A stretch of DNA of 41,286 nt from an uncultured Bacilli bacterium (lineage in GTDB: Bacteria > Bacillota_I > Bacilli_A > RF39 > UBA660): positions 1 to 41,286 of the forward strand of contig CANQKO010000009.1 of NCBI GenBank assembly GCA_947624505.1, in the 5' to 3' direction. Each line of letters begins with the position of its first letter. Within the stretch, counting starts at the first letter, position 1. The position numbers were made by a program, and so were the translations under genes. Shown one piece after another: positions 1 to 41,286 of the stretch. The notes beneath the pieces were generated by a model. That model had not been told where the DNA came from, did no database searches, and saw only the letters and a list, made by a program, of their open reading frames with translations.

Positions 1-191
1 ACTTGGACTTTACCCTTAACATTAAAAATTGGTAATTCACTTACTTCTAGACCAACTATTTTTATTTTTTCTTTTAAAATATTCTCTAATAACTTATTTA
101 AAAAGCGATAATTATTTTTATTATCTAAAAGAGTTGCTTTAAAAACACGGTCTATTTTAAGGGTATAAAATCTTTTTTTAGTTAAAGTCAT
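1..191 (-). CDS. PD-(D/E)XK nuclease / Rpn-like protein, 5' part only
   Basis: This is the first 63 codons of a minus-strand gene that runs off the left edge. The ATG is the complement of 189-191 and is preceded by a strong Shine-Dalgarno (GGGAGG). Residues about 13-45 (DRVFKATLLDNKNNYRFLNK and onward) align with residues 14-46 of the gene at 14223-15098 (DRIFKAVALNREKDYTFLNM), so the two are paralogues. That family (PDDEXK_2 / Rpn recombination-promoting nuclease-like) has its catalytic residues further downstream, outside the window, so activity cannot be judged. The 44-bp block upstream of it is shared with the second copy. Confidence 0.7.
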   Translation of the reverse strand, partial: MTLTKKRFYTLKIDRVFKATLLDNKNNYRFLNKLLENILKEKIKIVGLEVSELPIFNVKGKVQ

Positions 192-219
192 TTTCCTCCC
201 TTCTAGAAGAGAATTATTT

Positions 220-264
220 CTCCCTTCACTATATATATAAAAGTATTTTTCCGGATTTCCTTTT
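220..264 (-). promoter_or_regulatory. Promoter/leader block shared by the two Rpn-like genes (copy 1)
   Basis: Read on the minus strand this block starts AAAAGGAAATC and ends TATATATAGTGAAGGGAG. The same two conserved ends, the same 44-base span and an A-rich middle recur on the plus strand at 14062-14105, upstream of the paralogous gene. The TATATATA part could serve as a -10 element; no confident -35 is seen. Confidence 0.55.
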
Positions 265-320
265 AATTTTAGTAAAAAAGTTTAATTTTTTCAAAAATTT
301 ATTTAAAGCATCAAAAACGT

Positions 321-349
321 TTGCAAAAAATTTTAAAAAGTTGTATACT
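321..349 (+). promoter_or_regulatory. Promoter of the MATE leader
   Basis: A -35 TTGCAA (321-326) and -10 TATACT (344-349) are separated by 17 bases, a good housekeeping sigma-factor promoter. Transcription would begin near 356, about 20 bases before the leader ORF and its terminator hairpin. Confidence 0.65.
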
Positions 350-373
350 TTATAAGTCTGATCCAGCAAATTT

Positions 374-412
374 ATATGCGTAAAAACAAGACTGTTTTAC
401 GCATATTTTTTT
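374..412 (+). terminator. Intrinsic terminator / attenuator in front of the MATE gene
   Basis: A perfect 12-bp stem (374-385 with 395-406, ATATGCGTAAAA against TTTTACGCATAT) has a 9-base loop and is followed by seven T at 406-412. It lies between a good promoter and the MATE start codon, so it should stop transcription unless it is prevented from forming. The 5' arm contains the start codon of a 16-codon ORF, so translation of that ORF would interfere with the stem. Confidence 0.75.
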
Positions 413-426
413 GCCTTAAAGACTAG
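376..426 (+). CDS. Putative 16-residue leader peptide for MATE attenuation
   Basis: The short ORF reads MRKNKTVLRIFFCLKD and stops at TAG 424-426, immediately before the MATE Shine-Dalgarno (AAGGA, 427-431). It spans both arms of the terminator at 374-412. A ribosome held on its first codons would cover the 5' arm, block the terminator and let transcription enter the MATE gene. This layout resembles ribosome-mediated attenuation of antibiotic-resistance genes in Gram-positive bacteria. No clear Shine-Dalgarno precedes its ATG, so translation is inferred from the arrangement only. Confidence 0.5.
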   Translation: MRKNKTVLRIFFCLKD

Positions 427-439
427 AAGGAATGATTTT

Positions 440-2409
440 ATGAATAATGAAGAAAACAAATTTTTAGGAAGTGAAAAGATATCAAAATTACTATTGAAAT
501 TTTCTATACCTTGTATTTTATCTTTACTAATAAGTTCTTTATATAACATAGTAGATCAAATATTTATTGGTAATAGTAATTTAGGATATTTAGGCAATGC
601 GGCGACAGGAGTAGTTTATCCTATCACAATTATTGCAGTAGCTTTTGCTTGGTGTTTTGGTGATGGTGCAGCGGCTTATTTATCACTTTGTCAAGGTAGA
701 GGAGATACTAAAAATGCTCACATTTCTGTTGGTAATAGTATAACTTTTACTATTATTATTAGTCTTATCTTTTTAATTTTAGGTTACATTTTTAAAGATC
801 AACTATTATTTTTATTCGGGGCAAGTAGTCAAAGTATTAATTTAGCAAGAGATTACTATACCATTATTTTAGCAGGTATTCCTATTTATATGCTTGGTAA
901 TAGTATTAATGCTGTTATAAGAGCAGATGGGTCACCAAAAATATCAATGTAGCCACAGCCTTAGGGGCAATTATCAATATAATTTTAGATCCAATTTTTA
1001 TTTTTACTTTTGATTTAGGTATTAAAGGAGCAGCTTATGCCACAGTTATTGGGCAAATAGCTACACTTATAGTATCAATTATTTATTATTTAAAACCTAA
1101 GACTTTTAAATTAACAATTAATAGTTTTAAAATAAATATGTCAGTATTTAAAAATGTTATTAAATTAGGAGTATCAACATTTATAACCCAAATGAGTATC
1201 GTTATTATATCTTTAGTATGTAATATAATGTTAAGTAAATATGGAGCTTTAAGTAAATATGGCAGTGATATTCCTATAGCTGTAATTGGTATTACAATGA
1301 AAGTATTTTCTATTGTTATTAATATTATTGTGGGAATTATTTTGGGAGCTCAACCAATTTTAGGTTATAATTATGGTGCGAAAAATATAAAAAGAGTCAA
1401 AGAAACATTTAATATAGTTACAATTGCATCATTACTTGTTGGTATTATATCAACTATAATATTTGAATTATCACCGACAACCATTATTAAAATTTTTGGT
1501 TCTAATGAACCTTTGTATTTAGAATTTGCAGTTATTTGCTTTCGTTTATTTTTAATGCTTGTTACATTTACTTGTTTAATTAAGATGGCCTCAATTTTTT
1601 TCCAAGCTGTTGGAGAACCTTTAAAAGCAGCGATTACCTCTTTAACAAGAGATATTGTCTTCTTTGTTCCTCTTGTAATTATACTTCCTAAATATTTTGG
1701 CATTAAAGGGTCTTTAATTGCGGCCCCAATTGCGGACTTTTTAGGAATACTAGTAACGGCTATTTTAGTTGTTAAATTCTTTAAATGTTTAGAAAGTAAC
1801 GAAGTAAGTAAAAATGATTCTATATTAAAAGATTCGAAACCAGGATATATAATAACTATTTCTAGAATGCACGGAAGTCAAGGTAAAAAAATTGGTGAGT
1901 TAGTAGCTAGTAAATTAAAAATTCCTTATTACTATAAAGAAATGACGGCCTTAGCTGCTAAAGAAAGTGGGTTAGATAAAGAATTTATTTCTAATATTAA
2001 TCGCAACAAAGATATTTTACATGATTTATATTTAACGTCATCTCCTGTTAAATATGCTATTTCAGCGCAAGATAAAGTTATTAAAATGATTGCTAGTAAA
2101 GGTTCTTCAGTTATTGTCGGAAGAGCATCAGATTATGTTTTAAAAGATAATCCTAAAGTAATTAAAATATTTATTTATGCTAATATGGAATATCGCATTA
2201 AAAATATAATGGATATGTATAAAGATTCTCGAAAACAAGCTATTAAAAATATTATTAGATCCGATAAAAATAGAGCTAGTTATTATGAACTTGTTTCTGG
2301 TAGTATTTGGGGTAATGTTGAAAATTATGATTTATGTATTGACGCTAGTATTGGCAAAGAAAAAACAGCCGAAATTATTTGTGAGTATATTAAGAAAAGA
2401 AATAAATGA
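440..2409 (+). pseudogene. MATE efflux transporter fused to a cytidylate-kinase-like domain, frameshifted
   Basis: Two reading frames together encode one protein. Codons from 440 give the MATE N-terminus (helix motif with DQIFIGN, then RADGSPKISM) and stop at TAG 950-952. The frame beginning with GCC at 952 continues the same family without a break (ALGAIINIILDPIFIF and onward) to TGA 2409. One base appears to be missing close to 950, so this is either a true frameshift or a base-calling error; the site is not in a homopolymer. The MATE part (multidrug or organic-cation efflux in the membrane) ends near 1790. The last ~190 residues, from GYIITISRMHGSQGKKIG, resemble cytidylate-kinase-like proteins (Cytidylate_kin2 type), with a P-loop-like GSQGKKIG and IVGRASDYVL. 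The ATG at 1138 is internal to the gene and not a start. Confidence 0.75.
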
Positions 2410-2418
2410 ATAAACTAA

Positions 2419-2447
2419 TTGTTAATATTATATAATTAAGGTATAAT
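2419..2447 (+). promoter_or_regulatory. Promoter of the small lipoprotein gene
   Basis: TTGTTA (2419-2424) and TATAAT (2442-2447) have a 17-base spacer. The predicted start of transcription is near 2454, giving an untranslated leader of only about 15 bases before the ATG at 2470. Confidence 0.6.
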
Positions 2448-2469
2448 AGATTTATAGATGGGAGTAGAT

Positions 2470-2781
2470 ATGAAAAAAATAGTATTTACAATTATAAGTT
2501 TAATTCTTTTATTTAGCGCCTCTGGTTGTGGTAAGGAAGTAACAGTGGATGAGTTAAATGCTGTTAACAATAAAATAATTGAACATTTTACTTCTGATGA
2601 AGCTCTTTATGATAATTTAACTTTTAACTATGTCGATGTTACTAATATGAAAGTAGTAGTGGGCTTACTTGAAAATACCAAAGAACAACAAAAGAAATTT
2701 AAAGAGATGGTTGTTGATTCAAAATATTTAGAATTTGTTCAAGGCGAAAATTTTAATGTTTTAGAAGATTATATGAGATAA
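2470..2781 (+). CDS. Small putative lipoprotein
   Basis: A 103-residue protein. I chose ATG 2470 because GGGAG at 2460-2464 sits five bases ahead of it; an in-frame ATG at 2458 has no such site. The N-terminus is a lipoprotein signal: KK, a hydrophobic run (IVFTIISLILLFSA) and SGC as lipobox, giving a mature N-terminal Cys at about residue 20. The remaining ~80 residues are soluble and charged, with no recognised domain. It is expressed alone, from its own promoter to its own terminator. Function unknown. Confidence 0.7.
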   Translation: MKKIVFTIISLILLFSASGCGKEVTVDELNAVNNKIIEHFTSDEALYDNLTFNYVDVTNMKVVVGLLENTKEQQKKFKEMVVDSKYLEFVQGENFNVLEDYMR

Positions 2782-2800
2782 CTACCAATGGTAGTTTTTT
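2781..2800 (+). terminator. Intrinsic terminator after the lipoprotein gene
   Basis: The stem ACTACC/GGTAGT (2781-2786 with 2790-2795) is followed by a T run to 2800. It begins within one base of the lipoprotein stop codon. Confidence 0.7.
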
Positions 2801-2801
2801 C

Positions 2802-2830
2802 TTGTTTAAAAATAATATTAATGTTATACT
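2802..2830 (+). promoter_or_regulatory. Promoter of the 2853 gene
   Basis: TTGTTT (2802-2807) and TATACT (2825-2830) are 17 bases apart. The untranslated leader would be short, about 15 bases, with GAGG as the ribosome-binding site. Confidence 0.6.
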
Positions 2831-2852
2831 ATATACCTGAAACGAGGTAAAT

Positions 2853-3644
2853 ATGGAAAATTCTATTGATAGTAATTTTAAAATTAATGATTTATTTTTT
2901 AATGCCGATTTTGAAAGTATTTTAAATTTAGTAAATAATTGTGACAATAGCATAAACTTAGATCTTTTAAAGATGATTTATCTTTATGCCAATTATTTGA
3001 TGCACTATCCTAATGGGTATAGTAAGAGTACAGAAGATTTAGTAAGGGAACTAAAGGAATTAAATGTGAAAATTACTTCTTTTGATCGAGATACTCTTGT
3101 TAAAACAAGAGATGCAATTTTTAAAACTAAATGGGAAACTATTATTAAAAAGATTTTTCTTATTTCTTTAAATCATCCTGAATATTATGAATTAAGTTCT
3201 TTAATTTATCAAAATGATGATAGAAATATAAAAATATATTGTGCTTGTAATGGCAATTATAGTGCTTTTATATATGACGATGATGAACTTGTAAGAAGAA
3301 GTGCTAAAATAAAAGATGATTTTTATAAAAGTTTTCGTAAAGCAAGTGATGAAGAAAGAGAAAATATTAAATTTTTAGCTAAAGCTTTAGATTTTGGGGC
3401 AATTTCTTTAAAGAAAGTAGAGTTATCACAAATTGTGGATGCTGATAAATTAAATGCAACTTTTATTAGTTTGATTTTTACTCCAATTAAAATTAATGAT
3501 ATTGATTATGATATTATCTATAATATTGAAGATCGAAGAGTATTAGCAAGTAAAATATATGCTTATATAAAGGAACATAATGATGTAATTAATAGTGATA
3601 TGTTTCCAAAATCATTTAATGATGTTAAAAGGGTTAGAAAATAA
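2853..3644 (+). CDS. Hypothetical cytoplasmic protein, 263 residues
   Basis: I do not recognise this protein. It has no signal peptide or membrane segment. It is largely charged and predicted helical, with one motif-like stretch around residues 125-150 (NIKIYCACNGNYSAFIYDDD) that contains two close cysteines (CAC). The start ATG follows GAGG with good spacing and a clear promoter sits at 2802-2830. It is a single-gene unit: the following gene at 3710 has its own promoter. Confidence 0.6.
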   Translation: MENSIDSNFKINDLFFNADFESILNLVNNCDNSINLDLLKMIYLYANYLMHYPNGYSKSTEDLVRELKELNVKITSFDRDTLVKTRDAIFKTKWETIIKKIFLISLNHPEYYELSSLIYQNDDRNIKIYCACNGNYSAFIYDDDELVRRSAKIKDDFYKSFRKASDEERENIKFLAKALDFGAISLKKVELSQIVDADKLNATFISLIFTPIKINDIDYDIIYNIEDRRVLASKIYAYIKEHNDVINSDMFPKSFNDVKRVRK

Positions 3645-3654
3645 CCTTTTTATA

Positions 3655-3683
3655 TTGCCAAGTAACTTAATAAATTGTATACT
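3655..3683 (+). promoter_or_regulatory. Promoter of the 3710 gene
   Basis: TTGCCA (3655-3660) and TATACT (3678-3683) are separated by exactly 17 bases, with a start of transcription expected about 20 bases before the ATG at 3710. Confidence 0.65.
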
Positions 3684-3709
3684 TTAGTTAGAGAAATGGA
3701 TGGTGTTTG

Positions 3710-4507
3710 ATGAAAAAAGGAATAAAAATAATTTTAGAGGTTGTCTTTTTAGTCTTGATACTTGTTCTACTTGATAGTGTACAAGCTAAAATATTTAATA
3801 CAAGACCAATAATTAGAGTTAAAGAAAATGTTGATGGCGGATTAGTCGATTATGTTAATAAAGGTTTATTAGTTAAAAATTATGTTTGTACTGATGGAAC
3901 TGATAAAACTGTTTTTCTTAATAAGAAATATGATTGTAGTGATTCAGTTAAAATTAAAGAAATAGTAGATACTTCTAAAGATGAAAAAGATTTTGCTTGT
4001 GATGAAATGACTGAAGAATTTTATGACGATGGAAGTTATAAATATGCTTATAGTTGTGTTAAAAGTAAATATGTCTTAGTAAGATATAAAAATGGTTTTG
4101 AAGAAACTGTTAAAGATGCTTTAAAAAAGGGTAAGATTACAATTGAAGATTTAGATAATTATAATATTGAATATATTAAAACCGCTAAAGAAATAGATCT
4201 TACTTGTTTAAAATCATTCTTAGGGGGTTTAATAACAACTGAAAAAGTTATGCCAAAAGTAGAGAAACTTAAAAATATTATTAGTGTTAGTTTAAAGAAA
4301 GTTGATTATTCATATATCGAAAAAGATAAATTAGGTATTTATGTTATTATTAAAACTAGTGATACTAAAGTTATTAATGCTTTAGAAAAGTATTTAGATA
4401 AAAATAACCAAGGTTATCATAAATATAATTTAAATGATTATACTATCTATGTAGAAAATGGCTTTAGTGATTTAGATTTAGAAGAAAGTAGATCTTGTTT
4501 AAAATAA
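3710..4507 (+). CDS. Membrane-anchored extracytoplasmic protein of unknown function
   Basis: A 265-residue protein starting at ATG 3710 (an adjacent in-frame TTG at 3707 is the only alternative). An N-terminal hydrophobic helix at about residues 4-24 (IKIILEVVFLVLILVLL) acts as a signal anchor. The exported part has several spaced cysteines (YVCTDG, KYDCSD, FACDEM, YSCVKS, LTCLKS, RSCLK), which could form disulfides outside the cell. The ribosome-binding site is weak (ATGGATGGTG). No domain is recognised. It has its own promoter and terminator. Confidence 0.6.
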   Translation: MKKGIKIILEVVFLVLILVLLDSVQAKIFNTRPIIRVKENVDGGLVDYVNKGLLVKNYVCTDGTDKTVFLNKKYDCSDSVKIKEIVDTSKDEKDFACDEMTEEFYDDGSYKYAYSCVKSKYVLVRYKNGFEETVKDALKKGKITIEDLDNYNIEYIKTAKEIDLTCLKSFLGGLITTEKVMPKVEKLKNIISVSLKKVDYSYIEKDKLGIYVIIKTSDTKVINALEKYLDKNNQGYHKYNLNDYTIYVENGFSDLDLEESRSCLK

Positions 4508-4513
4508 TTTGTT

Positions 4514-4542
4514 AGCAAATCTTATTGATTTGCTTCCTTTTT
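4514..4542 (+). terminator. Intrinsic terminator after the 3710 gene
   Basis: Perfect 8-bp stem AGCAAATC/GATTTGCT (4514-4521 with 4527-4534) with a 5-base loop, followed by TCCTTTTT. Confidence 0.75.
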
Positions 4543-4553
4543 GTATGAGATAA

Positions 4554-4608
4554 TAGTTTGCAACCAAGTTTTGCGAAAAAACAACTCAAAAGTGGTAGTT
4601 TGCAACCA
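4554..4608 (+). promoter_or_regulatory. Candidate operator: two identical 13-bp direct repeats upstream of an XRE regulator
   Basis: TAGTTTGCAACCA occurs at 4554-4566 and again at 4596-4608. The two copies are 42 bp apart start to start, close to four helical turns, so both would face the same side of the DNA. They lie just upstream of the membrane-bound XRE regulator that starts at 4647. Autoregulation is inferred. No good -35/-10 pair was found between the repeats and the gene. Confidence 0.5.
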
Positions 4609-4646
4609 GTAGAAAATTATAAAATCATTATGAAAGGAGAAAAATT

Positions 4647-6113
4647 ATGAATAATAATTTAGCGGATAATTTAAAAAGAATAAGAAAAGAACATAATATG
4701 TCACAAGAGGAATTGGCAGAATCTTTAGGGGTATCAAGACAAGCCATAAGTAAATGGGAATCAAAAGCTGCTTACCCAGAAATGGATAAGATACTTGCAT
4801 TATGTGATAAATTTAATTTAAATATTGATGATTTATTACATAAAGATATTAAAGAGGTTAAAAGTGAAGAGGATGCTAAAAGAAATATTAATAATTATAT
4901 TGATGATTTTTTAAAATTTATTACTGATACAGTTAATTTATTTTTTAATATGAATTTTAAAAGTAAACTAAAATGTTTATTTGAACAAGCATTTATTATA
5001 TTATTTCTTTGGTTAATTGATTTTATAATTATTTATCTTTTACAAAATATCTTTTTAGATATATTTAGTTTTATTCCTATAAATATATTATCTAAAATAT
5101 CACCAATATTTACTTGGACACTTGTTTTAGCTTTAATTATATTATCAATAATTATTGTTGTTAAAGTTTTTAAATCAAGATATTTAAATTATTATGAAGA
5201 TTTTAAAAAAGATCACAGTAATATTAAAGAAGAAAAAAATACGGAAGTAAAAGAAGAGGTTAAAGTAAATTTTAAAGAAAAAGATAGTAAGATAATTATT
5301 CGTGATCCCAAAGATAGTGATTATCATTTTTTAAAGGGTTTATTAAAAATCATTTTAGGTATAGTTAAATTCTTTAGTTTATTTATTGTAATTGGGTTAT
5401 CTATTTCTTTAGCAACTTTATTTTGTGCTTTAGTGTTGTCTTTTCTACTTTGCAAAACGGGCCTTTTCTTTATCGGGTTAATCGGTGCCATTATATCTAT
5501 TGCGATCATTAATTTAAATTTTCTGCTTATTTTTATAAACTTTATTTTAAATCGTTTAAATAATAAAAAACAAATTATTTTTACTAGTATTATATCTATT
5601 ATTATTTTAGGTTTATCTGTAGGCTTAATATTTATTGGTACTCTAGATTTTGAAGTAATTAAAATTACCAATGATAATTATATTACTAAAAACATTACTT
5701 TAGATTTTTCTGATAATTTATATTTTACTGACAGTGATATTGAATATATTGAAAAAGATATTCCTAATATTATTTTAGAATATCAAACTTATAAATATTG
5801 TGATGTCAATTATGATTCTTATAATAGTGGTATTTATTTATATAACCATTGTGAAAACGATATAAAATTTATTAAAGATTATATAAGTAAATTAAATAGT
5901 AAAAAGATTATGGAATTCGATAGTTATTTAAAAAATATCAAAGTATATGCAAGTAAAGAGAATATTCTTAAATTAAAAGATAATTATAATAAACATCTTA
6001 ATTATTATAATAAAGAAAATGAATATCTTAATAAAATTGATGAATATGAGAATAGAATTAATGAACTTGAAATGGAACTAGATTATTATAAACAAGAATT
6101 AGATAGATATTAA
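4647..6113 (+). CDS. Membrane-bound XRE-family transcriptional regulator
   Basis: A 488-residue protein. Residues about 8-62 are a Cro/C1-type helix-turn-helix (MSQEELAESLGVSRQAISKW). They are followed by hydrophobic segments near 113-133, 153-173, 236-268, 271-302 and 309-332, with a Lys/Glu-rich cytoplasmic loop (185-225) between them. The last ~150 residues are Asn/Tyr-rich and end in a predicted coiled coil (YLNKIDEYENRINELEMELD). The layout suggests a DNA-binding domain tethered to a membrane sensor. The start follows AAAGGAG. Two 13-bp direct repeats upstream are a candidate operator. Ligand and targets are unknown. Confidence 0.7.
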   Translation: MNNNLADNLKRIRKEHNMSQEELAESLGVSRQAISKWESKAAYPEMDKILALCDKFNLNIDDLLHKDIKEVKSEEDAKRNINNYIDDFLKFITDTVNLFFNMNFKSKLKCLFEQAFIILFLWLIDFIIIYLLQNIFLDIFSFIPINILSKISPIFTWTLVLALIILSIIIVVKVFKSRYLNYYEDFKKDHSNIKEEKNTEVKEEVKVNFKEKDSKIIIRDPKDSDYHFLKGLLKIILGIVKFFSLFIVIGLSISLATLFCALVLSFLLCKTGLFFIGLIGAIISIAIINLNFLLIFINFILNRLNNKKQIIFTSIISIIILGLSVGLIFIGTLDFEVIKITNDNYITKNITLDFSDNLYFTDSDIEYIEKDIPNIILEYQTYKYCDVNYDSYNSGIYLYNHCENDIKFIKDYISKLNSKKIMEFDSYLKNIKVYASKENILKLKDNYNKHLNYYNKENEYLNKIDEYENRINELEMELDYYKQELDRY

Positions 6114-6131
6114 TTAAGATCTATCTTTTTT
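6102..6131 (+). terminator. Intrinsic terminator overlapping the 3' end of the XRE gene
   Basis: GATAGAT/ATCTATC (6102-6108 with 6119-6125) is followed by TTTTTT. The stop codon of the upstream gene is in the loop. Confidence 0.7.
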
Positions 6132-6158
6132 AGTGTAGATATTTTTTTAAATAAATTA

Positions 6159-6164
6159 TATACT
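6159..6164 (+). promoter_or_regulatory. -10 element placing the start of transcription at the YjbR start codon
   Basis: TATACT at 6159-6164 ends six bases before the ATG at 6171, with a weak -35 (TAGATA, 6136-6141) 17 bases upstream. The expected +1 is at or next to the A of the ATG. Confidence 0.45.
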
Positions 6165-6170
6165 TAATTT

Positions 6171-6815
6171 ATGAAAGAAAAAGTAAATATTAAAAAATTA
6201 TTAAGTTATGGTTTTATTAAAAAAGATAATTACTATTATTATGAAGATATATTATTAGAAAATAAATTTAAGATAATAGTAATTTTTAATAATGATTTAT
6301 TAGATGCTAAAGTAATAGATATAAATACTTTAGAAGAATATATATTAGTTAAATTAAAAGATATAAATGGAGAATATGTGGGGAAAATTAGAGATTTATA
6401 TTTAAAAAAGTTAGCTGATATTAAAAGTAAATGTTTTGAAAAAGAATTATTTAAGTTTAAACAAACTAAAGATGTAGTTAAATATTTACAAACAAAATAT
6501 AATGTGACTCCAGAGTTTTTATGGGATGATGATGTTAATGCAGCGATTAGAAATAAAGATAATTTAAAATGGTTTGGAATAATAATGACTGTGGCAAAAG
6601 AAAAGCTGGGTCTTGAAAGTAAGGAATTAGTAGAAATAATTGATTTAAAAATTGATCCTAAAAAGATAGAAAATTTAGTTGATAATAAGAAGTATTTTAG
6701 AGGTTATCATATGAATAAAAAATATTGGCTTACTATTATTTTAGATGAAAGCACCGATAATAAGATAATTTTTGATTTAATAGATGAAAGTTACAACGCT
6801 ACTAAAAAAGGTTAA
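6171..6815 (+). CDS. MmcQ/YjbR family protein
   Basis: A 214-residue protein. The C-terminal half, from about residue 105, has the MmcQ/YjbR signature: LKWFGIIM, KLGLE, IDLKIDPK, YHMNKKYWLTI and LIDESY. Family members are small proteins with a CyaY-like fold, often called DNA-binding, with poorly defined roles. The first ~95 residues form an extra N-terminal region rich in Tyr, Lys and Asp that the shortest family members lack. There is no Shine-Dalgarno before the ATG and the -10 element is so close that the mRNA may be leaderless. Confidence 0.75.
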   Translation: MKEKVNIKKLLSYGFIKKDNYYYYEDILLENKFKIIVIFNNDLLDAKVIDINTLEEYILVKLKDINGEYVGKIRDLYLKKLADIKSKCFEKELFKFKQTKDVVKYLQTKYNVTPEFLWDDDVNAAIRNKDNLKWFGIIMTVAKEKLGLESKELVEIIDLKIDPKKIENLVDNKKYFRGYHMNKKYWLTIILDESTDNKIIFDLIDESYNATKKG

Positions 6816-6940
6816 TAAATTTTATTGACTTTTAAAATAATATAAGCATAATAAATGTAAATTTTAAAAAGGCAATTGAAATTTTATATTGGTTAATAAA
6901 TATAGTAATTAAATCACTTAACGAAAGAGATTTACTTAAT

Positions 6941-7336
6941 ATGGGCATTGATGCCAATAAGACACCTGCAAGTTTTTCTACTGAAGCTGCAACCAAAAAA
7001 CTTTATAATATAGTAAATAAAATGATTACCAATTTATCTTATAAGGATTATTGTAAATTATGCCAAATTCAAGGTGAGAAAACTTTATATTTCTATGCTA
7101 CAAAGTTTAGAAGAGATGCTCTTCCTGATGAAGATATTCCGGCTGACATAGCTAGCGATTTAATTGAAGAAAAAGTACAACAAGTTGCAGCACAATTTAA
7201 AGAAATCTATGATTTATGGTTGGCAATATATTGTGGAAAAGAAAATTATGAAGAAGCCAAAAAAGAATGGGCAAGATTAAGTGTTGATGAAACAGTGCCT
7301 GTAGAAGTAGGTACTAAAAGACAAAGACAAAAATAA
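6941..7336 (+). CDS. Hypothetical protein, 131 residues
   Basis: I do not recognise this protein. It is soluble and predicted helical, with CKLCQ near residue 38 and a basic C-terminus (GTKRQRQK). The ribosome-binding site is weak (AAAGAGA). The reading frame stays open upstream for about 26 codons, back to a TAA near 6858, without ATG, GTG or TTG, so ATG 6941 is the first usual start. A possible promoter (TTGACT at 6825-6830, CATAAT at 6847-6852) lies about 90 bases ahead. Confidence 0.55.
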   Translation: MGIDANKTPASFSTEAATKKLYNIVNKMITNLSYKDYCKLCQIQGEKTLYFYATKFRRDALPDEDIPADIASDLIEEKVQQVAAQFKEIYDLWLAIYCGKENYEEAKKEWARLSVDETVPVEVGTKRQRQK

Positions 7337-7359
7337 TATCGTCAAGATATTGTTTTTTT
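7335..7359 (+). terminator. Intrinsic terminator after the 6941 gene
   Basis: AATATC/GATATT (7335-7340 with 7346-7351) with a 5-base loop, then seven T. Confidence 0.7.
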
Positions 7360-7431
7360 ATGTTAAGATTTAAAATTTCTATTACGAAAAAGTGTGTGCA
7401 GACACAAAAATTCGGAATGGAGAATATTTAT

Positions 7432-8703
7432 ATGAAAGAAATAAAAAGAGATAATTATTTAGAAAAATTAGTAAAAAGAATGGATAATGGTTTAATAAAA
7501 ATAATAACTGGATTAAGAAGAAGTGGTAAATCATATTTATTAGAACATATATTTAAAGATTACTTAGTTAAAGAAGGTATAAATAATAATCATATTATTT
7601 ATTTAAGCTTTGATAACAATCTAGATTTTGATTTTGATATAAAAAATGCTAAATTAGTATTAGAATTTATTAAAAGTAAAATAAAAGATAATAAAAAATA
7701 TTATTTATTATTAGATGAAGTTCAAAAAATTGGTAATAATAATGAATTTGTTGATGTTTTAAATAGTTTATTACATCTTAAAAATGTTGATATTTACGTA
7801 ACTGGTAGCAATTCAAAATTTTTATCCAAAGATATTGCTACAGAATTTAGAGGAAGAGGAGATGTTATTCATTTATATCCTTTAACTTTTAAAGAATATA
7901 TAGAAAGTTATAAGGGAAGTATTTATGAGGCTTTCGATGATTACTTTTTATATGGTGGTCTACCTTTAATTTTAAGTTATGATAGTGATGAAGATAAAGC
8001 TAAATATTTAAAAAATTTATTTGCTGAAACTTATACTGCAGATATTAAAGAAAGATATAATATAAAAAATCTAATTGCATTAGATGAACTTTTAAATATT
8101 CTTTCTTCAAATGTTGGTTCCTTAACTAACCCTTCTAAATTAGCTAATACCTTTAAAAGCTAAAAAAAAAGTGATATTACTGATAAAACAATTAACACTT
8201 ATATTAGTTATTTAGAAGATGCTTTTTTAATTAATAAATCAATAAGATATGATATAAAAGGTAAGAAATTTATTAATACTCCCTTAAAATACTATTTTGA
8301 AGATATTGGCTTACGTAATGCCAGATTAAATTTCATAAATATAGATGAAGGACATCCAATGGAAAATATTATTTATAATGAACTTTTAGCAAGAGGTTTT
8401 AATATTGATGTTGGTGTAGTAGAAATATATAGTAAGAATGATCAAGATAAAACAGAAAGAATTATTACTGAAGTTGATTTTATTGCTAATTTAGGTAATA
8501 AAAAATATTATATTCAATCATCTTATAATTTAAATAATAATGAAAAAGTGGTGCAAGAAAGTAGGCCTTTATATAATATAGATGACTCTTTTAAAAAAAT
8601 AATTATTGTTAAAGATGATATTAAGCCAAGAAGAGATGATTATGGTATTACGACAATGGGAATTTATTATTTTTTACTTAATGAAGATAGTTTAGATGCT
8701 TAA
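7432..8703 (+). pseudogene. AAA_14/DUF4143-type ATPase interrupted by one in-frame TAA
   Basis: One continuous frame of 423 codons is broken only by TAA at 8161-8163 (codon 244). Start ATG 7432 is chosen for GGAG at 7419-7422. Residues 27-34 are the Walker A loop (GLRRSGKS), 91-96 the Walker B strand (YLLLDE), and TGSNSKFLS with EFRGRGDVIHLYPLTFKEY is typical of this family. After the stop the same frame resumes with SDITDKTINTYISYLEDAFL and the DUF4143 nuclease-like C-terminal part to 8703. The stop lies just before an A run, where AAA to TAA would suffice. It is either a recent nonsense mutation or a sequence error. Family members are mobile, often single-gene islands of unclear role. Confidence 0.75.
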
Positions 8704-8735
8704 ATTATAGTATAATAAATTTATGGAGGATTTAA

Positions 8736-9389
8736 ATGGAAATAATTACAATAGGAAAGGGCCAAGAATTAGTGAGTCCAAATGAAGTAAGATTAAACAT
8801 TCATTTTTATTTAAAAGGTAATACTTATGAAGAAGTATTAAAAAAAGGAACTTTAAATGTTTTAAATTTTATAAATGAAATAATGATTAAAAATGATTTT
8901 ATGAAAGAAGATTTAAAAACTAGAAGTTATGTTATTAGAGAAGAAAAGAAATATAATGAAGTAACCAAAAGTTATGAGTTTGATTATTATTCATTTAATG
9001 AATATGCTACCCTTAAATTTACTTACGATAAAGTATTACTTATGAAATTAATGAGTGAAATTGCAACTTTAGAAAATCCACCAATGTATGAAATTAATTT
9101 TGCATTAAGTAATGAAAAAGAATATCAAGAAAAAGTTTTAAAAGAGGCTTTTAATAATGCTAAAGAAAAAGCAGGTTTTATTGCGAGTGCAGCTGGTAAA
9201 AAAATAAAAGAGTGTGTCAAAGTTGATTATAAACCATTTAATATTGATTACACAACTAGAGGTAATTTAGATAGTGAAATGATGTATAAAGCGGCGAGCA
9301 ATGAAATATTAAATGAAGTAACAAATGCTTTTACCCCTGAAGATATTTTAGTTGAAGAAACATTATATACATTGTGGATGACAGAGTAG
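8736..9389 (+). CDS. SIMPL domain-containing protein
   Basis: A 217-residue SIMPL (DUF541) family protein: it opens with ITIGKGQELVSPNEVRLNIH, the first strand of the family, and has the alternating helix-strand pattern with AKEKAGFIASAAGKKIKECV near residues 138-165. Most SIMPL proteins are exported; this one lacks a signal peptide and so is probably cytoplasmic. Start ATG follows GGAGG. It is followed after 10 bases by the choloylglycine-hydrolase-family gene, so the two are probably co-transcribed from a TATAAT at 8711-8716. Confidence 0.75.
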   Translation: MEIITIGKGQELVSPNEVRLNIHFYLKGNTYEEVLKKGTLNVLNFINEIMIKNDFMKEDLKTRSYVIREEKKYNEVTKSYEFDYYSFNEYATLKFTYDKVLLMKLMSEIATLENPPMYEINFALSNEKEYQEKVLKEAFNNAKEKAGFIASAAGKKIKECVKVDYKPFNIDYTTRGNLDSEMMYKAASNEILNEVTNAFTPEDILVEETLYTLWMTE

Positions 9390-9399
9390 GAGGATAAAT

Positions 9400-10374
9400 A
9401 TGTGTACTGCAATAACTTATAATACTAAAGATCATTATTTTGGAAGGAATTTAGATTTAGAATATTCTTATAAAGAAAGTGTAACTATAACACCAAGGAA
9501 TTATGAATTTAATTTTCGGAAAATTAATAAATTAAAAAATCATCATGCTATTATTGGGATGGCTTATGTGGTAGATAACTACCCATTATATTATGATGCC
9601 GTTAATGAATGTGGTTTAGGAATGGCTGGTTTAAATTTTCCCGGTAATGCCTATTATCATAATGAAGTAAGTGATAAAAATAATATTGCTCCTTTTGAAT
9701 TTATTCCTTATATTTTAGGAAGTTGTTCTAATATCAAAGAAGTAAAAGAAATATTAAATAACACAAATATTTGTAATATTAATTATAGTGATGAATTAAA
9801 AGCATCTCCTCTTCATTGGATAATTTCTGATAAAGAAGAATCAATAACAGTTGAAAGTGTTAAAGATGGTTTAAAAGTTTATGATAATCCCGTTGGTGTT
9901 TTAACTAATAATCCAACATTTGATATCCAAATGTTTAATTTAAATAATTATCTTAGTTTGTCAACTGAAGCCCCAGTTAATAATTTTTCATCTAAATTAA
10001 ATTTTGATATTTATAGTCGAGGTATGGGTGCCTTAGGTCTTCCTGGCGATTTATCAAGCGTATCACGTTTTGTCAAAGCAACATTTACCAAAATGAATTC
10101 CCTTTCACCAAGTGATGAAAATTCTTCAATTAGTCAATTTTTTCATATCTTAGAGTCAGTTTATCAACAAAGAGGTTGTGTTCATATGGGTGACAATAAA
10201 TATGAAATAACAATTTATTCATCTTGTGTTAATATGGATAAAGGTATTTATTATTATAAAACTTATGACAATAGTGGTATCACCAGTGTTAATATGCATA
10301 AAGAAGCTTTAGATAGTGATAAATTAGTTAGTTATGAACTTATAAGTGAAAATAAAATATATGAACAAAATTAA
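9400..10374 (+). CDS. Choloylglycine hydrolase family protein (bile salt hydrolase-like)
   Basis: A 324-residue Ntn-hydrolase that cleaves linear amides; bile salt hydrolases and penicillin V acylases belong here. Cys2 directly follows Met1, as needed for autocatalytic exposure of the nucleophile. Arg16 and Asp19 (GRNLD), Asn79 (GLGMAGLNFPG), Asn170 (LTNNP) and Arg223 (SVSRF) match the known active-site set with a constant offset. There is no signal peptide, so it is cytoplasmic. Length fits the family. Substrate preference cannot be told from sequence alone, but conjugated bile salts are the likeliest in a gut organism. Ribosome-binding site AGGAGG; the next gene is beyond a terminator. Confidence 0.88.
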   Translation: MCTAITYNTKDHYFGRNLDLEYSYKESVTITPRNYEFNFRKINKLKNHHAIIGMAYVVDNYPLYYDAVNECGLGMAGLNFPGNAYYHNEVSDKNNIAPFEFIPYILGSCSNIKEVKEILNNTNICNINYSDELKASPLHWIISDKEESITVESVKDGLKVYDNPVGVLTNNPTFDIQMFNLNNYLSLSTEAPVNNFSSKLNFDIYSRGMGALGLPGDLSSVSRFVKATFTKMNSLSPSDENSSISQFFHILESVYQQRGCVHMGDNKYEITIYSSCVNMDKGIYYYKTYDNSGITSVNMHKEALDSDKLVSYELISENKIYEQN

Positions 10375-10396
10375 GATAGGTTAATCTATCTTTTTT
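10373..10396 (+). terminator. Intrinsic terminator after the choloylglycine hydrolase gene
   Basis: AAGATAG/CTATCTT (10373-10379 with 10386-10392), loop of six, then a T run. Confidence 0.75.
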
Positions 10397-10490
10397 AAAT
10401 GCCTAAATATTTTATTTATATTCCTAATATATTAGCTAGATTATAATAAAAAATAAAGATAAAATGAAATTATGAAAGGAAGAGTGTAAA

Positions 10491-11120
10491 ATGAATTTAG
10501 GAAAAAATATTGCTAATTTAAGAAAGGAAGCGAAATTATCACAAGAAGAACTTGCGGAAATATTAAATGTATCAAGACAAACAATTTCTAACTGGGAGTT
10601 ATCAGAAACTTTTCCATCTTCATCCCAACTTCTAGAAATAAGTGCATATTTTAAAATAACCCCCAATGAATTATTAGGTATTGATAATACTTGTTATGTT
10701 ATTGATAAAATTAATAAAACCGAAAAGTTAGTTAAAAAACAAATTAAATTTACGAAAATTATTTTTATTACCATTTACATTTTAATATTGTTTGCTTTAG
10801 TAGGGTATATTATTTATACTTTTACAAATAAAGATTTTACTAAATCTTATCAAGGTGATTTTTATTGTGAAATTAAAAATGATAAAATTTATAAAGGCAT
10901 CAATATTTCTCTTATTCCTGGTGGTGGGAAAAATTATAACTGGAATACTAATGAGATGGTTGAACACGATAACATATATAAAGTTTTAGTAACTGAATAT
11001 AAACAAAATGGTGAAAGTGATGAATATTACTTAAGTGTTGGTTACTCTTATAAAGAAGCAATTGATTCCCTTAATTATCTTAAGAAAACTATTTTAGATA
11101 ACGGGGGAATATGTCATTAA
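10491..11120 (+). CDS. XRE-family regulator with one membrane helix
   Basis: A 209-residue protein. Residues 5-60 are a Cro/C1-type helix-turn-helix (LSQEELAEILNVSRQTISNW). After a basic linker there is one hydrophobic helix at about 87-111, then a ~95-residue extracytoplasmic domain of no recognised family. This topology would place the DNA-binding domain inside and a sensor outside. The start is preceded by AAGGAAGAG. A TATAAT at 10442-10447 may be its promoter. It is distinct from the polytopic regulator at 4647. Confidence 0.7.
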   Translation: MNLGKNIANLRKEAKLSQEELAEILNVSRQTISNWELSETFPSSSQLLEISAYFKITPNELLGIDNTCYVIDKINKTEKLVKKQIKFTKIIFITIYILILFALVGYIIYTFTNKDFTKSYQGDFYCEIKNDKIYKGINISLIPGGGKNYNWNTNEMVEHDNIYKVLVTEYKQNGESDEYYLSVGYSYKEAIDSLNYLKKTILDNGGICH

Positions 11121-11194
11121 AATAGCAAAAAATTAATTTTATTTATATACTTTTTGGCATCTTTAGAGTAGAATATACTTTAGTAGGTGGGAAT

Positions 11195-13009
11195 ATGAAA
11201 AAATCTGTTAAAAATATTATTAAGTATAATTTTAAAACATTAATTGGTTTTGAAATATTATATAAGTTATTATCTTCAATTATTTTTGTTCCTTTATTTT
11301 TAGAAATATTTAAATTAATAACTAAAATAAGTGGTTATAGTTACTTAACATTAGAAAATATTATTAATTTTCTTTTAAATCCTATAACGATTATATTTCT
11401 AATTATATTAATAATGGTTTTAACATTTTATACCCTTATTGATATAAGTACGATAATTATTATTTTAGATAGTTCTTATAATGAAAAGAAAATAAGTATT
11501 AAAGAGGCTTTTTTAACGGGGGTATCAAAATCTTTTAAACTATTAAATTATCGAAATATATTAATGGCTTTCTTAATTATCTTTTTAATACCTTTCTTAA
11601 ATATTGGTATATCAGGAAGTTTTATTTCCACCATTAAAATTCCTGAGTTTATTAGTGATTTTATTTTTAATAATCAAACATTAACTTTTTTATATACTAC
11701 GTTACTTATAATTTTAACAATTATCTTATTTAGATGGTTATATGTCATTCATTATTTTGTTTTAGAAGACTGTCATTTTAAAGAAGCTAGAAAGAAAAGT
11801 ATTAATTTAAGTAAGAAAAATAAACTTAAAGATTTTATTAAAATAATATTTACCCAAATTATTATTGGTATTTTATATTTAATATTTATCTTTATTAGTA
11901 TTGGGTTAATTGTTTTATTATATAAAGTATTTAGTAAATATAATTTGTTTAGTAATTTATCTATAACTATTATTTGGTTAGTTATAATTATATCTTTTAT
12001 CATAATGCTTTTATTATCTACCCCCATAAGTTATGCCATTATTAGTATTTTATTTTATAAACATAAAGAAGAGAAAAAAGAAAGTATTAAACATTTAAAA
12101 ATTAAAGAAAAAGATATTCTTAATAAGAAGAAATTTAATATTTTTAAATATACTGTTATTGTCTTAGTTATTATCTGTTCAACTATCTTTACTTATGGAG
12201 TAATAACTAAAAAATATAATTTAAATATTGAATATTTAAGAACTATGGAAGTAACAGCCCACCGAGGGGCATCATTTAATTATCCGGAAAATACGCTTAG
12301 TGCTTTTTATGGTGCGAAAGATCTTGGAGCAGACTGGATAGAATTAGACATCCAACAAACTAAAGATAGAAAGATTATTGTTTCTCACGATACTAATTTA
12401 AAAAGAACAACGGGTTTAAATAAAAATGTTTATGATTTAACTTATGATGAAATAAAAGATTTAGATGCTGGTAGTTTCTTTAGTACTGATTTTAAAGATG
12501 AAAGAATTCCTTTACTTGAGGATGTTATCAAATTTGCTAAAGATCATAATATTAAACTAAATATTGAAATTAAACCATCTGGTAAAGAAGTTGACTTTGA
12601 AAAAGATATTGCTACTTTAATATTAGATTATGATTTTATAGATAATTGTGTGGTTACAAGTCAAGTTTATGATGTTTTAGAAAATGTTAAAAAGGCTAAT
12701 AATAATATTAAAACAGTCTATGTTATGAGCCTTGCTTATGGAAATTTAACTACTTTAGAATATGCTGATAATTTTAGTATTGAAGCAAGTAGTATTACTA
12801 AGACTTTAGTAAGTAAAATTCATAATGAAGGTAAAGAAATATATGCTTGGACAGTTAATACAGCAAGTAGTATTAATGAAATGATTGATTTAAATGTTGA
12901 TAATATTATTACAGATAATATTACTCTTGCAAAAGAAACTATTTATAATAGTAAAACCAGTAACATTATTAAAGAATTTATTAAAAGAATAGAAAATTTA
13001 TTAAAATAA
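11195..13009 (+). CDS. Membrane-bound glycerophosphodiester phosphodiesterase
   Basis: A 604-residue protein with two parts. Residues 1 to ~340 are a polytopic membrane domain of the GPDPase_memb type with about seven or eight helices. Residues ~350-600 are a GDPD (GlpQ/UgpQ) TIM barrel: AHRG at 355-358 (His356, Arg357), PEN at 364-366, ELD at 383-385 and SHD at 397-399 supply the catalytic and metal-binding residues, and LNIEIKP follows. The reaction is hydrolysis of glycerophosphodiesters to glycerol-3-phosphate and an alcohol, here probably at the outer membrane face on lipid headgroups or teichoic acid. Start ATG follows AGGTGGG. The PepSY gene follows after 29 bases. Confidence 0.85.
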   Translation: MKKSVKNIIKYNFKTLIGFEILYKLLSSIIFVPLFLEIFKLITKISGYSYLTLENIINFLLNPITIIFLIILIMVLTFYTLIDISTIIIILDSSYNEKKISIKEAFLTGVSKSFKLLNYRNILMAFLIIFLIPFLNIGISGSFISTIKIPEFISDFIFNNQTLTFLYTTLLIILTIILFRWLYVIHYFVLEDCHFKEARKKSINLSKKNKLKDFIKIIFTQIIIGILYLIFIFISIGLIVLLYKVFSKYNLFSNLSITIIWLVIIISFIIMLLLSTPISYAIISILFYKHKEEKKESIKHLKIKEKDILNKKKFNIFKYTVIVLVIICSTIFTYGVITKKYNLNIEYLRTMEVTAHRGASFNYPENTLSAFYGAKDLGADWIELDIQQTKDRKIIVSHDTNLKRTTGLNKNVYDLTYDEIKDLDAGSFFSTDFKDERIPLLEDVIKFAKDHNIKLNIEIKPSGKEVDFEKDIATLILDYDFIDNCVVTSQVYDVLENVKKANNNIKTVYVMSLAYGNLTTLEYADNFSIEASSITKTLVSKIHNEGKEIYAWTVNTASSINEMIDLNVDNIITDNITLAKETIYNSKTSNIIKEFIKRIENLLK

Positions 13010-13038
13010 TATTATAATATTTTTAGGAGAGTGGAATA

Positions 13039-13440
13039 ATGGAAAAAGAAAATAATAAAAAGGGTTTTGATATTGATAAAATAATTATTATTGCCTTATT
13101 TGGTATTATCGTTTTATTAATTATTTTAATATTTAAATTATATGATAATGATGATAAATACATTTATAATAATACTAATGGAAATAATAGTAACTATACT
13201 ACTAATGACCGAATTGATACCACCAATATTAAGATAAGTCGTGATGATGCTTTAGATATTGCTTTAAAAGATTTAAATATTAAAGCAAGTGAAACATTTG
13301 ATATTGATATTGAACTTGAAAATAAATATGGTAGTGTTGTTTATGAAGTTAATTTCCATAGTGGTATTCACGAATATGAATACTATATTGATGCTAAAAG
13401 TGGAGAAATCATCCATTCTTTTAGAGAAATAGATTATTAA
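13039..13440 (+). CDS. PepSY domain membrane protein
   Basis: A 133-residue protein with one N-terminal membrane helix (about residues 15-37, IIIIALFGIIVLLIILIF). An Asn/Thr-rich linker follows, and then a PepSY domain (residues ~65-133): SRDDALDIALKDLNI, then YEVNFHSG and YYIDAKSGEIIHSF. PepSY domains are thought to bind or inhibit peptidases at the cell surface. Ribosome-binding site AGGAGAG. It is closely followed (15 bases) by the flavin reductase gene. Confidence 0.75.
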   Translation: MEKENNKKGFDIDKIIIIALFGIIVLLIILIFKLYDNDDKYIYNNTNGNNSNYTTNDRIDTTNIKISRDDALDIALKDLNIKASETFDIDIELENKYGSVVYEVNFHSGIHEYEYYIDAKSGEIIHSFREIDY

Positions 13441-13455
13441 GGAGAGATTACAATT

Positions 13456-14022
13456 ATGCGAAAAAAAATAAATACAACAGAAGCTATTTTTCCAATGCCT
13501 GTCTTATTAATTGCTACTTATAATGAAGATGGTAGTGTTAATGTAATGAATGCTGCTTGGGGAATGATGATAGATAGAGATATTATTGCACTTAATTTAA
13601 CAGAAAGTCATAAAACAGTTAAAAATATTAAAGAAACTAAAGCTTTTACTGTTAGTATTGCTGATGCAGATCACGTTAGGGATGCTGATTATTTTGGGGT
13701 TGTTTCTGGTAATAATGTTACAGATAAATTAGCTAAAACTAATTTAACTAGTAGTAAATCAGAAATTGTTAATGCCCCCATTATAAATGAATTACCAGTA
13801 TGTATGGAATGTAAATTTATTGAATATCAAAGTAATACTTATGGAGCTGGTGTGATAGGTAAAGTTTTACAAACTACAGTCAGAGATGATGTTATGAATA
13901 ATGGTAAAGTTGATGTTGAAAAAATAAAAGCAATTGCCTTTGATCCTTATACTAAAGGATATTATGAAGTAACTAAAAGAGTTGGTAATGCTTTTAAAGA
14001 TGGTCTAGAAAAAATAAATTAA
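13456..14022 (+). CDS. Flavin reductase family protein
   Basis: A 188-residue FMN-binding split-barrel protein of the flavin reductase/DIM6 type. Residues about 11-40 hold PMPVLLIATYNEDGSVNVMN and AAWG, ALNLTESHKT follows, and AFTVSIAD near 63-70 is a typical core strand. Such proteins bind FMN and reduce flavins or act as small oxidoreductases; the substrate is not evident. Start ATG is preceded by AAGGAGAG. It ends the cluster that begins with the phosphodiesterase. Confidence 0.8.
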   Translation: MRKKINTTEAIFPMPVLLIATYNEDGSVNVMNAAWGMMIDRDIIALNLTESHKTVKNIKETKAFTVSIADADHVRDADYFGVVSGNNVTDKLAKTNLTSSKSEIVNAPIINELPVCMECKFIEYQSNTYGAGVIGKVLQTTVRDDVMNNGKVDVEKIKAIAFDPYTKGYYEVTKRVGNAFKDGLEKIN

Positions 14023-14043
14023 GTGAAAACTTAGTTTTTTTTT
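14020..14043 (+). terminator. Intrinsic terminator after the flavin reductase gene
   Basis: TAAGT/ACTTA closing a GAAA tetraloop (14020-14033), followed after one G by nine T. Confidence 0.7.
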
Positions 14044-14061
14044 GAAAAATTTTCTCTAAAA

Positions 14062-14106
14062 AAAAGGAAATCGAAGAAAAAACGCTAATATATATAGTGA
14101 AGGGAG
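14062..14106 (+). promoter_or_regulatory. Promoter/leader block shared by the two Rpn-like genes (copy 2)
   Basis: AAAAGGAAATC at the left end and TATATATAGTGAAGGGAG at the right end match the minus-strand block at 220-264 over the same 44-base length. Here the gene starts 117 bases downstream of the block, whereas copy 1 starts only about 30 bases beyond it. Confidence 0.55.
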
Positions 14107-14139
14107 GAAAAAAATTTGCTTACTTAACAGATGATTTAG

Positions 14140-14180
14140 CTTATAACTGAATTGCTTATGGTAATAGTACCAGTTATAAG
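14140..14180 (+). repeat. Inverted repeat in the leader of the second Rpn-like gene
   Basis: CTTATAACTG (14140-14149) and CAGTTATAAG (14171-14180) are perfect inverted repeats with a 21-base spacer, which itself contains GGTA-ATAG-TACC. It has no T run, so it is not a plain terminator. Confidence 0.55.
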
Positions 14181-14222
14181 AATAATCAGTGTGAATAAAA
14201 AATAGAAAAGGAGAGATGATTA

Positions 14223-15098
14223 ATGGACACTGAAACAAAAAAATTTTTTGGCTTAATGTATGATCGCATATTTAAAGCTGTGGCTTTAAATAGAGAAAAA
14301 GATTATACATTTCTTAATATGCTTCTTACCGATATACTTGAAGAAGATATTGTTGTAATGGAAGCTAACGCGTATGAAGTAAAAGTAGATAGTGTTATAG
14401 AAAAAGTAAAAATATTAGATATATTAGCATTAACAAAAGATAATGATTTAATTAATATTGAACTTAACAATTCATTTGATAAAGCTGTATTAGAAAGAAA
14501 TTTAATTTATTATCTAAGTTTAATTACAAAAGATTTTAAACATTATAAAGAAAAAATTAAACAAAAAATAAAGAGAAAAATGCAAATAAATTTAAACTTT
14601 CAAAAAATAGGGAATCACTTTAAAGAATATATAAAAATATATAATGTAACGGAAAAAGAAGTGTATTATGATCAATTTGAAATAATAAATGTAAATGTTT
14701 TAAAATATAAGAAAATGTGTTATGATAAAATCATCAAAGGAAATAAAGAACATATTTCTTTAGTATCACTAGTATCTAATAAAGAAGAATTAGAAGAGTT
14801 AGGTATGAAAGATAGTATAATAAGGGAAGTGGGAAATAAAGTGTTTGAATTAAATGATGATGAAAAAGTAAGAGATCAAATAGAAAGAGAAATGGATGCC
14901 AAAATATTATATAAAAATGGATTAAAATATGCTAGAGAAGACGGTTATGATGATGGCTATGAAGAAGCCAAAATATCTATAGTTAAAAATTTACTACAAA
15001 TTGGATCATTATCTATAAAAGAAATAGCTACAGCAGCTAACCTAGAAGAAGATGAAGTGTTAAAAATTCAAAAAGAAATGCTAAAAGATAAGAAATAA
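14223..15098 (+). CDS. PD-(D/E)XK nuclease family protein (Rpn/PDDEXK_2-like)
   Basis: A 291-residue protein. The first ~90 residues carry the family pattern: DRIFKAVAL, FLNMLLTDIL, then ILDILALTKDNDLINIELNN, where Asp66 and Glu80 fit the PD-(D/E)XK metal-binding positions. The third position, usually Q or K two residues after the Glu, is Asn82. The C-terminus has the typical acidic repeat-like stretch (GYDDGYEEA) and a helix-turn-helix-like segment (SIKEIATAANLEEDEVLKI). Members are linked to RecA-independent recombination and are often called transposases. Shine-Dalgarno GGAGAG. It has a paralogue at the left edge with the same upstream block. Confidence 0.75.
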   Translation: MDTETKKFFGLMYDRIFKAVALNREKDYTFLNMLLTDILEEDIVVMEANAYEVKVDSVIEKVKILDILALTKDNDLINIELNNSFDKAVLERNLIYYLSLITKDFKHYKEKIKQKIKRKMQINLNFQKIGNHFKEYIKIYNVTEKEVYYDQFEIINVNVLKYKKMCYDKIIKGNKEHISLVSLVSNKEELEELGMKDSIIREVGNKVFELNDDEKVRDQIEREMDAKILYKNGLKYAREDGYDDGYEEAKISIVKNLLQIGSLSIKEIATAANLEEDEVLKIQKEMLKDKK

Positions 15099-15243
15099 AT
15101 TAATTATAGTTGCGATTTAAGTATTAGGAATTATTTTACACATAAAAAAGTTACGAAGTCAATATTTATAATGTTTTACTAATATAAATTATTAAGGAAA
15201 AAAAAGAATTATCTAAAACTAGTATCTAATTGTTAATGACACT

Positions 15244-15306
15244 AAGAATGTACAAAAATGGGAATTTAAGTATGTATAAAAAGATTCCTAATTGTGCATT
15301 CTTTTT
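15244..15306 (+). terminator. Long hairpin with T run upstream of spo0A
   Basis: AAGAATGTACAA (15244-15255) pairs with TTGTGCATTCTT (15292-15303) with one G-U pair, and inside it GGAAT (15261-15265) pairs with ATTCC (15284-15288). The 3' arm runs into CTTTTT. It probably ends transcription from the Rpn-like gene about 150 bases upstream. Confidence 0.55.
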
Positions 15307-15378
15307 GATTGCCTTTTTGTAACAATCGTAATAAAACAGTCATTAAATTTGTAAATAAAAGAGACAAATTCGCCATAT

Positions 15379-15440
15379 TTCGACAAATGTTTACATCAAT
15401 AGACAAAACTTGTCAAAACTTCCTATGGCTTTTTGTCAAA
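15379..15440 (+). promoter_or_regulatory. Cluster of 0A-box-like sites upstream of spo0A
   Basis: The established Spo0A-binding consensus is TTTGTCRAA. TTCGACAAA at 15379-15387 is its exact reverse complement. TTTTGTCAAA at 15431-15440 is a perfect forward site ending eight bases before TATAAT (15449-15454). CTTGTCAAA at 15409-15417 has one mismatch, and ATAGACAAAA at 15399-15408 is a weaker copy. This implies that Spo0A-P controls its own gene. Confidence 0.7.
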
Positions 15441-15498
15441 TATTATCTTATAATGAATTTACAAGCAGTACAAAAATTATAGAAAAAAGGAGAAAATG

Positions 15499-16248
15499 AT
15501 GAAAAATAGTATTAGAGTATTAGTTATTGATAATGATTCAGTAACTAAAGACTTAGAGAAGTACTTTAGCAGTCACGAAGTAATTAAGGTAGTAGCTTGT
15601 AAAAATAATGGGGAGGATGGTCTTAGTTATTTAATCAATCACATTAATGATGTTGATGTTATTGTAATGGATTTAGTCATTCCTAAAATGGATGGTTTAT
15701 ATGTTTTAAGTGAAATGGCTTCCCGAAAGATTAACAAAAATGTTATTGTTACAACTAGTTTTAGAGATGAACATATATTAGAAGAAGCTAATAAATTTGG
15801 TATTGATTATTATATGTTAAAACCAATTAATTATGCGAGTTTAGAAAAACGAATAATTTCATTTGATAATAATGAACCTAGTAAATCATTTGAACAAGAA
15901 AGGGTTTTAACTAGTTTACTTCATAATTTAGGTATTCCTTCGCATATTAGAGGATATCAATATATAAAAGAGGGAGTACAACTAGTGTATAAAGACGAAA
16001 AAATGATTTCTTATGTTACTAAAGATGTTTACCCAGAAATTGCTAAGAAATTTGATACAACATCGACAAGAGTCGAAAGAGCTATTAGACACGCAATAGA
16101 AATAAGCTGGAATAGAGGTGACATTAATTTAATGGAAAGTATCTTTGGTAATAGTGTTAATATTAATAGAGATAAACCAACTAATGCTGAATATTTAACC
16201 ACTCTTGCTGATAAATTAAGAGTTGATAACCATTTGGTATATAATTAA
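15499..16248 (+). CDS. spo0A: Sporulation master response regulator Spo0A
   Basis: A 249-residue two-domain regulator. The receiver (1-~120) has the acidic pair Asp11/Asp13, phospho-acceptor Asp58 (VIVMDLVIPKMDG), Thr85/86 and Lys108 (YYMLKPI). The C-terminal DNA-binding domain is unmistakable: LHNLGIPSHIRGYQYIKEG, then PEIAKKFDTTSTRVERAIRH, and KPTNAEYLTTLADKLR. It would be phosphorylated by a phosphorelay or kinase and bind 0A boxes; such sites precede it. Two ATGs (15496, 15499) are possible; 15499 has better spacing from GGAG (15489-15492). The usual upstream partner spoIVB is not in the window. Confidence 0.93.
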   Translation: MKNSIRVLVIDNDSVTKDLEKYFSSHEVIKVVACKNNGEDGLSYLINHINDVDVIVMDLVIPKMDGLYVLSEMASRKINKNVIVTTSFRDEHILEEANKFGIDYYMLKPINYASLEKRIISFDNNEPSKSFEQERVLTSLLHNLGIPSHIRGYQYIKEGVQLVYKDEKMISYVTKDVYPEIAKKFDTTSTRVERAIRHAIEISWNRGDINLMESIFGNSVNINRDKPTNAEYLTTLADKLRVDNHLVYN

Positions 16249-16277
16249 GCAAAAAGACCAACTTTTTTGCTTTTTTT
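16248..16277 (+). terminator. Intrinsic terminator after spo0A
   Basis: AGCAAAAA/TTTTTGCT (16248-16255 with 16264-16271) followed by a run of T to 16277. Confidence 0.75.
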
Positions 16278-16348
16278 GATGATAAACAAAAAGTCAGTAA
16301 ATTGTATTTTTTAAGAAGTTATGATATATTTATATTAAGGTGAAATTG

Positions 16349-17839
16349 ATGAAAAAGATTTTGACTATTATTTTAGATGGCTTTGGTTTAAGAGATGAAG
16401 AAAAAGGAAATGCCATTAAAGCTGCCGATATGAAAACTTTTAAACGCCTTTGGGATGAATATCCTCATTCCTCATTATATGCGTCAGAAGAATATGTTGG
16501 TTTACATAAAGGCCAATTTGGTAATAGTGAAACTGGTCATTTAACTATAGGGGCTGGCCGTTTAATCAAACAAAATGAAACGTTAGTTAATGAATTTTTA
16601 GATAGCAATGTTTTAGAAAATGAAAAATTTCAAGAATTATTAATGGCTAAAGATAAAGATATTCATATAATGGGTCTTTTAAGCGATGGTAATGTTCACG
16701 CAGGCATTGATGATTTTATTAAGTTATATCAAATATTAGTTAAAAATGGTTTTAAAAAAATTCATTTTCATATTATAACTGATGGAAGAGATACTGGGGT
16801 TAAAGATGCTTATAAATATATTGAGCAAATTATAGATTTAATTAAAAATAACAAAGTTGGGGATATTGCTACCATTGCAGGAAGATATTATGCAATGGAT
16901 CGTGATCGAAATTTTGAAAGAACTAAAGTCTACTATGATTTAGTTACTAGAGGAATAGGTATTAACAATAATGATATTAAAGATGCTTTAGATAAAATGT
17001 ATGCTAAAGATATAACTGATGAATTTATAAGACCAATTGTTATTAATCAATCCTCTTTAATTAAAAATGGCGATGTCCTTATATGGATGAATTATCGAGC
17101 AGATCGAGCTAAACAAATATTATCATCTTTTGTTGATGCCTCTTTTGAACCATTTAAACCTGTTATTACTGATTTAGATGTTTATTCTTTTTTACCTATT
17201 GATAAGAATATACCAACTAAAAATTTTATCGATGAAGTGGATATTACCAACCCTTTAGGACTTTATTTAGAAAAATTAGAATTAACTCAAGCAAGAATTG
17301 CTGAAACTGAAAAGTTTCCTCACGTTACTTATTTCTTTGATGGTGGTTATAGTGGTAAGATAAGTAAATGTAATCAGTTTTTAATACCATCGCCTAAAGT
17401 TGCTACTTATGATTTAAAACCAGAAATGAGTGCAGTAGAAATTACTAAAAAATGTATTGAATGTATGATGCAAGATTATGATTTTATTTTAATGAATTTT
17501 GCTAATCCCGATATGGTTGGTCATACTGGTAATTTTGAAGCAACAGTTAAAGCTTGTATGGCCGTTGATTTATGCTTAGAAAAAATAGTTGAAAAAGCTT
17601 TTGATAATTTTTATAAAGTTATTATCTTAGCAGATCACGGGAATGCCGATATAATGATTGATAATGAAGGTAATAAAGTAACCACGCATACATTAAGTAA
17701 AGTACCATTTATTATTTTAGATAAAAGTGTTAAGTTAAAAGAAAGTGGTGATTTAACAATGGTTGCTCCCACTATTTTAGAGTATATGGACATAGCTATA
17801 CCCGAAGAAATGAAAGATACAGATATTTTAATTAAATAG
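16349..17839 (+). CDS. gpmI: 2,3-bisphosphoglycerate-independent phosphoglycerate mutase
   Basis: A 496-residue Mn-dependent enzyme of glycolysis that interconverts 3- and 2-phosphoglycerate. Asp10 (TIILDGFG) and catalytic Ser60 (GQFGNSETGH) are present, followed by ITDGRDTGV, AGRYYAMDRDRNFER, and at the C-terminus NFANPDMVGHTG and LADHGNADIM with metal-binding His and Asp. The start is ATG 16349 with AAGGTGA ahead of it; an in-frame GTG at 16340 lies inside that site and is rejected. In Firmicutes it is often next to other glycolytic genes, but here it is followed by vanY. Confidence 0.93.
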   Translation: MKKILTIILDGFGLRDEEKGNAIKAADMKTFKRLWDEYPHSSLYASEEYVGLHKGQFGNSETGHLTIGAGRLIKQNETLVNEFLDSNVLENEKFQELLMAKDKDIHIMGLLSDGNVHAGIDDFIKLYQILVKNGFKKIHFHIITDGRDTGVKDAYKYIEQIIDLIKNNKVGDIATIAGRYYAMDRDRNFERTKVYYDLVTRGIGINNNDIKDALDKMYAKDITDEFIRPIVINQSSLIKNGDVLIWMNYRADRAKQILSSFVDASFEPFKPVITDLDVYSFLPIDKNIPTKNFIDEVDITNPLGLYLEKLELTQARIAETEKFPHVTYFFDGGYSGKISKCNQFLIPSPKVATYDLKPEMSAVEITKKCIECMMQDYDFILMNFANPDMVGHTGNFEATVKACMAVDLCLEKIVEKAFDNFYKVIILADHGNADIMIDNEGNKVTTHTLSKVPFIILDKSVKLKESGDLTMVAPTILEYMDIAIPEEMKDTDILIK

Positions 17840-17851
17840 GAGTATTTAAAA

Positions 17852-18742
17852 ATGAGTAGAAGACAAAGAAAAAAATTAATTATTATTTTAGTCATATTAT
17901 TGTTGCTTTGTGTAATATGTTTTAGTAGTGTTATTTATTTAAAAAACCAAAATAGGGAGAATGATAATGTGAGTAAACCAAGTAATAATGGAAGTGTTGT
18001 TAAACCTAACAATAATGAAGAAGACCCTGTTTTAGTAGCGATTAAAAATGAACAATATTATTTAGAAAGAAATTTATCTCGTTATTTAAGTTATGCTAAG
18101 AGTAATCCTTCTAAAAGTGCTAAAGATATTGTTGCTGATGTTAATGCCCATATTGATAGTGCTTTTTATACTGATGTTGTGGATACAAATTTAGATGATG
18201 GATTACTTGTCCTTGTTAATAAATATCATAAACTACCTGATGATTATGAACCTGATTTAGTAGAAATGAGTAATATTTATTCTTATGATGGTTATAAAAT
18301 GAACGCTACAGCGTATGAACATTTAAAAGATATGATTGATACTGCTAGTCAGGATGGAATAAAATTATTTAACATTTCTAGTTATCGCAGTTTTAAAACC
18401 CAAGAAAATTTATATAATCGTTATGTTAATAAAGATGGTAAAGAAGCTGCCGATACATATTCAGCAAGAGCGGGTTATTCAGAACATCAAACTGGTCTTG
18501 CCACTGACTTAAATACAGCTGATGAAAATAAACATTTTGAAAATACGAAAGAATATGCTTGGTTAAAAGCAAATGCTTATAAATATGGTTTTATTGAGAG
18601 ATATCCTCAAGGTAAAGAATATATTACTGGTTATATTTTTGAACCTTGGCATTACCGTTATGTTGGCGAAAAAGTAGCTAAATATATATATGAAAATGAT
18701 ATAACTTTTGATGAATATTATGCGTTCTTTATTGAAAAATAA
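17852..18742 (+). CDS. D-alanyl-D-alanine carboxypeptidase, VanY/M15B type
   Basis: A 296-residue cell-wall peptidase. An N-terminal signal anchor (residues ~9-30) and a low-complexity Asn/Pro linker come first. The M15B zinc-peptidase domain then holds SSYRSF (Arg179), SEHQTGLATD (His212 and Asp219), and EPWHYRY (Glu264 and His267). It should remove terminal D-Ala from peptidoglycan stem peptides outside the membrane. No van cluster is nearby, so a role in wall turnover is more likely than glycopeptide resistance. Shine-Dalgarno TAGGAG overlaps the end of gpmI, 12 bases upstream. Confidence 0.87.
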   Translation: MSRRQRKKLIIILVILLLLCVICFSSVIYLKNQNRENDNVSKPSNNGSVVKPNNNEEDPVLVAIKNEQYYLERNLSRYLSYAKSNPSKSAKDIVADVNAHIDSAFYTDVVDTNLDDGLLVLVNKYHKLPDDYEPDLVEMSNIYSYDGYKMNATAYEHLKDMIDTASQDGIKLFNISSYRSFKTQENLYNRYVNKDGKEAADTYSARAGYSEHQTGLATDLNTADENKHFENTKEYAWLKANAYKYGFIERYPQGKEYITGYIFEPWHYRYVGEKVAKYIYENDITFDEYYAFFIEK

Positions 18743-18765
18743 TTTTAAGAATAGGAAGTGAATGA

Positions 18766-20112
18766 GTGGAAAGTGAGAATAAATCAAAAAAGAAAATACC
18801 TGTTATTGTAATATGTATTTTATTGATTGGTATCTTTTTAGTGGGAGGTATATCATATTATCTTCATCAAAAAGATAAAACTTCGGAAAATATTTATTAT
18901 TTAGCTATTGATAATTTTAAAGAATATTTAATTAAAAATATTAATGATACAAGTCGTAAATATACTAATACTTTGGGTTCTAAAGGTAATATAAAAATGG
19001 AGTTACAAACTGAAGATAGTAAGTTAGATAATATATTTAATATTTTAAACAATACCTTAATTACTTATGATAGTGAAACAAATATTATAAATAATATTGG
19101 AAATATAAAATTAGGATTAAATTATAAAAATGCCAAAGTTGCTGATATAAATTGTTTAATTAAAAATAATGATGTTTTTCTCTTATTAGAAAATATTTAT
19201 GACAAACCAATTAAAATAGCTGATAATGATTTTTCTACTTTTTGGAACAAAATTGATTTAAATAATTTTAGAACAATTATAAATGAATTAAGTAAAATAG
19301 TTAAAAATAATTTAAAGAAAGAATACTTTACGATTGAAAATGCCAATGATATAACAAATTATATTCTATCTATAAATAAAGATGATCTAAATAGTTATCG
19401 AAATAATTTAATAGAAAGTATTAAATATAATAATAGTTTATTAATGGCACTTTCTAGTATAACTAATAAAAGTATTGATGAAATAAAAAATAAAATTGAT
19501 GAACAAAAGAAAGAATTTCAAAATATTGAAAATGATTTAAAAATAACAACAAAGATGAATAAAAACAGTAAGATAACAAATGTTACTATAGAGTATAGTA
19601 ATACATATATAATAGATAATTTAAAAGATAATACTTATGAAATTAAAACTTTAGATAATGGTAAATATGTTAAATTAGGAACATTAGAAATAAAGAAAGA
19701 TTATTTTAAAATCGATTATGAAAAAGATAAAATAAAAATAAATGGTAATATTTCTAATCAAGATAATGAATTAACATTTACTATTAATGTTACTAATGGA
19801 AATGAAAATTATTATATTAGCAATAATATTAATAACAATAAAGGTTTATTAAATGCTAGTTTAAATAATTTAGATTATAATATTAAATTAACTATTGATT
19901 ATGAATTAAAAAATATTGAGAAAGTTAATGAATTTGATGTAAGTAATTATATTGAGTCAAGTATGATTAAAGAAGAAGATGGTAATAAGATTATTAGTAA
20001 TTTAATGAATAATGATGGTGCTAAAACTCTAGTAAGTGATTTAATTACTTCTAATTTAGGTAGTTTAATATTTGGTAGTTTTGGAAGTGGAACAGAAGAA
20101 GCCAATATATAA
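18766..20112 (+). CDS. Membrane-anchored extracytoplasmic protein, 448 residues, unknown function
   Basis: It starts at GTG 18766 after AGGAAGTGA; a nearer ATG is out of frame and stops after four codons. Residues ~10-32 are a signal anchor (IPVIVICILLIGIFLVGGIS). The remaining ~415 residues are exported and very rich in Asn, Lys and Ile with strand-like repeats such as LGLNYKNAK, TIEYSN and NVTNGNENYYISNN, which suggest a beta-rich domain. No catalytic motif was recognised. It follows vanY by 23 bases and probably shares its transcript, so a cell-envelope role is plausible. Confidence 0.6.
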   Translation: MESENKSKKKIPVIVICILLIGIFLVGGISYYLHQKDKTSENIYYLAIDNFKEYLIKNINDTSRKYTNTLGSKGNIKMELQTEDSKLDNIFNILNNTLITYDSETNIINNIGNIKLGLNYKNAKVADINCLIKNNDVFLLLENIYDKPIKIADNDFSTFWNKIDLNNFRTIINELSKIVKNNLKKEYFTIENANDITNYILSINKDDLNSYRNNLIESIKYNNSLLMALSSITNKSIDEIKNKIDEQKKEFQNIENDLKITTKMNKNSKITNVTIEYSNTYIIDNLKDNTYEIKTLDNGKYVKLGTLEIKKDYFKIDYEKDKIKINGNISNQDNELTFTINVTNGNENYYISNNINNNKGLLNASLNNLDYNIKLTIDYELKNIEKVNEFDVSNYIESSMIKEEDGNKIISNLMNNDGAKTLVSDLITSNLGSLIFGSFGSGTEEANI

Positions 20113-20121
20113 TTTAAAATG

Positions 20122-20147
20122 ACTACAATTTATTTTGTAGTTTTTTT
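20122..20147 (+). terminator. Intrinsic terminator after the 18766 gene
   Basis: ACTACAA/TTGTAGT (20122-20128 with 20135-20141), six-base loop, then a T run. Confidence 0.75.
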
Positions 20148-20257
20148 AAAGAATAGATAAATAATCAACTATAAGTATAATTTTATAAACAAATAGTAAT
20201 ATTATTGCTAAATATGTTGTATAATAATTAACTATAAGAAAAAAGGAGATGTAATAA

Positions 20258-20539
20258 ATGGATATAAGGGTAATGGGTGCGGGACTTTGGAATAGATATA
20301 AGTCAAAAGATCCTGAAGCAGAAAAAAGAAGAGAAAGATGTCAAAGGGATACTGAAATTGCTACAAGAGAACAATACGATTTTACAAAAGAAGGATATCG
20401 CTCTAGTAGTTGCCCTGATACTTACCTTCCTTTAACAGAAGAAGAAAAAGAAAGACTGGCGTTACGCCTTGGTTTGGAATATCAAAAAGTAACAGAATCA
20501 AAAGAAGATAAAGGTATAAAAAGAAATCTTACAAGATAG
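20258..20539 (+). CDS. Small hypothetical protein, 93 residues
   Basis: A charged soluble protein, with RRERCQRD near residues 24-31 and a helical C-terminal half (LTEEEKERLALRLGLEYQ). It has a strong ribosome-binding site (AAAGGAG) and its own terminator, which supports a real gene. No family recognised. Confidence 0.6.
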   Translation: MDIRVMGAGLWNRYKSKDPEAEKRRERCQRDTEIATREQYDFTKEGYRSSSCPDTYLPLTEEEKERLALRLGLEYQKVTESKEDKGIKRNLTR

Positions 20540-20543
20540 ATAG

Positions 20544-20573
20544 AACTGCATAAAAATATGGCAGTTTTTTTTT
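20544..20573 (+). terminator. Intrinsic terminator before the S10 operon
   Basis: AACTGC/GCAGTT (20544-20549 with 20561-20566) followed by a long T run; it separates the small gene from the ribosomal operon. Confidence 0.75.
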
Positions 20574-20620
20574 AAGTTAAAATATTTAATAAATTTTTTT
20601 TAAAAATAGCAAGTTTATAG

Positions 20621-20650
20621 TTGCATTTCATATAATTAGTGTGCTATAAT
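20621..20650 (+). promoter_or_regulatory. Promoter of the S10 ribosomal operon
   Basis: TTGCAT (20621-20626), an 18-base spacer and TATAAT (20645-20650) with an extended -10 TG (GTGCTATAAT). This is the main promoter visible for the ~14-kb ribosomal cluster. Confidence 0.75.
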
Positions 20651-20656
20651 GATATT

Positions 20657-20784
20657 CGTATGACTGCGATGATATGCGAGGTTGCTGATACACTAGGATG
20701 AGTTGGTAAACATCATTATAGAAATCAGGGAATTCGAATGGAGCAAGTCTATACTAGATATAGGCGAAAGGAGGACATTAGGAA
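20657..20784 (+). promoter_or_regulatory. S10 operon leader RNA
   Basis: A ~128-base untranslated leader, much longer than those of neighbouring genes. It contains GCGAGGTTGCTGATACAC (20686-20703), a stretch I associate with S10 leaders of Firmicutes, and a short CTATA/TATAG hairpin at about 20749-20763 right before the Shine-Dalgarno (AAGGAGG, 20768-20774). It may be the site of autogenous control by a ribosomal protein; that is inference. Confidence 0.5.
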
Positions 20785-21096
20785 ATGTCAGAAAAAGTTA
20801 GAATCAATTTAAGAGCATACGATCATCGTGTTTTAGATATCGCTGCTTCTAAAATTGTTGAAACTGTAAAAAGAACAGGTGGGGAAGTATCTGGACCAGT
20901 GCCTCTTCCAACAGAAATTGAAAAGTTTACTGTTTTAAGAGCGGTTCACAATCACAAAGATAGTCGTGAACAATTTGAAAGAAGAACTCACAAAAGACTT
21001 GTGGATATTAAAAATCCAAGTAAAGAAACAATTGATGCATTAAGTCATTTAGATTTACCAAGTGGCGTTGACATCGATATTAAAACATTTAAATAA
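20785..21096 (+). CDS. rpsJ: 30S ribosomal protein S10
   Basis: A 103-residue protein of usual length. [40 protein letters not shown] and [13 protein letters not shown] are the S10 signature. It is part of the 30S head and is also NusE in antitermination. It is the first gene of the operon, behind a long leader. Confidence 0.97.
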
Positions 21097-21120
21097 GATA
21101 GGTAGGAAAGGAAAAGTAAA

Positions 21121-21942
21121 ATGAAAGGAATCTTAGGACGCAAAGTTGGAATGACACAAGTATTTACCAAAGATGGTAAATTAATTCCTGTAACTGTTGT
21201 GGCTTGCGATGAAAACGTTGTAATGCAAGTTAAGACAGTTGAAAAAGATGGTTATAATGCTATTCAACTTGGCGTATTTGAAAAGAAAAGTAATCGTGCG
21301 AATAAAGCTGAAATTGGCCACGCACAAAAAGCTAACACTACACCTAAGCGCTTCTTAAAAGAAATTAGAGATGTAGATGCTACTTATAATGTTGGAGATA
21401 AAATAGGGGTAGATGTATTTACTGTTGGTGATGTAGTAGATGTAACAGGTACTACTAAAGGTAAAGGTACACAAGGTGTTATCAAAAAATGGAATCAGTC
21501 TAGAGGTCCAATGGGACACGGATCACATTACCATAGAAAACCGGGTTCTCTTGGAACTATGCTTCCTAAAAGAGTATTAAAAGGTAAGAAATTACCAGGA
21601 CATATGGGTGTTGAAACTGTTACAATTCAAAATCTAGAAATTATTGAAGTTAATACAAACGATAATTATATTTTAGTTAGTGGTAATATTCCAGGGGCAA
21701 AAAATTCTTTAGTTTATATTAGAACAGCAATTAAAAATTCAAGAAAGGCTTCGCCAAAAGAACTTTTAACTTATGAAAGCGAAAAAGAAGAAACTGTTGT
21801 TGATGAAGTTGTAGAAGAAGTAACAAATGAAAATGTTACTGAAGAGGCTAATCAAAATACTGAAGAAGTAGTAGAGACAGTTGAAACTGAAGAAGTAAAA
21901 GAAGAAACTAAAGAAGAAAATCCAGAAGAGGCTAATAATTAG
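21121..21942 (+). CDS. rplC: 50S ribosomal protein L3 with acidic C-terminal tail
   Basis: Residues 1-~218 are a standard L3: [13 protein letters not shown], then GTQGVIKKW, the central loop [18 protein letters not shown] that reaches toward the peptidyl-transferase centre, and KLPGHMGVE. Residues 219-273 are an added tail of about 55 residues, more than a third Glu with Val and Thr between them. Bacterial L3 usually ends near 210, so the tail is unusual. It is in frame with no sign of a frameshift and ends 18 bases before rplD. Confidence 0.96.
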
Positions 21943-21960
21943 TCTAGAAAGGAAATAAAA

Positions 21961-22584
21961 ATGACAAAGATAAGTGTTAAAAATTTAAAGGGTGAAGATG
22001 TTAAAGATATTACCCTTGATAGTAAAATTTGGAATATTGATGTTAATGATGATGCCCTAAAGAAAATGATTCGTTTACAACTAGATAGTACTCGTCAAGG
22101 AACAAGAAAGACAAAATCAAGAGCAGAAGTTTCTGGTGGCGGTAGAAAACCTTGGAAACAAAAAGGTACAGGACGTGCTCGTCAAGGTAGTATTCGTGCT
22201 ACTCAATGGCGTGGTGGCGGTATTGCTTTTGGCGTTGATAATCGTGATTATACATTTAAAATTAATCGTAAAGAAAGAAGCTTAGCTTTAAAAACAGCTT
22301 TAACTTATAAGAATAAAGAAAAGGCTGTAATAATAGTTGATAAAATTGATTTTAAATCTTTAAAAACCAAAGAAGCGACGGAAATGTTAGAAACATTAAA
22401 ACTTGCTGGTAAAACTATTTTTGTTACTAAAGACGAAAATGAAAATTTATATATGGCTACTAGAAATTTAGGAAATGTTCTAGTTCTTATGGCATCTGAG
22501 ATAAATTGTTATGATATTGTTAATGCTGACAATTTAGTTATTGAAGAAGATGCTTTAAAAGAAATTGAGGAGGTGCTTAAATAA
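21961..22584 (+). CDS. rplD: 50S ribosomal protein L4
   Basis: A 207-residue protein. The extended exit-tunnel loop is clear: RQGTRKTKSRAEVSGGGRKP, then WKQKGTGRARQGSIRATQWR and GGGIAFG. L4 lines the nascent-peptide tunnel and controls the S10 operon in some bacteria. Its stop overlaps the start of rplW (TAATG). Confidence 0.97.
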   Translation: MTKISVKNLKGEDVKDITLDSKIWNIDVNDDALKKMIRLQLDSTRQGTRKTKSRAEVSGGGRKPWKQKGTGRARQGSIRATQWRGGGIAFGVDNRDYTFKINRKERSLALKTALTYKNKEKAVIIVDKIDFKSLKTKEATEMLETLKLAGKTIFVTKDENENLYMATRNLGNVLVLMASEINCYDIVNADNLVIEEDALKEIEEVLK

Positions 22585-22859
22585 TGAAACATTATAGTGA
22601 TATTATTTATTCACCAGTTGTTACGGAAAAAAGTATGAAAGAAAGACAAAACAATATTTATACTTTCAAAGTAGCAAAGAGCGCTACTAAAGATGAAATT
22701 AAGAGTGCTATTGAAGAAGCATTCAAAGTTAGTGTTGCAAGTGTTAATACACTTAATACAAAAACTAAAAGACGTAGAGTAGGAAAGTATGAAGGAACTA
22801 CTAAAGCTTATAAAAAAGCAATGGTTACTTTAAAACAAGGCTCTACTATAGATTTATAG
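22584..22859 (+). CDS. rplW: 50S ribosomal protein L23
   Basis: A 91-residue protein: IYSPVVTEKSMKERQNNIYTF, AKSATKDEIKSAIEEAF and TKTKRRRVGKYEG are typical. L23 sits at the tunnel exit and docks trigger factor and SRP. It overlaps rplD by one base; Shine-Dalgarno GAGGTG lies inside rplD. Confidence 0.97.
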   Translation: MKHYSDIIYSPVVTEKSMKERQNNIYTFKVAKSATKDEIKSAIEEAFKVSVASVNTLNTKTKRRRVGKYEGTTKAYKKAMVTLKQGSTIDL

Positions 22860-22870
22860 GAGGATAAATT

Positions 22871-23704
22871 ATGGCAATAAAACATTTTAGACCTACTACT
22901 AATGGTCGTAGGGGAATGAGTACTTTAGTTAATGAAGAAATTACTACTAATAATAATCCTACTAAATCTTTAGTTGTTAAGGTAAATAAAACTGGTGGAA
23001 GAAATAACCAAGGTAAACTTACTGTTCGTCATATTGGTGGTGGACATACTAAGAAATATCGGGTTATTGATTACAAAAGAAATAAAATTGGTGTGACTGG
23101 TCGTGTTGCTACAATTGAATACGATCCAAATAGAAATGCAAACATTGCATTAATTAATTATCGTGATGGTGAAAAAAGATATATCATTGCTCCGAATGGA
23201 TTAAAGGTTGGAATGATTATTGAAAATGGTGAAAGTGCTGATATTAAAGTAGGTAACTCTTTACCACTACAAAATATTCCGGTTGGTACAATGGTTCATT
23301 GTATTGAACTTAAACCTGGTAAAGGAGCAGAACTTTGCCGTGCGGCTGGTGCTTCTGCCCAAATCCTTGGTCGTGATGGTAAATATGTTATTGTTCGTTT
23401 AACTTCTGGCGAAACAAGAAAAATTTTAGGTGTCTGTATTGCCACAATTGGTGTTGTTGGTAATGAAGATGCTAACCTAGTTAATTTAGGAAAAGCTGGA
23501 AGAAAAAGACATATGGGTATTAGACCTACTAACCGTGGTAGCGTAATGAACCCTAACGATCACCCACACGGTGGTGGTGAAGGTAGAGCACCTGTTGGTC
23601 GTAAGAGCCCTATGACACCTTGGGGTAAACCAGCCCTTGGTCATAAAACTCGTAAATCTAAGAAAGCTTCTGAAAAATTAATTATCAGTAGGAAGAGTAA
23701 ATAG
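22871..23704 (+). CDS. rplB: 50S ribosomal protein L2
   Basis: A 277-residue protein of standard length. Near the C-terminus, [18 protein letters not shown] holds the conserved histidine region near the peptidyl-transferase centre; [15 protein letters not shown] and the N-terminal [14 protein letters not shown] also fit. Ribosome-binding site AGGAGG. Confidence 0.97.
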
Positions 23705-23713
23705 GAGGATAAT

Positions 23714-23983
23714 ATGGCAAGAAGTTTAAAAAAAGGACCTTATGTTGAAGAATCACTTTTAAAAAAGGTTCAAAATTTAAATAAAGAAAATAAGAAAACA
23801 GTTATTAAAACTTGGTCTAGAAGAAGTACAATTTATCCTGATTTTGTTGGACATACTGTTGCTATTCATAATGGTAAAGAATTTATCCCAGTTTATATAA
23901 CTGAAGAAATGGTTGGTCATAAACTAGGAGAGTTTTCACAAACTCGTAAGTTTACTGGACACGCTGGTGGAGGTAATAAATAA
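23714..23983 (+). CDS. rpsS: 30S ribosomal protein S19
   Basis: An 89-residue protein starting [19 protein letters not shown], with [20 protein letters not shown] and [14 protein letters not shown], all typical of S19 in the 30S head. Its stop overlaps the start of rplV. Confidence 0.97.
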
Positions 23984-24336
23984 TGGAAGCTTACGCAATA
24001 CATAAAGGCGCTATTATCAAACCACGTCTTGCAAGAATGACTATGGATTTAGTTAGAGGTAAAGACGTTGAAAGCGCAAGAAATATACTAGAAACCACAA
24101 ATACTAAAGCTAGTAGAATGATACTTAAAGTATTAAATTCGGCTGTAGCTAATGCTGTTAATAACAATGGAATGAATGAAAGTGATTTAGTTATTAAAGA
24201 GTGTTTTGTTAATCCTGGTAGAGTATTAAAAAGAATTCAATTTGCCTCTCGTGGTAATGTTGATAGACACGATAAAAGAACTAGTCATATCAAAGTAGTT
24301 GTTACTGATGGTAAAATGGAAGGAGATGCTAAATAA
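23983..24336 (+). CDS. rplV: 50S ribosomal protein L22
   Basis: A 117-residue protein with [18 protein letters not shown] and the beta-hairpin region [20 protein letters not shown], which reaches into the exit tunnel where macrolide-resistance changes occur. It overlaps its neighbours by single bases on both sides. Confidence 0.96.
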
Positions 24337-25016
24337 TGGGACAAAAAGTTAATCCAATTGGATATCGTCTAGGTGTCAATAAAGATTGGGACTCAAGATG
24401 GTATAGTAAAAAAGATTATGCTGATTTAGTTAATAAAGATATTAAGATTCGTGAATATATTTTAAAAAATCTTAAAGATGCATCAATTTCTTCCGTATTA
24501 ATTGAAAGAAAGAAAAATAGAGTAGATGTTACAATTAGAACTGCTAAACCTGGTGTTATTATTGGTCGTGGTGGTGAAGACATCGAAAAATTACGTAAAA
24601 AAGTATCTAACCTTGTTAATGAAGAAGTATTTATTAACATAGTTGAAGAAAAAAATCCTAATTTAAATGCTAAATTAGTTGCTGACAATATTGCAATGCA
24701 AATTGAAAATAGAGCGCCTTTTAGAGCGGCTCAAAAAAGAGCAATTAGAGATACAATGAAAGCTGGTGCTAAAGGTATTAAAACTTTAGTTTCTGGAAGA
24801 TTAAATGGTGTTGAAATGGCTCGTAGTGAAGGTTATACAGAAGGTACTGTTCCTCTACATACAATTCGTGCTGATATTGATTATGCGCAAAGTGAAGCAA
24901 ACACTACTTATGGAAAAATTGGGGTTAAGGTATGGATTTATAAAGATGAAATTCTACCTAGTAAAAAACAAATAAAGAAGGAGGCGACTTCAAATGTTGA
25001 TGCCAAAGAGGACTAA
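24336..25016 (+). CDS. rpsC: 30S ribosomal protein S3
   Basis: A 226-residue protein: [14 protein letters not shown] at the N-terminus, the KH domain [18 protein letters not shown], and [14 protein letters not shown]3 forms part of the mRNA entry site. Its 3' end overlaps the rplP start by 23 bases and contains the rplP Shine-Dalgarno. Confidence 0.97.
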
Positions 25017-25407
25017 ATATAGAAAGTCGCACAGATTAACATATGATGGTCACGCAAAAGGAAATACAACTCTTACTAAAGGCGATTATGGATTAGTTGC
25101 TTTAGAAGGAGCTTGGGTATCTGCTCGTCAAATTGAAGCAGCACGTATTGCAATGACTCGTTATATGAAACGTGGTGGAAAGGTATTTATTAACATTTTC
25201 CCACACTTACCATTAACTATGAAACCTCTTGAAACTCGTCAAGGAAAAGGTAAAGGTAACGTTGAACAATATGTTGCTGTAGTTAAAAAAGGTAAAATTA
25301 TGTTTGAAATTAGTGAAATTGATGAAGCAACAGCAAGAGAAGCTCTACGTCTTGCTTCTCATAAACTTCCAATCAAATGTAAATTTATTAAAAAGGATGG
25401 TGAATAA
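24994..25407 (+). CDS. rplP: 50S ribosomal protein L16
   Basis: A 137-residue protein: [34 protein letters not shown] and [19 protein letters not shown]16 helps shape the A-site tRNA path. ATG 24994 follows AAGGAGG (24978-24984) by nine bases, so the start inside rpsC is real. Confidence 0.97.
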
Positions 25408-25409
25408 TA

Positions 25410-25613
25410 GTGGATATTAAAGATATTAGAAAATTATCTGATGCTGATTTAAAGAAAAAGATCAGAGAAACTAAAGAAGATTTATTCACAAAAAGAATGC
25501 AACAAGCAAATGGAACTCTAGAAAAACCAGTAGTTTTAAGAGAACTTAGAAAAAATGTTGCCAAAATGAAAACTGTTCTTAAGGAAAGAGAAATGGAGGG
25601 TGCGTCTAAATAA
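25410..25613 (+). CDS. rpmC: 50S ribosomal protein L29
   Basis: A 67-residue protein starting at GTG with [20 protein letters not shown] and [21 protein letters not shown]29 sits near L23 at the tunnel exit. Its stop overlaps the start of rpsQ. Confidence 0.96.
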
Positions 25614-25870
25614 TGGCTAAAAGAGTACAAGAATTAGTTGGTAAAGTAGTAAGTGATAAAAACGATAAAACTATAACTGTTTTAGTCGAAACTTACAAAC
25701 GTCATCCACTATATAATAAACGTGTTAAATATTCTAAAAAATATCACGCACATGATGAAGAAAATAAAGCAAAATTAGGAGATACAGTGAGAATAAGACT
25801 TACAAAGCCTATTTCTAAATTAAAGAAATATGAATTAGTTGAAGTCTTAGAAAAAGCTGTAGTTCTTTAG
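25613..25870 (+). CDS. rpsQ: 30S ribosomal protein S17
   Basis: An 85-residue OB-fold protein: [39 protein letters not shown] and [18 protein letters not shown] are diagnostic. It binds 16S rRNA in the 30S body. Confidence 0.97.
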
Positions 25871-25881
25871 GAGGTATTATT

Positions 25882-26250
25882 ATGGTTCAAGAAGAAACTA
25901 GATTAAAAGTTGCTGATAATACAGGAGCTCGTGAACTTTTAGTAATAAAAGTTATGGGTGGCAGCCGTGTTAAAAGTGGTAACATTGGTGATGTTGTTGT
26001 TGGTACTGTTAAAAAAGCTATTCCTAATAGTAATATGCCTAAAGGAAAAGTTGTTAAAGCAGTTATTGTTAGAACTGTTGAAGGTGTAAGAAGAGAAGAT
26101 GGATCATACATTAAATTTGATGATAATGCTTGTGTTCTTATTAAAGATGATAAATCACCTATCGGAACAAGAGTGCTTGGTCCAGTAGCTAGAGAATTAA
26201 GAGAAAAAGATTATATGAAAATCGTTTCTTTAGCTCCTGAGGTTTTATAG
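25882..26250 (+). CDS. rplN: 50S ribosomal protein L14
   Basis: A 122-residue protein with [29 protein letters not shown] and [20 protein letters not shown], all standard. L14 forms an intersubunit bridge and is the docking site of RsfS. Ribosome-binding site AGGAGG. Confidence 0.97.
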
Positions 26251-26258
26251 GAGGCAAT

Positions 26259-26597
26259 ATGAAAATTAAAGTAAATGATAATGTATTAGTTATTGCTGGT
26301 GAAGACAAAGGCAAAACTGGCAAAGTATTAAAAACTTTAAAAAGCCAAAACAAAGTTGTTGTTGAAGGCATAAATATTTCTAAAAGACATACTAAACCAA
26401 GAACAACTAATGATAATGGTGGTATATTTGATATTGAAATGCCAATCAATGTTTCTAACGTTAAATTAGTTGATAAAAAGGAAAAAGCTCCTAAAAAAGA
26501 AACTAAAGAAGTAAAAAATGAAAAAGTTGTCAAAGAAGCTAAAGAGGAAAAAGAAGTAAAAGCTAAAAAAACAACTTCGAAGAAAGCTAGTAAGTAG
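26259..26597 (+). CDS. rplX: 50S ribosomal protein L24 with altered C-terminus
   Basis: A 112-residue protein. Residues 1-~71 are normal L24 (KOW motif [20 protein letters not shown], then [13 protein letters not shown] and [19 protein letters not shown]). After that, the usual C-terminal segment (GKPTRVG-type) is replaced by about 40 residues of low-complexity Lys/Glu/Ala. L24 initiates 50S assembly; the tail is likely disordered. Confidence 0.95.
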
Positions 26598-26605
26598 GTG
26601 AATTT

Positions 26606-27145
26606 ATGAGTAATTTTAAAGAATTATATGAATCTAAAATTAAAAAAGATTTAATGAAAGAATTAAAATATAAAAGTATTATGGAAGTTCCTCGCCTAGA
26701 GAAAATCGTTATTAATATGGGTGTTGGTGAGGGTAGTCACGATGCTAAATTTATTGAAGCTGCAGTTAAAGACCTAGAATTAATTGCTGGTCAAAAAGCT
26801 GTTGTTACTAATGCTCGTAAATCAATTGCTGGTTTTAAATTAAGAGAAGGTCAACCAGTTGGTGTTAAAGTTACTCTTCGTGGTGAAAATATGTATAATT
26901 TTATGGAAAAATTAATTAGAGTTTCACTTCCAAGAGTAAGAGATTTCCGTGGTGTATCTGCTCATTCATTTGATGGTAAAGGAAATTATACTTTAGGTAT
27001 TAAAGAACAATTAATTTTCCCAGAAATCGAATATGATAATGTTTATAAAATTAGAGGTATGGATATAGTATTCGTTACTACCGCAAAAAGTAATGACGAA
27101 GCATATGCATTACTAAAGGCATTTGGAATGCCATTTAAAGGTTAG
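26606..27145 (+). CDS. rplE: 50S ribosomal protein L5
   Basis: A 179-residue protein: [35 protein letters not shown] and [21 protein letters not shown]5 binds 5S rRNA and contacts the P-site tRNA. Ribosome-binding site is weaker (TAGGTGAATTT). Confidence 0.97.
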
Positions 27146-27153
27146 GAGTTATT

Positions 27154-27339
27154 ATGGCTAAAACAAGTTTAAAAGTTAAAAATAGAAGAAAACAAAAATT
27201 TTCTACAAGAGAATACACAAGATGTGAAAGATGTGGAAGACCTCATGCAGTCTTAAGCAAATTTAAATTATGTCGTATTTGTTTTAGAGAACTTGCTAAC
27301 GAAGGTAAGCTTCCGGGCGTAAAGAAATCTAGTTGGTAG
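27154..27339 (+). CDS. rpsZ: 30S ribosomal protein S14, zinc type
   Basis: A 61-residue short S14 of the zinc-binding type: CERCGRPH and CRICFREL give a CxxC-x12-CxxC site, and it ends [11 protein letters not shown]. The long zinc-free form would be ~89 residues. Confidence 0.96.
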
Positions 27340-27350
27340 GAGGAATTGAT

Positions 27351-27749
27351 ATGTTTGTACAAGATAAAATAGCAGATATGTTAACACGTATTCGTAATGC
27401 TAATGTTATGAAGTATCCAACTGTTCAAGTTGTGGGAACTAAAATGACTTTAGGTATTGCCGAAATATTAAAACGTGAAGGTTATATCGAAGATTTTAAA
27501 TATGAAAAAAGTACTAAAGGTGATACTTTAACAATTAACCTTAAATATGGGGCAAAGAAAGAAAGAGTTATCACTGGTCTTAGAAGAATTAGTAAATCAG
27601 GTTTAAGAGTTTATGCAAAAGCTAATGAAGTTCCTCGTGTTCTTAATGGTTTAGGTATTGCAATTATTTCTACTTCTAAAGGTTTAATGACTGATAAAGA
27701 AGCAAGAGAAGCTAAGTTAGGAGGCGAAGTCCTTGCCTATATTTGGTAA
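27351..27749 (+). CDS. rpsH: 30S ribosomal protein S8
   Basis: A 132-residue protein; ATG 27351 is chosen because GGAGG precedes it by six bases and the protein then starts in the family manner ([20 protein letters not shown]). [20 protein letters not shown] and [20 protein letters not shown] are conserved. S8 binds 16S rRNA and is the classical spc-operon repressor in E. coli. Confidence 0.97.
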
Positions 27750-27755
27750 GTAATT

Positions 27756-28292
27756 ATGAGTAGAATTGGTGAGAGAAAATTAGTTATACCAGAGGGTGTA
27801 ACAGTAACAATTGAAAATAATGTTATAACTGTGAAAAGTACTAAAGGTGAATTAAGTTATGCTTATAGTAATTTAATTGAAGTTAAACAAGAAGAAAATG
27901 CAATTATTACCAAAAAAATTAAAGATTCCAAAGATGCTAATATGATTCAAGGCACTATTAATTCATTAATTAAGAGTATGTTAGATGGTGTTTCTAAAGG
28001 CTTTGAAAAAGGACTTGAAGCAGTTGGTGTTGGTTATAGATTTAATGTTCAAGGTAAAAAAATTGTTATTAACGCTGGATATAGTCACCCAGTTGAAATC
28101 GAAGTACCTGAAGGACTTAGTGCTGAACTTGTTTCTAATACTGAAATTACAATCAAGGGAATTGATAAACAAAAAGTATCAGAATTTGCTGCTAATGTCA
28201 GAAAAGTAAGAAGTCCAGAACCTTATAAAGGCAAAGGTATAAGATATAAAGGCGAAATTGTTCGTCGTAAAGAAGGAAAGAAAGCGGCATAA
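27756..28292 (+). CDS. rplF: 50S ribosomal protein L6
   Basis: A 178-residue protein with two repeats: MSRIGERKLVIPEGVTV, GLEAVGVGYRF, and VRSPEPYKGKGIRYKGE near the C-terminus. L6 lies by the sarcin-ricin loop. The ribosome-binding site is poor, so translational coupling to rpsH six bases upstream is likely. Confidence 0.97.
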   Translation: MSRIGERKLVIPEGVTVTIENNVITVKSTKGELSYAYSNLIEVKQEENAIITKKIKDSKDANMIQGTINSLIKSMLDGVSKGFEKGLEAVGVGYRFNVQGKKIVINAGYSHPVEIEVPEGLSAELVSNTEITIKGIDKQKVSEFAANVRKVRSPEPYKGKGIRYKGEIVRRKEGKKAA

Positions 28293-28303
28293 GGAGGTAA
28301 ATG

Positions 28304-28660
28304 ATGATAAGAAAAGAATCAAGAAACGCTATGCGTGAAATAAGACATAAAAGAATAAGAAAAAATTTAAGTGGAACAAAAGAAATGCCAAGACTTAATG
28401 TTTTCCGTTCTAATTCAGAAATTTATGCTCAAGTTATTGATGATGAAAAAGGTGTAACTTTAGTATCTTCATCTAGCCGTGAATTAAAACTTTCTAATGG
28501 TGGTAATATTGAAGCTGCCAAAGCAGTAGGTAAAGATATTGCTGAAAAATGTAAGAAAGCAAAAATTAATAAAGTAGTATTCGATCGTGGCGGTTACCTA
28601 TATCATGGTCGTGTAAGTGCTCTAGCAGATGCTGCAAGAGAAGCAGGATTAGAGATATAA
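28304..28660 (+). CDS. rplR: 50S ribosomal protein L18
   Basis: A 118-residue protein beginning [20 protein letters not shown], with [20 protein letters not shown] and [21 protein letters not shown]18 binds 5S rRNA. ATG 28304 is preferred over the adjacent ATG 28301 because it sits six bases from GGAGG and gives the family N-terminus. Confidence 0.96.
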
Positions 28661-28670
28661 GGAGGATATT

Positions 28671-29189
28671 ATGGATAAAAAAGTTGTTAATAGAAAAAAT
28701 AACGATGCTAAGAAAAATTTATTAGAAGAAAAAGTTATATCAATTTCTAAAGTAACAAAAGTAACAAAAGGTGGAAGACATTTCCGTTTTAAAGCTGATG
28801 TTGCTGTTGGTAATCGTAAAGGTTTAATTGGTATAGGAACTGGAAAAGCTAATGAAGTTTCAGAAGCTATTAAGAAAGCTATCCAAGCTGCTAATAAAAA
28901 TGTTGTAAAAATATCTTTAATTGATAATAGAACTATTCCGCACGAAATAACTGGAAAAGTTGGTCGTAGTATTGTTTTACTAAAACCAGCTAAAGAAGGA
29001 CGTGGAATCATTGCTGGTGGTGCAGCAAGAGCTGTCTTAGAACTTGCCGGTGTTAAAGATATTGTTGCTAAAAGTTTAGGAGCTAATACACAAATCAATG
29101 TTGCTAAAGCAACTTTAGAAGGATTACAAGCACAAAGAACTCCAGAACATATTGCAGAACTTCGTGGCAAAAAGGTGGAGGAATTATAA
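28671..29189 (+). CDS. rpsE: 30S ribosomal protein S5
   Basis: A 172-residue protein: [30 protein letters not shown] and [21 protein letters not shown]5 contributes to decoding accuracy. Its stop is one base from the rplO start, so no rpmD gene lies between them. Confidence 0.97.
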
Positions 29190-29190
29190 G

Positions 29191-29634
29191 ATGAGATTAG
29201 AAAATTTACCAAAATCTAAAGAGACTAAAGGAATAAAAAGAGTAGGCCGTGGACCTGGAAGTGGAATGGGTAAGACTTCAACTCGTGGAGAAAAAGGTCA
29301 AAAAGCGAGAAGTGGAGCATCAATATCTCCTTGGTTCCAAGGTGGACAAGCACCTCTTTATAGAAGAATACCTAAAAGAGGATTTAATAATAAAAGATTT
29401 AGATGCGAATTTGCAACCATCAATTTAAATGCTTTAAATAATTTCTTCAAAGATGGTGATGTAGTTACTCCAGAAATATTAAAGGAAAGAGGAATAATTA
29501 AAGACGCACTATGTGGTATTAAAGTACTAGCGAATGGTGAACTTAATAAAAAGTTAACTGTTAAAGCCCATAGATTTTCAAGTAAGGCTGTTACTAAAAT
29601 AGAAAAAGCCGGCGGTAAAGCAGAGGTGATTTAG
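29191..29634 (+). CDS. rplO: 50S ribosomal protein L15
   Basis: A 147-residue protein starting at ATG 29191 (an upstream in-frame start inside rpsE is rejected). [35 protein letters not shown] and KAHRFSSKA fit L15. GGTGGAGG inside the end of rpsE is the ribosome-binding site. It follows rpsE directly, where most Firmicutes have rpmD. Confidence 0.96.
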
Positions 29635-30876
29635 ATGTTCAGTGGGTTTTCCCAATTATTTTCTAAATCTAATAAAGATTTAAGAAAAAGAATTTATTTT
29701 ACCCTATTCTGTTTAGGCTTGTTCTGTTTAGGAACAACAATTACCGTTCCTTGGGTAGATGGTGTTATTGAAGGACTTGGTGCTTTAGAAATATTTAACT
29801 TAATGAGTGGTGGTGGACTTCAAAATGTATCAATTTTTGCTTTAGGGGTTTCACCATACATTACTGCATCAATCATAACCCAATTACTTCAAATGGACAT
29901 AATTCCTTATTTTAGTGAATTAAAAGAAGAAGGGTATACTGGAAGACAAAAAATAAATAAAATAACGAGATATTTGGCAATTATTTTTGCTTTTGCGCAA
30001 AGTTATGCTTTATGTATAATGTATAATAAGACTTTAGGATTATCACCAATGGAAATGATGGCTACTGCTGTTGTTATGACGGCTGGTACTTCTTTCTGTT
30101 TATGGTTAGGTGATGAAATTACTAAAAAAGGTATTGGTAATGGTTCATCAATGATCATCTTAGCTGGTATCTTATTTAGTATGCCAAGAGTATTTGTAAA
30201 TGCTTATAATGGTTTAAATGTCTTTATGTTTATTTTATTTGTTATCGTTTATATTTTAGTTTTAGTTGGTGTTATTTATACTCAACTGGCTGAAAGAAGA
30301 ATACCTATTCAATATGCTAATAGAACTAATAGTGCATATGGTGGAGAACAAAGTTATTTACCAATCAAATTAAATTCAGCTGGTGTTATACCGGTAATAT
30401 TTGCCCAAATAATTTTATCTATTCCATCAACAATTGCGGCCCTTTTTAAAAGTGATGCAGCAGTTGCCTTTATGAATAAATGGATAGTACCAACATCTAA
30501 TACAGGAATGATTTTATATTTAATATTAATCTTCTTCTTTGGATATTTCTATACATTTATGATGATGAATCCTGATGAAATGAGTAAGAATTTAAATGAA
30601 AGAGGAGGATACATTCCCGGGGTAAGACCGGGAAGTGATACTTCAAAATATATTAGTAATTCAATTGGTAAGTTAACAATTGTTGGAAGTATTTTCTTAA
30701 TGATTATTGCTATTTTACCAACATTAGTATCAAGAGTTTCTAAATTAGGTACTGCTATATCTATTGGGGGAACCGGTATATTAATCGTTGTTGGTGTAGC
30801 AATTGAAACTTATAAACAACTTGAAAGTAGTTTACTAGCAAGAAGTTATAAAGAAAAAAGGAGAAAATTAAGATAG
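29635..30876 (+). CDS. secY: Protein translocase subunit SecY
   Basis: A 413-residue polytopic membrane protein with ten expected helices. It is the pore of the Sec translocon. Conserved parts include NLMSGGGLQNVSIFALGVSP with YITASIITQLL, the cytoplasmic loop AERRIPIQYA, and NERGGYIPGVRPGSDTSKYI. The ATG follows the rplO stop with no gap and the adk start overlaps its stop by one base. Confidence 0.97.
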   Translation: MFSGFSQLFSKSNKDLRKRIYFTLFCLGLFCLGTTITVPWVDGVIEGLGALEIFNLMSGGGLQNVSIFALGVSPYITASIITQLLQMDIIPYFSELKEEGYTGRQKINKITRYLAIIFAFAQSYALCIMYNKTLGLSPMEMMATAVVMTAGTSFCLWLGDEITKKGIGNGSSMIILAGILFSMPRVFVNAYNGLNVFMFILFVIVYILVLVGVIYTQLAERRIPIQYANRTNSAYGGEQSYLPIKLNSAGVIPVIFAQIILSIPSTIAALFKSDAAVAFMNKWIVPTSNTGMILYLILIFFFGYFYTFMMMNPDEMSKNLNERGGYIPGVRPGSDTSKYISNSIGKLTIVGSIFLMIIAILPTLVSRVSKLGTAISIGGTGILIVVGVAIETYKQLESSLLARSYKEKRRKLR

Positions 30877-31514
30877 TGAAAAGTGTGATTTTTATTGCTC
30901 CTCCCGCTAGTGGTAAAGGAACTCAAAGTGAAATATTAAAAAATTTAGGATATCTGCATATTTCTACAGGAGATATGTTAAGAGAAGAAATAAATAAAGA
31001 AACTGCTCTTGGGTTAGAAATAAAAGAAATTCTAGCAAAAGGTAATTTAGTAAATGATGATGTAGTTAATAAACTTATTGAAAATAAATTAAAGAATATT
31101 ATTGGGCCATTTATTTTAGATGGCTATCCAAGGACATTGGAACAAGCCGAATATTTAAATAATTTATTTAATAGTTTAAATATTGATAATTATGAAGTTA
31201 TTTATTTAGATATATCTTTAGAAGAAGCATTAAAAAGAGCACTTGGCCGTCTTACTTGTTCTTGTGGAGCATCATATAATAAATATTATGAGGAATTAAA
31301 GTCACAAGTAGATGGTATCTGTGATAAATGTGGTAAAACATTAAAAACAAGAGATGATGATAATGAAGAATCTTTTAAAGTTCGTTTTGAAGCATTTAAA
31401 GAAAATACAGAACCAATAAAAAATTATTATGAAAAGATGAGTAAACTTCATATTGTTTCCGCAATGGAAGATAGCTCAAAAATTGCAGATAGAATTAAGG
31501 AAATTTTAAAATGA
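30876..31514 (+). CDS. adk: Adenylate kinase
   Basis: A 212-residue enzyme converting ATP and AMP to two ADP. The GTG start at 30876 overlaps the secY stop. The P-loop is APPASGKGTQ (8-17), with Ala in place of the first Gly. LHISTGDMLREE, FILDGYPRT and TRDDDNEE are standard. The LID has a zinc-finger-like insert, but the first half reads CSCG (C-x-C) rather than the usual CxxCG, while the second is CDKC. It overlaps map by four bases. Confidence 0.96.
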   Translation: MKSVIFIAPPASGKGTQSEILKNLGYLHISTGDMLREEINKETALGLEIKEILAKGNLVNDDVVNKLIENKLKNIIGPFILDGYPRTLEQAEYLNNLFNSLNIDNYEVIYLDISLEEALKRALGRLTCSCGASYNKYYEELKSQVDGICDKCGKTLKTRDDDNEESFKVRFEAFKENTEPIKNYYEKMSKLHIVSAMEDSSKIADRIKEILK

Positions 31515-32254
31515 TTAGTATAAAAAGTGATAGAGAAATTGAATTAATGAAAATTGCTGGGAAAGTTAATTACTTAACCCATTTAGAAGTAGCTAAACAT
31601 TTAAAAGTTGGTATTACTACTAAAGAATTAAATGATATTGCTCATAAATTTATTTTACAAAATGATTGCAAACCATCATTTTTAGGGTTTGAGGGTTACC
31701 CAGCAAGTATCTGTATTTCTATTAATGATGAAGTGGTACACGGTATACCAGGAAGAAGAAAAATCAAAAATGGTGATGTTGTATCAGTTGATATCGGAGT
31801 AGAATATAAAGGATATCATTCAGATTCCGCTAATACTTATATAGTTGGCACAGCCTCTAAGGAAGTTAAAGATTTAGTCGAAAATACAAAAAAATCTTTA
31901 TATGAAGGCTTGAGTGCAATTAAATCTGGTGCTAAAATAAGTGATATCGGAAGTAAAATTGAAAATTTTGCTAATAAATGTAATTTAGGTGTCGTAAGAG
32001 AATTAGTTGGACACGGTGTTGGTACTTCGGTTCACGAAGATCCAGATGTTCCCAATTACTATACTAAAGATCCAAAAGTTCTAAAAGAAGGTATGGTTAT
32101 TGCAGTTGAACCAATGTTAAATCTTGGCACTAGACACATTTATATGGAAGAAGATGAATGGACAATTAAAACGGAAGATGGACTTCCTAGTGCCCATTTC
32201 GAACATACAGTATTAGTGACAAAAGATGGATATGTTATATTAACGGGAGAGTGA
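31511..32254 (+). CDS. map: Methionine aminopeptidase, type I
   Basis: A 247-residue enzyme that removes the initiator Met. Metal ligands are visible: Asp in [20 protein letters not shown] (two Asp), His in [20 protein letters not shown], Glu in AVEPML and in the last strand. It overlaps adk (ATGA) and its end carries the infA ribosome-binding site. Confidence 0.96.
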
Positions 32255-32259
32255 GAAAT

Positions 32260-32511
32260 TTGACAGATTCCAAAAAAAATAACAATGTAGAATCAAAAAA
32301 GAATGATAAAATTGAAGTCGAAGGCAAAGTCACGGAAGTTCTAAAAGGCTCTGATTACTTAGTTGAACTTGCGAATGGACATACTGTAAAAGCCTACGTT
32401 TCTGGTAAAATGCGCATCAATATGATACGTATTCTACCGGGTGATACCGTTACAGTGCAATTGTCGCCTTACGATTTAACACGTGGGATTATAACTTGGA
32501 ATAAACGCTAA
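32260..32511 (+). CDS. infA: Translation initiation factor IF-1 with N-terminal extension
   Basis: An 83-residue S1/OB-fold protein: [62 protein letters not shown]-1 is normally ~72 residues; here about 14 Asn/Lys-rich residues precede the domain. TTG 32260 is chosen as start: GGGAG (32245-32249) lies ten bases ahead, whereas the GTG at 32251 would be one base from it. Confidence 0.92.
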
Positions 32512-32548
32512 AGCGTATAGTTATGAAATAAAGAATAGGAGAGTATTT

Positions 32549-32662
32549 ATGAAAGTTAGACCATCAGTTAAGAAAATATGTAAAAAATGTAAAATAATTA
32601 GAAGAAATGGAAAAGTTATGGTTATTTGTGATAACCCTAAACACAAACAAGTACAAGGTTAG
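32549..32662 (+). CDS. rpmJ: 50S ribosomal protein L36
   Basis: A 37-residue protein: [20 protein letters not shown], then [17 protein letters not shown]. The C-x2-C, C and H residues are the zinc-binding (C+) form. It is preceded by TAGGAGAG and lies in its usual place between infA and rpsM. Confidence 0.96.
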
Positions 32663-32671
32663 GAGGATATT

Positions 32672-33046
32672 ATGGCAAGAATTAAGAATATTGATTTACC
32701 AGGTGAAAAACATACTTGTATAGGACTTACTGCTATCTATGGTATTGGTCGTCCTTTAGCAAAGACAATTTGTGCGGCTGCTGGTGTTGAAGAAACTAAA
32801 AAAATTAAAGATTTAACTGAAGATGAAATTACCGCATTAAGAAAAGAAGTAGATAAATACACTGTTGAAGGTGATCTACGTCGTGATGTTCAAATGAGCA
32901 TTAAAAATAAAATGGAAATTAATTGTTATGAAGGTATTAGACACAAAAAAGGCCTACCTGTAAGAGGACAAAGAACAAGTAGAAATGCTAGAACTCGTAA
33001 AGGTAAAGGTAAAGTTGTAGCTAATAAGAAAAAAGTAGGAAAGTAG
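32672..33046 (+). CDS. rpsM: 30S ribosomal protein S13
   Basis: A 124-residue protein: [37 protein letters not shown] and [21 protein letters not shown]13 contacts the P-site tRNA and the 50S subunit. Ribosome-binding site AGGAGG. Confidence 0.97.
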
Positions 33047-33056
33047 GGGACAATAA

Positions 33057-33440
33057 ATGGCTTATAATAGAAGAAAAAGAAAAATTAAGAAAAGCATTCC
33101 AGAAGCTGAAGCGCATATTCACGCAACTTATAATAACACCATAGTTACTATTTCTGACAAAGCAGGAAATGCAATTAGTTGGTCTAGTGCTGGTAGAATT
33201 GGCTATTTAGGAAGCAAAAAGAAAACTCCATATGCGGCTGGGCTTACAGCTGAAGCTGCTGCCGCTGCTGCAATTGAACAAGGTGTTAAAAAAGTTGATG
33301 TTTATGTTAAAGGTTTAGGTCCTGGTAGAGAAAACGCAATTCGTTCACTTCAAAGTGCTGGTTTAGAAATTACTAGTATTGTTGATGAAACACCAGTTCC
33401 TCATAATGGATGCCGCCCACCAAAAAGACCTAGAAATTAG
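33057..33440 (+). CDS. rpsK: 30S ribosomal protein S11
   Basis: A 127-residue protein: [40 protein letters not shown] and the C-terminus [15 protein letters not shown]. It lies in the platform of the 30S subunit. Confidence 0.97.
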
Positions 33441-33461
33441 TTTGAAAGAAAGGAATATTGT

Positions 33462-34409
33462 ATGACGATAAAATTTGATAAACCAGAATACAAAATTACT
33501 GAATACAGCGAGTCAAACCATTTTGCTAAATTTGAAATGGAACCTTTAGAGAGAGGATTTGGAACTACAATTGGTAATGCATTAAGAAGAGTATTATTAT
33601 CAAGTCTTCCGGGAAGTGCTGTTACAAGCATTCGAATCGACGGCGTTTTACACGAATTTCAAAAAATTGAAGGTGTAGTTGAAGATGTTACAGGTATCGT
33701 TTTAGCCATTAAAGATTTAGTTGTTAAAAATCATACAAATGAATTAAAAACAATTAGATTACATGCTGATAGTGAAGGACCTGTTACAGCAGGAATGATT
33801 GACAAAGATCCTGATGTTGAAATTGTTAACGAAGATTTAGTTATTTGTAATCTTGTTAAAGGTGGATCTATTGATATTGAAATGACTGTTGAAAATGGTC
33901 GTGGTTATGTAGATAGTAAAGAAAATAAAAAACGTTTAGAAGATTTAAAAGTTGGCACAATAGCTATCGATTCATCATATTCACCAATTGAACTTGTTAA
34001 ATACGAAGTATTAGATACTCGTGTTGGTCAAAATGAAAATTATGATAAATTAATTATGGAAATTACTACTAATGGTAGTATGAGTCCAGAAGAAGCTTTA
34101 GCTCTTGCTGGTAAAATTCTAGTAGAACATTTTAATATCATTACTGATTTAAATTCTATTAGTGATTTTTCTGGATTAATGCAAGAGAAAAAAGTTGATA
34201 CAATAACAAAGACCCTTGAAACCCCAATTGAAGAAGTTGAATTTAGTGTAAGGGCTTACAATTGTTTAAAACGTGCTGGTATTCATACAGTTCAAGATTT
34301 AGTAGAAAAAAGAGAAGTAGAAGTTACTAAGATTAGAAACTTAGGTAAGAAGAGTCTTAAAGAAGTTCTTGATAAAGTTGCTGACTTAGGACTAACATTT
34401 AAGGAGTAA
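33462..34409 (+). CDS. rpoA: DNA-directed RNA polymerase alpha subunit
   Basis: A 315-residue protein. The N-terminal dimerisation domain has [20 protein letters not shown] and [20 protein letters not shown]; the C-terminal domain (from ~245) has [20 protein letters not shown] and [15 protein letters not shown], which bind UP elements and activators. rpsD is absent from the cluster, as is usual in Firmicutes. Confidence 0.97.
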
Positions 34410-34413
34410 TATT

Positions 34414-34755
34414 ATGGCATATAGAAAATTAGGAAGAGAAACAAGAATTAGAAGAAGCATTTTAGCAGGACTTACTAAAGATGTTATTATGTATGAAGCA
34501 GTTGTTACTACTGAAGCAAGAGCTAAAGAAGTAAGAAAATTTGTTGATAAAATGATAACTTATGGAAAACGTGGTACTTTAGTATCTCGTCGTAAAGCTT
34601 TAGCATTTTTACATAATGATTCAGAAGTAGTTAAAAAAGTTTTTGATGATTTAGCTAAAAGATATGAAAATCGTAATGGCGGTTATACAAGAATAATTAA
34701 ACTTGCTGAACGCCAAGGCGACGATGCTTTAGAAGTAAGAATTGAATTAGTATAA
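34414..34755 (+). CDS. rplQ: 50S ribosomal protein L17
   Basis: A 113-residue protein: [37 protein letters not shown] and [20 protein letters not shown]. It is the last gene of the ribosomal cluster and is followed by a terminator. Confidence 0.97.
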
Positions 34756-34772
34756 TGTTTTAAAAAAATTTT

Positions 34773-34801
34773 AAGAAAGATTAAAAATTCTTTCTTTTTT
34801 T
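34773..34801 (+). terminator. Terminator of the ribosomal cluster
   Basis: AAGAAAGA/TCTTTCTT (34773-34780 with 34789-34796), then T to 34801. Confidence 0.75.
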
Positions 34802-34869
34802 ATACCCTAAATATTATTTATATGATAAAATATTAATACGAAGAATTATGTGTATTAAAGAGGTGTGTT

Positions 34870-35652
34870 ATGGCAAAAGTTATTTCATTAGTTAATCAAA
34901 AAGGGGGAGTTGGCAAAACAACGACAAGTATTAATTTAGCGGCAGCTTTAGGTAAAGAAAATAAAAAAGTATTATTAATAGATTTAGATCCTCAAAGTAA
35001 TGCAACAACTGGACTTGGCTTTAATTCTAATGATTTTGACCACGATATTTATGAAGTTATGACTGGGGCTTGTGATATTGAAGAAGCAATTAAAAAAACA
35101 AGTTTTGAAAATTTAGCAATTATTCCTTCGACTTTAAATTTAGTTGGTATTGATGTTGAATTTGTTAAAAAAATGTTAGAGGAACAAAATTTTCATCAAA
35201 ACGAACAATTAAGAAATGCCATTAATAAGATAAGACATATATTTGATTATATCATTATTGATTGTCAACCATCACTTGGATTTGGGACAATGAATGCTTT
35301 AGTGGCCAGTGATTCTGTTATTATCCCTGTTCAATGTGAATTTTATGCTTTAGAGGGTATTACGCAATTACTTAATACAATTATAATGGTTCAATCAGGA
35401 ATGAATCCATCACTTTCGATTGAGGGGGTTCTTTTAACAATGCTTGATGGAAGAACAAATATTGGCTTAGAAGTTATTGAAGAAATCAGAAAATATTTTA
35501 AAGATAAAGTTTTTAATACAATTATTCCAAGATTAGTTAGATTAGTTGAAGCTCCATCTCACGGTAAACCAATTAATGAATATGATCCAACGAGTAGAGC
35601 AACTGAAGCTTATCATAATTTAGCTGTTGAAGTAATTGAACGTAATAGTTAG
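34870..35652 (+). CDS. parA: Chromosome-partitioning ATPase ParA/Soj
   Basis: A 260-residue Walker-type ATPase: the deviant Walker A KGGVGKTTTSINLAAAL with the signature Lys, LLIDLDPQSNATTGLG, and IIDCQPSLG. It binds DNA nonspecifically as an ATP dimer and works with ParB in origin segregation, and in Bacilli it also tunes DnaA. parB follows 13 bases later. Confidence 0.94.
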   Translation: MAKVISLVNQKGGVGKTTTSINLAAALGKENKKVLLIDLDPQSNATTGLGFNSNDFDHDIYEVMTGACDIEEAIKKTSFENLAIIPSTLNLVGIDVEFVKKMLEEQNFHQNEQLRNAINKIRHIFDYIIIDCQPSLGFGTMNALVASDSVIIPVQCEFYALEGITQLLNTIIMVQSGMNPSLSIEGVLLTMLDGRTNIGLEVIEEIRKYFKDKVFNTIIPRLVRLVEAPSHGKPINEYDPTSRATEAYHNLAVEVIERNS

Positions 35653-35665
35653 AAAAGAGGTATTT

Positions 35666-36556
35666 ATGGAACCTAAGAAAAAAGCTTTAGGAAAGGGATT
35701 AGAACAATTATTTTCAAATAATGTTATCGATTTTGATAATTTTGAAAAAGAAATAGTGGATGAAAATAAGAAAGATGTCACTTTAATTAATGTTAATGAA
35801 ATTAGAAGTAATCCTCATCAACCTCGAAAAACATTTAATGAAGATAGCTTACAAGAATTAGCTGTATCGATTAAAGAATATGGGGTAGTGCAACCCATTA
35901 TCGTTAAGAAAAGTATTAAAGGTTATGAGCTTGTTGCAGGGGAACGTCGTCTTAAAGCTTCAAAGATTGCTGGTTTAACTGAAATACCAGCGATTATCAA
36001 AGAGTTTACTGATCAAGAAATGATGGAAATTGCTTTGATTGAAAATATTCAAAGAGAAGATTTAAATGCCATTGATGAAGCTAATAGTGTTTTAAATATT
36101 ATTAAGTTAAGAGGTATTACCCAAGAAGAATTTGCTACTAAGTTTGGTAAAAGTAGAAGTTATGTAACTAATTTATTGGGGCTTTTAAACTTACCTGAAA
36201 ATATTCAATCAATGGTTATTAATAAAGAAATATCAGCATCACACGCAAGAGTGTTAAGTAAACTTAGTGATAAAGAACAAATTGAAGCTTTAGCTAAAAA
36301 AGTTATTAAAGAAAGACTTAATGTTAGAGATTTAGAAAATTTAGTTAATAAAGATGATGTTGAAAAAAGAATGCCAATTTTAAAAAGTAAAAACGATAAT
36401 GTTAACAGTAAATATAAAATGTACGAAAATGTAATTAGTGATAAAACTGGTAATAAAGTTAAAATAAGTAAAAATAAAATCGAAATATCTTTTGATTCAG
36501 ATAAAGATTTAGAAAGAATTATGGAAATATTAAATATAGAGATTAGTGAGGATTAA
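35666..36556 (+). CDS. parB: Chromosome-partitioning protein ParB/Spo0J
   Basis: A 296-residue CTP-dependent DNA clamp that loads at parS. ATG 35666 is chosen for AAAGAGG; an in-frame TTG inside parA is rejected. KALGKGLEQLF, NPHQPRKTFNEDSLQELAVS, the GERRLKAS motif (ERR of the CTP pocket), ENIQREDLNAIDEA and the helix-turn-helix TQEEFATKFGKSRSYVTNLL are in order. No full parS was found in the window. Confidence 0.95.
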   Translation: MEPKKKALGKGLEQLFSNNVIDFDNFEKEIVDENKKDVTLINVNEIRSNPHQPRKTFNEDSLQELAVSIKEYGVVQPIIVKKSIKGYELVAGERRLKASKIAGLTEIPAIIKEFTDQEMMEIALIENIQREDLNAIDEANSVLNIIKLRGITQEEFATKFGKSRSYVTNLLGLLNLPENIQSMVINKEISASHARVLSKLSDKEQIEALAKKVIKERLNVRDLENLVNKDDVEKRMPILKSKNDNVNSKYKMYENVISDKTGNKVKISKNKIEISFDSDKDLERIMEILNIEISED

Positions 36557-36557
36557 T

Positions 36558-36761
36558 ATGGATAAGACTTTTTCTCTTAATGATGTTATAGTTATGCGGA
36601 AAAATCACGCTTGTGGTGCAAACAATTGGACTATAACTAGAGTGGGAGTAGATATTAAATTAAAATGTAATAATTGTGGAAGAGAAATTATGATGGATAG
36701 ATTAGAATTTCAAAAAAAATTAAAGAAGGTGATAAAAAGTGAGCAAGAAGAAGAAAAATAA
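36558..36761 (+). CDS. DUF951 family protein (YyzM-like)
   Basis: A 67-residue protein: NDVIVMRKNHACGANNWTIT, GVDIKLKCNNCGREIMMDR. CG and CxxC suggest a zinc site. It sits after parB, as yyzM does in Bacillus near the origin. ATG 36558 follows GAGG, one base after the parB stop. Role unknown; its end overlaps the transporter gene. Confidence 0.88.
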   Translation: MDKTFSLNDVIVMRKNHACGANNWTITRVGVDIKLKCNNCGREIMMDRLEFQKKLKKVIKSEQEEEK

Positions 36762-38280
36762 AAAGCCTCTTCATCCGCTTATGGTATATGTTTTATTAAT
36801 AATTATAACAATTGTTTTAAGTGGGATATTAAAATTGTTAGATGTTCAAAGTACTTTTTATCAAGTTAAAGATATATCATCAGAATTAATACCTAAAACG
36901 GAAGTTATTAAATCATTATTTAACTTAAGTGGAATTAAATATATATTTACATCAACTGTTTCTAATTTTGCTAATTTTACTGTTTTGTCAAATTTAATTA
37001 TTCTTCTTATGGGAATAAGTATTATGGACAAAAGTGGTTTTTTACAAACAACTATTACCCTAACAACTAAAAAGTTAAAGAAAAGAACTGTGACCTTTTT
37101 CTTTGTTTTGTTCTGTATTTTAGCTAGCGTCTTTGGCGATTTATCTTATTTAATTTTTATTCCTTTAGGAGCACTTCTTTTCTATTATGGTAAAAGAAAT
37201 CCGGCGATTGGTATTATAGCATCTTTTGCAGCTTTGTCTTGTGGTAATGCCATTAATGTTATATTTACATCAACTGATTCTGGGCTTTTAAATTATACTT
37301 TACAAGCCATCCATACAATAAAAGGAAGTTATGAAATTAAAACGACAGCATTTCTTGTTATTATGATTGCAGCTGTATTATTAGTTGCTTATATAATAAC
37401 AGTTGTTACCGAAGGCATTATTGCTAAGAAATTACCTAAATATGAATTTACTGAAAGTGAACTTGAGGAAGATATTGTTACTAAGGATGAAAAGAAAGGA
37501 ATGATATATGCTTGTAGTAGTGCTTTTGTTTATCTAATTATCTTTATTTATAGTATTATTCCAAATTTACCTTTGAGTGGTGCTTTACTTGATAATTCCC
37601 AAGTTAGATATATTGATAAACTATTTAGCGTTAATTCTTTCTTTAGTAATGGTTTTGTCTTTATTGTAACTTTATTATTTATTATTTTAGGATTATTTTA
37701 TGGTATTGGTGTTAAGACAATTAAAAATCATCACGATTTCTGTGATAATTTAGGTCATTCCCTAGATGGTATTGGTAATATGTTAGTAAGCATTTTCTTT
37801 GCTTCAACATTTATTAGTATTTTTAAACAAACGAATATTGGTAATGTTATTGTGGGCGCTATTGCTAGTTTTATTAGTAATAGTAACTTTGTTGGGTTAC
37901 CATTAATTGTCGTGATCTTTATTGGAGTAGCCATTGCCACTTTAGTTTTACCAGCAAGTATTTCTAAATGGGCAATTCTTGCTCCATCCGTTATTCCAAT
38001 TGCTTATAATTCAGAAATATCAGCTGAATTTACGCAAATCATTTTCCGTTTTGCGGAAAGTTGTACAATTAATTTAACACCAATGTTAGCCTATTTTATC
38101 GTCTATTTAGCATTTTTAGAAAAGTATAATCAAAGTGATAAACGTATTCGTTTAATTGATTCAATTAAATACCAAATACCTTATAGTATTATTATTGGCT
38201 TCTCTCTATTAGTATTATTATTAATATGGTATGTTATTGGTATTCCAATGGGAGTATCTGTATTCCCAACGGTATCTTAA
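36739..38280 (+). CDS. AbgT-family transporter
   Basis: A 513-residue polytopic membrane protein with about 11-13 helices. HPLMVYVLLIIITIVLSGIL at the N-terminus, VSNFANFTVLSNLIILLMGI, DLSYLIFIPLGALLFYYGKR, LVLPASISKWAILAPSVIPI and the C-terminal AESCTINLTPMLAYF match the AbgT family (p-aminobenzoyl-glutamate import or sulfonamide-type efflux). The GTG start has AAGGTGA ahead and lies inside the DUF951 gene. An unusual neighbour for parAB and ychF. Confidence 0.8.
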   Translation: MSKKKKNKKPLHPLMVYVLLIIITIVLSGILKLLDVQSTFYQVKDISSELIPKTEVIKSLFNLSGIKYIFTSTVSNFANFTVLSNLIILLMGISIMDKSGFLQTTITLTTKKLKKRTVTFFFVLFCILASVFGDLSYLIFIPLGALLFYYGKRNPAIGIIASFAALSCGNAINVIFTSTDSGLLNYTLQAIHTIKGSYEIKTTAFLVIMIAAVLLVAYIITVVTEGIIAKKLPKYEFTESELEEDIVTKDEKKGMIYACSSAFVYLIIFIYSIIPNLPLSGALLDNSQVRYIDKLFSVNSFFSNGFVFIVTLLFIILGLFYGIGVKTIKNHHDFCDNLGHSLDGIGNMLVSIFFASTFISIFKQTNIGNVIVGAIASFISNSNFVGLPLIVVIFIGVAIATLVLPASISKWAILAPSVIPIAYNSEISAEFTQIIFRFAESCTINLTPMLAYFIVYLAFLEKYNQSDKRIRLIDSIKYQIPYSIIIGFSLLVLLLIWYVIGIPMGVSVFPTVS

Positions 38281-38292
38281 GGAGGGTTTTAA

Positions 38293-39393
38293 GTGAGTTT
38301 ACAAGCTGGTATAGTTGGACTACCTAATGTTGGTAAGTCAACTTTATTTAACGCTATTACAAAGAAACATATTTTGGCAGCGAACTATCCATTTGCTACC
38401 ATTGAACCAAATGTTGGGGTGGTTGTTGTACCCGATACAAGACTAGATTTTTTAGCAAGTTTATATAATCCTAAAAGTATTGTTCCAACAACTTTTGAAT
38501 TTATTGATATTGCTGGTCTTGTAAGTGGAGCAGCCTCTGGTGAAGGACTTGGTAATAAATTCTTATCGCATATAAGAGAAGTTGATGCTATCGTTAATGT
38601 TGTGCGTTGTTTTGATGATGAAAATATTACCCACGTTGAAGGAGCAACTGATCCCATTAGAGATGTTGAAATTATCAATACGGAACTTATATTATCTGAT
38701 TTAGAAATAGTTACTAATCGTTTAGGAAAAATTGAGAAAAAAGCTGAAACAACTAAAGAAAAAGAGGCAATTAAAGAAGTAGAATTATTAAGAAAAGTTA
38801 AAGATAACTTAGAAAAAAATATATCTTTAAGAAACGTTGAATTTTCGGAAGATGAATTATTAATTCTAAAGAACTTTAATTTCATCACCCTAAAAAAAGT
38901 AATTTATGTTGCTAATGTTGATGAAGTTTCAGCATCAGTGGGAGATAATGATTATTCTTTAAAATTAAAAGAATATGCCGAGCGAGAGTCTTCATCAGTG
39001 GTAGTAATGTGTGCTAAGTTAGAAAGTGATTTAGCAGATTTAGAAAATGAAGAAAAAGAAGCTTTCTTAAAAGATGTGGGGATAACATCAAGTGGTCTTG
39101 ATAAATTAATTTTTGCAACTTATGATTTACTAGGACTTGCTACCTTCTTTACCTCTGGTAGTGATGAATGTCGGGCTTGGACATTTAGAAAAGGAATGAA
39201 AGCTCCATCTTGTGCTGGTATTATTCATAGTGATTTTGAAAGAGGTTTCATAAGAGCGGAAGTTATGAGTTTTCAAGATTTATATGATTTAGGTAGTGAA
39301 CTTAAAGTAAGAGAAAAAGGTAAGGTTCGTATTGAGGGTAAAGATTATTTAATGCAAGATGGTGATATCGTTTACTTTAGGTTTAATGTATAA
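38293..39393 (+). CDS. ychF: Ribosome-binding ATPase YchF
   Basis: A 366-residue Obg-family P-loop protein that prefers ATP. GLPNVGKSTLFNAITK is the P-loop, FIDIAGLVSGAASGEGLGNK the switch region, and the C-terminal TGS domain starts near residue 280 (LATFFTSGSDECRAWTFRKG). GTG start behind AAGGAGGG. It lies beside parB and rpsF as in Bacillus. Confidence 0.95.
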   Translation: MSLQAGIVGLPNVGKSTLFNAITKKHILAANYPFATIEPNVGVVVVPDTRLDFLASLYNPKSIVPTTFEFIDIAGLVSGAASGEGLGNKFLSHIREVDAIVNVVRCFDDENITHVEGATDPIRDVEIINTELILSDLEIVTNRLGKIEKKAETTKEKEAIKEVELLRKVKDNLEKNISLRNVEFSEDELLILKNFNFITLKKVIYVANVDEVSASVGDNDYSLKLKEYAERESSSVVVMCAKLESDLADLENEEKEAFLKDVGITSSGLDKLIFATYDLLGLATFFTSGSDECRAWTFRKGMKAPSCAGIIHSDFERGFIRAEVMSFQDLYDLGSELKVREKGKVRIEGKDYLMQDGDIVYFRFNV

Positions 39394-39438
39394 GGTATAA
39401 TAAAAAACTTAAAGTAATATAGTATTATGTAAAAAATA

Positions 39439-39467
39439 TTTACAATAAAATATATTTTTGGTATACT
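39439..39467 (+). promoter_or_regulatory. Promoter of rpsF-ssb-rpsR
   Basis: TTTACA (39439-39444) and TATACT (39462-39467) with a 17-base spacer. The start of transcription is expected near 39474, giving a ~65-base leader. Confidence 0.7.
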
Positions 39468-39488
39468 ATTAAACGAGTAAATTGATTA

Positions 39489-39529
39489 CTCCTTGCTTTT
39501 TATTAGAAAAGCCAAAAGACCATAAGGAG
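39489..39529 (+). promoter_or_regulatory. rpsF leader hairpin that can mask the Shine-Dalgarno (S6:S18-type leader)
   Basis: CTCCTT-GCTTTT (39489-39500) pairs with AAAAGC (39507-39512) and AAGGAG (39524-39529), leaving a one-sided bulge at 39513-39523 that contains GACC. The second strand is the rpsF Shine-Dalgarno. A bulged stem near the rpsF start is the known site of autoregulation by the S6:S18 complex. Confidence 0.65.
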
Positions 39530-39539
39530 GTGTAAAAAG

Positions 39540-39830
39540 ATGACTAAATATGAAATAATGTTTATCGTTAAAGCTACATTAGATGAAGCAACAATTAAAA
39601 ATATTGCTAAGAATGTTCAAAAGCTTTTAACTGATAACAAATCTAAAGTTATCGAATTCAAAGAAATGGGTAGAAAGAAACTAGCTTATCCAATTAATAA
39701 AGAAGTTAGTGGTTTTTACTATTTAATTACTGCAGAAGCAGGTAAAGAAGAAATTAGAGAATTTGATCGTAAACTTAGAATTAATGAAAATATTTTAAGA
39801 CATTTAATCTTAAAAAAAGAAAGTGAGTAA
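39540..39830 (+). CDS. rpsF: 30S ribosomal protein S6
   Basis: A 96-residue protein: MTKYEIMFIVKATLDEATIK, MGRKKLAYPINKEVSGFYYL and RKLRINENILRHLILKK. S6 pairs with S18 on the 30S platform, and the S6:S18 pair is known to bind its own leader in many bacteria. AAGGAGG is nine bases before the ATG. Confidence 0.96.
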   Translation: MTKYEIMFIVKATLDEATIKNIAKNVQKLLTDNKSKVIEFKEMGRKKLAYPINKEVSGFYYLITAEAGKEEIREFDRKLRINENILRHLILKKESE

Positions 39831-39832
39831 GG

Positions 39833-40324
39833 ATGAATAAAGTATTGTTAGTAGGAAGACTTACAAGGGATCCAGAACTTAGAACTACCCCAAGCGGAAT
39901 GGCCGTTACTAGATTTACTATTGCTGTTTCTCAAAATTTTACTAATAAAAATGGTGAAAGAGGAGCAGACTTTATTAACTGTAGTGCGTGGGGAAGACAA
40001 GCTGATAATATTTCCAAATATTGTCATAAAGGTTCTTTGGTCTCTGCTGAAGGTAGAATTAGAACTAGTAGTTATGATGCTCAAGATGGAAGTAAAAGAT
40101 ACACTACTGAAGTAGTTTGTGAATCAGTTAATTTTTTAAGTTCAAAAGCAAGTAGCGATTCAGGAAATAATGATTATCAAAGCCAATCTAATTATTCACA
40201 AAATAATGAAATTAGTAATGATATACCAGATATGCCTGATATGGAAACCGCTGATTTATCTGAAGATCCTTTCAAAAGTTTTGGCGAAGAAATAACTTTA
40301 ACAAGCGATGACTTACCATTCTAA
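39833..40324 (+). CDS. ssb: Single-stranded DNA-binding protein
   Basis: A 163-residue OB-fold protein: MNKVLLVGRLTRDPELRTTP, FINCSAWGRQADNISKYCHK, and an Asn/Ser-rich linker ending in the acidic tip SDDLPF that recruits partner proteins. It lies two bases after rpsF, in the conserved rpsF-ssb-rpsR order. Confidence 0.96.
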   Translation: MNKVLLVGRLTRDPELRTTPSGMAVTRFTIAVSQNFTNKNGERGADFINCSAWGRQADNISKYCHKGSLVSAEGRIRTSSYDAQDGSKRYTTEVVCESVNFLSSKASSDSGNNDYQSQSNYSQNNEISNDIPDMPDMETADLSEDPFKSFGEEITLTSDDLPF

Positions 40325-40338
40325 AAGGAGGAATTATA

Positions 40339-40554
40339 ATGGCAGAATTTTATCGTAAGAAAAAGAAAATATGTCAAATGTGTGCTGGTAAAAGCGTTGA
40401 TTATAAAGATGTAATGATTATTAATAAATATATTAATGAAAAAGGTAAAATATTACCTCGTCGTATTACTGGAGCTTGTGCTAAACATCAAAGACATATT
40501 GCTGAACAAGTTAAATATGCAAGATTTATGGCTTTAATACCATATGTTAAATAA
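40339..40554 (+). CDS. rpsR: 30S ribosomal protein S18
   Basis: A 71-residue protein with YRKKKKICQMCAGKSVDYKD, a CxxC-containing N-terminus, and ILPRRITGACAKHQRHIAEQ. Cys and His suggest the zinc-binding form. Ribosome-binding site AAAGGAGG. Confidence 0.96.
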   Translation: MAEFYRKKKKICQMCAGKSVDYKDVMIINKYINEKGKILPRRITGACAKHQRHIAEQVKYARFMALIPYVK

Positions 40555-40559
40555 TAACT

Positions 40560-40579
40560 AACCAAATGGTTGGTTTTTT
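40560..40579 (+). terminator. Terminator of rpsF-ssb-rpsR
   Basis: AACCAA/TTGGTT (40560-40565 with 40570-40575) followed by T to 40579. Confidence 0.7.
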
Positions 40580-40590
40580 AATTTGCATTA

Positions 40591-40619
40591 TTGTATAAAA
40601 CAAAATAATATGCTAAAAT
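40591..40619 (+). promoter_or_regulatory. Promoter of the short antisense RNA
   Basis: TTGTAT (40591-40596), 17-base spacer, TAAAAT (40614-40619) with TGC ahead of the -10. Predicted start of transcription about 40626. Confidence 0.65.
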
Positions 40620-40625
40620 TATAAA

Positions 40626-40686
40626 TAGGAAGACGCAAATAAGCGTTACCTAATGAGTGTGCTAACCCAACGGGTTAGCTATTTTT
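40626..40686 (+). ncRNA. Putative antisense antitoxin RNA (about 60 nt)
   Basis: From the predicted start to the T run at 40682-40686 the RNA has two parts: a 5' hairpin (ACGC-AAATAA-GCGT) and a strong terminator stem (40661-40668 with 40672-40679, GCTAACCC/GGGTTAGC, three-base loop). It is fully complementary to the last seven codons of the minus-strand peptide gene and its 3' region, so it would pair with that mRNA. Confidence 0.6.
40661..40686 (+). terminator. Terminator of the antisense RNA
   Basis: Perfect 8-bp GC-rich stem, loop AAC, then TATTTTTA. On the minus strand no T run follows the same stem, so it should terminate only the plus-strand RNA efficiently. The stem encodes the last codons of the minus-strand peptide. 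Confidence 0.8.
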
Positions 40687-40763
40687 ATGACTAATATTAA
40701 CAATGTTAAGACTAACATAAAAACAATAAATAATTGTATCGTTTCACGGTATTTCTTATTCAT
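40662..40763 (-). CDS. Putative type I toxin, 33-residue membrane peptide
   Basis: On the minus strand, ATG (complement of 40761-40763) opens 33 codons ending TAG. The peptide has a charged start MNKKYRETIQ, one hydrophobic helix at about residues 11-26 (LFIVFMLVLTLLILVI) and a short end KIANPLG. This is the layout of small pore-forming type I toxins. The Shine-Dalgarno region is GGTGGGTGGGTGCC just upstream, preceded by a TGAC-TTCG-GTCA hairpin. A promoter at 40848-40876 drives it. I do not recognise it as Fst, TxpA, BsrG or another named family. Confidence 0.6.
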   Translation of the reverse strand: MNKKYRETIQLFIVFMLVLTLLILVIKIANPLG

Positions 40764-40847
40764 TGGCACCCACCCACCTGACCGAAGTCAAAAAGACTTT
40801 AAATAAAAAAGTTTTCGGTAACGCTTATTTACATCTTCCTAGGCTTT

Positions 40848-40876
40848 ATTTAAACAATTTATTTTGTTTTTGTAAA
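40848..40876 (-). promoter_or_regulatory. Promoter of the putative toxin mRNA
   Basis: On the minus strand TTTACA (complement of 40871-40876) and TTAAAT (complement of 40848-40853) are 17 bases apart. The spacer shares AAAACAAAATAA with the antisense promoter. The start of transcription would be near 40841, giving a structured ~78-base leader. Confidence 0.6.
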
Positions 40877-40973
40877 TAGTTTTTTTGGTGATTTTTTAAG
40901 AAATTTCTAATGTTTATGCTAATTCTCTAGAGATTTGGTAAGCATTTATCTTTATCTTTTAAATAATTGATGC

Positions 40974-40979
40974 TATAAT
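40974..40979 (+). promoter_or_regulatory. Extended -10 for the right-edge gene
   Basis: TGCTATAAT, with TATAAT at 40974-40979, precedes the ATG at 41009 by about 30 bases; the -35 (TTTATC) is weak. Confidence 0.5.
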
Positions 40980-41008
40980 AGTAAATACTTTTTCAGGGGA
41001 GTTTATTT

Positions 41009-41286
41009 ATGAAGATAATAGATTATATTAAAAATTTATTTAAACATAAAGAAATATATACTAATGGAGTATTAGTACGTCCATCTGATATAATTAAAAT
41101 ACCAAAAAGAAAAGAATTTAATAATGATGAGTTAGTAGACTCTTATAAAGATGAGTATAATAGTATTATATCAACTATGAAAGATTATGATCCATTAATA
41201 CTTGAAGCTGAAGAACTTAATAGTAATATAATAATGACATCAAAATTACTTTTTAATATTGCAATAAAAGAAGAGTATAAAAATGA
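41009..41286 (+). CDS. Hypothetical protein, 5' part only
   Basis: The first 92 codons of a gene cut by the right edge. ATG follows AGGGGAG by seven bases. The visible part is soluble and charged (MKIIDYIKNLFKHKE, VRPSDIIKIPKRKEFNNDEL, LILEAEELNSN). No family recognised. Confidence 0.6.
   Translation, partial: MKIIDYIKNLFKHKEIYTNGVLVRPSDIIKIPKRKEFNNDELVDSYKDEYNSIISTMKDYDPLILEAEELNSNIIMTSKLLFNIAIKEEYKN

Follow-up and report, generated by a model that had tools for sequence, protein, structure and literature searches.

Organization of the Cassette

The window, by which we mean the whole stretch of 41,286 nucleotides analysed here, contains a compact cassette in which a toxin-like open reading frame (ORF) on the minus strand faces a predicted antisense gene on the plus strand. 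The ORF (40662..40763, minus strand) encodes 33 amino acids, MNKKYRETIQLFIVFMLVLTLLILVIKIANPLG, ends with a stop codon at 40662-40664, and shows a coding signal in its homologues. It is preceded, 5' of the ATG, by a G-rich ribosome binding site (RBS), AGGTGGGTGGGTG (40767..40779, minus strand), conserved in the homologous copies. The toxin promoter (40848..40876, minus strand), conserved in the alignment, consists of the -35 element TTTACA (40876-40871), a spacer of 17 nt, and the -10 element TTAAAT (40853-40848), which TG precedes. The toxin RNA would start at 40840 and open with a 5' arm, AGGAAGATGTAAATAAGCGTTACC, at 40817..40840 (minus strand).

On the plus strand, the antisense promoter (40591..40619), also conserved in the copies, comprises the -35 element TTGTAT (40591-40596), 17 nt, and an extended -10 element, TGCTAAAAT, with the hexamer TAAAAT at 40614-40619. 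The 5' arm of the antisense RNA, AGGAAGACGCAAATAAGCGTTACC, occupies 40627..40650 (plus strand, predicted +1 at 40627), and a toxin transcript reading through would carry the complement of this sequence as its 3' arm. A linker (40651..40660, plus strand), hypervariable among paralogous copies, leads from the antisense arm to the terminator; when the full-length toxin RNA is folded in prediction, the complement of the linker pairs with the RBS. The intrinsic terminator, GCTAACCCAACGGGTTAGC TATTTTTA (40661..40687, plus strand), overlaps the end of the toxin ORF and has no U-run on the toxin strand; a generic scan placed it at 40661-40679 plus a U-run, with its stem overlapping the last codons of the ORF. 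Promoter and terminator together delimit a predicted antisense (antitoxin) RNA of ~62 nt (40627..40688, plus strand), which is retained in orphan copies that have no toxin.

The two promoters are in phase (-35, 17 nt, -10, 7 nt, and +1 at the A of AGGAAG), and because their spacers are alike too, the inverted similarity of the two arms reaches 57 nt at 79%. The promoter calls rest on conservation among copies; a generic sigma-70 scan found promoters no commoner than in shuffled sequence, and the toxin promoter was missing from its list.

A palindrome, GCTAATTCTCTAGAGATTTGGTAAGC (40918..40943, no strand assigned), lies 5' of the toxin promoter and precedes nearly every copy. Its core, AAATCTCTAGAGATTT, is near-invariant, while its outer arms show covariation from one genome to another (TTACC/GGTAA, ATGCG/CGCAT, CCC/GGG); it may be an operator, a terminator, or a recombination site. 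The palindrome also occurs at G000 C3:71932 and C6:39625, where no cassette is recognisable. One protein family recurs beside the cassettes, its members being oriented divergently to many of them (41009-41286 in the window; L002, L004, L013, L033, L059, L011, L032, and L045); in two copies from the window's own genome, the protein is 457 residues long and starts with MKIIDYIKNLFKHKEI. The fragment present in the window has no match in Pfam or NCBIfam.

Distribution, Decay, and Variation of the Cassettes

About 40 such cassettes are found in seven genomes of one genus, several of them in the window's own genome, each with a membrane peptide of 28-33 amino acids encoded opposite an antisense RNA of ~62 nt. 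Named records of the related genomes are metagenome bins of uncultured Bacilli, probably from the rabbit gut, as the isolate name 'Lapin' suggests. A toxin profile search reached 10 of the 38 genomes of the genus at an E value of 0.01, of which the weakest is doubtful, and beyond the genus it found almost nothing in either the order or the class. Searching with a pattern of the antisense 5' arm gave 56 places in the seven genomes, and the reversed control gave none.

The aligned peptides, 28-33 residues long, share a single hydrophobic stretch. Among 27 homologous ORFs, the synonymous fraction is 0.59, against an expected 0.22, and this excess identifies the ORF as coding and under purifying selection. 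No match to the peptide was found in Pfam, NCBIfam, PHROGs, or PDB, and no known RNA family was matched in Rfam at gathering scores; a match to tracrRNA (E 1.5) was dismissed as chance. There was no phage match for the cassette, and carriage on plasmids was rejected, since the sole plasmid match covered 36 bases of AT-rich promoter sequence. With what appears to be an antisense gene on the opposite strand, composed of a conserved promoter, a 5' hairpin, a linker, and an intrinsic terminator, the cassette looks like a new family of type I toxin-antitoxin systems, absent from Pfam, NCBIfam, PHROGs, and Rfam. At L065 1705-2405 (G000 C2), two cassettes stand in direct tandem, 396 bp apart; they are nearly identical from the toxin promoter to the end of the ORF, with differences in the linker region as well as ahead of that promoter.

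In 13 places the antisense gene is kept although the toxin has suffered a frameshift or a truncation or has disappeared (G000 C1:82311 and C6:56147; G003 C69, C70, and C82; G006 C2:8948, with a weak terminator, and C6:25122; G029 C11:817 and C24:11617; G031 C9:21631, C15:17254, and C28:9106; G060 C21:13199), and the reverse was never seen. The search with the antisense pattern is biased toward such relics, but in a toxin search able to find toxin-only loci, every intact toxin gene was likewise accompanied by its antisense. In G029 C4 and G003 C36, the ORF is retained and the toxin promoter and leader are lost. Such an asymmetry of loss would be expected if the peptide were harmful in the absence of the RNA. 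Orphan antisense genes without a toxin are seen at L040 (G006 C2), L057 (G029 C24), L143, L147, L126, L135, and L053, some of these genes standing in tandem with an intact cassette; it is possible that they are stand-alone antitoxins or regulators of other copies.

The most variable region of the antisense RNA is the 10-base linker, which is distinct within genomes in 30 of 31 cases, with one repeated linker among the 31. Within genomes, the p-distance is 0.64 for the linker and 0.60 for the terminator loop, whereas the ORF (0.23) and the 3' arm (0.08) vary less. The window copy (C9) is identical to the C1 copy of the same genome in the palindrome, the promoter, the 5' arm, the leader, and the part of the ORF that precedes the stem of the terminator, but the two differ at 7 of 19 sites in the loop, the right stem, and the linker. 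Two copies located beside the same gene in different genomes (C14 of the window's own genome and G034_C60) share their linker exactly. These observations fit a role of the hypervariable linker as an address that would keep paralogous antitoxins apart. Strict module specificity has been demonstrated for the IsoA RNAs (PMC6733600).

Pairing of the Two Ends of the Toxin mRNA

The sequence-only reading had proposed that a toxin transcript reaching 40627 would carry both arms and close on itself, a proposal that depends on the presence of the second arm in homologous loci and on the toxin RNA extending that far. Every cassette with a full toxin gene carries the second arm. Between the stop codon and this arm, no intrinsic terminator is predicted in any of the 31 copies, nor does any T-run longer than three occur from the ORF end to the 3' arm in these copies. 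Terminators further downstream were looked for by a generic scan only, which gave none on the minus strand in 40400-41286. Since the U-run is absent from the toxin strand in 31 of 31 copies, we infer that the toxin RNA would read through the antisense terminator into the second arm.

When folded at full length, the window transcript indeed closes end to end, with 24 consecutive pairs at a probability of 0.99. The duplex between its 5' end and 3' region has an energy of -39.9 kcal/mol, compared with -11.3 ± 2.5 kcal/mol for dinucleotide shuffles (z = -11), so that the pairing in the window is not a matter of chance. Fold-back of the 5' arm onto the 3' arm is predicted in all 31 cassettes with probabilities of 0.80-0.99, burying the ends in 20-24 bp.

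Comparison of the arms across homologous loci, which had been suggested as a check, revealed that at 14 consensus pairs in 31 cassettes all 433 of 433 cells are paired, whereas sliding the partner by 1-3 columns, as a control, leaves 37-56% of the cells paired. Double-change cells number 12, against 3.3 ± 1.5 in shuffles (0/500), and the covariation score is 0.215, against 0.168 ± 0.008 (0/500). Examples of compensatory change include AGGAA/TTCCT to AGGAG/CTCCT and GTTACC/GGTAAC to GTTGCC/GGCAAC, as well as GCTATC with GGTAGC. The cognate arm duplex reaches -28.2, compared with -23.4 for permuted arms (0/20,000).

Differences between the toxin arm and the antisense arm run in one direction. 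In 40 copies, 128 transitions preserve a wobble pair (toxin T for C, 73; G for A, 55) and 10 break it (A for G, 9; C for T, 1), raw counts that overstate independence because many copies share ancestry. When each transition is counted once per genome and column, the numbers are 45 versus 5 (binomial p 4e-9, with shared ancestry ignored), and once per column and type they are 18 versus 3. As a control, the untranscribed promoter halves 5' of the start sites yielded 32 preserving and 33 breaking transitions.

Pairing of the ends extends to deep relatives, G033, G023, and G022, plus G108 from another genus, in which it is formed by unrelated arms with z scores of -4.3 to -6.0 (5' end versus 3' region, against dinucleotide shuffles). 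Each deep lineage pairs better with its own partner than with most partners of the other lineages.

The likeness of the arms might also be explained by descent, if a small mobile element carried them as its terminal inverted repeats, or if a promoter and its leader had been duplicated, without any function of the arms in the RNA. The cassettes are indeed multicopy and located at many intergenic sites, the similarity of the arms extends into the promoters, and tandem as well as partial copies are present. However, neither descent nor gene conversion predicts a one-way wobble bias limited to the transcribed part, a bias that already contradicts descent as the sole explanation, and descent does not predict compensatory changes or pairing by unrelated sequences in deep relatives. 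We thus regard this explanation as very unlikely, although the arms may share an origin by inverted duplication. The covariation and the one-way wobble bias indicate instead that the end pairing of the toxin mRNA is under selection at the RNA level, to judge from the sequence comparisons.

Shared 5' Ends and the 5' Hairpin

Both predicted RNAs open with nearly the same 24 bases, as had been noticed earlier, 40627-40650 (plus strand) and 40817-40840 (minus strand) being identical at 22 of 24 positions. The two differences, ACGC in the antisense RNA versus ATGT in the toxin RNA, convert two C-G pairs of a 5' hairpin of 4-5 bp into U-G pairs. While this swap is as originally described, the accompanying claim that the hairpin is kept applies weakly to the toxin RNA of the window (-2.2 kcal/mol, compared with -5.9 kcal/mol for the antisense RNA) and fails for most homologous toxin RNAs. 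The antisense hairpin folds in 40 of 40 copies with a mean energy of -5.4 kcal/mol, whereas the hairpin of the toxin arm has a mean of -1.7 kcal/mol, is weak or absent in most copies, and has an energy of 0.0 in several.

The idea that a need of both RNAs for the same hairpin maintains the shared 5' sequence agrees with the weak hairpin retained in the window copy, but the homologues, with the disparity in mean energies just given, contradict it and make it extremely improbable. Preservation of the hairpin is not the selected trait, since most homologous toxin RNAs have lost it; the hairpin is conserved in the antitoxin RNA only, and the toxin arm has drifted from it yet stayed complementary to the 3' arm.

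The toxin 5' arm of the window also contains a start-stop, ATGTAA (40829-40834, minus strand), behind an SD-like AGGA; some relatives have ATGTAG and others have none. This mini-ORF was rejected, being unconserved in relatives.

Access to the Ribosome Binding Site

The earlier suggestion of fold-back inhibition of the kind known from hok mRNAs is partly supported, in that the mRNA is predicted to pair its ends and the pairing is selected, but inhibition by closure alone does not follow, and the likeness to hok was drawn too readily. Deletion of the 3' arm leaves the predicted energy for opening the RBS unchanged (13.4 versus 13.5 kcal/mol), and direct blocking of the ribosome site by closure was discarded for this reason. 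A direct effect of the antisense RNA in freeing or blocking the RBS was rejected as well, the mean opening energy after removal of the antisense region being 12.9 versus 13.5.

The linker has a more pronounced effect. On the toxin strand it is G-poor (18 of 310 bases), the ribosome site being G-rich, and its replacement by A lowers the opening energy of the RBS in 31 of 31 copies, from a mean of 13.5 to 10.5 kcal/mol. The probability of linker-RBS pairing is 0.46 in the full-length RNA versus 0.23 in the absence of the 3' arm (higher in 26 of 31), and it is 0.29 with shuffled linkers, the real linker being higher in 24 of 31 copies, which are non-independent.

The nascent RNA behaves differently in these predictions, with the 5' arm pairing with the RBS and the start codon at a mean of 0.60, compared with 0.30 for shuffled arms (higher in 28 of 31 copies, again non-independent), and with this pairing falling to 0.005 in the full-length RNA. 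The window copy is an exception, with a nascent 5' arm-RBS pairing of 0.01. As far as prediction goes, a nascent cover of the RBS by the 5' arm followed by closure would resemble the metastable-then-closed pathway of AapA3.

These results also bear on the notion that end pairing serves the stability of the mRNA or the formation of its 3' end, as a shield from 5' and 3' exonucleases, rather than the control of translation. In its favor, removal of the 3' arm leaves RBS access as before, both extreme ends are buried, and in Fst RNA I an upstream helix conceals the extreme 5' end (PMC7472228). The doubling of linker-RBS pairing by the 3' arm, as well as the alternative partner predicted for the 5' arm at the RBS, speak against such a role, and we hold the stability role to be a possible but less likely one.

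Predicted Antisense Binding and the Proposed Mechanism

It had also been suggested that the antisense RNA could compete for the 3' arm, and co-folding gave energies consistent with such competition, in which the 5' arm costs ~23 kcal/mol of binding: the antisense RNA binds the closed window mRNA with -39.8 kcal/mol and the mRNA lacking its 5' arm with -63.3 kcal/mol. The energy is -30.7 kcal/mol when the 3' arm is trimmed and -21.1 kcal/mol when the linker is trimmed as well. The observation that the antisense arm outbinds the toxin arm in 40 of 40 copies was set aside as evidence, since perfect complementarity guarantees that outcome. In these models, end pairing competes with the antitoxin, and an mRNA trimmed at its 3' end would mostly be out of the antitoxin's reach.

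In activation of the Hok or AapA type, the closed mRNA would be inert and hidden from the antisense RNA, slow trimming at the 3' end would open translation, and the antisense RNA would guard the trimmed form only. The closed fold does hide the RBS and the mostly paired linker, end pairing weakens antisense binding from about -63 to -40 kcal/mol, and AapA3, with an anti-SD near its 3' end, works in this manner (PMC6733600). In this cassette, however, the target of the antisense RNA is the 3' end itself, so its removal by trimming would let the active mRNA largely escape the antitoxin (about -31 kcal/mol after loss of the 3' arm and -21 after loss of the linker too), and the predicted RBS opening is no lower once the 3' arm is gone. 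Activation by trimming is unlikely on these grounds, and decay of the duplex, as in BsrG and TxpA, is preferred because trimming would release the mRNA.

We consider it fairly probable that this is a chromosomal type I cassette with an end-closed toxin mRNA silenced by its linker, in which an antisense RNA addressed by the same linker displaces the 5' arm and the duplex is destroyed. Convergent, in-phase promoters located in the inverted arms would produce the toxin mRNA and the antisense RNA of ~62 nt, with nearly the same first 24 bases. The toxin RNA would pass the antisense terminator and run through the second arm, allowing its 5' end to pair with its 3' end. On the nascent chain, the 5' arm itself would tend to cover the ribosome site, a prediction with moderate support, and in the closed mRNA the linker beside the 3' arm is predicted, with similarly moderate support, to hold the mRNA silent by pairing with the G-rich ribosome site. 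The antisense RNA, a perfect complement of the 3' end, would recognise its own mRNA through the copy-specific linker and displace the toxin 5' arm, the hold of which is weakened by G-U pairs. The resulting long duplex would then be destroyed, with RNase III as the likeliest agent by analogy with the Bacillus systems with 3' overlap, and loss of the antisense RNA would presumably lead to production of the toxin.

One may tentatively go further and view the toxin 5' end as a degenerate copy of the antitoxin that acts as an antisense in cis, covering the nascent RBS and then closing the mRNA, with G-U wobbles that let the linker-guided antitoxin win. Such an arrangement could have originated by an inverted duplication of the promoter and leader.

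Comparison with Known Systems

Work on how toxin mRNAs fold has covered a few type I systems, and most of it relied on mutating a single locus. Here, about 40 natural variants and their deep relatives are available, in which covariation shows that end pairing is selected and is separable from the 5' hairpin, and the same set presents a short hypervariable linker behaving as an address between paralogous toxin-antitoxin pairs in one cell. Two questions can be put to direct test with these cassettes: what prevents cross-talk among paralogous antisense RNAs, and by what route an antitoxin reaches a closed mRNA when its target is the closing arm.

The Fst par system (RNA I/RNA II of pAD1) is similar in its convergent promoters, its toxin of ~33 amino acids, and its short antisense RNA, as well as in having repeats crossed by both RNAs and a sequestered SD (PMC7472228). 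Its repeats are direct, however, making the RNAs complementary there, whereas the inverted repeats of the cassette give the RNAs shared 5' ends; the Fst terminator is bidirectional, whereas in the cassette only the antisense strand of the terminator bears a U-run. The PXXXG motif of the Fst/Ldr toxins is absent from cassette peptide alignments A1 and A3, which have no Pfam match.

In BsrG/SR4 and TxpA/RatA of Bacillus subtilis, as is predicted for the cassette, the antisense RNA overlaps the toxin 3' end and the RBS is sequestered, and decay of the SR4/bsrG duplex begins with RNase III; in the parts of that account consulted, shared 5' arms and pairing of the toxin mRNA ends are not described for these systems (PMC6562991).

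With hok/Sok the cassette shares a predicted antisense antitoxin and the pairing of the mRNA ends, which keeps hok mRNA inert (Franch and Gerdes 1996, as cited in PMC4147584); 5'-3' end pairing is present in the cassette mRNA, as judged from prediction and covariation. Hok requires translation of mok, and Sok targets the 5' leader (PMC4147584), whereas the antisense RNA of the cassette covers the 3' end and there is no conserved leader frame. Neither homology to the Hok protein, nor a mok frame, nor an antisense RNA to the 5' leader was found, and there was no family match.

AapA/IsoA of Helicobacter pylori has a small hydrophobic peptide and several modules per genome with module-specific antitoxins, and its full-length mRNA is closed 5' to 3'; an anti-SD lies close to the 3' end, and until closure the SD is covered by metastable structures at the 5' end (PMC6733600). 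No homology to its peptide or RNA was found in Pfam, PDB, or Rfam, the cassette peptide being without a sequence match to any library entry. The cassette differs further in that its antisense RNA overlaps the toxin 3' end, so that trimming removes part of the target, and in that its closing arms are an inverted repeat held in common with the antitoxin's own 5' end. Hok and AapA are nevertheless the nearest parallels to the end pairing of the cassette; the main logical difference from both is that trimming would release the mRNA from an antitoxin whose target is the toxin 3' end, and the end-paired toxin mRNA of this family is a new variant of such mRNAs.
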